From Gammaproteobacteria bacterium (lineage in GTDB: Bacteria > Pseudomonadota > Gammaproteobacteria > Steroidobacterales > Woeseiaceae): a DNA stretch of 42,697 bases. The position numbers were made by a program, and so were the translations under genes. Location: positions 1 through 42,697 of the forward strand of contig JAACFG010000004.1 of NCBI GenBank assembly GCA_009937605.1, given 5' to 3'. Below the pieces are notes generated by a model, which saw nothing but the letters and a program-made list of their open reading frames with translations, was not told the origin of the DNA and made no database searches. Positions 1 to 42,697 of this stretch are shown piece after piece. The stretch's first letter is position 1. Every line of letters starts with the position of its first letter.

Positions 1-1861
1 GCTTTGCGGCGGTGACTTCGCCTGGCGGCACCGGCGGGCCGAACGTCACCGGGACCTTTGCGAACAGGCGGCCTGGTATTTTCCGGACTCCGCCGCCGTG
101 ATGTCGGCTGAACCAACTGCCCCAGAGTCGGCCTAGCGATACTGGCACTACGGGGACCGGTCGACGAGCGATAATCTTTTCTATGCCGGGCCGAAAGCGA
201 GCGATCTCACCGTCGCAGGTGAGTCCGCCTTCCGGAAAAATGCACACGATGTTGCCGGCCGCGAGTTCCGCGTCGACCAACTCAAACGCGTCGTCCATGA
301 TCTGCTTGTCCTCGCGAACGCCAGCGATTGGAATCGCTTTCATCGTCTTGAAGATGAAATTGAGCATGGGCATTTGGAAGATCTTGTACCACATGACAAA
401 CCGCATTGGCCGCCGGACGCACCCGGAAAGGATAATCGGATCCATGTAGCTCACGTGATTGCAAACGACAACTGCGGGTCCGCTTCTTGGTATGTTCTCG
501 AGCCCTGTTGGACGAACTCGATACACGAAACTGATGGCCATCCACGCCAGGAAGCGCATCAGGAACTCAGGCAGCAGCGTGTAGATATAGGCTGCGACCA
601 GAACGTTAAGCACTGCAATGACCAGGAACAGTTCGGGTATCGAAAACCCGATCTGCAAGAGAACCATAGAAAGGATAGCGGCACCAACCATCAGTAGTGC
701 GTTGATTATGTTGTTGGCTGCGATAATGCGGGACAGGTGTTGCCGCTTCGAGCGCTTCTGGATAAGCGCGTACAGCGGTACGCTGTAAAAACCTCCGAAT
801 GCACCTATCAATGCGAGATCGCCCAGTATTCGCCAGCTACCCGGGCGTGCCAGGAATTCGCCAATTGTGCTTGCGTGCGTGGCGTAGGCCTCGGGTTGTG
901 CAAAGTACAGATCGATCGCGAACAAGCTCAGGCCGATCGATCCAAATGGTACGAGGCCCAGCTCAATGCGATGTCCCGACATTCGTTCGCAAAACAACGA
1001 GCCGATGCCGACGCCAATTGCGAATGCAGCCAGTAACGAGGTTGTTATTGTCTCGTTGCCATTTAGAACATCGAGCGTGTACGCAGGGATCTGGATCGTC
1101 ATCGCCGAGCCGAAGAACCAGAACCACGATATGCCGAGGATGGACAGGAACACGCTGCGTTCTTCGCGCGCGAACTGGACGATACGCCAGGTCTCCTTCC
1201 AGGCATTCCAGTCGATACTGAGGTCAGGGTCCACGGCCTTCGTTGTCGGCACGTGTCGGCTCGTGAGGTAGCCGACTATCGCTACACCCACGAGGCAGGC
1301 GCCGAGAATTGTCTGCTTACTTACATCGAGGCCATTCGACATGTTATCGGCGACAGCAATGCCGCCGATGATCAAGCCGAGAATGATTGCAATGTAGGTA
1401 CCGGATTCGACCAGTGCATTGCCGCCAACGAGTTCGTCATCCGATAATTTCTGCGGCAAGTAGGCGTACTTGACCGGTCCGAACATCGTGGACTGGCAAC
1501 CCATAAGGAACAGGACGAGAAGCAGCAGGGAATAGCTCTCGGATACGAGGGCGGTTGCGGCCAGCATCATCAGCACGATTTCCAGCGTCTTTACGCGCCG
1601 AATAAGCATCGACTTCTCGTACTTGTCGGCCAGCTGTCCGGCCGTCGCCGAAAACAGGAAGAAGGGCAAAATGAACAGTCCGGCCGCCACGTTCGCGAGC
1701 TGGGTGTGATCCATGCCCGCAACCAGGACGCCCTGGAACGTGATCAGGATCACAAGGCCATTACGGAAAATATTGTCGTTAAGGGCGCCGAGAAACTGGG
1801 TTGCGAAAAATGGCGCGAAGCGCCGCTGGCGTAGCAGGGAAAACTGGCTTGATCCAGACAA
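1..1861 (-). CDS. MFS transporter fused to PlsC-type acyltransferase (3' end cut by window edge)
   Basis: About 620 residues are visible and the frame is still open at the window edge. Residues 20-430 form a 12-helix MFS carrier of the lysophospholipid transporter (LplT) type, opening with the motif QFLGALNDNIF. From about residue 450 a glycerolipid acyltransferase domain follows, with the catalytic HX4D motif HVSYMD (His469, Asp474) and the FPEGG phosphate-binding motif at 542-546. In LplT/Aas systems the carrier flips lysophospholipids inward and the acyltransferase re-acylates them at the inner membrane; here both are one polypeptide. Many relatives also carry a C-terminal acyl-ACP/AMP ligase, which would lie beyond the edge. 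The start is probably TTG at 1859-1861, with AAGAGA about 8 bases upstream; no ATG is in frame between an upstream stop near 1975 and this point. Family is secure; the start is uncertain. Confidence 0.88.
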   Translation of the reverse strand, partial: MSGSSQFSLLRQRRFAPFFATQFLGALNDNIFRNGLVILITFQGVLVAGMDHTQLANVAAGLFILPFFLFSATAGQLADKYEKSMLIRRVKTLEIVLMMLAATALVSESYSLLLLVLFLMGCQSTMFGPVKYAYLPQKLSDDELVGGNALVESGTYIAIILGLIIGGIAVADNMSNGLDVSKQTILGACLVGVAIVGYLTSRHVPTTKAVDPDLSIDWNAWKETWRIVQFAREERSVFLSILGISWFWFFGSAMTIQIPAYTLDVLNGNETITTSLLAAFAIGVGIGSLFCERMSGHRIELGLVPFGSIGLSLFAIDLYFAQPEAYATHASTIGEFLARPGSWRILGDLALIGAFGGFYSVPLYALIQKRSKRQHLSRIIAANNIINALLMVGAAILSMVLLQIGFSIPELFLVIAVLNVLVAAYIYTLLPEFLMRFLAWMAISFVYRVRPTGLENIPRSGPAVVVCNHVSYMDPIILSGCVRRPMRFVMWYKIFQMPMLNFIFKTMKAIPIAGVREDKQIMDDAFELVDAELAAGNIVCIFPEGGLTCDGEIARFRPGIEKIIARRPVPVVPVSLGRLWGSWFSRHHGGGVRKIPGRLFAKVPVTFGPPVPPGEVTAAK

Positions 1862-1944
1862 AAGTTGGCATCTCTTGAGTAGGCAGCCCGCACTATAACG
1901 TGAAAGAACTGCGATTTCGTTCAAAACTGCGAACTCGGCCCGAC

Positions 1945-1971
1945 TTGGCGATTTGACAATTTTGCTATGAT
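1945..1971 (+). promoter_or_regulatory. Possible promoter for the EexN-like gene
   Basis: A good -10 box, TATGAT (1966-1971), lies about 62 bases before the start codon. The best -35 match is TTGGCG at 1945-1950 with a short 15-base spacer. A perfect TTGACA at 1953-1958 is only 7 bases from the -10 and cannot pair with it. Weak call from sequence only. Confidence 0.25.
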
Positions 1972-2032
1972 CGAAACTGCAGCATGCTGAATTTTCTACC
2001 ATTTAATCAATTTTTTCGGACAAGAACGCAAA

Positions 2033-2638
2033 ATGTCGAGGCAACTGACCACACTGATCATAGGACTCGGAATAATCTCCGGCTGTACACCGGAGCCGCC
2101 GCCCGCCAGGACCGCGACCGAGTTTGTTGAGAACCCGATCTTGCTGGAAGCGGCGATGATCCGCTGTGCAAAGGACCGTTCGACCACGAAATATGAGGCG
2201 GAATGCATCAATGCCCGGGAGGCGGTCAAACGCATTCAGGCCAAGGAAGAACAAGAGCGTCGCGAAGACCTCGAGGCGCGTTCGGAGAGGAAGCGCAAGG
2301 CACTGCGTCGGACCCAGGAAGCGACTGCCGAGGCGCGCCGGCGCGCCGAAGAGGCCGCGCGAATGCGCGAGGAAGCTGAATACCTGGCTCAGTTTGGTGC
2401 GCTGCCGCCTTCAGAAGAGGACGATGAGGGCGCTCTGCCGGAAGGTAACCTCCCGGGCGCAGTCGTACCGGAATCCGAGGCGACGGAACCGTCTACCGAG
2501 ACATACGGTGACACATTACCCGCTGTCGACGGAGGTAATGCGCCCATGGCCGAGCCGGTTCCCGACGAGGAGCAAGCTTCCGATCTCGACGCTGTGCGCG
2601 AAGAATTACGCCGTCGCAGCGAGGAAGACCGCAACTAG
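2033..2638 (+). CDS. EexN-like lipoprotein with charged coiled-coil tail
   Basis: A 201-residue predicted lipoprotein. The N-terminus is a short lipoprotein signal ending in the lipobox IISGC (Cys18). It is followed by an EexN-like segment (about residues 28-66): TEFVENPILLE, a conserved Cys, then ECINAREAV, the pattern of entry-exclusion/EexN family lipoproteins. Residues 67-120 are a highly charged Arg/Glu/Ala-rich helix, probably coiled coil. The rest is acidic, Pro/Glu-rich and likely disordered, ending in another charged helix. Plasmid EexN proteins block redundant conjugation, but chromosomal members like this one occur without conjugation genes and have no established role. No conjugation genes are visible here. 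It is a single-gene unit between two minus-strand genes. Gene call is good; functional name is tentative. Confidence 0.75.
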   Translation: MSRQLTTLIIGLGIISGCTPEPPPARTATEFVENPILLEAAMIRCAKDRSTTKYEAECINAREAVKRIQAKEEQERREDLEARSERKRKALRRTQEATAEARRRAEEAARMREEAEYLAQFGALPPSEEDDEGALPEGNLPGAVVPESEATEPSTETYGDTLPAVDGGNAPMAEPVPDEEQASDLDAVREELRRRSEEDRN

Positions 2639-2650
2639 CACCCGTGGCTC

Positions 2651-3460
2651 TTACTCGGTTCCATTGTCGTCAGGCTCGCCCGGGCCAGGCATGGCAAACG
2701 TGCGAACCTCACCCCGTTCTTCCGCAGTATCCTGCGCCGCTGTGGTACCGGCCTGCATACCAGGCTGAGTCGGCAAGCGCATGGTTTGGGCGGTGAGGAT
2801 TTGCACAAACGTGTTTGCGGTGTCAGGCGCAATGTTCGGCGAACTCGCAAAGATCACTTCTGGCGTCATGCTGGTCGACCCGTAATAAGCTGCGTTTGCT
2901 TTGCGATCCATAGTGACTCCGGCGCCCTCAAGGGCAACGCCCGCAAACAAACCCCGGCTACGGGAGTACGAATAGACTTCAGCCTGGAAGCGGATATCCG
3001 TCGCGGCGCTCGTGGTTCGACCAACCGGACCGGCCGCCACCGACGCATTTGCACCGAGCGTCAGTTTGCCGTTGGCGATGCTATCGATACCCTTGCGCGT
3101 CTTGAAAACGAGAATGATGTCGGTCGAATCGGCACCAATTTGCCACCCCAGGCTGCCAGAAGTCATTGTGATGAATGCCGGATTACTCCAGGAGTCGTCA
3201 TCCTGGCGCACAACGATGATGCCCTTGCCACGGCTGACACCAATCCCAAAAGCGGCCCTGATTACATTGGGGACAACGGCGACTCCATACGCTCGCGACA
3301 GCAGGCTCGGTGGTATGGATTTCTCCGGAATACGAGTCAGCTGATCCACCACGTCCGCGGCGTCCGACACTCGCTTCTCTTCGCGCGTCGCGTCCTGGGC
3401 ATGGGCAGTAGAGATAAGGGCCATCATGATCATGCTGGCCAGAATATGCATGTTCTTCAT
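2651..3460 (-). CDS. Exported SYLF/YSC84-domain lipid-binding protein
   Basis: A 269-residue protein with a cleavable signal peptide (residues 1-21, ending STAHA-Q). Residues 30-215 match the SYLF (YSC84) domain: the segment LSRAYGVAVVPNVIRAAFGIGVSRGKGI followed by Gly-rich strands and the late EGAGVTMDRKANAAYYG segment. SYLF domains bind phosphoinositide-like or anionic lipids in eukaryotes; bacterial members are exported and their ligand is unknown. The C-terminal 50 residues are low-complexity and probably flexible. It is third in a minus-strand run behind lemA and the M48 protease, separated from the latter by 67 bases. A small hairpin (CGACA/TGTCG, 3468-3482) overlaps the leader just before the start. 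The family assignment is firm; the role is not known. Confidence 0.88.
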   Translation of the reverse strand: MKNMHILASMIMMALISTAHAQDATREEKRVSDAADVVDQLTRIPEKSIPPSLLSRAYGVAVVPNVIRAAFGIGVSRGKGIIVVRQDDDSWSNPAFITMTSGSLGWQIGADSTDIILVFKTRKGIDSIANGKLTLGANASVAAGPVGRTTSAATDIRFQAEVYSYSRSRGLFAGVALEGAGVTMDRKANAAYYGSTSMTPEVIFASSPNIAPDTANTFVQILTAQTMRLPTQPGMQAGTTAAQDTAEERGEVRTFAMPGPGEPDDNGTE

Positions 3461-3527
3461 TTAGTATCCGACAAACCTGTCGTTCCGGGGTTCGATTCAG
3501 GCCGCCATAATACGTCAAAAAACTGAG

Positions 3528-5474
3528 CTATTTGTGAACGAGAATCGGCGGTAACGGACAGTCCAGCGTAGCGCAGACGGCGCGAATCAGTTCGGCTTCG
3601 GTGACAGTCAGCTTGCCATCGTGACCGGCCGTTGCGCTGACGGCGCGAAGTAGCGATTCCTTGCCCTTGCTGTTCAGCCGCTGCAATACGTCGAGTCTGC
3701 GATCCAGTACCGGAACCGTGCGTTCGTGTTTGGACGAGTATTCGAACCCGCGCGCCCATTCTCCGAGCGAATCGACGCCTGCCCTGAACGCGGCACGTTT
3801 TTGCTTTTCGTCGTCGTGGCCATGATCTGCGAGAACACGTAGCAGGCCAATTACCGCTTCACGCAGCTCGCCGCGCTTTGGGCGGCGAGCGCGTTGGCGT
3901 CCGGACGGGTCAACGGCCTGGCCCAGATTGCTGCTAAGCATGCGGTAGAAACAATACTCGTACAGATCAAACTCACCATCCACTTCGATCAGGCGAGTGG
4001 CCAGCGATACGAGGTAGCTGAGCTCCTGTGTGGGCCGCTGCTTTAGCGCGGGAAAAGCAACTTCCATTAATGGCAGACGATACTCTGCCCCTGTATCCGC
4101 GAGTTCATCGTAAAAGCGTCGTACAAGTGTTGCGCGCTCGCTGCCCAGTTGCTCGCGCACCAGTACGAATTGCCGATCAGTGACATGGCCTGACCGATCG
4201 AGGGTCATTGCGATTGTCAGGAGATAGGAAAACTCCGGAGAATGCGCCGCGTCATAGAGCGACGCCGGAATCGACTCCCTTAAGTGCCTGGCATACTCAA
4301 CATGTTCATTCGCGGGTTGCCCCACCGACCCGGCGATCGAGTCGACCAGGATCTCGGTGCTGCCTGCCGCAAACGCCGCGGTGCCGTCACCACCAAAGCC
4401 AGAGGTCGCCTCACTGGAGGTGCCGGACCTCTGCTGGTGATCGCGCAGACTTACGCGCGGGAAATCCGATTCTTTGAAGTTGGGATCAAGTGCCTGGATT
4501 CGGTCGATCAGCGGTGGGTGCGTTGCAAATACACCGAACAGTCTGGAACCTGAGCCGAATAACATGTGACTGACTTCTTCCGGGTCCGCCTCTTTGATTA
4601 GCGAGCCCTGGCTATAGCCACCTATCTTCTTGAGTGCATTCGCGATGCCATCGCTCTGGCGCGTGAACTGGACGGCTGACGCGTCCGCCAGGTATTCGCG
4701 TTGCCGCGATACGCCTGCCTTGATGATCCGCGCAAAGAACATGCCGATGCCGCCGAGAATCGCAAGACCGAGGCCGATTATTAAAACGACGGGCGCGCCA
4801 CGATTATTGCGGCTAGCCAATAACCGAGTGCGATAGCCACCTCGAACGATCAGACGGCCAATCAGGCTGAGGACCATGATGCCGAACAGGATGCCCATGA
4901 GACGTATGTTGAGTCGCATGTCACCGTTCAGAATGTGGCTGAATTCATGCGCGATGACCCCTTGCAGCTCGTCACGCTCGAGCAACTCGAGGGCGCCGCG
5001 CGTGACTGCAACCGCCGCATCGCTCGTGGTATACCCGGCCGCGAATGCGTTAATGCCGCTCTCTTCTTCGAGGACATAAATTTCGGGAACCGGCACGCCG
5101 GACGCGATCGCCATCTCCTCGACGACATTGCGCAGACGCCGGCGCAATGGATCCCGAACATCGGCCGGCACGAGCGTCCCACCAACCTGGCGCGCGACAT
5201 TGCCGCCACCAGAGGACAACACCGCTGTCTTGAACAGGCTGGCACCAACAATGAAAAGAGTTGTCAGCAGCGCGACTACGGCCGGAATGGCCCAGTTCTG
5301 CGTAATAAAACCTGCGGGAGTGTAGGTCCCGTATCCCGCGTTTGTGAAACCGTACAGCGCGAAAGTAACGACCGCCGTCACGCCGGCGACGATCAGGATC
5401 GTTGCGACGATGTAGGCGGCGACCAAGCGTCGAGATGCCTTGCGCGCCTGGTCCTGCGCGGCGAAGAAGTTCAC
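3528..5474 (-). CDS. Membrane-bound M48 (HtpX-like) zinc metalloprotease
   Basis: A 648-residue protein. Two transmembrane helices (about 17-43 and 62-86) precede the catalytic domain. The zinc site is HEFSH at 176-180, with the third ligand Glu260 in REYLADASAVQFTR. Two more hydrophobic helices lie at 190-210 and 228-250, as in HtpX. HtpX-type proteases degrade misfolded inner-membrane proteins with the active site facing the cytoplasm. HtpX is about 290 residues, so the C-terminal 320 residues are extra; they look mainly helical and carry no motif I recognise. The stop of lemA is 8 bases from this start, so the two are almost certainly co-transcribed; LemA plus a long M48 protease is a recurrent bacterial pair. 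Substrates are unknown. Confidence 0.92.
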   Translation of the reverse strand: MNFFAAQDQARKASRRLVAAYIVATILIVAGVTAVVTFALYGFTNAGYGTYTPAGFITQNWAIPAVVALLTTLFIVGASLFKTAVLSSGGGNVARQVGGTLVPADVRDPLRRRLRNVVEEMAIASGVPVPEIYVLEEESGINAFAAGYTTSDAAVAVTRGALELLERDELQGVIAHEFSHILNGDMRLNIRLMGILFGIMVLSLIGRLIVRGGYRTRLLASRNNRGAPVVLIIGLGLAILGGIGMFFARIIKAGVSRQREYLADASAVQFTRQSDGIANALKKIGGYSQGSLIKEADPEEVSHMLFGSGSRLFGVFATHPPLIDRIQALDPNFKESDFPRVSLRDHQQRSGTSSEATSGFGGDGTAAFAAGSTEILVDSIAGSVGQPANEHVEYARHLRESIPASLYDAAHSPEFSYLLTIAMTLDRSGHVTDRQFVLVREQLGSERATLVRRFYDELADTGAEYRLPLMEVAFPALKQRPTQELSYLVSLATRLIEVDGEFDLYEYCFYRMLSSNLGQAVDPSGRQRARRPKRGELREAVIGLLRVLADHGHDDEKQKRAAFRAGVDSLGEWARGFEYSSKHERTVPVLDRRLDVLQRLNSKGKESLLRAVSATAGHDGKLTVTEAELIRAVCATLDCPLPPILVHK

Positions 5475-5481
5475 AGTCTAA

Positions 5482-6072
5482 TCAGGTGAACGAAACTTCC
5501 GGTGCATCGCGCATTTCCTCGCTTTCGATTTCCAGGAAGCTCGCGGACTCGAAATCGAACATCCCGGCGACAAAGTTGTTCGGGAAGTTTTGTACCGAGT
5601 TGTTGTAACCCATGACCGCGTCATTGAAAGCCTGCCTCGAGAATGCGACCTTGTTTTCTGTGGTGGCGAGTTCCTCCTGGAACTGCATCATATTTTGATT
5701 GGCTTTGAGATCGGGATAGGCCTCCGACAGGGCAAAGAGACGGCTGAGCACACTACCCAGGGCGCCTTCTGCACCGCCAAGCTTCTCCATCGCTGCCGCG
5801 TTGGCCGGGTCAGCCTTGGCCGCATCAAGCGCCGATACCGCGGTGTTGCGGGCTTTTATCACGGCTTCAAGCGTGTCACGCTCGTGCTTCATGTAGCCCT
5901 TGACGGCTTCGACGAGATTGGGAATCAAGTCGTGACGACGCGTAAGTTGTACGTCAATCTGGGCAAATGCGTTTCTGACACGGTTGCGTTCGTTAACCAG
6001 GCGGTTGTAAATACCGATAGCCCAGAACACAATCGCAGCGATGATGCCGAGGAAAATCAGGAATGAAATCAT
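5482..6072 (-). CDS. lemA: LemA family protein
   Basis: A 196-residue protein with one N-terminal transmembrane helix (residues 2-21, MISFLIFLGIIAAIVFWAIG) and the conserved LemA core: YNRLVNERNRVRNAFAQIDVQLTRRHDLIPNLVEAVKGY, then long amphipathic helices ending with NNFVAGMFDFESASFLE. The function of LemA is poorly defined; it is membrane-anchored with the bulk as a four-helix bundle and is typically encoded next to M48 proteases, as here (8 bases upstream of one). I place the start at the ATG preceding the membrane helix; an upstream in-frame extension of 19 residues is less likely. The start region overlaps the divergent apbE start by about 10 bases, so the two promoters must lie inside each other's coding sequence. 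Confidence 0.93.
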   Translation of the reverse strand: MISFLIFLGIIAAIVFWAIGIYNRLVNERNRVRNAFAQIDVQLTRRHDLIPNLVEAVKGYMKHERDTLEAVIKARNTAVSALDAAKADPANAAAMEKLGGAEGALGSVLSRLFALSEAYPDLKANQNMMQFQEELATTENKVAFSRQAFNDAVMGYNNSVQNFPNNFVAGMFDFESASFLEIESEEMRDAPEVSFT

Positions 6073-7103
6073 TGTCCCGCTCCTTGCGTGAGTTTTGTTG
6101 CGCCAAGCATAACCCCGGGCTTGGACCAAGACTAGCAGCGCTCCTGTTATTGCTGCCGTTCACCGCGGCCGAAGCCGATTGGATCGGTGATGCCCGTCCC
6201 ATGATGGGCACCGAGGTAAGCGTTTACCTCTGGAGCGACGACCCGGAGGCGGGGCGCCTGGCGCTCGACGAGGTTTTTGAGGAGGCGGCACGTATCGACC
6301 GCCTCATGAGTACCTACAGAGATGATAGCGAAATCTCGAAAATCAACCGCGAGGCGGCTGATCAGCCGGTTGCGGCAGGGGATGAGCTGTTTGGCCTGAT
6401 ACGTCGTGCCCTCGACATTTCAGTCCTGACACGGGGGGCATTTGACGTCACCTACGACAGTGTCGGCCAACACTATGATTTCCGCTCGCGACAGCGGCCG
6501 GATGAGGACACGATCGAGGCCGAACGCGTCAATATTGACTACCGACTGGTCGTTTTGGACCAGGCGGCCGGTACCGTGAGCTTCGCGAAGGAAGGGGTAC
6601 GCATCAACCTGGGCGGCATAGCCAAGGGCTATGTCGTCGAAAGGGGCATCGATATCCTGCGCCACCGCGGCATCGAAAACGGGATTGTCACGGCCGGTGG
6701 GGATTCGCGCTTGCTCGGTGATCGTCGCGGCCGTCCCTGGATGGTCGGCATTCGAGACCCCCGCAACGAAGCCCAGGTGGCGATTTCCGTACCGCTGGCC
6801 GACGAGGCAATCTCGACCTCCGGCGACTATGAGCGTTATTTCGACGAGGACGGCGTGCGCTACCACCACATTATTCGCCCCAGCACAGGCGTTCCGGCCA
6901 GCGGCGTACACAGTGCCACGGTATTCGGGCCCGACGCGGTGATCACAGACGCGCTGTCCACGTCGGTTTTTGTCATGGGGGTCGAACAAGGCCTGACGCT
7001 AATCGGCAATCTGCCGGACTATGAAAGCATCGTCATCGACGCGGACGGAAAGGTCTTCTACTCCGACGGGCTGGCGCCGCCTGAGACACAGTCCCCAGAT
7101 TAG
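6063..7103 (+). CDS. apbE: FAD:protein FMN transferase (ApbE)
   Basis: A 346-residue periplasmic flavin transferase that covalently attaches FMN to Thr/Ser of targets such as Rnf or Nqr subunits. It has an Arg-rich N-terminus and a signal peptide to about residue 38 (TAAEA-D). ApbE hallmarks follow: MMGTEVSVYLW, the RGAFDVTYDSVGQHYDF segment, INLGGIAKGYVVERGID (FAD binding), TAGGDSRLLG and the metal-site segment TDALSTSVFVMG. No flavinylation target is encoded nearby. The start at 6063 overlaps the divergent lemA start and has AGG only one base upstream, too close to be a normal ribosome site; in-frame TTG codons at 6072 and 6084 would still leave a signal peptide. Family is certain; the start is not. 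Confidence 0.93.
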   Translation: MKSLSRSLREFCCAKHNPGLGPRLAALLLLLPFTAAEADWIGDARPMMGTEVSVYLWSDDPEAGRLALDEVFEEAARIDRLMSTYRDDSEISKINREAADQPVAAGDELFGLIRRALDISVLTRGAFDVTYDSVGQHYDFRSRQRPDEDTIEAERVNIDYRLVVLDQAAGTVSFAKEGVRINLGGIAKGYVVERGIDILRHRGIENGIVTAGGDSRLLGDRRGRPWMVGIRDPRNEAQVAISVPLADEAISTSGDYERYFDEDGVRYHHIIRPSTGVPASGVHSATVFGPDAVITDALSTSVFVMGVEQGLTLIGNLPDYESIVIDADGKVFYSDGLAPPETQSPD

Positions 7104-7120
7104 GCAACAAACCCGGCTGT

Positions 7121-7136
7121 GTCGCCGAAAGGCGAC
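7121..7136 (+). terminator. Hairpin after apbE (possible weak terminator)
   Basis: A perfect 6-bp stem GTCGCC/GGCGAC closed by a stable GAAA tetraloop, 17 bases after the apbE stop. No U-run follows, so it may act as an RNA 3'-end stabiliser or a Rho-assisted terminator. It is the first element of the 311-base gene-free interval 7104-7414; the other elements I can see there are a 17-bp palindrome and a weak promoter. Confidence 0.45.
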
Positions 7137-7163
7137 GGATATTCACTTCAAATTCAGACTCAT

Positions 7164-7180
7164 ATGCCTATCATAGGCAT
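7164..7180. promoter_or_regulatory. 17-bp perfect palindrome, candidate operator
   Basis: ATGCCTAT-C-ATAGGCAT: 8-bp arms around a single central base. It lies 24 bases upstream of the best -35 box for the tlpA/TPR/ExbB operon, a normal place for an activator site. The stem is too AT-mixed and lacks a T-run to be a terminator. The regulator is unknown; no regulator gene is adjacent. Confidence 0.5.
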
Positions 7181-7203
7181 CTAGACCCGTGCACAGGAAA
7201 TCA

Positions 7204-7232
7204 TTGGGAATAGTGTCGATTTAACGTAATCT
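7204..7232 (+). promoter_or_regulatory. Weak sigma-70-like promoter for the trans-envelope operon
   Basis: TTGGGA (7204-7209) and TAATCT (7227-7232) are separated by 17 bases. Both boxes are imperfect, which would fit a promoter needing an activator at the palindrome upstream. It would leave a leader of about 175 bases before the TlpA start, in which I see nothing clear. Confidence 0.3.
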
Positions 7233-7414
7233 GGGACGATTGCGCACCTCGAATAACCCCAAAAGAGCCGTCACATTATGTTCAGAGAATCTGGCATTTG
7301 TGACGATTATCACGGCCCGGACGCCTCCCGGCTGTCACCATTCGACGCTGAGTGGTGCAGTTTGGGCGGTTTTCCATTGGAAGGACCAGGGCTCGCAATA
7401 CAAGGAATGGACGA

Positions 7415-7912
7415 ATGAAATTCAAGAACACGATTATCGCGCTGGTGTTCAGCGTTTTCGCGGCATCCGGCCTCGCATCCAGCGGCATGGAGGGACAGCC
7501 GGCACCGGATTTCGCTCTGAAAAGCTCAACCGGCGAAAACCTCCGCCTTTCTGAATACCGCGGCGACGTCGTCATGATCAATTTCTGGGCAACCTGGTGT
7601 GGCCCGTGCCGCCAGGAAATGCCGCTGCTTGACGCACTTTACGCACGCTACGAACGCGTAGGCTTCAACCTGCTTGGCGTCAACATTGACGACGACTCAC
7701 GTCGTGCCATGCAGATGATTGAAGAGCTGGGCGTCAGTTTCCCGGTGCTGTTTGATGCCCGCAAGGAAGTTAGCGAGCTTTACGAAGTCAATGCCATGCC
7801 GGTTACGGTGATTGTCGATCGCGAAGGCAATGTCCGCTACATCCACCAAGGATACAAGCCCGGGTACGAGGACAAGTACCTGGATCAAGTTCGTTCACTG
7901 TTGAGAGAGTAA
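7415..7912 (+). CDS. Exported TlpA/ResA-like thioredoxin
   Basis: A 165-residue thioredoxin-fold protein. Signal peptide at residues 1-23 (MKFKNTIIALVFSVFAASGLA-S). The AhpC/TSA-Redoxin domain carries the active site WCGPC (Cys62, Cys65) and the cis-Pro loop at NAMPVTVIVD. ResA/TlpA-type proteins reduce disulfides in exported proteins, classically in cytochrome c maturation. Here it is the first gene of the operon with TPR and ExbB/ExbD genes, the next start being 2 bases after its stop, so its client may be a component of that machine. The start is supported by AAGGA at 7402-7406, 8 bases upstream; a longer 186-residue version would bury the signal peptide. Confidence 0.9.
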   Translation: MKFKNTIIALVFSVFAASGLASSGMEGQPAPDFALKSSTGENLRLSEYRGDVVMINFWATWCGPCRQEMPLLDALYARYERVGFNLLGVNIDDDSRRAMQMIEELGVSFPVLFDARKEVSELYEVNAMPVTVIVDREGNVRYIHQGYKPGYEDKYLDQVRSLLRE

Positions 7913-7913
7913 T

Positions 7914-8510
7914 GTGACCACTACATTCACCACCCTTGTCGCAATGACGCTGCTGGCACTAGGCGCCACGGCCAGTGCCCAGGACGCGGCCCCGATGGAT
8001 GCAGACAGGGCGGCTGAGCAGGCCCGCAGTGCCGGGGCACAGGATTCCGCGTCGCGAGACCAGTTTCGCAGCATCGATCAGGACGTGCAGGCGCTGAAGA
8101 AAGAGGTCCTAAATCTCAACCGCGATCTCTTCCTGCTGGAGGAGGAATTGTTATTCCCGGCCAACTCCCAGGTGGCGTTCTTTATCTCCATGGATGTTGG
8201 CGAGTACTTCGATCTGGATTCTGTGAATATCAAGATTGACGGGAAAGAAGTTGCGAACTACCTGTACACAGAGCGCGAGGTGGATGCGCTGGTACGCGGT
8301 GGCGTGCATCGCGTACATATGGCCAACCTGAAGACCGGCGACCACGAACTGGTCGCCATATTCGTGGGTCATGGGCCGCACCAGCGCGAGTATCGCCGCG
8401 GTGCGACGTTGAATTTCGACAAGACTATCGGCGCCAAATATGTCGAACTCGAGATTACCGATCGGGTGAAGCCGCAGCAGCCGGAATTCATTATCAAAGA
8501 ATGGGAGTGA
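7914..8510 (+). CDS. Exported protein of unknown function in TPR/ExbB operon
   Basis: A 198-residue protein starting with GTG one base after the upstream stop TAA. Signal peptide to about residue 22 (ATASA-Q). Residues 40-75 form an amphipathic, probably coiled-coil helix (SIDQDVQALKKEVLNLNRDL). From residue 80 comes a compact beta-rich domain, QVAFFISMDVGEYFDLDSV then IKIDGKEVANYLYTEREVDAL and MANLKTGDHELVAIFVG, the layout of a PEGA- or Ig-like beta sandwich. I do not recognise a characterised family. Its position between the TlpA-like protein and the first TPR protein suggests a periplasmic accessory component of the machine. It ends 3 bases before the next gene. A real gene; function unknown. 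Confidence 0.8.
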   Translation: MTTTFTTLVAMTLLALGATASAQDAAPMDADRAAEQARSAGAQDSASRDQFRSIDQDVQALKKEVLNLNRDLFLLEEELLFPANSQVAFFISMDVGEYFDLDSVNIKIDGKEVANYLYTEREVDALVRGGVHRVHMANLKTGDHELVAIFVGHGPHQREYRRGATLNFDKTIGAKYVELEITDRVKPQQPEFIIKEWE

Positions 8511-8513
8511 TTC

Positions 8514-10382
8514 TTGCTTCCAGGACGCTCCATTCTTAATCGACTGTCTTTGCTGTGCCTGTTTGCAGCACCGCTGGTCTCGGCCGCGAGCAGCGATCGT
8601 GAACCGATCGTCGTCAGCGAGCCGCACTATGGCGAAGTCCTCTACTATTTCTACCAGGATGACTACTTCCCGGCGATCGTGCGCCTGTTGGCGGCGCAGG
8701 AACAGGAGCAAGTGATCGAGCATGGCGAGCAGGCTGAGGTATTGCTTGGCGGTCTGTTCCTGTCCTATGGACAACATCTTGAAGCCGCGGAAATATTCGA
8801 ACGCTTGCTCGCTGGCAATTCGGACCCCGACACCCGCAACCGAACGTGGTTTTTTCTTGCGAAGATCTGGTACCAACGCGGATATCTTGAAAAATCACGG
8901 TCGGCACTCGCCAATATAGAAGGCGATTTGCCCGATAGCCTGCAACGTGAAGCGCTGATGCTGAACGCGCAGATTCTGATCGACGCGGGTGAATACGACG
9001 CCGCCATCGCCTTACTGCAGAATTGGAAAGGTCGTACAGAGTGGGCCAGCTACGCCAAGTTCAATATCGGCGTGGCGCTGGTGCGCAGTGGCCGAATCGA
9101 TCAAGCGGCCGAACTGCTGAACGAACTGGGCGATATGGATCCGTTCAACGAGGAGCTGAACGCACTGCGTGACAAGGCAAATGTCGCCCTCGGCTACGCG
9201 CTGTTGCAGGACGGTCAGTACTATGCCGCGAAGGCGCCGTTGCAGCGCGTCCGGATGGAAGGACCATTTTCCAACAAGGCATTGCTTGGCGTCGGTTGGG
9301 CGGATGCCGAAATGGAAAATTATGATCGCGCCCTTGTTCCATGGATGGAGTTGCGAGGCCGTGACCTGCTCGATTCAGCGGTGCAGGAATCGATGCTTGC
9401 CATTCCTTACGCGATGGCCAAGCTTGATTCGATAAGCCAGGCCGCAGATCACTATCTCAATGCGATCGAGGCGTTCCACGAAGAATCCAATCGACTCGAT
9501 CGGGCTATCGGGCGGATCGAATCGGGCGAATTCTTTGATACTTTCGTCGCCGACTACCCGCTCGATAGCACGGGCTGGTACTGGGAGCTTGAAAAACTGC
9601 CTGAAGGACCGGAAGCCAGGTACCTGTTCCATGTATTGGCTTCGCACGAATTCCAGGAAGGACTTAAGAACTACCGCGACCTGAATTATCTGCATCGCAA
9701 TCTCGATGAGTGGCAGCAAAACGTCGATGTTTATGCCTACATGCTCGATACCCGGCAACAGGCATTTGAGCAGCGCTTGCCCGTCGTGCAGGACACCCTG
9801 GCACGCACAGATGTCGAAGGCATGGTCCAGCACAAGCTCGGTCTTGATGCCACGATGGACAATATCGAACGTTCCCATGACTGGCTGGCGCTTGCGACTA
9901 AATCGGAATCGGACATGTGGCGTGAGGTCACCGAAATCGCAGACAAGCCCGCTCTAGGTGCGGATATCCCGGAAGCGGCGGAAGTTCGCGACAAGACGGC
10001 GCTTATCAAAGGCGTCCTGCAATGGGGCCTGGAACGTGACTTCAATGATCGTCATTGGAATGTTCGCCGCGAATTGCAGGACGTTGGCGAGGGCCTGGTC
10101 CAGACCCAGCGTTCATACCGGCAGATCGACGAAGCGGTGCGCGAAGAGACGCGGCGTTTTGCAGAACTGGGTGATCGCGTCTACGGGCTTGAGCCGAGAG
10201 TTGAAGGCATGAAAATGCGCGTCGAAGATACTTTGTCGAGGCAGCGTGCATTCCTGCGGCAGATTGCAATCGGGGAGCTGCAGGCCCAAAAGGATCGCCT
10301 GGATGTCTACACGATTCAGGCGCGTTTCGCGCTGGCCGCGATTTACGATATCTCGGCGACAGCAGCGGAGGTGCCCGAATGA
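8514..10382 (+). CDS. Large exported TPR protein 1 (GltC/GltE-like scaffold)
   Basis: A 622-residue exported protein starting with TTG 3 bases after the upstream stop, preceded by GGGAG at 8503-8507. Signal peptide to about residue 25. Helical repeats begin at YGEVLYYFYQDDYFPAIVRLL (residues 39-59) and continue as degenerate TPRs to about residue 330 (HLEAAEIFERLL, YLEKSRSALANI, YDAAIALLQNW, NYDRALVPWMEL). The second half is charged and mainly alpha-helical, ending in a probable coiled coil. The operon as a whole (three TPR proteins, ExbB, two ExbD, AgmX-type transducer) parallels Myxococcus Glt/Agl, where TPR proteins GltC, GltD and GltE sit in periplasm or outer membrane. Assignment to one particular Glt protein is inference. 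Its end overlaps the next gene by ATGA. Confidence 0.85.
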   Translation: MLPGRSILNRLSLLCLFAAPLVSAASSDREPIVVSEPHYGEVLYYFYQDDYFPAIVRLLAAQEQEQVIEHGEQAEVLLGGLFLSYGQHLEAAEIFERLLAGNSDPDTRNRTWFFLAKIWYQRGYLEKSRSALANIEGDLPDSLQREALMLNAQILIDAGEYDAAIALLQNWKGRTEWASYAKFNIGVALVRSGRIDQAAELLNELGDMDPFNEELNALRDKANVALGYALLQDGQYYAAKAPLQRVRMEGPFSNKALLGVGWADAEMENYDRALVPWMELRGRDLLDSAVQESMLAIPYAMAKLDSISQAADHYLNAIEAFHEESNRLDRAIGRIESGEFFDTFVADYPLDSTGWYWELEKLPEGPEARYLFHVLASHEFQEGLKNYRDLNYLHRNLDEWQQNVDVYAYMLDTRQQAFEQRLPVVQDTLARTDVEGMVQHKLGLDATMDNIERSHDWLALATKSESDMWREVTEIADKPALGADIPEAAEVRDKTALIKGVLQWGLERDFNDRHWNVRRELQDVGEGLVQTQRSYRQIDEAVREETRRFAELGDRVYGLEPRVEGMKMRVEDTLSRQRAFLRQIAIGELQAQKDRLDVYTIQARFALAAIYDISATAAEVPE

Positions 10383-13198
10383 AGGCCCGCCACGTTGTTT
10401 GTCTATTGTTGCTGCCGGCTATTTTCGTCGTGTCACCGGGCGAAGCGCAGGTGAAAGAGAGCGAAACAATCAAGAGTCTTGAGGACAAGACGGTTGAGGT
10501 GCGACCGGGCAAGATCGCCCTCGATAGCTCCGAACTCGCGCGCGAGAGCTATCGCGATTTTCTCGATCTTGTGTCCGACGATCCGGAGTTGCGCGCAGAG
10601 GCCATGCGTCGCCTCGGCGATCTGGAGCTCGAGGCGAGTGAGGCACAGCAGCTGGCTCAGAATATTGAGGCAGTCGACACGCACGGCTTTGATAACGCGG
10701 TCGAACTGTATCTCATGTTGTTGAATTCCTACCCGGACTATCGACGCAACGACACGGTTCTTTATCAGCTGGCCCGTGCCTACGAAATCGCCGGTCGTAC
10801 TGATGAGGCCCTTGTTGTCCTGAACGACCTGATGGCACGTTATCCCAACACGGAACTGGTCGATGAAGTGCAGTTTCGTCGTGGCGAAATGTTGTTCCTT
10901 CGCAAGAATTACAATGACGCCGAGTTGGCGTACCAGGACGTCGTGAAATACGGCGAAAGTTCGCGATTCTATGAGCAGTCGCTGTACAAGCTGGGCTGGT
11001 CGCAATTCAAGCTGGGCTGGTATGAAGACAGCTTGTCACCATTCTTTGAATTGCTCGACCGGAAGATCGGCGATATTGACGTTGGCGAGGGCGAAGCACG
11101 CCTGGCTGAGCTGTCGCGGGCCGATCGGGAGCTTATCGAGGATGCATTCCGCGTTCTGAGTATTGGTTTTTCCTACATGCAGGGTGCGGAAAGTATCGAC
11201 AGTTATTTGGCGCAACGTGACATGCCGGTGTACTCGTTCGTCATCTATAGCAACCTGGGCGATCTTTACCTCGAGCAGGAACGTTTTCAGGACGCGGCCG
11301 AGACCTACGAAGCCTTCGTGGATCAGGATCCTTACCATCCGAAGGCACCAGTTCTCCAGGTCCAGGTAATCGAGGCTTACAAGAAGGGCGGATTCCCCAG
11401 CCTGGTGCTGGAAGGCAAGGAAGACTTTGTTGAACGCTACGGCATGGACGGTCCATTCTGGACGCGGAATCTGCGCGAAGAGAACGAAGCGGTCGCAGAC
11501 TATCTGAAATCGAATCTCACGGACCTTGCGCAGTACTATCACGCGGAAGCACAGCGCGATGGGAAGAAGAGCGACTACCAGCAGGCTGCGAACTGGTATC
11601 GGAAATATCTCGCCTATTTCCCGGGCGAACCCGATACGGCCAACACAAACTTCCTGCTCGCAGAAATCTTGTTTGAGAGCGAGGACTACACCGACGCGGT
11701 CGTCGAGTATGAACGCACCGCGTATGCTTATCCTTTTCACGAGAAATCCGCGGAGGCGGCTTACGCGGCTCTGCTTGCGTACCGTGCGCAGGAAGACCTC
11801 CTGGAAGACGGCGTCGCTAAGGATGCATGGCACCAGGCATTTCTCGATAGTGGTCTGAAATTCGCCGACACCTATCCCGAGCACCCGGAGTCGGGCACCG
11901 TTCTGACGCGGATCGCCGAAGATCTTTTCGCGCAAGACCAGTTTGACCTGGCGATCGCGGTGGGTCAGAACGTTATTGGTAAGCAGCCGCCGGTCAAGCC
12001 GGAACTGGCCCGTACAGCCTGGACCGTCGTCGCTCACTCGCACTTCGACCTCGGTCACTTCGCCGATGCTGAGACGGCCTACTACAGCCTGAGAAATTTC
12101 ACGCCGGCCGATGATGCTGTCGCGAACCAGGAGATCAAGGATCGCATCGCGTCTTCGATTTACAAGCAGGGCGAGCAGGCGCGCGACAATGGCGACCTCG
12201 AGTTAGCCGTGACAGATTTCCGGCGCCTGGGTGTTGCAGTACCGGATTCGGACATTCGCGAAATCGCTGAATACGATGCTGCCGCGGTGTTGATTACCAT
12301 GATGGCCTGGGATCGCGCATCGGTCGTGCTCGAGGAGTTCCGCCGTGACTACCCGAACAGCCAGTATTCTGACGACGTTACCCAGAAGCTCGCCGCGACC
12401 TACCTTGGAGCGGGACTGGGCGCGCGGGCAGCGAGCGAATTCGAGCGTATTGCCGATGCTCCGACGAGTACGGATGACACGAAACGGGAGGCGCTGTGGA
12501 AGGCGTCCGAGTTGTATGAACAGGATGGCTCCATCGCTGACGAGCAGCGCGTACTGAACGAAATCATCACGCGCTACCCGAATCCGATTTCCGAGTCGAT
12601 CGAAGCCCGGGCCCGTCTGCTCGAAATCGCCGAGCTGAGTGGCGATGAGCAGGAACGCGTTGCGCTGCTCGAAGATCTCGTGCAGGTCGATGCGATGGCA
12701 GGTGTACAGCGCTCCGATCGCACGCGCTATCTCGCGGCAACGGCATCGCTGCAATTGGCCGAGCCGGTTCGCAAGCGATTCGAGGTGGTCAAGCTGACGC
12801 AGCCCCTGGCCGATAGCCTGAAGCTCAAGAAAGATCTTATGGAAGACGTTCTCAGTGCGTATACGGCTGCCGCGGACTACGGCATTGCCGAGGTGACCAC
12901 GGCAGCGACCTATCGGCTCGGAGAGGTTTACGAGCAATTCTCGGCGGACCTGATGGATTCGGATCGGCCGGGCAATCTTGAAGCCGATGCACTTGAGCAG
13001 TACGAGATTCTCCTCGAGGAACAGGCTTACCCGTTCGAGGAAAAAGCGATCGACCTGTACATGGCCAACACAGATCGCGCCGCCGATGGCGTGTATGACG
13101 AGTGGGTCCGGCGTAGTTTCAATCGACTGGCAGGCCTCATGCCGGCCAGGTATGCGAAGAAGGAGCTCAGCGAAGATGTTGTCACAGCGCTGTACTAA
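10379..13198 (+). CDS. Very large exported TPR protein 2 (GltD/AgmU-like scaffold)
   Basis: 939 residues, translationally coupled to the preceding TPR gene by an ATGA overlap. Signal peptide at residues 1-23 (ending GEA-Q). Almost the entire chain is TPR-like helical hairpins with the usual small/aromatic spacing, for example DTVLYQLARAYEIAGRTDEA, AEVQF-type repeats around residue 165, IYSNLGDLYLEQERFQDAAE, NTNFLLAEILFESEDYTDAV and YEQSLYKLGWSQFKLGWYED. Such solenoids work as protein-protein scaffolds. The resemblance to the very long TPR protein GltD/AgmU of myxobacterial gliding rests on architecture and operon context, not on an alignment I could run. It should lie in the periplasm and could bridge the inner-membrane motor to outer-membrane parts. 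Confidence 0.87.
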   Translation: MKARHVVCLLLLPAIFVVSPGEAQVKESETIKSLEDKTVEVRPGKIALDSSELARESYRDFLDLVSDDPELRAEAMRRLGDLELEASEAQQLAQNIEAVDTHGFDNAVELYLMLLNSYPDYRRNDTVLYQLARAYEIAGRTDEALVVLNDLMARYPNTELVDEVQFRRGEMLFLRKNYNDAELAYQDVVKYGESSRFYEQSLYKLGWSQFKLGWYEDSLSPFFELLDRKIGDIDVGEGEARLAELSRADRELIEDAFRVLSIGFSYMQGAESIDSYLAQRDMPVYSFVIYSNLGDLYLEQERFQDAAETYEAFVDQDPYHPKAPVLQVQVIEAYKKGGFPSLVLEGKEDFVERYGMDGPFWTRNLREENEAVADYLKSNLTDLAQYYHAEAQRDGKKSDYQQAANWYRKYLAYFPGEPDTANTNFLLAEILFESEDYTDAVVEYERTAYAYPFHEKSAEAAYAALLAYRAQEDLLEDGVAKDAWHQAFLDSGLKFADTYPEHPESGTVLTRIAEDLFAQDQFDLAIAVGQNVIGKQPPVKPELARTAWTVVAHSHFDLGHFADAETAYYSLRNFTPADDAVANQEIKDRIASSIYKQGEQARDNGDLELAVTDFRRLGVAVPDSDIREIAEYDAAAVLITMMAWDRASVVLEEFRRDYPNSQYSDDVTQKLAATYLGAGLGARAASEFERIADAPTSTDDTKREALWKASELYEQDGSIADEQRVLNEIITRYPNPISESIEARARLLEIAELSGDEQERVALLEDLVQVDAMAGVQRSDRTRYLAATASLQLAEPVRKRFEVVKLTQPLADSLKLKKDLMEDVLSAYTAAADYGIAEVTTAATYRLGEVYEQFSADLMDSDRPGNLEADALEQYEILLEEQAYPFEEKAIDLYMANTDRAADGVYDEWVRRSFNRLAGLMPARYAKKELSEDVVTALY

Positions 13199-13823
13199 CA
13201 GAATGCGATTCTGCGGAGCCCTGTTCGCGCTACTCGTGGTCGCGGGTTGCGGAGGGACAGGTCCGACGCAAGAGGCGGCAGAAGCAGAGCAGCAGGTCGG
13301 CGCGGCCGGGCCTGCCCGAGTCGTTCCGCCGGAGGCCCAGACATTGTATGAACAGGCTACGGCAGTCATGGCCGCGGGCGATTTCGTTGACGCGGAACTG
13401 CGACTGAAGGAATTCGTACTCCTGTATCCCGACTATCCCGGGGCCTACGTAAATCTCGCGATCATTCACGCGACCAACGAGAACGATGCGGAGACTCAGG
13501 AGGCACTGGACGTCGCGCTGGCCCTGGAGCCGGACTACCCGGCCGCATTGAACCAATTGGGCATGCTACTTCGCAAAAATGGGAAATTTCTCGAGGCAGA
13601 AGCCGCTTATATGAAGGCTGTCACAGTTTCACCCGATTACGCCTTGGCACACTACAACCTGGGCGTTCTTAACGAACTATACCTGCAGCGACTGGAAACG
13701 GCGCTGCGACATTTCGAGACCTATCAAGGGCTTGTCGGTGAAGACAAGCAGGTTGAGAAATGGATCGCGGATCTGACGCGCCGCATAGCGGCAAGTCAGC
13801 GTACGGCAAACGTGGCGGAATGA
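13176..13823 (+). CDS. TPR lipoprotein
   Basis: A 215-residue lipoprotein. I choose the ATG at 13176 because AAGGAG (13160-13165) precedes it by 10 bases; the ATG at 13203 has no ribosome site. It therefore overlaps the upstream TPR gene by 23 bases in another frame. The lipobox is VVAGC (Cys25 counted from 13176), followed by a Gly/Ala/Glu-rich linker. Three to four canonical TPRs follow: AVMAAGDFVDAELRLKEFVL, AYVNLAIIHATNENDAETQE, ALNQLGMLLRKNGKFLEAEA and AHYNLGVLNELYLQRLETAL. After the Cys comes Gly, not Asp, favouring sorting to the outer membrane. It is the third TPR component of the operon, probably an outer-membrane-anchored pilotin-like part. Confidence 0.87.
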   Translation: MLSQRCTNRMRFCGALFALLVVAGCGGTGPTQEAAEAEQQVGAAGPARVVPPEAQTLYEQATAVMAAGDFVDAELRLKEFVLLYPDYPGAYVNLAIIHATNENDAETQEALDVALALEPDYPAALNQLGMLLRKNGKFLEAEAAYMKAVTVSPDYALAHYNLGVLNELYLQRLETALRHFETYQGLVGEDKQVEKWIADLTRRIAASQRTANVAE

Positions 13824-14245
13824 AGGACATGAGTACTGCAACAAACAAGGTATTCGGCACCGGATTCATGCTCGCCATGTTGTTGGCAGCGTTTGCCTCT
13901 TTTGCCCAGGACGCGGCGGAAGATGCGGATGACCTTATGCCCGCGGTTGATACCTCGGCAGTTGTCGAGGAGGAAGAGCCAGCCGCGCCGGCGGAGGACA
14001 TTACGCGAACGACGACGGGCAATACCGTTATGGATTCGATGGAGCTTGGCCGCACCGAGATTACGGGTAACCAGGAGCTGCCGAAGGTGCTGTACATCGT
14101 GCCATGGCAGAAATCGGATCCGGGAGATTTGATGGGCAGGCCTGTCAATTCATTGCTCGATGAGGTGCTGGCACCCGTCGATCGAGGAGAATTTTTACGC
14201 CAGGTCGGTTATTACGACGATCTGTACGGAACTGAACAAGAGTAG
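13820..14245 (+). CDS. Small exported protein of unknown function in TPR/ExbB operon
   Basis: A 141-residue protein whose ATG overlaps the preceding TGA (ATGA). Signal peptide ends at AFASFA-Q (about residue 29). Residues 32-70 are acidic and Pro/Ala-rich, probably disordered. The C-terminal 60 residues are more ordered and look conserved: ELPKVLYIVPWQKSDPGDLM then LLDEVLAPVDRGEFLRQVGYYDDL. I do not recognise the family. The stop codon TAG is supplied by the start (GTAGGAG) of a REP element, so the original C-terminus may have been altered by REP insertion. The gene sits between the TPR block and the ExbB block and may link the TPR scaffold to the motor. Confidence 0.75.
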   Translation: MKDMSTATNKVFGTGFMLAMLLAAFASFAQDAAEDADDLMPAVDTSAVVEEEEPAAPAEDITRTTTGNTVMDSMELGRTEITGNQELPKVLYIVPWQKSDPGDLMGRPVNSLLDEVLAPVDRGEFLRQVGYYDDLYGTEQE

Positions 14246-14320
14246 GAGCGCGCCTTTTGGCCAGGACGGCCTTATGTCCCGGAGTACGGGGACGTACGAG
14301 AGGGACGGCGCGCGAATGAT
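14242..14320 (+). repeat. REP-like element 1, long composite form
   Basis: Starts GTAGGAG, then GCGCGCC (14248-14254) pairs with GGCGCGC (14307-14313), followed by GAATGAT. The 52-base apical region folds further: GGCC-AGGAC-GGCC (14259-14271) and GTCCC/GGGAC (14276-14293). Same head and tail as the simple REP next to it. The head provides the TAG stop of the upstream gene. Confidence 0.65.
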
Positions 14321-14347
14321 GTAGGAGCCCGCCTTGCGGGCGAAATG
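14321..14347 (+). repeat. REP-like element 2
   Basis: GTAGGAG followed by the perfect stem GCCCGC-CTT-GCGGGC and tail GAAATG. This is the GTAGGAG-headed REP class known from Pseudomonas- and Xanthomonas-type genomes. It directly abuts REP 1, forming a tandem pair in the 135-base gap before exbB. No RAYT transposase is in the window. Confidence 0.75.
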
Positions 14348-14380
14348 TTGATAAGACATCTGTTTTAGAGGAGCAGACAA

Positions 14381-15022
14381 ATGAGCACTATCGTGCGTTT
14401 TTTCCAGGAAGGCGGACCTTTCATGATCCCCATCCTGTTGGTATTTGGATTCGGTATCGCGATCGCGATCGAACGCTGGACATTCCTGACTCTGTCAGGC
14501 GCCAGCAACCGTGCATTGTGGAAGAAAATCGTGCCTTTCCTGAAGGCCGGAAACTTCCAGGAAGCAGCCGCACACACTTCGAAGTCGAAGGCCGCCATCG
14601 GCTCGATCCTGACCTACGGACTGTACCGCGTTAAGTCGGCACGCCGTCGCGACGATATCGAAAAAGCCATGGAAGAGAGCCTGATGGAGGTGCTGCCGCG
14701 TCTTGAGAAGCGGACACATTACATCGCGACGCTCGCGAACATTGCGACGCTGCTCGGACTGCTCGGTACGATTATTGGCCTGATCGCCGCGTTTACGGCA
14801 GTCGCTGAAGCGAACCCGGCTGAGAAGGCAGATATGCTGTCGGCGTCGATTTCGACAGCGATGAACACCACGGCATTCGGCCTCATGGCTGCAATTCCGC
14901 TGCTGCTCGTTCACGCGCTGCTGCAGACGAAGACAAACGCACTCGTGGACAGCCTCGAGATGGCCAGCGTGAAGTTCCTGAACGCAGTCACCGAACGTCA
15001 GCTGAAGCCTTCGGGAGCGTAA
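14381..15022 (+). CDS. exbB: ExbB/TolQ/MotA family proton channel
   Basis: A 213-residue inner-membrane channel subunit with three transmembrane helices: residues 13-34, about 118-140 (NIATLLGLLGTIIGLIAAFTAV) and about 160-182 (STAMNTTAFGLMAAIPLLLVHALL). The cytoplasmic loop between helices 1 and 2 and the Thr-rich pore helices are as in ExbB and TolQ, which form a pentamer around an ExbD/TolR dimer and use the proton motive force to move it. Start supported by AGAGGAG at 14367-14373. It begins the second half of the operon, after two REP elements, and is followed after 3 bases by exbD. In myxobacterial gliding the equivalent is AglR. Confidence 0.95.
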   Translation: MSTIVRFFQEGGPFMIPILLVFGFGIAIAIERWTFLTLSGASNRALWKKIVPFLKAGNFQEAAAHTSKSKAAIGSILTYGLYRVKSARRRDDIEKAMEESLMEVLPRLEKRTHYIATLANIATLLGLLGTIIGLIAAFTAVAEANPAEKADMLSASISTAMNTTAFGLMAAIPLLLVHALLQTKTNALVDSLEMASVKFLNAVTERQLKPSGA

Positions 15023-15025
15023 GTA

Positions 15026-15547
15026 ATGATCCGCAGCCGCAGAGGTGGCCGTCGTAACCAAGAGACGGTCGAACTCAATATCACGGCATTCATGAACCTG
15101 ATGGTGATCCTGGTTCCGTTCCTGCTTATCACCGCGGTGTTCTCGCGATTGGCAATTCTCGAATTGAATTTGCCAGGCTCCTCCAGTGAGCCCGTGGAAC
15201 CGCAGGAACAGACATTCCAGCTCGAAATCATCGTGCGTCAGGACAAGATTGAGGTCGGAGATCGTAATCAGGGCCTGTTGGGCATCTATCCCAACGGCGA
15301 TGACGGTCGCTACGACTTTGTGGCACTTGCGGAAAAACTGACTGAGCTCAAGGAACGCTATCCGACAAAAACGGATGCTGCGATTCTCCTGGAGCAGGAC
15401 ATTGCCTACGACACGCTGGTCCAGGTCATGGACACAGTACGTGTCGCTCAGGAAATCAATGAAGACGACGGGGTGATCGATCGATCCGATTTGTTCCCTG
15501 ACATATCTATCGGCGACGCGCCGGTACAGGGCGGAGGAACCTCGTAA
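15026..15547 (+). CDS. exbD: ExbD/TolR-like protein 1 lacking the conserved TM aspartate
   Basis: A 173-residue biopolymer-transport protein: short basic cytoplasmic N-terminus, one transmembrane helix (about 19-41) and a periplasmic domain. In ExbD, TolR and MotB the start of the helix carries an essential Asp, with the pattern F-x-D-x-M in ExbD. Here the helix reads ITAFMNLMVILVPFLLI, with Asn24 (codon AAC) at that position. The partner gene immediately downstream retains Asp. Everything else is intact, and the gene is in frame and coupled (TAATG) to the next one, so this looks like a specialised subunit, not decay. Myxobacterial gliding motors also use two ExbD-like proteins (AglQ, AglS) with one AglR. 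Confidence 0.92.
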   Translation: MIRSRRGGRRNQETVELNITAFMNLMVILVPFLLITAVFSRLAILELNLPGSSSEPVEPQEQTFQLEIIVRQDKIEVGDRNQGLLGIYPNGDDGRYDFVALAEKLTELKERYPTKTDAAILLEQDIAYDTLVQVMDTVRVAQEINEDDGVIDRSDLFPDISIGDAPVQGGGTS

Positions 15548-16074
15548 TGGTCAAGTCGGGTCGCGCCAAACGGATGGAGAAACACCACAAGCGAAACCTG
15601 GGGTCGGGGACGCTCAATCTCGTTTCGCTCATGGATATATTCACGATTCTGGTCTTCTTCCTGCTGGTTAATTCTTCAGACGTTCAGACGTTGCCGAATG
15701 CCAAGGATATGAAGCTGCCGGAGTCGATTGCAGAAAAGAAGCCGGAAGAGACAGTCACAATCCTGATCGGCAAGACAGAGATTCTTGTGCAGGGCACGCC
15801 AGTCGCCAGTATCGATGAAGTCATGGCAACCGTCGGCAACGACATTCCAGCGTTGCGCGAGGCGTTGCTGTCACAAAATGATCGCGCACTGAGGCGAGCG
15901 GCCGCGGATGACATAGCGGGCCGCGAAGTCACGATCATGGGCGATAAAGACATACCGTACCGTCTGCTTAAGAAAGTGATGGCGACGTGTACGGCATCGG
16001 ATTACGGACAGATCTCACTGGCAGTGCTGCAGAAGAGTTCAGAAATGCTGGACGACCTTCAGGCGGCCCTCTAG
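15547..16074 (+). CDS. exbD: ExbD/TolR-like protein 2 with conserved aspartate
   Basis: A 175-residue ExbD/TolR family protein overlapping the previous exbD by one base (TAATG). A longer basic N-terminus (residues 1-20, MVKSGRAKRMEKHHKRNL) precedes the single helix LNLVSLMDIFTILVFFLLV, where Asp30 sits at the proton-carrying position. The periplasmic domain (residues 50-175) contains VTILIGKTEILVQGTPV and a C-terminal strand-helix pair, as in ExbD. It would form the proton-conducting half of an ExbD1/ExbD2 heterodimer, or the only working dimer with ExbB. The AgmX-type transducer follows after 30 bases. Confidence 0.94.
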   Translation: MVKSGRAKRMEKHHKRNLGSGTLNLVSLMDIFTILVFFLLVNSSDVQTLPNAKDMKLPESIAEKKPEETVTILIGKTEILVQGTPVASIDEVMATVGNDIPALREALLSQNDRALRRAAADDIAGREVTIMGDKDIPYRLLKKVMATCTASDYGQISLAVLQKSSEMLDDLQAAL

Positions 16075-16104
16075 GGCACAGCGCAGAGATCAGGAGTTAC
16101 GGAA

Positions 16105-17061
16105 TTGGACCTACCGTTTTACAGAGAGTATGAGCTGCCATGGACGACTGGCCAGAGTCAGGAGCGCAAGTTCCAGCGCCTGCTCGGGATCATCTTCCTT
16201 ATTTGTCTCCTGCTCAGTGCCGTTTGGCCCTTTATTCCAGTCCCTGAGGCGGATCCCTTTGATGTAGAAGAGATTCCGCCAAGAATTGCGCAGCTGCTTC
16301 TTGAAGAGAAGCCTTTACCACCACCACCGCCGCCGCCCGAGCCAGAGCCCGAACCGGAGCCCGATGAGCCGGAGCCGGAGCCGGAGCAGGTCGTGGAGAC
16401 AGAGCCTGAGCCTGAGCCCGTGATCGAGCCGGAGCCGGAACCCGTAGTCGATCGCCAGGAACAGGCCCGCGAGGAAGCGCAGGCCGCCCTGATGCCGTTT
16501 GCGGAGGACCTTGCAGATCTCGTGGACAAAGATTTGCAGGTCGCGGACGACCGCCCACTCACCGCGTCAGTTGGTGAAGCTGAGCGAAATGAACGATCGA
16601 TGATAACGTCGAGTGCAGGCGCCGCGTCAGGTGGTATCAATACGGCGGCCATGAGCAGGAACACCGGTGGCACGAGTATTGCTGGCCGTAACACGACTCA
16701 AGTGGAAAGCCCGGTTGCGGGTATTGGTCAGCCGGGTGTCAGTGCGAGTCGCAGCGGATCGAGTGGCAGGGCGTCGCGTTCACGTGAAGAGATCGAGTTG
16801 GTCTTCGACAAGAACAAAGGCGCTATCTTTGCACTCTACAATCGTGCCCTTCGGCAGGATCCGTCACTTGAAGGTAAGCTGGTTCTGCGGCTTACTATTG
16901 CGCCGAACGGCCAGGTTACGATGTGCGAGGTCGTGTCGAGCGAATTGGGTGACGACGAGCTCGAACGCAAGCTTGTGGCACGCGTCAAACTGTTCCGCTT
17001 CGAGGCGAGAGACGTCGAGGCGATAACGACGACCAAGCCGATCGACTTCTTCCCGGCTTAG
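16105..17061 (+). CDS. TonB-like energy transducer with AgmX/PglI C-terminal domain
   Basis: A 318-residue protein with a short cytoplasmic N-terminus, one transmembrane helix (about 26-46) and a Pro/Glu-rich periplasm-spanning rod (residues 69-118, repeated PEPEP units after seven prolines), then a Ser/Gly-rich linker. The C-terminal 90 residues match the AgmX/PglI domain: SREEIELVFDKNKGAIFALYNRALRQDPSLEGKLVL, then TIAPNGQVTMCEVVSSELG and a final DFFPA. Myxococcus GltG and GltJ (AgmX) carry this domain and couple the AglRQS motor to the rest of the gliding complex. The start is TTG with CAGGAG at 16090-16095. It closes the operon and faces DUF899 convergently across a REP element. Confidence 0.92.
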   Translation: MDLPFYREYELPWTTGQSQERKFQRLLGIIFLICLLLSAVWPFIPVPEADPFDVEEIPPRIAQLLLEEKPLPPPPPPPEPEPEPEPDEPEPEPEQVVETEPEPEPVIEPEPEPVVDRQEQAREEAQAALMPFAEDLADLVDKDLQVADDRPLTASVGEAERNERSMITSSAGAASGGINTAAMSRNTGGTSIAGRNTTQVESPVAGIGQPGVSASRSGSSGRASRSREEIELVFDKNKGAIFALYNRALRQDPSLEGKLVLRLTIAPNGQVTMCEVVSSELGDDELERKLVARVKLFRFEARDVEAITTTKPIDFFPA

Positions 17062-17070
17062 GTCGAGTTT

Positions 17071-17090
17071 GCGGCCGTGGCCGCTCCTAC
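17071..17090 (-). repeat. REP-like element 3
   Basis: Read on the minus strand: GTAGGAGCGGCCACGGCCGC, with stem GCGGCC/GGCCGC and a short loop. It is the same GTAGGAG class as the two copies near 14242-14347 but in opposite orientation. Its TAG is the stop codon of the DUF899 gene. It fills the 25-base gap between two convergent genes. Confidence 0.7.
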
Positions 17091-17782
17091 CTGTACTCGT
17101 CGTGGCGCTTGACCCATTCCTGAGGGAAAGACAGGTCGCTTTCGTCGCGGCCGCGAGGCGTCAGATCGAGTAACTGGTAGACGGGATTCAAATTATCGAG
17201 TCCGCGCGCATACGTCGAGTACGTGTGATAAATCGTGTCCCCATCCTTTTGGAAGACGCTCGCCCCCGGTTTTTCCCGACCGTTAACCGGTCCGTCCTTG
17301 TAGTTGTAAACGGCGTTCCCGGATTCCAGCTGTTCCGTTGTGAAGGAAACGTTGAAGTCGAAATTGAACGCGTTTCCGGCGGTCGACAGCCATGGAAAGT
17401 GCCAGCCCATGCGCTCTCGATAGGCGAGGAGCTTTGCAAGGGGTGCATGCGAAATTACACAGAACGCGACGTCGCGCGCCGCCAGATGCGGGAGCATACC
17501 GTCGAAGCTGTCCGCCCAGAATGAGCAGGACTTGCAGCCCTCATCCCATTCCGGGTGAAACATGAAATGATAGACGATCAATTGCGAGTGATTGCCAAAG
17601 AGCTGCGACAGGGCGACGGAACCGTCTTCACCTTCAAACACGTAGTCCTCGGCAAGGGCGCGTTTCGGCAGGGCGCGTCGCGTTGCCGAGAGCTTGTCCC
17701 GTGCTCGCTGAAACTCCTTCTCAGCCTCCAGCAATTTGCGGCGCGCGGCGAGCCATTGGGTAGTGCCAACAGAATCGGTCAT
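17087..17782 (-). CDS. DUF899 family thioredoxin-like protein
   Basis: A 231-residue cytoplasmic protein of the DUF899 family, a thioredoxin-like fold distantly related to AhpC/TSA peroxiredoxins. Seen features: N-terminal helix WLAARRKLLEAEKEFQRARD, the strand/turn VYHFMFHPEWDEGCKSCSFW with a C-x2-C pair, and the later PWLSTAGNAFNFDFNVSF segment typical of the family. No enzymatic role is established. A very strong ribosome site, GAGGAGGTGA, precedes the ATG on the minus strand. The TAG stop is contributed by REP element 3. It is divergent from the histidine phosphatase gene. Confidence 0.9.
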   Translation of the reverse strand: MTDSVGTTQWLAARRKLLEAEKEFQRARDKLSATRRALPKRALAEDYVFEGEDGSVALSQLFGNHSQLIVYHFMFHPEWDEGCKSCSFWADSFDGMLPHLAARDVAFCVISHAPLAKLLAYRERMGWHFPWLSTAGNAFNFDFNVSFTTEQLESGNAVYNYKDGPVNGREKPGASVFQKDGDTIYHTYSTYARGLDNLNPVYQLLDLTPRGRDESDLSFPQEWVKRHDEYR

Positions 17783-17811
17783 TCGTCACCTCCTCGGGTA
17801 CACTAAGCCAC

Positions 17812-17874
17812 ATGGAAGATGTCCCGGTCAAAATACACCGAACGCACCGGGCCTGGGCTCACGAGGAAGTATGA
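17812..17874 (+). CDS. Possible 20-residue leader ORF before the phosphatase
   Basis: ATG GAA GAT GTC... encodes MEDVPVKIHRTHRAWAHEEV and its TGA overlaps the phosphatase start as ATGA, the geometry of translational coupling. No clear ribosome site precedes it and the sequence matches no known attenuator peptide. It could be chance in a short leader. Confidence 0.25.
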   Translation: MEDVPVKIHRTHRAWAHEEV

Positions 17875-18593
17875 CCCGACGCACGGCCATTGATGGCGCT
17901 GCCCGGCGTCGCCTGTATCTCTTTCGCCACGGTGCCGTCGATTACATCAATCCTGATGGCAGCTGGGTGGACGATCCCGATGGAGTTGCCCTCAATGAGC
18001 GCGGGCGAGACCAGGTGGCTGCCATGGCCGAGCTATTCAGAGATGTGCACGTCGACATGGCATTGTGCACTCCGCTCCATCGCACGCGACAAACGGGTGT
18101 AGCGATTCTCGGTGATCGAGACGTCGATATCGGTATCGTCGAAGACCTCTCGGAAATTCGTCCGATGACCGGCGAAGCAGCAGGCGGCTATGACATCGTG
18201 TCGGACGTGGCGTTTTCGCACTGGCGGGCCGACCAGGCCGACGCGACATTTCTCGGTGGCGAGCGTTATCACGACTTCTACGCGCGAGTCTCCGCCGCAA
18301 TGGACGCAATACTGGCCGATCAGTCATGGCATAACCTCGCGGTGTTCGCGCACGGCGGCACGAACGCTGCGGTACTTGGCTGGGCGACGGGAGTGGGGCT
18401 CGCAGCATTCGGTTTGCTCGATCAGTCGACCTGTTGCCTGAATGTGATCGATTTTGATTTCGATGATTCGGGTCGGCTGCTGCGCAAGACTGTCCGTGGC
18501 ATGAACATCACGGCCTATGATCCCGTGATGCACCGCCGCGATGCCGGGGATATGGAGCTGCTGGCGAAACGTCTTCTCAAATGGCAGACGTGA
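17871..18593 (+). CDS. Histidine phosphatase family protein (PhoE/GpmB-like)
   Basis: A 240-residue phosphoglycerate-mutase-like phosphatase. The catalytic phosphohistidine motif is LYLFRHG (Arg19, His20), followed by LNERGRDQVAAMAELF, the second Arg in TPLHRTRQTG and the second catalytic His in VFAHGGTN. These residues form the phosphate pocket of the branch. The substrate cannot be told from sequence; members dephosphorylate small metabolites or proteins. The start at 17871 has GAGGAAG just upstream, with tight spacing, and a 20-codon ORF ends on it. The next gene starts 3 bases after its stop. Confidence 0.9.
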   Translation: MTRRTAIDGAARRRLYLFRHGAVDYINPDGSWVDDPDGVALNERGRDQVAAMAELFRDVHVDMALCTPLHRTRQTGVAILGDRDVDIGIVEDLSEIRPMTGEAAGGYDIVSDVAFSHWRADQADATFLGGERYHDFYARVSAAMDAILADQSWHNLAVFAHGGTNAAVLGWATGVGLAAFGLLDQSTCCLNVIDFDFDDSGRLLRKTVRGMNITAYDPVMHRRDAGDMELLAKRLLKWQT

Positions 18594-18596
18594 TCG

Positions 18597-19100
18597 ATGG
18601 CACAGTCTGAAGGATTTCCGGCCGTCGCCCGAGCCGACGCGCGCATTCTCGTGCTCGGAAGCTTGCCCGGTGCGCGGTCCATTGCCGAGCAGCAGTACTA
18701 CGCTCATCCGCAGAATGCGTTCTGGCCAATCATGCGCGAGCTGTTTGGGATCGAAGGCGATTATGCATTCAGGTGCCGACAGCTCCTGGAGAACCGGGTC
18801 GCTTTATGGGATGTACTGCAAAGTTCTGTAAGACCGGGCAGCATGGATGCTGACATTGAGATTGGTAGTGCGATCCCGAACGACTTTCGTGGATTCCTGG
18901 CCGAGCACCGGGATGTTCGCCTGATCGTATTCAACGGGAAGAAGGCGGAGCAGCTTTTTGCACGATTCGCGCGCGCCGAAGGAATCGCTGATGACGTGAC
19001 GCAACTGGGACTACCTTCTACCAGCCCCGCTTACGCGTCTTTGCGTTTCTCGGGTAAGCTGGCGGCCTGGCGAGCTGCGCTGACAAGCGAAGAACTATGA
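18597..19100 (+). CDS. DNA-deoxyinosine glycosylase (UDG family 6)
   Basis: A 167-residue cytoplasmic base-excision repair enzyme of the uracil-DNA-glycosylase superfamily, hypoxanthine-DNA glycosylase branch, removing deamination products such as hypoxanthine. The signature lies at residues 21-46: ILVLGSLPGARSIAEQQYYA followed by HPQNAFWPIM. The C-terminal motif LPSTSPAYA corresponds to the minor-groove loop. In family 6 the first motif has the shape GSLPG, unlike the GQDPY of family 1, and that is what is seen here. It overlaps the next gene by ATGA-type coupling (4 bases). Confidence 0.9.
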   Translation: MAQSEGFPAVARADARILVLGSLPGARSIAEQQYYAHPQNAFWPIMRELFGIEGDYAFRCRQLLENRVALWDVLQSSVRPGSMDADIEIGSAIPNDFRGFLAEHRDVRLIVFNGKKAEQLFARFARAEGIADDVTQLGLPSTSPAYASLRFSGKLAAWRAALTSEEL

Positions 19101-19534
19101 GAAACGAACAAATATTGTTACCCATGCTGGGCATGATGTTGTTGACGGCAGTCGTCTGGTTTGTACTCTACGCCCGTCGCATTCCCGCGATGCGAAAGGC
19201 ACGCAAGCCGGCACAGACATATACGACACCCGACAAGTGCGACGAGTTCTTGCCGGCAGAGGTCAATTACCCGGCCTACAATTTCAAGAACCTGTTCGAA
19301 CTGCCAGTGTTGTTCTACGCGCTTTGCCTGTACTTCTATGTAACGGCTACGGCGGGGACAGCTGAAGTGTTCGCGGCGTGGCTGTTCTTGCTGTTTCGGA
19401 TTGCACACAGCGCAATACACTGCACAGCGAACATCGTGATGGCTCGCTTCATAGCCTACAGCGCAGCAGCATTCGCCTTGTGGTTCATGCTGGGTCGGGC
19501 ATTGTGGGGAGTCTACCTGGCTGCGATGGTCTGA
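19097..19534 (+). CDS. MAPEG family integral membrane protein
   Basis: A 145-residue protein with four predicted transmembrane helices: residues 7-25, 68-85, 90-107 and 118-140. MAPEG members (membrane-associated proteins in eicosanoid and glutathione metabolism) have this layout; the segment VNYPAYNFKNLFELPVLFYALCLYFYV and the RIAHSAIHC element correspond to the conserved N-x-x-E/P loop and the glutathione-binding Arg region. Bacterial members are mostly uncharacterised; some act as glutathione transferases or peroxidases. The start overlaps the DNA glycosylase stop by 4 bases. The stop is 12 bases from the convergent P-II gene. Confidence 0.87.
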   Translation: MRNEQILLPMLGMMLLTAVVWFVLYARRIPAMRKARKPAQTYTTPDKCDEFLPAEVNYPAYNFKNLFELPVLFYALCLYFYVTATAGTAEVFAAWLFLLFRIAHSAIHCTANIVMARFIAYSAAAFALWFMLGRALWGVYLAAMV

Positions 19535-19545
19535 ATTCGAAGGTG

Positions 19546-20946
<1,401 letters not shown>

Positions 20947-20969
20947 ACGAATAACAACAAGGGGAGAAC

Positions 20970-21347
20970 ATGGCGGACAACCCAGAGGTCGGAAAAATTG
21001 GCTGGATTGACATGACCGTCGACGATGCCGACGGAATCCGTGATTTCTACAAGACGGTTGTTGGTTGGGGTAGCGATGACGTGTCCATGGGGGAGTATTC
21101 CGACTATTCGATGACGTTGCCTGCCAATGGTGAAGCCGTAACCGGAATCTGCCATGCGTTGGGTAGCAATGCTGAACTGCCACAAGGGTGGTTGATCTAC
21201 ATTGTGGTCGAGGACGTAGAAGCAAGTGCTGCGGCCTGTGTGGAGAGTGGTGGGGAAGTCATTGTGCAGCCCAAAGGTCTTGCCGGCGGGCGCTTCTGTG
21301 TGATCCGCGATCCGGCCGGTGCGACGGCCGCGTTGTATCAGCCCTGA
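20970..21347 (+). CDS. VOC (glyoxalase/bleomycin-resistance) superfamily protein
   Basis: A 125-residue single-domain VOC protein: beta-alpha-beta-beta-beta modules with IGWIDMTVDDADGIRDFYKTVVGW in the first half and IYIVVEDVEASAAACVESGGEV, then FCVIRDPAGATAALYQP, in the second. Metal ligands of true glyoxalase I (His, Glu, His, Glu) are not clearly all present; the first position is Asp14 in WIDMTVD. Substrate is unknown. A strong ribosome site AGGGGAG precedes the ATG. The gene stops one base before the LuxR-type regulator, with which it is probably co-transcribed. Confidence 0.88.
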   Translation: MADNPEVGKIGWIDMTVDDADGIRDFYKTVVGWGSDDVSMGEYSDYSMTLPANGEAVTGICHALGSNAELPQGWLIYIVVEDVEASAAACVESGGEVIVQPKGLAGGRFCVIRDPAGATAALYQP

Positions 21348-21348
21348 G

Positions 21349-22143
21349 ATGCGCTCACAGACCGTATTTGACAGCTCGGAGTGGCACGCGGCGGTTGCGG
21401 ACCTCGTTGGAGCCAGCGACAGCAAGTCGATCGCCGAGCGCCTGGTTGCGCTGATTTGCATCACGGTGCCCAACGACGGCGCAAGTTTGCTGGCATTCCA
21501 TAAGGATGCGTCGCCAGATGTGCTGGCCCACTCACTGCCCCCGGTCACTCGCCGGCACTTTCTGGATCGCTACCTGGCCGGACCTTACCTGCTGGATCCC
21601 CTGTACCAAATGGCACTTTCAGACGACAAGCCGACAATGTGCCGGTTCCGGGATACCCAGCCCGATCGTTTTCGCTCAAGTGAGTTCTATCGACAGTACG
21701 TGGAACGGACTCACCTTGTGGATGAGTTGGATTTTCTGCTGGAGGTCTCGCCGGCAAGTACGCTGGTCATCGTCGTGGGCCGCACGAAGAATCGATATTC
21801 GCAATCCGAGCGCAATCGCTTATGCATTATTGAGCCGATCGTATTGGCGGCCATGCAACGCGTGTGGGCGGAGCGGGAGCATGTGCCGGATGAGCGCCAC
21901 CGGGATATTCACCAGCGTCTCACCGAGTGTTATGAACACTTCGGTGATGACGTACTCACACAGCGGGAACGTGAAATCACCCAGCTGTTGTTGCGAGGGC
22001 ATTCGACAAAGTCGGTTGCGCGGCGCCTGGACATTGCACCAGGGACGGTTATGGTTCACAAACGCAACCTGTTCTCAAAACTCGGCGTGACTTCACAGCT
22101 GGAGTTGTTTTCACGGTTTATCGAGGAACTGTCGAAAACCTGA
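21349..22143 (+). CDS. LuxR-family transcriptional regulator
   Basis: A 264-residue regulator. The C-terminal 65 residues form a LuxR/NarL-type helix-turn-helix: [20 protein letters not shown] followed by [25 protein letters not shown], with the recognition helix in [15 protein letters not shown]. The first 190 residues are a sensory domain I cannot assign to response-receiver, autoinducer-binding or PAS families; no phosphorylatable receiver Asp pattern is seen, and [20 protein letters not shown] is a recognisable segment of uncharacterised solo LuxR proteins. It starts one base after the VOC stop. It reads toward the isovaleryl-CoA dehydrogenase operon, with a NarL-like palindrome in between, so it is the obvious candidate regulator of that operon. 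Confidence 0.9.
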
Positions 22144-22146
22144 TCC

Positions 22147-22162
22147 TACCTACCAATAGGTA
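22147..22162. promoter_or_regulatory. Palindrome resembling a NarL-type 7-2-7 site
   Basis: TACCTACCAATAGGTA: 6-bp inverted arms TACCTA/TAGGTA around CCAA. Read as heptamers it is TACCTAC-CA-ATAGGTA; the right half, reverse complemented (TACCTAT), fits the TACYNMT heptamer of NarL-class HTH proteins. It lies 3 bases after the LuxR-type regulator stop and 68 bases before liuA. Confidence 0.5.
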
Positions 22163-22229
22163 TTCCTACTTATTCTCGCGAACCAGACAATGGTCCTCAT
22201 CAAAACTTCGGTCGAGAAGGTGTAGCCCC

Positions 22230-23387
22230 ATGTTCGAATTTGATTTTGGTCATGGCGAAGACCTTGACCTGCTGCGCGAGACTGTGCGCAATTTTGCCCG
22301 TGACCGGATAGCGCCGCGCGCCGCTGAGATAGACGAAAGCAACGTGTTCCCACGCGATCTCTGGCCTGAACTCGGAGAGATGGGATTACTTGGCATCACG
22401 GTCGAGAACGAGTTCGGAGGTGCCGACCTCGGCTACCTGGCTCACGTCATCGCGATGGAAGAGATCAGCCGGGCATCGGGATCCCTGGGCCTGTCATACG
22501 GTGCGCATTCGAATCTCTGTATCAACCAGCTGCAGCGTTGGGGCAGCGTCGCCCAGAAACAGCAATTCCTGCCAAAGCTCGTTTCCGGAGAGTACCTTGG
22601 TGCGCTTGCGATGAGCGAGGCTGGTGCGGGCTCAGACGTAATGGCTATGCGAACCACGGCTATTCGCGACGGCGACGACTATGTACTCAATGGTTCGAAG
22701 ATGTGGATCACGAACGCGCCGGGTGCTGACGTCATGATCGTGTATGCCAAAACGGATCCGGACGCAGGCACGAAGGGCGTCAGTGCGTTCATCGTCGAAT
22801 GCGGTACGTCCGGATTCTCGACGCCACAGAAACTCAACAAACTCGGCATGCGTGGCTCGGATACAAGCGAAGTGCTGTTCGAAGATTGCCGCGTGCCAGC
22901 GGCAAATTTGCTCGCCGAAGTAGGGAAGGGTGCCGCGATCCTGATGAGTGGTCTGGACTATGAGCGCCTGGTACTCGCAGGCGGTTCACTTGGCATCATG
23001 GCCGCCTGCATGGACCTCGTCATGCCGTATGTGCACGAACGCAAGCAGTTTGGCCAGCCGATCGGGGAGTTCCAGCTCATGCAGGGAAAAATCGCGGATA
23101 TGTATACGACGATGAACTACTGCCGCTCCTATGTGTATGCCGTCGCCCAAGCCTGCGATCGCGGTGTTACTACCCGCTTTGATGCCGCTGGATGTATTCT
23201 CGTGGCTGCCGAGAAAGCGACCTGGATGGCTGGGGAGGCAATCCAGGCCCTCGGTGGAAATGGCTACATCAACGAGTTCCCGGCCGGCCGCCTGTGGCGC
23301 GATGCCAAGCTGTACGAGATTGGCGCAGGCACGAGCGAGATTCGGCGGATGTTGATTGGCCGCGAACTCTTCAATGCCACAAAATAG
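22230..23387 (+). CDS. liuA: Isovaleryl-CoA dehydrogenase
   Basis: A 385-residue FAD flavoprotein oxidising isovaleryl-CoA to 3-methylcrotonyl-CoA in leucine catabolism, passing electrons to ETF. The acyl-CoA dehydrogenase folds are clear: [17 protein letters not shown] and [17 protein letters not shown]. The diagnostic feature is the catalytic base: in isovaleryl-CoA dehydrogenase it is the Glu of [11 protein letters not shown], here Glu245, while the usual C-terminal YEGT position is occupied by GAGTSEIRR. Length matches the bacterial family. It heads an operon with the carboxylase beta subunit starting 9 bases on, and lies downstream of a LuxR-type regulator and a palindrome. Confidence 0.95.
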
Positions 23388-23396
23388 TCGAGACCT

Positions 23397-25007
23397 ATGC
23401 CCGTAATCCAGTCAAGAGTTGATCGTTCTTCCGAGGAATTCGAGAAGAACAAGGAAGCGCACGAGGCGCTCGCCGAGAATCTCAGGGAAGTGAACGACTA
23501 CGTCATGCAGGGTGGCCCGGAGCGCTCGCGCGATAAACACAGGAAGCGCGGCAAACTGCTTGCCCGGGATCGCATCGCGGGCCTGCTCGACGAAGGCGCA
23601 CATTTCCTTGAAATCGGGCGGCAAGCAGCATGGCAGGTATACGACGATGATGTGCCGAGCGCAGGGATCGTCACCGGAATTGGCAGAATCCACGGCATCG
23701 AATGCATGATCGTTGCGAATGACGCGACCGTTAAGGGCGGCACTTATTACCCACTGACGGTTAAGAAACACCTGCGGGCCCAGGAGATCGCCGAGGAAAA
23801 CCATTTGCCCTGTATCTACCTGGTCGATTCAGGTGGCGCGTTCCTGCCACGGCAGGACGAAGTATTCCCGGACCGTGATCATTTCGGCCGTATTTTCTAT
23901 AACCAGGCACGGTTGTCAGCCAGGGGAATCCCGCAGATTGCTATTGTTATGGGTTCGTGTACCGCGGGCGGTGCATATGTTCCGGCGATGTGCGACGAAT
24001 CGGTGATAGTCCGCAACCAGGGTACGATTTTTCTCGGCGGTCCGCCGCTGGTCAAGGCGGCGACCGGCGAGGTTGTCGATGCCGAAACCCTTGGCGGCGG
24101 GAGCGTTCATTCTCGCATCTCTGGCGTTACGGACCACCTGGCAGACGACGATGAACACGCGCTCGCCATAGCGCGCGATATCGTGGCGAACCTGAACACG
24201 GCGCGCGAACCGAGCGCGGCCCGGCGTACTCCCGAGGATCCCGCCTACCCGATTGAGGACCTGTATGGCATCGTGTCGCGCGAATTTCGTTTTCCCTATG
24301 ATATTCGGGAGGTCATCGCGCGTATCGTCGACGCATCCGAGTTTCACGAATTCAAGAAGCTCTACGGCGCAACTCTCGTCTGTGGATTCGCCCACATTGA
24401 TGGATATCCTGTCGGAATTGTCGCGAACAACGGCATCCTGTTCCCGGAGTCGGCACAAAAGGGCGCGCATTTCGTGCAGCTTTGTAATCGCCGGCGAATT
24501 CCGCTCGTTTTCCTGCAGAACATCACCGGCTTCATGGTCGGCAAACGCGTGGAGCACGCTGGCATTGCGAAAGACGGCGCCAAAATGGTCAACGCCGTGG
24601 CGACAGCCAACGTACCCAAGTTCACCGTGGTCGTTGGAGGGTCCTTCGGCGCGGGCAATTACGCGATGTGTGGGCGCGCATACAGTCCGCGCATGATGTG
24701 GATGTGGCCGAATGCGCGCATTTCGGTCATGGGCGGCGACCAGGCCGCGCTCGTGCTGTCGACGGTCAAGGAGGACGGGCTGAAGTTGCGCGGCGACGAG
24801 TGGCCTGACAGCGAGAAAGCGGACTACGAAGACATGATTCGGGCGCAGTACGACAACCAGGGTAATCCACTTTACGCGAGCGGTCGGCTCTGGGATGACG
24901 GCGTTATTGATCCGTCGGAGACGCGCCAGGTACTTGCGCATGGCCTGTCTGCCGCGATGAATTACCCGCAACCATCTGAGTCGTCGTTCGGTATTTTCCG
25001 CATGTGA
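23397..25007 (+). CDS. liuB: Methylcrotonyl-CoA carboxylase beta (carboxyltransferase) subunit
   Basis: A 536-residue acyl-CoA carboxyltransferase with duplicated crotonase-like folds. Signature segments: [60 protein letters not shown] and [20 protein letters not shown]. These match the 3-methylcrotonyl/geranyl-CoA carboxylase beta group; adjacency to liuA favours methylcrotonyl-CoA. It should transfer carboxyl from biotin on an alpha subunit, but no biotin carboxylase/biotin carrier gene (LiuD type) is in the window, nor LiuC or the HMG-CoA lyase LiuE. The stop overlaps the start of the next gene by 4 bases (GTGA). Confidence 0.92.
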
Positions 25008-26092
25008 CTGTACACTCTGCGGCAATGAGTTCGCGGCAGGAACAGAACACCGGCACACAGGACGTTCGCGAAGCGCATCTCTTTGATGAGCGGCGACTCG
25101 GGGCCTATCTGTCATCACATGTGGAAGGCTTCAGTGGTCCTTTTGCCGTTAGCGAGTTCAAAGGCGGCCAGTCGAACCCGACTTACCGACTGGACGCCGC
25201 TTCGGGCAGCTATGTTCTGCGCCGCAAGCCACCCGGCAAACTCCTCAAGTCGGCACACGCTGTCGATCGGGAGTTCCGTGTAATCAGCGCGCTGCACACG
25301 TCGGGTTTCCCGGTTCCAAAACCCTACGTGATGTGTGCGAACGAGACGATAATTGGCACGGCGTTCTATGTAATGGAGTGTGTCGAGGGCCGTATTTTCT
25401 GGGAGCTCGACCTGCCCGGCCTCGTTGCGAAAGAGCGGACCGCTATTTACGACCACGTTAATGAGACGATGGCGGCGCTGCATCGGGCCGACTACTCGGC
25501 GATTGGCCTGGAAGACTATGGTGTACCCGGCAATTACTTCGAACGGCAGATATCGCGCTGGACCAGGCAATATCGAGCGTCGGAGACGGGCAGAATCAAG
25601 TCGATGGATGACCTGATTGACTGGTTGCCCGACAGTATTCCCAACGACGACTCAACCAGCATTGTTCACGGCGACTACAGGCTCGACAACATGATCCTCC
25701 ACCCCACCGAGCCTCGTGTCATCGCGGTGCTCGATTGGGAGCTCTCGACGATTGGGCATCCGCTCGCCGATTTCACCTACCACCTCATGGCCTGGCAAAT
25801 GCCCGAGATTGGTATCGGTTCGACCGGACTGGTTGGCAAGCCAATCGCCGAACTCGGGATACCTGGTGAGGATGCGTACATCGACCAATACTGTGCGCGT
25901 ACCGGCCGAGATGGCATTCCGGATCGAAATTTCTATTCGGCATTCAATTTTTTTCGGCTTGCAGCTATCCTGCAGGGTATCGCCGGGCGTGTGCGGGACG
26001 GCACGGCAGCGAGCAAGCATGCATCGCAGGCTGTCAAAGCAGTGCAACCACTGGCAGACTTGGGCTCGCACTACGCCGCAAAACACGGATGA
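25004..26092 (+). CDS. APH-type phosphotransferase (ACAD10/11- or LvaA-like acyl-CoA kinase)
   Basis: A 362-residue aminoglycoside-phosphotransferase-fold kinase. The catalytic loop is [10 protein letters not shown] (His222, Asp224, Asn229) and the metal-binding motif is LDWE (Asp244); the glycine loop is [11 protein letters not shown]. This subgroup is fused to acyl-CoA dehydrogenase in animal ACAD10/11 and is free-standing in bacteria, for example LvaA of levulinate catabolism, where 4-hydroxyacyl-CoA is phosphorylated before elimination. Here it is coupled by GTGA overlap to the carboxylase gene and followed by a MaoC hydratase, so an acyl-CoA role is much more likely than antibiotic resistance. 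GTG at 25004 is used; an ATG at 25025 is an alternative start. Confidence 0.9.
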
Positions 26093-26095
26093 AAC

Positions 26096-26953
26096 ATGCC
26101 ACTTAACTACGACGATCTCATGTCGAAGGTCGAACTCGACCTCCCGTTCAGCTATACCGATGCCGATGCGATGCTCTATGCACTGAGTATTGGCATGGGG
26201 CGGAACCCGCTCGACCGGCGGGAGTTGCCCTATGTTTACGAGCAAGGGGAGATTCTGAAGACAGTTCCGACGATGGCGACCGTGCTGGTCCCGGAGATGT
26301 TCCCGGTCGGGCTGGGTTGGGATTACACCCAGATTCTGCATTCCGAGCAGCGTCTGCGCCTGTACCGGCCCTTGCCGCCGTCCGCCGATTTACTGATCAA
26401 CAAGCGAGTCGTCGATGCATTTGATCGCGGGCCGAAGCTGGGCGCACTGATCCTCCTTGAGGCTGAAGGCAGGCTGGCGAGTGACGACACGGTCCTGTTT
26501 ACGATGGGCTGCACGATCGTCGCGCGCGGCGATGGCGGCTTCGGCGGCCCTAGAGGCAAGGGTATTCCGCCGCATCGAGCGCCGCGCCGTGAGCCCGATT
26601 TGAGTTGCGATATCGAAACTCGCCTGGATCAGTCGCTGCTCTATCGACTTACGGGCGACCTCAATCCTTTGCATGCAGATCCGGATCGAGCCGCCGCCGT
26701 CGGTTTTGACCGGCCGATACTGCACGGTCTATGTACGCTTGGCATTGCATGCAAGGCGGTGCTGCAAACGATTTGCGATTACGATTACACGTTAATTGAG
26801 CAATTCGACGCCCGTTTCTCGGCGCCGGTATTTCCGGGCGATACGGTGACCACGGAGATGTGGCAGGACGGCAATGTCATATCGTTTGGCTGCAGCGTCA
26901 AAGAGCGCGACGCGATCGTGTTGCGCAACGGCAAATGCTGCCTGGTCGTTTGA
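26096..26953 (+). CDS. MaoC-like (R)-specific enoyl-CoA hydratase, double hot-dog
   Basis: A 285-residue protein with two hot-dog halves, like hydratase 2 of peroxisomal multifunctional enzyme (HSD17B4). The catalytic hydratase motif is in the C-terminal half: YRLTGDLNPLHADPDRAAAV followed by GFDRPILHGLCTLG, with the Asp-x-Asn-Pro-x-His dyad intact. The N-terminal half (residues 1-140) has the MaoC N-terminal dehydratase fold and supports substrate binding. It would hydrate trans-2-enoyl-CoA to (R)-3-hydroxyacyl-CoA. Leucine catabolism does not need such an enzyme, so it signals additional fatty or branched acyl-CoA chemistry in this operon. It starts 3 bases after the kinase stop. Confidence 0.9.
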   Translation: MPLNYDDLMSKVELDLPFSYTDADAMLYALSIGMGRNPLDRRELPYVYEQGEILKTVPTMATVLVPEMFPVGLGWDYTQILHSEQRLRLYRPLPPSADLLINKRVVDAFDRGPKLGALILLEAEGRLASDDTVLFTMGCTIVARGDGGFGGPRGKGIPPHRAPRREPDLSCDIETRLDQSLLYRLTGDLNPLHADPDRAAAVGFDRPILHGLCTLGIACKAVLQTICDYDYTLIEQFDARFSAPVFPGDTVTTEMWQDGNVISFGCSVKERDAIVLRNGKCCLVV

Positions 26954-26968
26954 GCGAGGGCGTCCACA

Positions 26969-27760
26969 ATGAGCAACCGAATTGATATTTCGATAGAAAA
27001 CCACGTGGCTGAGGTCATGCTCAACCGGCCGGAGAAGCTCAACGCGCTGGATCTCAAGACGTTCGAGGCGCTCGATGAGGCGGCTCGCACACTGGATGGC
27101 GACAAATCGGTCAGAGCTGTGGTGCTCCATGGAGCTGGCGAAAACTTCTGTGCAGGAATCGATCTCTCGGTTCTGCAGGGCGGCATCGACGACCTGGGCG
27201 AGTCGCTGCTTTCTGCTGTCGAAGGCTCGCCAGCCAACCGGTTCCAGAGGGCGGCCTACGCATGGCGAGAGCTGCCGGTGCCGGTAATCTGCGCATTGCA
27301 AGGGGTTACTTTTGGTGGCGGGTTTCAGATAGCGATGGGTGCGGATCTGCGTTACGCGGCACGCGATACGCAATTCTCGATTATGGAGTCGAAGTGGGGC
27401 CTGATCCCGGACATGGCGATCAGCACGACGCTGCGTCACATTGTCCCACCCGATCTCGTGAAGGAACTCGCGTGGACAGCGCGCGTATTCGATGCGAAGG
27501 AAGCTTTGCAGATCGGCGTGTTGACGTCGATTGAAGAGGACCCGCTTGCCGTGGCGCGACGGGTGGCGCGTGAGTGTGCTGACAAATCGCCGGACGCAAT
27601 TCGAGGCATCAAGCGTCTTGTCAACGAGGCGTGGAGCCGCTCCGAAGAGGATTCGCTGGTGCTGGAGGCACAGCTGCAACTGCGGTTGTTGGGCTCGGGT
27701 AACCAGGCTGAAGCGGTGCGTGCCAATCTCGAAAATCGCAAACCGAATTTCACCGCCTGA
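26969..27760 (+). CDS. Crotonase-fold enzyme, probably enoyl/dienoyl-CoA isomerase type
   Basis: A 263-residue crotonase. Oxyanion-hole segments are ENFCAGIDLSVL and GVTFGGGFQIAMGADLRYA. Hydratases use two Glu; here the first is replaced by Gln120, the second is present as Glu140 (SIMESKWGL), and an additional Asp148 lies 8 residues on. The Glu-x7-Asp pair is the arrangement of delta3,5-delta2,4-dienoyl-CoA isomerases, so simple enoyl-CoA hydration is unlikely to be the main activity. These assignments are by family memory, without an alignment. The gene follows the MaoC gene by 15 bases and belongs to the same operon. Confidence 0.85.
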   Translation: MSNRIDISIENHVAEVMLNRPEKLNALDLKTFEALDEAARTLDGDKSVRAVVLHGAGENFCAGIDLSVLQGGIDDLGESLLSAVEGSPANRFQRAAYAWRELPVPVICALQGVTFGGGFQIAMGADLRYAARDTQFSIMESKWGLIPDMAISTTLRHIVPPDLVKELAWTARVFDAKEALQIGVLTSIEEDPLAVARRVARECADKSPDAIRGIKRLVNEAWSRSEEDSLVLEAQLQLRLLGSGNQAEAVRANLENRKPNFTA

Positions 27761-27769
27761 CGGGTTTCG

Positions 27770-28546
27770 ATGTTTGGAACTTTCCGATCTGCGTGCAGAC
27801 AAATACAGGTGTCAGTTACTGTTGAAACAACATTGAACAAACAAGTCCAAATCCTCCTTCTGCCTCTCTTGTTGCTGTTGTGGACAACAGCTCCTGCGCA
27901 GTGGTCTGAGTTTCCTTCGGGAAATCTCGATTCTCGCACGACGCGTATTCAGGAAAAGGCGGAGTCGCTGTACCAGAGCGGTGGCTGGGAGCGGGCGCAC
28001 TTTATCTATGTCAATGAACTGGCACCGTTAGGCGACAAGTACGCCCAATACATGGCCGGCTACATGTGCCAGTGGGGTCACGGCGTTGAGAAGGACCCGG
28101 TTATGGCATCGGCCTGGTACAGGATTGCGGCCGAGCGTAACTCACCGGAGTTCATCGAAGTTCGTGATGAGATGATGGAGTCACTTAGCCCGGAAGATCG
28201 GGACCGCTCTGATATCGAATATCTTGAGCTCCGGAAAAAACTCAGCGACCTGGTCGTGGTCATGAAACTGTTGTCGGCGGAATACATCGAGCTGCAAGAT
28301 AGCGCGACCGGCTCACGCCTGGCAGGTCGAGGTGGATCGGTCACGATCGTCGACCCAAGATCCGGTGCGGGCATGTCCAAAGACGCTATGGTCAAGCGCC
28401 TTTTGAGTCAAATGCAGGTGCGGCTCGACTTTCTGACCGACGAACTGCAGATCGCACAAATGGAGGCGAGTGGCGTGGATCAGGACGATCTTGATGCCCT
28501 GGGTGCACAAATCACAGATTTTCTTGCGATTGTTGACGATCGGTAG
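27770..28546 (+). CDS. Exported Sel1-like repeat protein
   Basis: Up to 258 residues. A strongly hydrophobic signal (QILLLPLLLLLWTTAPAQ) begins about residue 27, so the true start may be GTG 27809 or TTG 27833 and not the ATG at 27770; no ribosome site decides. One Sel1-like unit is clear: AQYMAGYMCQWGHGVEKDPV followed by MASAWYRIAAERN, the alpha/alpha repeat of TPR-like adaptor proteins. The C-terminal half is helical (residues 130-258) with no motif I know. It is 9 bases behind the crotonase but has no evident metabolic role. Its last 35 bases overlap the convergent TetR gene. Confidence 0.8.
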   Translation: MFGTFRSACRQIQVSVTVETTLNKQVQILLLPLLLLLWTTAPAQWSEFPSGNLDSRTTRIQEKAESLYQSGGWERAHFIYVNELAPLGDKYAQYMAGYMCQWGHGVEKDPVMASAWYRIAAERNSPEFIEVRDEMMESLSPEDRDRSDIEYLELRKKLSDLVVVMKLLSAEYIELQDSATGSRLAGRGGSVTIVDPRSGAGMSKDAMVKRLLSQMQVRLDFLTDELQIAQMEASGVDQDDLDALGAQITDFLAIVDDR

Positions 28547-29129
28547 TCGTCAAACCGGCCCCCAGGATTTTCGGAAACTCCCTGATGACGTTTTCTGCGA
28601 CGTCCGCGTCACCGTGAAACCACTTTGGCACCCAGTTCAGGGCGCCCATAATGGCATTGCCGGTCATGCGAACATCGCAAGGCGCGATGCTGCCGTCTTC
28701 GATACCTCGCTCAAGCAGCGCTTCAAACCGCGTGCCGTGGTCCCGGGAAATCTGTAGCACCTCTTCGCGGTGCTCGGGTTGCAGCGACGGAATCTCACTC
28801 AGGATCGCGACCGGCCCACGCTCGCCCGTCATGGCCTCTACGTGGTATCGAATATAGCGCGTGACCGTGTCCAGGCCGCAACTGCCTTCCGCGACCGCTC
28901 GATCCATGGACTCCTGACCCACCTCACCGGCGCGCACGTAGCAAAGATAGACAAGTTCCTCTTTGTTTTTGACGTAGTAGTAAAGCGCGGCATCGGTCAG
29001 CCCCAGGATATTGGCAACATCCTTGAGCGACGAGCCGCTATAGCCTTTCTGGTTAAAACACTGCGCTGCGGCACGCAGCATTCGGTCTTTCTGCAATTCC
29101 CAGCGTGTTTCGGCGGCGTTTTCGCCCAT
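28512..29129 (-). CDS. TetR family regulator of the icmF operon
   Basis: A 205-residue TetR repressor. The N-terminal helix-turn-helix is AAQCFNQKGYSGSSLKDVAN followed by ILGLTDAALYYYVKNKEELVY. The C-terminal ligand domain is of the FadR/LiuQ-like acyl-CoA-responsive type by context only. It is divergent from icmF, and a 20-bp perfect palindrome lies between them, so it probably represses icmF and itself and is relieved by an acyl-CoA. I use the ATG at 29127-29129; a TTG 33 bases upstream would give an 11-residue extension lying closer to the operator. The 3' end overlaps the convergent Sel1 gene by 35 bases. Confidence 0.9.
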   Translation of the reverse strand: MGENAAETRWELQKDRMLRAAAQCFNQKGYSGSSLKDVANILGLTDAALYYYVKNKEELVYLCYVRAGEVGQESMDRAVAEGSCGLDTVTRYIRYHVEAMTGERGPVAILSEIPSLQPEHREEVLQISRDHGTRFEALLERGIEDGSIAPCDVRMTGNAIMGALNWVPKWFHGDADVAENVIREFPKILGAGLTTTDRQQSQENL

Positions 29130-29171
29130 GATTCGAGTGCTTGTGGCTTGAGTCTGGACCAATTCTGCATT

Positions 29172-29191
29172 ATTTTAATCCAGATTAAAAT
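29172..29191. promoter_or_regulatory. TetR-type operator
   Basis: ATTTTAATCCAGATTAAAAT: 9-bp perfect inverted arms around CA, in the 79-base gap between the divergent tetR and icmF starts. It sits 17 bases before the icmF ATG and 42 bases before the tetR ATG, so bound repressor would block both promoters. Size and symmetry fit TetR dimers. Binding is inferred. Confidence 0.7.
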
Positions 29192-29208
29192 TCTTCCCGG
29201 GTTGAAGT

Positions 29209-32200
29209 ATGAGTACGGCAGCCACTGATCTACCGCGCACGTCCGGCGAGCGCGACAGCACCCCTTTACGTTTTGTGACCGCGGCTTCATTGTTCGACGG
29301 CCACGATGCTGCGATTAACATAATGCGTCGCCTGATCCAGGCACAGGGCATTGAGGTCGTGCACCTCGGCCATAATCGCAGCGTCGAGGACATCGTGCAG
29401 GCCGCGATACAGGAGGACGCCGACGGCATCGCCGTCAGTTCCTACCAGGGTGGGCACAACGAGTTTTTCCGCTACATGGTCGACCGTTTGCGTGAGCTCG
29501 GCGCCGGGCACGTCAGGGTCTTCGGTGGTGGGGGCGGCACGATTACGCCCGAAGAAATTCGCGAGCTGATGGATTACGGGGTCGAGCGAATCTACCACCC
29601 GCACGACGGTATGGAACTCGGCCTGCAGGCGATGATCGAGGACCTTGTCACGCGGACCCATGCGGCACGCCGCAGGACGGTGGCGCCGGCGGCGAGTGAA
29701 ACCACGGTCGATATCGCGGGAATGATCTCCTCGATCGAGGAAGGCCTGTTTGATGAGGGCGAACTGGCTGCATTGCGTAAAGAGTGGCAAGTCAAGGCAG
29801 GCCAGGTACCGGTGATCGGCATTACCGGCACCGGCGGGGCAGGCAAGAGTAGCGTCACGGATGAAATACTGAATCGTTTCCTGGCGAGCTTCCCTGACAA
29901 ACGGATTGCCGTCCTGGCCGTAGACCCAACGCGGCGCCGCACGGGCGGTGCATTGCTGGGTGATCGCATTCGCATGAACTCGTTGCGCTCGGATCGAATC
30001 TACATGCGATCGATAGCGACGCGCCGCCAGCACCTTGCAACCAGCGAAATGCTGGGCGACCACATTGCCTACCTGAAATCACAGGGTTTCGATCTCGTCA
30101 TCGTGGAGACAGCGGGTATCGGCCAGAGTGACAGCGAAATCGTTGATATGGTCGACTACTCCGTCTACGTCATGACCAGCGAGTACGGAGCGGCAAGCCA
30201 GCTGGAAAAGATCGACATGCTCGATTTTGCCGACCTCATCGTCCTTAACAAATACGACAAGCGCGGCGCCGAGGATGCGTTGCGCGATGTCAGGAAACAA
30301 TGGAAGCGCAATCACGTTGCGTTCCAGACGAACGACGAAGACGTTCCTGTGTACCCGACGATCGCGAGCCAGTTTAACGACCCGGGCATTAGCTGGATGT
30401 TTGCAGAGATGTGCCGACGTGTCGCGGAGAAAGCCGGCCTCGATGCCAACAAGTGGACGCCGGACATCGACACGTCGATTCGTGAGCCGCGTTCGACTGC
30501 CATGATCCCGGGTTCCCGGATTCGCTATCTCGCAGAAATTTCTGAACAGGGGCGCGCAATAAACAACCGCATCGATTCGCAGGCGGAGCTCGCGAGCCGC
30601 GCCCAACATGTTTACGAATCACTCAAGCTGCTTGAAGACCCCGAGCTGCCCGTCGCACTGGAACCCTACAAGACGGACGCACTCAGTGGCGGCGATGACC
30701 GCAGCCTGCTGGTTCTGAGGCAGCGATACCAGGAGGCACTGAGCGACCTCACGCCAAGCTCGATCGCGCTGCTGCGCGAGTGGCCGGCTCGACGGGATGG
30801 TGTGCGCTCCGAACAGTTCAGCTACACGGTACGTGGTCGAGAGATTACGGGCGACAACTACCGCGAGTCGCTCAGTCACCAGAAGATTCCGAAAATCGCG
30901 GCGCCCGATTTCACCGATTGGGGGGAGTTGCTGACGTTCCTCAAGAAGGAGAACCTTCCCGGAGGGTATCCCTACACAGGCGGCGTCTACCCGTATCGCC
31001 GACTCGGCGAGGATCCGACCCGGATGTTTGCGGGCGAGGGCACGCCCGAGCGCACCAATCGGCGTTTCCATTACCTGTCGCAGGGTCAACCCGCGGCGCG
31101 GCTGTCCACTGCATTCGATTCGGTCACTCTGTACGGCGAGGATCCGCACGAGCGACCGGATATCTACGGCAAGGTAGGCAACTCGGGTGTCTCCATCGCC
31201 ACTGTCGACGATATGAAGAAACTGTATTCAGGTTTCGACCTGTGTGCGCCGTCGACCTCTGTGTCGATGACCATCAACGGCCCGGCGCCGATAATTCTGG
31301 CGTTCTTCATGAATACAGCTATCGACCAGCAAGTCGAGAAGCATTTGCGCGCGACAGGCGGTTGGGACGACGCACTGAAGAGAGTAGACGCCTATTTCGA
31401 GGGCAAGAGCCGCCCGACCTATGAAGGCGACCTTCCGGACGGCAACGACGGCCTGGGACTCGGCTTGCTCGGTGTCTCCGGCGACCTGGTCGTCGATGCG
31501 GAGACCTATGCGCGCATCAGGAACGAAACACTCTCGACGGTTCGCGGCACGGTGCAGGCCGATATCCTGAAGGAGGATCAGGCGCAAAATACCTGCATCT
31601 TCTCCACTGAGTTTGCAATGAAGATGATGGGGGACGTGCAACAGTTCTTTATCGAGAACAATGTCCGTAATTACTACAGCATCTCGATCAGCGGATATCA
31701 TATCGCCGAAGCCGGCGCGAACCCGATCAGCCAGCTTGCGTTTACTCTTTCGAACGGTTTCACGATCGTCGAGTACTATCTCGCACGCGGCATGGACATT
31801 GATGCCTTTGCGCCGAACCTGAGTTTCTTCTTCTCGAATGGCATGGACCCTGAGTACACAGTGATTGGTCGAGTCGCGCGACGCATTTGGGCGCGGGCGA
31901 TGAAGGAACGATACGGCGCGAGCGCGAGATCGCAGATGCTCAAGTATCACGTGCAGACCTCGGGTCGGAGCCTGCACGCCCAGGAAATCAGTTTTAACGA
32001 TATCCGTACGACGCTGCAGGCGCTGTATGCGCTGTTCGACAACTGCAACAGCCTGCACACGAACGCGTTCGACGAAGCAATTACAACACCGACGGAACAG
32101 TCTGTGCGTCGTGCAGTTGCGATCCAGATGATCATCTCGCAGGAACTTGGCCTCAATTTTTGCGAAAACCCGTGGCAGGGTTCGTTCGTCATTAAGGAAC

Positions 32201-32646
32201 TTACCGATCTCGTCGAAGAGGCGGTCTACCAGGAATTCGAGCGCATCTCGGAGCGCGGCGGTGTACTTGGCGCGATGGACACGATGTACCAGCGTGGCAA
32301 GATCCAGGAAGAGAGCCTGTACTACGAGCACAAGAAGCACGACGGCTCATTGCCGCTCATGGGTGTGAATACGTTCCTGCCCGAAGAAGGTCAGGAAGAC
32401 GAGGTTCACGAACTTGAACTCATTCGCTCCTCGGATGCGGAAAAGAAGGACCAGATTCGTCACGTCAGGGTTTTCCAGGCGACCCATGACGACGTGGGCG
32501 CGGCGGCGTTGGTCCGGCTGCAGGCTGTGGCCCGGGATCGTGGCAACGTGTTCGAGGAGCTGATGGAGACCGTCAAATCCAATTCGCTCGGCCAGATTTC
32601 CGGTGCCTTGTATGACGTCGGCGGCGAGTATCGCCGCAATATGTGA
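29209..32646 (+). CDS. icmF: Fused isobutyryl-CoA mutase with MeaB-like GTPase (IcmF)
   Basis: 1145 residues in the IcmF order: B12-binding domain (residues 20-145, with DGHDAAI, the base-off His motif), MeaB-like G-protein chaperone (195-430, Walker [10 protein letters not shown]) and the mutase barrel (about 560-1145). It interconverts isobutyryl-CoA and n-butyryl-CoA using adenosylcobalamin; the GTPase loads and protects the cofactor. Specificity residues agree: Phe607 (TRMFAGEG) and Gln793 (DQAQNTCIF) replace the Tyr and Arg of methylmalonyl-CoA mutase. It is longer than the roughly 1,090 residues I recall for characterised IcmF; extra residues lie near 720-770 (Gly/Asp-rich). TetR and its operator lie immediately upstream; the next gene starts 15 bases after the stop. 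Confidence 0.96.
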
Positions 32647-32661
32647 TTCGAGGAGCCTCTG

Positions 32662-33432
32662 TTGAGCGAGATCATCAAGTACGACCTGCACGATGGGGTG
32701 GCTGTCATTACGCTGCACCGGCCCGAAGCCATGAATTCCTTCAACACGGAACTGCGGGCAGCTGTCATGGATGCGTTCGCGAAAGCGCGTGACGATGACG
32801 CGGTACGTGCCGTTGTTTTTACGGGCGAGGGTCGGTGTTTTTCGGCGGGCGCCGACCTTAAGGCCGGGATCGATAGGGATGTCAGCGAAATTCTGCAGGT
32901 AGAATACCGGCCGGTCCTCGAGGCGATCGCCGAGATTCCAAAACCGGTCATCGGGGCGATTCCGGGCTCGGCAGCCGGCATCGGCCTGTCGATGGCGCTC
33001 CAGTGCGATCTTCTGATCATGGCCGACAACGCCTTCCTGTTGTCACCATTCACAACGATTTCTCTCGTGCCGGACGGCGGACTCAATTGGCTGCTTGTTC
33101 GGCAGCTCGGTTACCGCAGGGCATTTCAACTCAGTGTCGAGTCTGAACGGATTCCGGCGGCGTCGTGTGTCGAGTTGGGCCTGGCCAACAGGGCAGTTCC
33201 GGCAGAGGACCTCATGGACGCGGCACTCGAGTGGGCTCGATCGCTTGCGGCGCGTGCGCCGCTATCGGTGGCGGCAACGAAGAAAGTCATGCGCCTTGCA
33301 GCCGATCACAACTGGTCATCCGCCTACGATCTGGAAGCAGAACTGCAGGGGCAATTGCTCGCAAGTGAGGACAACAAAGAGGGCATCCAGGCCTTCTTTG
33401 AGAAGCGTGCGCCGAAATTCAAAGGCAAATAA
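32662..33432 (+). CDS. Crotonase-fold enzyme, PaaG-like isomerase type
   Basis: A 256-residue crotonase starting at TTG with GAGGAG at 32650-32655. Oxyanion-hole segments: GRCFSAGADLKAG and PGSAAGIGLSMALQCDLLIM. Neither hydratase Glu is present: the first position is hydrophobic and the second is Phe130 in SPFTTISLVPDGG. Asp138 in VPDGG is the catalytic acid typical of PaaG/ECI isomerases. It is therefore more likely an enoyl-CoA isomerase than a methacrylyl-CoA hydratase. It lies between icmF and an acyl-CoA dehydrogenase, ends 2 bases before the next start and is clearly in the same operon. Confidence 0.87.
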   Translation: MSEIIKYDLHDGVAVITLHRPEAMNSFNTELRAAVMDAFAKARDDDAVRAVVFTGEGRCFSAGADLKAGIDRDVSEILQVEYRPVLEAIAEIPKPVIGAIPGSAAGIGLSMALQCDLLIMADNAFLLSPFTTISLVPDGGLNWLLVRQLGYRRAFQLSVESERIPAASCVELGLANRAVPAEDLMDAALEWARSLAARAPLSVAATKKVMRLAADHNWSSAYDLEAELQGQLLASEDNKEGIQAFFEKRAPKFKGK

Positions 33433-33434
33433 CG

Positions 33435-34592
33435 ATGGATAGAAACATATTTGAAGAAGAGCATGAGATGTTCCGCGACTCGGTGCGGAGTTTCATGAAA
33501 AACGAAATCGGACCGAATGCCGAGCGCTGGAATGAGCAGGGCATTGTCGATCGTGACGCGTTCCTCAAGGCCGGGGAGATGGGGCTTCTCTGCATGTGGG
33601 TACCGGAAGAATACGGCGGTATTGGCATGCCGGACTTTGCTTACGAACAGATTGTCATGGAGGAGACAACGCGATTCGGTGATCCGGGCGTTTTCTTCAC
33701 GTTACACAGCCGGCTTGTCGCCCCGTATATCGGGAACTTCGGTACCGAGGAGCAGAAGCAACGTTGGCTTCCCAAGTGCGTCAGCGGTGAGAATATCCTT
33801 GCTATCGCGATGACCGAATCGGGGGCGGGTAGTGACCTCTCCGCGATCCGCTGTAAGGCGGAAGACAAGGGCGATCACTATCTGCTCAATGGTTCGAAAA
33901 CCTTCATTTCGAATGGCATTCTCGCGGACCTGGTTATTGTTGCCGCGCGCACTGACCCCGACAATCGCCACGGCATGTCCCTGTTCATGGTCGAGCGCGG
34001 CATGGAAGGCTTTGAGCGCGGTAGCAACATGAGCAAGATGGGTATGAAAACCCAGGACACGGCTGAACTCTTTTTCGACAACGTCAGGATTCCAAAGGAA
34101 AACCTGATCGGTGAACTGAACCGTGGTTTCTATCATTTAATGCACGGGCTGGCGGAGGAACGCCTGATTCTCGCGTGCGGCAATATGGCCAACGCGCACG
34201 CGGCGTTCGATGCGACGGTCGAATATGTCCAGGATCGAAAAGTCTTTGGCAAACCGCTCGCGGATTATCAGAACACGCGATTCAAGCTGGCAGCGATTCA
34301 AACCGAACTGGATGTTGGCTATGCATTTGTCGATCGGTGCGTTGTAGAACACAACGAGGGCAAGCTGACAGCAGAGGATGCTGCCAAGGCAAAACTCTGG
34401 ACCAGCGAGATGGAAGGTCGTACTACGGATGAATGTGTGCAGCTCCACGGCGGCAATGGGTTCATGATGGAGTACGAGGTTTGCCGCCGTCACGCGGCGG
34501 CTCGGGTGTCGCGAATTTATGCCGGTACGTCGGAAATAATGAAAGAGATTATCGCCAGGTCGATCGGCCTGGATCCACGCAAGAAGGGCTAG
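33435..34592 (+). CDS. Acyl-CoA dehydrogenase, LCAD-like
   Basis: A 385-residue FAD-dependent acyl-CoA dehydrogenase. Substrate and flavin segments are normal: MTESGAGSDLSAIRCKA, TFISNGILADLVIVAART and CVQLHGGNGFMMEYEV. The catalytic base is not at the usual C-terminal site: there the motif reads IYAGTSEIMKEIIAR, with Ala363 for Glu. Instead Glu242 in LAEERLILACG lies at the position used by long-chain (LCAD) and isovaleryl-CoA dehydrogenases. Overall it resembles LCAD, which accepts long and 2-methyl-branched chains, more than isobutyryl-CoA dehydrogenase. Its stop is 3 bases before the downstream dehydrogenase start. Confidence 0.92.
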   Translation: MDRNIFEEEHEMFRDSVRSFMKNEIGPNAERWNEQGIVDRDAFLKAGEMGLLCMWVPEEYGGIGMPDFAYEQIVMEETTRFGDPGVFFTLHSRLVAPYIGNFGTEEQKQRWLPKCVSGENILAIAMTESGAGSDLSAIRCKAEDKGDHYLLNGSKTFISNGILADLVIVAARTDPDNRHGMSLFMVERGMEGFERGSNMSKMGMKTQDTAELFFDNVRIPKENLIGELNRGFYHLMHGLAEERLILACGNMANAHAAFDATVEYVQDRKVFGKPLADYQNTRFKLAAIQTELDVGYAFVDRCVVEHNEGKLTAEDAAKAKLWTSEMEGRTTDECVQLHGGNGFMMEYEVCRRHAAARVSRIYAGTSEIMKEIIARSIGLDPRKKG

Positions 34593-34595
34593 ATC

Positions 34596-35462
34596 ATGCG
34601 CGTTGCATTCGTTGGACTCGGGGTCATGGGTTACCCGATGGCGGGTTACCTTGCCAGGGCAGGTCATGACACGGTTGTATACAACAGAACGGCGGCGAAG
34701 GCGGAACAATGGGTTGCCGAGTATGGCGGCACGAGCGCAGCGACACCGGGAGCTGCGGTAACCAATACCGAAATCGCGTTCTGTTGTGTAGGTAACGACG
34801 ACGATGTTCGCGAGGTGATTCTGGGCGATGCGGGCATGCTCGCCGGAATGGATGAAGGATCTGTCATTGTCGATCACACCACCGCGTCTGCGACGATTGC
34901 GCGGGAAATCTACGCAGCCGCAGCGACGCAGTCTGTCGGTTTCCTGGACGCGCCGGTATCCGGTGGCCAGGCAGGCGCCGAGAACGGCCAGTTGACCGTT
35001 ATGGTCGGCGGTGACGAGGAAGTGTTTTCCCGCGCGGCACCTGTTATCGATTGTTACGCCAAGGCCATTACCCATATTGGTCCGGTTGGCTCGGGCCAAC
35101 TGGCCAAGATGGTCAACCAGATCTGCATCGCGGGTGTGGTCCAGGGACTTTCCGAGGGCCTGCACTTCGCACAGTGTGCCGGTCTCGACCCGGCGGTCGT
35201 GATCGAGTCGATTTCCAAGGGTGCGGCGCAGTCGTGGCAGATGGAGAATCGCTGGCAGACCATGGTCAACGACGAGTTCGAGTTCGGGTTCGCGGTTGAC
35301 TGGATGCGCAAGGACCTGGGCATCACGCTGGATGAGGCAAGAAGAAACGGTGCACAGCTTGAGATGACCGAACTGGTGGATAGCTTCTACGCCGAAGTAC
35401 AGGAGCGTGGCGGCAATCGCTGGGACACATCGAGCCTGATCTCACGCCTCAAAAAAGTGTAG
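34596..35462 (+). CDS. 3-hydroxyisobutyrate dehydrogenase-like NAD(P)-dependent oxidoreductase
   Basis: A 288-residue beta-hydroxyacid dehydrogenase. Rossmann motif GLGVMG (7-12); the end of beta2, YNRT, suggests NADP(H) preference. Substrate motif DAPVSGGQAGAENG (118-131) and catalytic Lys171 in GQLAKMVNQ are intact. Length agrees with MmsB and tartronate-semialdehyde-type reductases. Placement behind IcmF and an acyl-CoA dehydrogenase suggests 3-hydroxyisobutyrate oxidation in valine breakdown, but the gene for 3-hydroxyisobutyryl-CoA hydrolase and mmsA are missing nearby, so substrate is inferred. Its TAG stop is the first base pair of the riboswitch P1 extension. Confidence 0.9.
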   Translation: MRVAFVGLGVMGYPMAGYLARAGHDTVVYNRTAAKAEQWVAEYGGTSAATPGAAVTNTEIAFCCVGNDDDVREVILGDAGMLAGMDEGSVIVDHTTASATIAREIYAAAATQSVGFLDAPVSGGQAGAENGQLTVMVGGDEEVFSRAAPVIDCYAKAITHIGPVGSGQLAKMVNQICIAGVVQGLSEGLHFAQCAGLDPAVVIESISKGAAQSWQMENRWQTMVNDEFEFGFAVDWMRKDLGITLDEARRNGAQLEMTELVDSFYAEVQERGGNRWDTSSLISRLKKV

Positions 35463-35556
35463 AATCCGATTCCTCACAGGGGTGGCCGCAGGCCTGAGAT
35501 CCATATTGGGAACCCTTAGAACCTGATCCGGTTAATGCCGGCGTAGGAAGGGATTC
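35462..35556 (+). ncRNA. TPP (THI-box) riboswitch
   Basis: All conserved TPP-aptamer blocks are present in order: GGGGTGG (35479-35485), CTGAGAT (35494-35500), ACCCTT (35512-35517), GAACCTGATC (35519-35528), GGTTAATGCCGGCG (35530-35543) and GTAGGAAGGGA. P1 is TTCCT (35470-35474) with AGGAA (35545-35549). GAATCC (35462-35467) can also pair with GGATTC (35551-35556), extending P1 to the base before the ATG. The ribosome site AGGAAGG lies inside this helix, so TPP binding should hide it: translational repression. No terminator hairpin or U-run is seen. It starts on the last base of the upstream stop codon. Confidence 0.96.
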
Positions 35557-37632
35557 ATGAAACCACTGTCCATCGCGCGAGTATCCACCGCGCTAATTGC
35601 TGCTCTTTTCACATTTCCGCTGGTCGCCGAAGAGCTTATCGACGAGATAGTCGTCACGGCCGATTTCCGTGGCCGATCGCTGCAGGACCTGGCATCGAGT
35701 ATCACGGTCCTCAACGCCGAGTTCATCGATGAGGCCGCCGTGCAGCACTTCGAGGAACTCATCAATATCGTACCGAATCTCAATTGGTCGGGGGACGGGC
35801 ACCGCGCACGATATTTCCAGATTCGTGGTGTCGGTGAGCTCGAGCAGTACCAGGGTGCGCCGAACCCGTCAGTTGGATTCCTGATTGACGATATCGATTT
35901 CAGCGGTATTGGCACGATCGCGACGCTGTTTGATGTCAGTTCGGTTGAGGTCCTGCGTGGTTCGCAGGGGAGTCGCTACGGTGCCAATGCGCTTGGTGGC
36001 CTCATCTACATGCGGAGTACTGAACCGTCCGCGCAGCGCGACGGTCGTCTTCAGCTTACTCTCGGCGATGATGACGCGGTCGCTCTCGGCGCCGCTTTTG
36101 GCGGAGCATTGAATGACGCCGAAACAACGGTCTTTCGCCTGAGTGCTCAACGGTACGAAAGCAATGGCTTTCGTAGCAACCCCTACCTGGATCGCGACGA
36201 CACGAACAAACGGGACGAAACCGGTGTGCGCTTCGGGCTGGCGTTCCGGCCTTCCGGTTCCGTTGACGGGCGACTGTCGGTGATCTATAGCGATGTCGAC
36301 AATGGCTACGATGCGTTCTCGCTCGACAACACCTATACGATGTTATCGGACAAGCCCGGCAGGGATGCACAGGAAAGTATTGGCGCGTCGCTGCGTTTTG
36401 ACTGGGACGATATCGGGAACGGGAGCCTTACCTCGATAACGGCACTGGCGAGTTCGGACATCGACTTCAGCTTCGACGCAGATTGGGGGAATGATGACAG
36501 CTGGTCACCCGTGCTGTACGACTACATTTCTGTCAGCAATCGCCAGCGTGACACGATCAGCCAGGAGTTTCGCTACACGACCAGGAAATGGCTGTTCGGA
36601 ATCTACGCGCTGAATCTATCCGAGGATCTTGCGACCCTGAACCAGGGCGAGTACTACGATCCCGGCTACGATTGGGCGGATAGTCTCGACTATCCCTTTG
36701 ACAGCGACTACCAATCGACAAACGTCGCGCTGTTTACCCAGTACGATCACGAACTCAGTGACGCTACTCGAATTTCGGCGGGCTTGCGCATTGAGCACCG
36801 GACGACCGACTATTCGGACACCGACGGCTTCTCGGCAAGTCCATCAGACTCTTTGTGGGGTGGTGAGGTCAGTGTCAGCCACGACTTCAATGCCGAGGTG
36901 ACGGGTTTCGCAGCTTTGTCGCGGGGCTACAAGGCGGGTGGGTTCAATCTTGGCGCAGTGCCGGACAACTGGCGCTATTTCGACCCGGAAGCGATGTGGA
37001 CGGTTGAAACCGGCATCAAGTCATTCCTGCTGGACGGTGCGCTCTCGCTGGATGCGTCTGTGTTCTATTCGTGGCGCGAGGATCAACAGGTACGTGCGTC
37101 ATTTCAGCTCGTACCGAACGATCCGGCATCATTCGGTTTTGCGACAATCAATATCGATGGTGGCCGAACCTATGGCGCAGAATCCGACCTGCGCTGGGCG
37201 CTTTCCGATCAGATCGAGGTGTACGCAACATTAGGCCTCTTGTATGGCGGATTTCCGAGCTCGGTCGCCGAGTTTCCCTGGCTCGATAATCGTGACCAGG
37301 CACATGCGCCGCGCTACACGGTGGCGACGGGAATCGTATGGCGGAACCACAATGGCCTTTTTGCGCGCCTCGATGCGACCGCCCGTGACGCCTTTTACTT
37401 CGACGTCAGTCATAACCAGAAATCCGAGTCCTATGGACTGTTGCACGCCCGCGCAGGATTTGAGGGTGAGAATTGGACAGTGCAGGTCTGGGGACGCAAT
37501 CTGACCGATCAGGACTATGCCGTACGTGGATTTTTCTTTGGCAACGAGCCGCCTGACTTTCCGCCTACGCTCTACATGCGCCTCGGCGACCCACGCCAGC
37601 TCGGTGTGACGATCGAAAGGAGATTTTACTAA
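35557..37632 (+). CDS. TonB-dependent outer-membrane receptor for thiamine
   Basis: A 691-residue outer-membrane receptor. Signal peptide to about residue 24 (PLVA-E); TonB box DEIVVTA at 29-35; plug domain about 36-155 (SITVLNAEFIDEAAVQHFEE, then FDVSSVEVLRGSQGSRYGANALGGLI). The beta barrel runs to the C-terminal aromatic residue (ERRFY), as needed for outer-membrane insertion. Control by a TPP riboswitch and the thiamine genes behind it identify the ligand as thiamine or a precursor; this agrees with the predicted thiamine-regulated receptors of other proteobacteria. Its stop overlaps the next start (TAATG). No TonB of the classical kind is in the window; energy must come from elsewhere. 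Confidence 0.94.
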   Translation: MKPLSIARVSTALIAALFTFPLVAEELIDEIVVTADFRGRSLQDLASSITVLNAEFIDEAAVQHFEELINIVPNLNWSGDGHRARYFQIRGVGELEQYQGAPNPSVGFLIDDIDFSGIGTIATLFDVSSVEVLRGSQGSRYGANALGGLIYMRSTEPSAQRDGRLQLTLGDDDAVALGAAFGGALNDAETTVFRLSAQRYESNGFRSNPYLDRDDTNKRDETGVRFGLAFRPSGSVDGRLSVIYSDVDNGYDAFSLDNTYTMLSDKPGRDAQESIGASLRFDWDDIGNGSLTSITALASSDIDFSFDADWGNDDSWSPVLYDYISVSNRQRDTISQEFRYTTRKWLFGIYALNLSEDLATLNQGEYYDPGYDWADSLDYPFDSDYQSTNVALFTQYDHELSDATRISAGLRIEHRTTDYSDTDGFSASPSDSLWGGEVSVSHDFNAEVTGFAALSRGYKAGGFNLGAVPDNWRYFDPEAMWTVETGIKSFLLDGALSLDASVFYSWREDQQVRASFQLVPNDPASFGFATINIDGGRTYGAESDLRWALSDQIEVYATLGLLYGGFPSSVAEFPWLDNRDQAHAPRYTVATGIVWRNHNGLFARLDATARDAFYFDVSHNQKSESYGLLHARAGFEGENWTVQVWGRNLTDQDYAVRGFFFGNEPPDFPPTLYMRLGDPRQLGVTIERRFY

Positions 37633-37880
37633 TGAAAGTTGCTGTTGATATTAGTCTGTACCCGCTGGATGCGGACTTTATTCCGCCGATCAAGAACGTC
37701 ATCGATCGCTTGAATTCACACGATGATCTGGAAGTCTGGACGAACGCGATGAGTACACAAGTCATCGGCGATTTCGACACGGTTATGGATGTGCTGAAAA
37801 AGGAAATTGGCACGACGTTCGAGCAGATACCGAAAGGCGTATTCGTCATCAAGATGTTCAATCATCCGGGACAGCATTGA
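37632..37880 (+). CDS. Small thiamine-binding protein (YkoF/MTH1187 family)
   Basis: An 82-residue single-domain protein matching the thiamine-binding family (PF01910): MKVAVDISLYPLDADFIPPI, NVIDRLNSHDDLEVWTNAMSTQVIGDFD, and IPKGVFVIKMF. The ferredoxin-like beta-alpha-beta fold forms oligomers; YkoF binds thiamine and HMP in tandem copies. No signal peptide, so it is cytoplasmic. It overlaps the receptor stop by one base and the PnuT start by 4 bases (TTGA). It may buffer or present thiamine between the permease and the kinase. Slightly shorter than usual. Confidence 0.88.
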   Translation: MKVAVDISLYPLDADFIPPIKNVIDRLNSHDDLEVWTNAMSTQVIGDFDTVMDVLKKEIGTTFEQIPKGVFVIKMFNHPGQH

Positions 37881-38443
37881 CACCGCTCGAGATACTTGCG
37901 GTGGTCATGGCGGTGGCGTACCTGTTACTCGCCATCCGCCAGAACATCTGGTGCTGGATGTGCGCCGGAGTCAGCACAGCGATCTATGTGTGGTTGTTCA
38001 TTGATGCGAAGCTCTACATGGAGTCCGGTCTCAACGCGTTCTATTTCGCGATGGCTGTGTACGGTTGGTACGTGTGGACCTCGGGCCGCAGCGATGGCCA
38101 CGAACGCCCGGTGGTTACCTGGCCTCTGCGTACACACGGCATTGCTATCGTGGCTGTCGTCGCCGCAAGCCTGTTCAGCGGGTACGTCCTCAGCACACGA
38201 ACCGATGCCGCTTTTCCGTATGTCGATTCCCTGACGACCTGGGCGGCGATTTGGGCGACGTTCCTCGTTGCGCGCAAAGTGCTGGAGAACTGGTGGTACT
38301 GGCTGCTGATCGATGCGGCCTCGATATTCATCTATTGGTCACGCGGCCTGGAATTGACATCACTGCTGTTCGTTCTCTACGTCATCATGATTCCGTTTGG
38401 CATCGCCAGCTGGACCAAGTCCTGGCGGGAGCAGCCGGCGTGA
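37877..38443 (+). CDS. pnuT: PnuT thiamine permease (PnuC family)
   Basis: A 188-residue inner-membrane protein with about seven helices in the PnuC/SWEET-like arrangement. Recognisable segments are AIRQNIWCWMCAGVSTAIYV, ALYFAMAVYGWYVW-type helix 3, and ENWWYWLLIDAASIFIYWSR near the C-terminus, where PnuC proteins carry the substrate-contacting W-x-x-x-D and N/W residues. PnuC imports nicotinamide riboside, but paralogues under THI-box control (PnuT) take up thiamine by facilitated diffusion with trapping by phosphorylation. The start is TTG, inside the preceding TGA (TTGA overlap), and the end overlaps the kinase start (GTGA). Confidence 0.93.
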   Translation: MTPLEILAVVMAVAYLLLAIRQNIWCWMCAGVSTAIYVWLFIDAKLYMESGLNAFYFAMAVYGWYVWTSGRSDGHERPVVTWPLRTHGIAIVAVVAASLFSGYVLSTRTDAAFPYVDSLTTWAAIWATFLVARKVLENWWYWLLIDAASIFIYWSRGLELTSLLFVLYVIMIPFGIASWTKSWREQPA

Positions 38444-39246
38444 ATGCTTTGCGGACACCGGAGAATGCTCTGGCGGAGATCGAGGGTTGGGAAGGCGCCG
38501 ACGTCCGCGAAATGTCGGGGGGGCTGACTAACCATACCTGGTTGGTTGAAAGGAATGATCGCAAGGCTGTCCTGAAGATCGATGCCTTGCGTCGAGGCGA
38601 ACCTTATAACTCACGGTCGGCCGAGGCCAGCATACAGTCAATCGCGGCGGAGCGAGGGCTGGCGAACGGAGTGCTTTACGCCGATGAGTTAACTCTGTTG
38701 ACCGAGTACGTCGAAGGCGAGGTCTGGGAGGCAGCCTGTCTCGAACGTAACCAAAATATAGAACTTGTCGCGGATGCTTTGCGCCGTTTGCATTCACTGC
38801 CGTTATCCGGACGTTCATTCGATTCGATTGTCGCTGCGAAACGCTACGTCGCGAAGATTGAAAATGCAGATACGGCGTTGGTGGGCCACTGCACGCAAGT
38901 GATCGAAACGATGCGTCTGCCGCACAACCTGTGCTGTTGCCACAACGACCTGGTTGCCGCCAATATCATAACAACGCCTGATCTGATGTTTCTCGACTGG
39001 GAATACGCTTGCGACAACGATCCGTTCTTTGATCTTGCGACAATCGTCGAACACCATGAATTGAGCGAGGACGTGTCAGCGCGCCTCCTCGACGCCTATT
39101 TCGATGGTGATGGCCAACGCTGGTGGCCTAAGTTACAGGAGCAGCGAAATCTGTACCTTGCGCTCTATTGGCTGTGGCTTGCGTCGCGCCCGGACGGATC
39201 GCAAGAAGAACTGGAAGCTGTTGCGGCTCGCATCCGTAGCCGGTAA
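38440..39246 (+). CDS. Choline/thiamine kinase-like phosphotransferase (probable thiamine kinase)
   Basis: 268 residues, starting at GTG overlapping the PnuT stop by 4 bases. APH/choline kinase fold: GGLTNHTWLVERNDRKAVLK forms the glycine loop and ATP-binding Lys; the catalytic loop is CCHNDLVAANII (His-x-Asp-x4-Asn); the metal-binding motif is FLDWEYAC. Such kinases are found in THI-box operons with PnuT, where phosphorylation traps imported thiamine. Product could be thiamine monophosphate (ThiK-like), needing ThiL to reach TPP. Start and context are firm, the exact phosphorylation product is not. The stop abuts that of convergent gloB. Confidence 0.9.
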   Translation: MNALRTPENALAEIEGWEGADVREMSGGLTNHTWLVERNDRKAVLKIDALRRGEPYNSRSAEASIQSIAAERGLANGVLYADELTLLTEYVEGEVWEAACLERNQNIELVADALRRLHSLPLSGRSFDSIVAAKRYVAKIENADTALVGHCTQVIETMRLPHNLCCCHNDLVAANIITTPDLMFLDWEYACDNDPFFDLATIVEHHELSEDVSARLLDAYFDGDGQRWWPKLQEQRNLYLALYWLWLASRPDGSQEELEAVAARIRSR

Positions 39247-40038
39247 TTACCAGCTGTTACGCAGTTCACGCAGCTTGAGAAATACGGCTTTCGGGTCCGG
39301 CTTGTCGCCGAGATCCGGGAACTGGTCTGTCAGCCTGGCAATAACGGACGGACTCTGTAATCGGAAGAACGTATTTATTTCTCGTTCTGTCGCAAGCGTT
39401 GTTACAAGGGCATCGTCGGGATCCTGGTCCCGGTAGTTCTCAAGCATGTCCTTTGCTGTCGCGTTGTCCGGTTCGCGGTCGAGTGTGAATTCGAGGTTGT
39501 TGACCAGGTAATCGTGTCCCGGGAATATGCGCGTGTCCTCACCCAGTGTTTCCAACTGGCGCTCGAACGTTTCGTAGAGTTCCTCCGGATGGCCACCGTT
39601 GTGGCAATTGCCGGCACCTGCGTTAAACAAGGTGTCGCCGCTGAACAAACCCGGTTGGTCCGTGTGCGACAACAGGCAGATATGACACATCGTGTGTCCC
39701 GGCGTGTCGAGGCATTCAAGCTCGACCGTTGTGCCAACTTTGATCACGTCGCCGGCTGCGACACCGCGATCCATATTCGGAATACGCGACCCCGCATTTT
39801 TGTGCGCAACTATCCTGGCGCCGGTGGCCGCCACGATACCTTTGTTGCCGCCGATATGATCGCCGTGTTCGTGAGTATTGAGAATCTGCGTAATCGTCCA
39901 CCCACGATCCCTGGCGACGTCGAGGCACTTGGTATAGTCGAGCGGATCAATCGCGAGCGCATCCCCGGTTTCCGGGCAGGCGACCAGGTAATTGAAGTTC
40001 CGGTACGCGTTGCCGGTCCAGATTTGTTCGACGATCAT
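39247..40038 (-). CDS. gloB: Hydroxyacylglutathione hydrolase (glyoxalase II)
   Basis: A 263-residue binuclear metal hydrolase of the metallo-beta-lactamase fold, completing methylglyoxal detoxification by hydrolysing S-lactoylglutathione. The motif THEHGDH (55-61) is intact; further metal ligands are His in DTPGHTMCH and Asp in LFSGDTLFNAGAG; and the HAGH C-terminal domain ends with FLKLRELRNSW. I take the start at MIVEQIWTG; a longer frame upstream lies inside the preceding gene. The ATG overlaps the amidohydrolase stop by 4 bases (ATGA on the minus strand), so the two are co-translated. Confidence 0.95.
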   Translation of the reverse strand: MIVEQIWTGNAYRNFNYLVACPETGDALAIDPLDYTKCLDVARDRGWTITQILNTHEHGDHIGGNKGIVAATGARIVAHKNAGSRIPNMDRGVAAGDVIKVGTTVELECLDTPGHTMCHICLLSHTDQPGLFSGDTLFNAGAGNCHNGGHPEELYETFERQLETLGEDTRIFPGHDYLVNNLEFTLDREPDNATAKDMLENYRDQDPDDALVTTLATEREINTFFRLQSPSVIARLTDQFPDLGDKPDPKAVFLKLRELRNSW

Positions 40039-41735
40039 TCCGAGTCGTCCTGTTTTGCGTAGACCTGCTTGCCAGCTACCCATGTTTCCAAAACGACGAT
40101 ATCGTCGATCTCGGCCGCTGGCACCGTGAAATAGTCGCGATCGATGATTATAAAGTCCGCCCACTTGCCTTGCTCCAGGCTGCCTAGCCGGTCTTCCTGC
40201 CGTGCCGCAAATGCGCCCGCCAGCGTGAAAGAATGCAGAGCCTCAGCGCGGGTAAGTGCCTGGTCGGAATACCAGCCGCCTTCCGGTTCTCCCTTACGGT
40301 CCTGTCGGGTCACCGATGCATACAGGCCGAGGAACGGGTTGGATAATTCGACCGGAAAATCGGAGCCATTGGCGAGCACCACACCCGCGTCCAGCATGCG
40401 TCGCCAGGCGTATCCACCGAGGATGCGTTGCGGACCAATGCGGTCCTCGGCCATGTTCTTGTCGCTGGTTGCATGAGTCGCTTGCATCGATGCGATGACG
40501 CCCAATTCCGCGAACCGCGGAATATCGTCCAGCGTCACGATCTGCGAGTGCTCGATACGATTCCGCAATGCCGATGGCTCGCCACCCTGAACCCTGTCGA
40601 AGGCATCAAGTGCCATGCGATTGCCGAGGTCGCCGATCGCATGAATGCCGACCTGAAAGCCCATGTCATTGGACTTCTGCACCATCGCGTCCAGTTCCTC
40701 CTGCGTCCAGAAAGGCAGGCCGCGGTTTTCCGGGTCATCGGAGTAGGGCTCGATCATCGCGGCGCCTCGGCTTCCGAGGGCACCGTCGGTATAGAGCTTG
40801 ACTGACGATATGTCGAGGTGGTCGTTTCCGTAGGCGTAGATTGGCTTTCCAATTGCGTCGAGCACGTCGTCGGCGCCGCCGGTCATGGCGTATATGCGCA
40901 TGCCGAGTTCGCCGTCGTCGGCCATCGACATGTAGATCTCGGCATTCTCAATGCCGATCCCGGCATCGTGAACACTGGTCATGCCCTCGGAAAGCAGTGT
41001 CTCAACGGCGGCCTTGATCGCCGCACGTCCTTCCATCTTGTTCGGCTGGGGAACATGAGCCCCGATCAGGCCCATCGCCTTGTCGATGAAGACACCGGTG
41101 GCGTGACCGTTGTCGTCCCGGATAATTTTTCCGCCGACCGGATCGGGGGTATCTGCATCGATGCCCGCGAGGCGCATGGCAGCGCTATTAGCCCAGCCGG
41201 CATGCCCGTCGACCCGGCGTAACCACACGGGGCGGTCGCTGACGACGGCATCAATCTGGGACGCGTTGGGAAACTCTCGGACGGGCCAGAGAACCTGGTT
41301 CCAGCCGCGGCCGGTAATCCAGCGAACGTGCGGTTTTTCCCTGGCGTAACTGGCTATGCGTGCGACGGCGTCGTCGACGCTCGGAACGCCTGCCAGGTCC
41401 AGGCTGGTCTTGAGGAAACCGAGGCCGGCGACATGCGCATGCGCGTCAATCAATCCCGGCAGAACCGTTTTGCCGCCACCGTCGATTTGCTCAGCACCGG
41501 AATGCAATTCGAGTAACGCATCGTCGCCGGTCGCGACAACGCGTCCGGTTTCGTCAAAGACGAGCACCGAAAACTCGATTAAGCCGTCGTCGCTGGACGT
41601 GTATCCAGAGATGTTGTGAAGGGCGGTATCGCCTCGAGCGGCAGTGGTGATCAAAAGTACGACGGCGGCAACCGTGGCAACAAGAGGTCTGCTTACTTTC
41701 ACCGGGGATTTCCTATTCGTTTTGTTGTGCGCCAC
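40035..41735 (-). CDS. Exported amidohydrolase family protein (YtcJ-like)
   Basis: A 566-residue amidohydrolase. An Arg/Lys-rich N-terminus and hydrophobic stretch (VATVAAVVLLITTAARG, 19-35) form a signal peptide. The metal motif is LIDAHAH (His99, His101); further conserved segments are ITGRGWNQVLWP, KLYTDGALGSRGAAM, IHAIGDLGNRMALDA and NGSDFPVELSNPFLGLY. This is the amidohydrolase-3/YtcJ group, including N-substituted formamide deformylase-like and many uncharacterised exported hydrolases. Substrate unknown, and a link with gloB downstream (ATGA overlap) is unexplained. Divergent from the FAH gene with 17 bases between starts. Confidence 0.92.
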   Translation of the reverse strand: MAHNKTNRKSPVKVSRPLVATVAAVVLLITTAARGDTALHNISGYTSSDDGLIEFSVLVFDETGRVVATGDDALLELHSGAEQIDGGGKTVLPGLIDAHAHVAGLGFLKTSLDLAGVPSVDDAVARIASYAREKPHVRWITGRGWNQVLWPVREFPNASQIDAVVSDRPVWLRRVDGHAGWANSAAMRLAGIDADTPDPVGGKIIRDDNGHATGVFIDKAMGLIGAHVPQPNKMEGRAAIKAAVETLLSEGMTSVHDAGIGIENAEIYMSMADDGELGMRIYAMTGGADDVLDAIGKPIYAYGNDHLDISSVKLYTDGALGSRGAAMIEPYSDDPENRGLPFWTQEELDAMVQKSNDMGFQVGIHAIGDLGNRMALDAFDRVQGGEPSALRNRIEHSQIVTLDDIPRFAELGVIASMQATHATSDKNMAEDRIGPQRILGGYAWRRMLDAGVVLANGSDFPVELSNPFLGLYASVTRQDRKGEPEGGWYSDQALTRAEALHSFTLAGAFAARQEDRLGSLEQGKWADFIIIDRDYFTVPAAEIDDIVVLETWVAGKQVYAKQDDSE

Positions 41736-41752
41736 ACGATACCATCAGCCCC

Positions 41753-42403
41753 ATGATCAAGTCAGACAGCACGGCGAAAATACTGTGTGTCGGTGTCAAT
41801 TATCGGCCGCACATCGAGGAAATGGGGCGCGAGATTCCGGACTACCCGGTTGTCTTCACGCGTTTCGCGAGCAGCTTGGTCGGGCCGGACGAAGCCGTCA
41901 TTCGCCCGCAAGCATCGGAGCAATTCGATTTCGAAGGCGAACTGGCTTTCGTGATCGGCAGGAAGGCACGGCACGTGCCACGCGACAATGCGTTTGATTA
42001 CGTCGCTGGCTATTGCTGTTTCCTGGACGGCTCTGTGCGGGACTGGCAGCGTCATACGGGCCAGTTCACGGCCGGCAAGAACTTTGATCGCAGTGGCGCG
42101 ATTGGCCCAATGGTTACCGCGGCAAATGTGCCGGACCCGAAGGCGCTCGAATTGACAACCCGAGTCAATGGTGAGGTCATGCAGCAGGGCAGTGTGGCCG
42201 ATCTCGTGTTTGATATTCCGACGCTCATTGAATATTGCTCCACGTTCACCGAGTTGCAGCCTGGCGACATCATTGCGACCGGTACGCCGGGTGGCGTGGG
42301 TGCGGCCCGTACGCCGCCTGTGTGGCTCAGGGACGGGGATTTGGTTGAGGTGGATATATCGGGTATCGGGGTGCTGCGGAACCCCGTACAGGACGAATCC
42401 TGA
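41753..42403 (+). CDS. Fumarylacetoacetate hydrolase (FAH) family protein
   Basis: A 216-residue cytoplasmic FAH-domain protein. Metal-site Glu lies in FDFEGELAFVIGRKA; other family segments are CVGVNYRPHIEEMG, AGYCCFLDGSVRDWQ, GPMVTAANVPDPKALELTTRVNGEVMQ and the C-terminal GDIIATGTPGGVGAARTPP. Single-domain FAH proteins of this length act as acylpyruvate hydrolases, oxaloacetate decarboxylases or 2-hydroxyhepta-2,4-dienedioate isomerases; acylpyruvase-like is the likeliest. It lies close behind the divergent amidohydrolase start, so both promoters share about 20 bases or lie in coding sequence. Confidence 0.93.
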   Translation: MIKSDSTAKILCVGVNYRPHIEEMGREIPDYPVVFTRFASSLVGPDEAVIRPQASEQFDFEGELAFVIGRKARHVPRDNAFDYVAGYCCFLDGSVRDWQRHTGQFTAGKNFDRSGAIGPMVTAANVPDPKALELTTRVNGEVMQQGSVADLVFDIPTLIEYCSTFTELQPGDIIATGTPGGVGAARTPPVWLRDGDLVEVDISGIGVLRNPVQDES

Positions 42404-42407
42404 GATA

Positions 42408-42430
42408 AACGCCCTTACGCGTTGATTTTG
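42408..42430 (+). terminator. Weak terminator-like hairpin after the FAH gene
   Basis: AACGC (42408-42412) pairs with GCGTT (42419-42423) around the loop CCTTAC, followed by GATTTTG. It starts 5 bases after the stop codon. The stem is short and the T-tract is only four. Confidence 0.4.
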
Positions 42431-42483
42431 CAAGAAAAGCGGGTCAGCCGGCCCTGTTGCATTTGTGCCACAAAAACAACAGC

Positions 42484-42501
42484 GATCTGAAGGAACAGAT
42501 C
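42484..42501 (+). other. Perfect 6-bp hairpin with AAGGAA loop
   Basis: GATCTG-AAGGAA-CAGATC. The exposed AAGGA resembles a CsrA/RsmA-binding loop (A-N-GGA). It lies 80 bases after the FAH stop and upstream of a TTGACA box. Function not determinable here; recorded because it is one of few clear structures in 42404-42669, where no gene can be supported. Confidence 0.4.
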
Positions 42502-42518
42502 AGATATGGTCTAAAGGA

Positions 42519-42548
42519 TTGACATTAGTCGATATTTCTGCGAATTTT
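42519..42548 (+). promoter_or_regulatory. Possible promoter with perfect -35 box
   Basis: TTGACA (42519-42524) is followed 18 bases later by AATTTT (42543-42548), a poor -10 match. If used, it would make an RNA of about 140 bases ending at the terminator at the window edge. No coding sequence is seen in this stretch. Confidence 0.25.
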
Positions 42549-42669
42549 ACTCTCAGCAAGCGTAGTCTTTCCACAACAGATAGACTGCATTGCCGAAAAA
42601 GAGACACCTTCAGGTACGACTTGGCGGGGGAATCAGGGGGCCAGGACCACGTGCTAACGTAGGTTTGGA

Positions 42670-42697
42670 AAAAGCGGTTTCGCAAGAAGCCGCTTTT
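42670..42697 (+). terminator. Intrinsic terminator
   Basis: AAAAGCGGTTTC, loop GCAA, GAAGCCGCTTTT: a 12-bp stem with one G-T pair, flanked by A-run and T-run, so it could work in both directions. It is at the extreme edge; the downstream gene is not visible. Confidence 0.85.

Follow-up and report, generated by a model that had tools for sequence, protein, structure and literature searches.

An Asn/Asp pair of ExbD proteins in a gammaproteobacterial relative of the AglRQS/Glt motor

Known 5:2 motors and the operon in the window

ExbD and TolR proteins have a proton-binding Asp in their transmembrane helix. The motors ExbB5-ExbD2, TolQ5-TolR2 and MotA5-MotB2 each have two identical axle subunits with an Asp in each. 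In the turnstile scheme for such 5:2 motors the two sites alternate, and ten-fold rotational symmetry has been called 'almost certain to be a universal feature'; whether protonation is swapped via doubly protonated or doubly charged states was stated as unknown (PMC9389320). In M. xanthus, the motor for gliding and sporulation is encoded in the order aglR-aglQ-aglS, with one ExbB and two ExbDs. AglRQS is driven by the PMF, and GltG interacts with AglR (PMC3169522). AglQ and AglS have both been described with an Asp, and whether they form hetero- or homodimers was stated as unknown (PMC9389320). The D28N substitution in AglQ is reported to cause loss of proton conductance, gliding and sporulation (PMC3858216). 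A Glt/Agl 'core complex' was also reported in Gammaproteobacteria, where its function was stated as unknown (Luciano et al. 2011, PMC3169522).

The window, the whole 42,697-nt stretch of DNA analysed here, is from a gammaproteobacterium of the Woeseiaceae (contig JAACFG010000004.1) and contains an operon with the following features.

8514..10382, + strand: TPR protein with a signal peptide, GltC/GltD-like candidate
10379..13198, + strand: large periplasmic TPR protein, GltD/GltC-like candidate
13203..13823, + strand: TPR lipoprotein, GltE-like (lipobox LVVAGC)
13820..14245, + strand: small secreted protein, no Pfam family
14381..15022, + strand: ExbB/TolQ-like pentamer subunit, AglR-like, the sole one in the operon (Pfam MotA_ExbB, 101 bits)
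15026..15547, + strand: exbD1, 173 aa, with Asn24 at the proton site; positional counterpart of AglQ
15095..15097, + strand: codon AAC for ExbD1 Asn24, one transition from Asp
15547..16074, + strand: exbD2, 175 aa, with Asp30; positional counterpart of AglS
15634..15636, + strand: codon GAT for ExbD2 Asp30, read from the sequence
16105..17061, + strand: GltG-like TonB-type transducer, with a TM segment, a Pro-rich region and an AgmX/PglI C-terminal domain (NF033768, 64.3 bits, cut-off 40)

The operon has the gene order of the M. xanthus motor, with one ExbB and two ExbDs, and shares with the gammaproteobacterial core complex the clustering of these genes with a TonB-like GltG, TPR proteins and an extra small gene (PMC3169522). 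By gene order and domains, the core-complex set of one ExbB, two ExbDs, the TPR proteins GltD, GltE and GltC and the TonB-like GltG is present. GltG and GltE scored below the NCBIfam cut-offs for the Myxococcus-type equivalogs (42.3 of 650 bits and 24.9 of 225 bits, respectively), indicating that the operon is a relative of AglRQS/Glt and not the same machine. The operon is the form that the Myxococcus AglRQS/Glt core complex takes in Gammaproteobacteria. The small gene at 13820..14245 probably corresponds to the 'additional gene' that the core complex has outside the Deltaproteobacteria (PMC3169522). Its product shares a region with an I-x-P-W motif, and a C-terminal stretch resembling PVD-x-x-x-FLR, with the small genes at two further loci of the host genome, C175 and C4. 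Palindromic, REP-like sequences bearing GTAGGAGC lie between the small gene and exbB (14242-14345) and right after the GltG-like gene (17060-17090), with 3 matches against 0.56 expected.

The window proteins share the fold, the helix position and the invariant pore Thr residues of ExbB5-ExbD2, TolQ5-TolR2 and MotA5-MotB2. In contrast to the identical axle subunits of those motors, the two ExbDs of the window are unlike each other. Heterologous pairs, the TPH-vWA proteins that accompany TolQ, have been predicted as the axle of a TolQ-like pentamer; these are reported to have a conserved Asp pair, one per monomer (PMC12204202), whereas the window pair is Asn/Asp. Neither 'aspart' nor 'Asp' appears in the main text of PMC3169522, and we found no published Asn variant in the open-licence literature. 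The operon belongs to a known type of motor, to the description of which the present analysis adds the Asn/Asp split.

The Asn/Asp pair and its conservation

The stop codon of exbD1 and the start codon of exbD2 overlap by 1 nt (TAATG, 15545-15549). The N-terminus and helix of ExbD1 read MIRSRRGGRRNQETVELNITAFMN24LMVILVPFLLITAVFSRL and the helix of ExbD2 reads LNLVSLMD30IFTILVFFLLVNSS. Both proteins exceeded the curated cut-off of the Pfam ExbD profile (PF02472, 25.4 bits), with 63.8 bits for ExbD1 and 62.1 bits for ExbD2. In an alignment with canonical ExbD, Asn24 occupies the Asp column, and Pro31 lies two turns beyond it. The reading frames and the alignment bear out the earlier note, which had placed Asn24 of ExbD1 at the position of the essential Asp and Asp30 in the second, overlapping gene. 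The conserved transmembrane Asp that marks a proton carrier is thus present in ExbD2 and absent from ExbD1.

The AlphaFold2 model of ExbD1 (pLDDT 87) consists of a helix (residues 19-47) and a periplasmic domain. Foldseek alone gave no match to the model with E < 0.001. The fold matches came from a VIA second look, in which the best matches of the predicted periplasmic domain were TolR and ExbD (E. coli TolR 5by4, Z 10.6, rmsd 2.3 over 82; ExbD 8vgc, Z 8.9). The model combines a single transmembrane segment with a TolR/ExbD periplasmic fold. Since the helix ranks with the best-conserved parts of ExbD1, with T20, F22, L25, M26, V27, L29, P31 and F32-L34 nearly invariant, and the predicted periplasmic domain is TolR/ExbD-like, ExbD1 is not a relic. 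By its sequence and predicted fold, ExbD1 is a member of the family, and by its transmembrane residue it is not a proton carrier.

The host genome (3.12 Mb assembly) has ten ExbD-like genes, six of which make up three exbB-exbD1-exbD2 loci, namely the window, C175 and C4. At C175 and C4, ExbD1 has FLNLMV and ExbD2 has LMDVFT, making all three loci Asn/Asp even though these ExbD1s share no more than 44-47% identity with that of the window. The remaining four ExbDs have Asp. C175 and C4 represent two more copies of the core-complex motor (ExbB 58-60% identical), and their GltG-like proteins have a long extra N-terminal region, probably coiled-coil, that is absent in the window copy. A TonB-type locus of the same genome (C136; L001, L003, L015, L016) likewise has two adjacent exbD genes and is a natural control for tandem ExbDs. 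Both of its ExbDs have Asp (LTPMLDVV), and it has two ExbB-like genes in contrast to the one exbB of the window operon.

To survey relatives, loci were collected with an ExbB query that was blind to the trait (best 80 contigs, mostly MAGs of Woeseiaceae and Chromatiales, all close relatives) and with an ExbD1 query over the class, order and phylum, for which flanking DNA was retrieved. Residues were counted on readable distinct sequences with duplicates removed. Of 239 ExbD1 orthologues, 222 had Asn at the proton site, 15 had Asp and 2 had Ser, compared to Asp in all 232 readable ExbD2 sequences. The alignment of homologous pairs, which had been suggested as a check on whether the Asn is conserved, therefore speaks for conservation, and operons with Asp in both proteins, the pattern expected of a private Asn substitution here, are a minority. 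Ordinary ExbDs from the same searches served as controls and had Asp in 19 of 20 distinct sequences by pattern, with Asp recognised by eye in the 20th (ITPMLDVV). The Asn codons surveyed in exbD1 were AAC (145) and AAT (62), each one transition from Asp, so that reversion is always one mutation away. The two Ser sequences, L188 and L203, belong to separate lineages, which suggests that what is maintained at this position is a neutral polar side chain and not Asn specifically.

A compensating acid in the ExbD1 helix or in ExbB TM3 was rejected on residue surveys. Between -4 and +17 around the ExbD1 site no other acid was found, except for a single Glu at +17 in one sequence, which disposes of the idea that an acidic residue one helical turn away does the same job. 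The E/D at -8 of ExbD1 is pre-helix and is found in ordinary ExbDs too, and position -6 was N in 147, D in 52 and E in 5 of the 207 Asn-type operons. The TM3 Glu of some canonical ExbBs (GIAEAL) is here Val, Thr, Ile or Leu. As this position is non-acidic in Asn- and Asp-types alike, it does not compensate.

Pairing was surveyed in a sample of 369 genomes from across the class, ~83 of which carry the operon. All 97 ExbD1 matches were directly upstream of an ExbD2 (94 counted by script, and three on the minus strand, with a 4-nt ExbD2 overlap, by coordinates). The ExbD2 matches were paired in 97 of 99 cases, the other two being one at a contig end and one orphan (L294). Among the best 80 ExbB-found loci, both exbD genes were present in 71 of the 71 with enough downstream sequence. 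The orphan ExbD2 (L294, 2437-4301) has no N-terminus and no adjoining ExbB or ExbD1, and a frayed TonB-like gene lies downstream; this copy of the operon has apparently decayed.

Asp-type ExbD1s and the pore positions

The 15 Asp-type ExbD1s belong to three family groups in the window's own order. In these proteins VPM-I-D or SMID replaces TAFMN, and Phe or Thr is found at the position of Pro31. The equivalents of the conserved pore Thr residues in ExbB, Thr130 and Thr164, are invariant in both types. Thr163, which adjoins Thr164, is the most discriminating ExbB position of all: 201 of 209 operons of the Asn/Ser type have Thr here, and all 13 of the Asp type have Asn or Cys. ExbD2 Met29, immediately before Asp30, also varies with the Asp-type set. 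ExbD1 Pro31, ExbB Thr163 and ExbD2 Met29 thus change together, as expected if the ExbD1 and ExbD2 helices line one pore. ExbD1-ExbD2 pairs made up 45 of the 100 strongest covarying pairs between proteins, a weak signal from which phylogeny was not removed. There were about five changes per site, well-supported pairs agreed 3/3 in most pairings and the sign test was not significant; within Asn/Ser-type operons only, the signal fell to rank ~500-850 of 87,041 pairs. As evidence of contact, the covariation of Pro31, Thr163 and Met29 is suggestive only.

On the unrooted ExbB+ExbD2 tree the Asp-types were nested in two places, a clade of 12 and L266. Most were basal on a rooted ExbB tree and nested again on a second rooted tree, and the AU test favoured neither placement. 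L266 has an ExbD1 whose N-terminus and helix resemble those of its own ExbD2 (GRTARMARHHKRH...INL-SMID-LT-LVFFLLV). Its exbD1 has 99 of 131 nt identical to its own exbD2, compared to short, weak local matches within the Asn-type neighbours. The Asp, N-terminus and helix of L266 ExbD1 were apparently acquired from the adjacent ExbD2 by gene conversion, suggesting that a motor with two ExbD2-like helices is tolerated. A shorter similar stretch (47/57) was seen between exbD1 and exbD2 of L254. Given Asp in 15 ExbD1s, it would be too strong to call the Asn obligatory.

A one-site heterodimer model and its alternatives

We propose that the operon specifies a proton-driven 5:2 motor of the cell envelope, one of the AglRQS/Glt core-complex type, the axle of which would be an ExbD1-ExbD2 heterodimer within one ExbB pentamer. 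We assign this ExbB5:ExbD1:ExbD2 motor with a single titratable site a probability of about 0.58. The interpretation in the earlier note, which already included such a heterodimer, is partly supported by the pairing, the Asn/Asp conservation and the lack of a substitute acid nearby. We infer the heterodimer from the presence of one exbB for both exbD genes, their 1-nt overlap, the 97/97 adjacency and the joint pore signature; the few independent covariation events, the 15 Asp-type ExbD1s and L266 were counted against it. Proton binding and release would be carried out by Asp30 of ExbD2 alone, and the Asn (or Ser) of ExbD1 would form a permanently neutral opposite face, a passive partner mimicking a protonated site. 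With one Asn, the two-site alternation of the turnstile scheme could not occur and a doubly charged state would be impossible. If each axle has one site, a full turn would involve about five proton transits and as many powered strokes, not ten, provided that rotation with both sites neutral is permitted; otherwise the stroke would be reciprocating. The GltG-like transducer would relay the work to the TPR components and to those in the outer membrane. M. xanthus AglQ D28N is dead, whereas the first ExbD of the window naturally has Asn. With ExbD1 in the place of AglQ, a counterpart assigned by gene order only, a change lethal to the Myxococcus motor would be the normal state here.

The main rival, which we consider unlikely, is that two complexes use a common ExbB: an ordinary two-Asp motor, ExbB5:ExbD2(2), and a static, proton-dead ExbB5:ExbD1(2) acting as an anchor, plug or regulator. 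A distinct and strongly conserved helix is found in each ExbD, and ExbD family proteins homodimerise. The same pore signature could also arise if ExbB coevolved with two homodimers in different complexes; coevolution with both helices is equally expected in that case. The constant adjacency, the 1-nt overlap in the window and, weakly because phylogeny was not removed, the share of ExbD1-ExbD2 pairs among the top covarying pairs argue instead for a joint complex.

Less likely still is an accessory role for ExbD1 outside the pore, comparable to that of TonB or TolA on the ExbB rim, with an ExbD2 homodimer as the axle. The lost proton site, the ExbD1-specific Pro31 and a basic residue where the helix ends on the periplasmic side would fit such a role, but ExbD1 retains the pore-helix pattern, its buried site is Asn or Ser instead of being hydrophobic, and its helix covaries with ExbB Thr163, the neighbour of the pore residue Thr164. 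A purely structural role for ExbD1, which the earlier note had raised, is also a live rival.

That Asn24 takes part in ion passage, as a hydrogen-bonding relay or by coordinating, for example, Na+, so that both sites of the motor function, though unequally, seems improbable. Asn, rarely Ser, is maintained over small or hydrophobic residues, and the pore is rich in hydroxyl and amide groups (ExbB Thr123, Thr130, Asn162, Thr163 and Thr164), but the Asp-to-Asn change in MotB is used as a mimic of the permanently protonated site (PMC9389320) and AglQ D28N abolishes conductance (PMC3858216). A private substitution or sequencing error was rejected, with Asn conserved in the paralogous loci and the orthologues, and these, like a functionless, decaying paralogue, are very hard to reconcile with Asn at three loci of one genome and in 222 distinct orthologues, with intact reading frames and with a near-invariant helix.

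A one-site heterodimer motor could extend beyond this operon. The existence of a broad natural family of 5:2 motors, with an obligate heterodimeric axle, one titratable site and half the proton stoichiometry (five strokes per turn or back-and-forth motion), is a tentative proposal to which we give slightly less than even odds. If it is true, the two-site exchange symmetry beneath the general turnstile model of 5:2 motors would be broken, and the doubly charged [- -] intermediate would be excluded for a one-site heterodimer motor. The Asn/Asp operon, together with its natural Asp/Asp and Ser/Asp relatives, makes these questions of stoichiometry and mechanism testable, and the Asn/Asp pair offers a biochemical entry point to this widespread envelope machine. 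A half-sited motor may be naturally fixed in a little-studied relative of the flagellar and gliding motors, where it would serve as a probe of how such machines turn.
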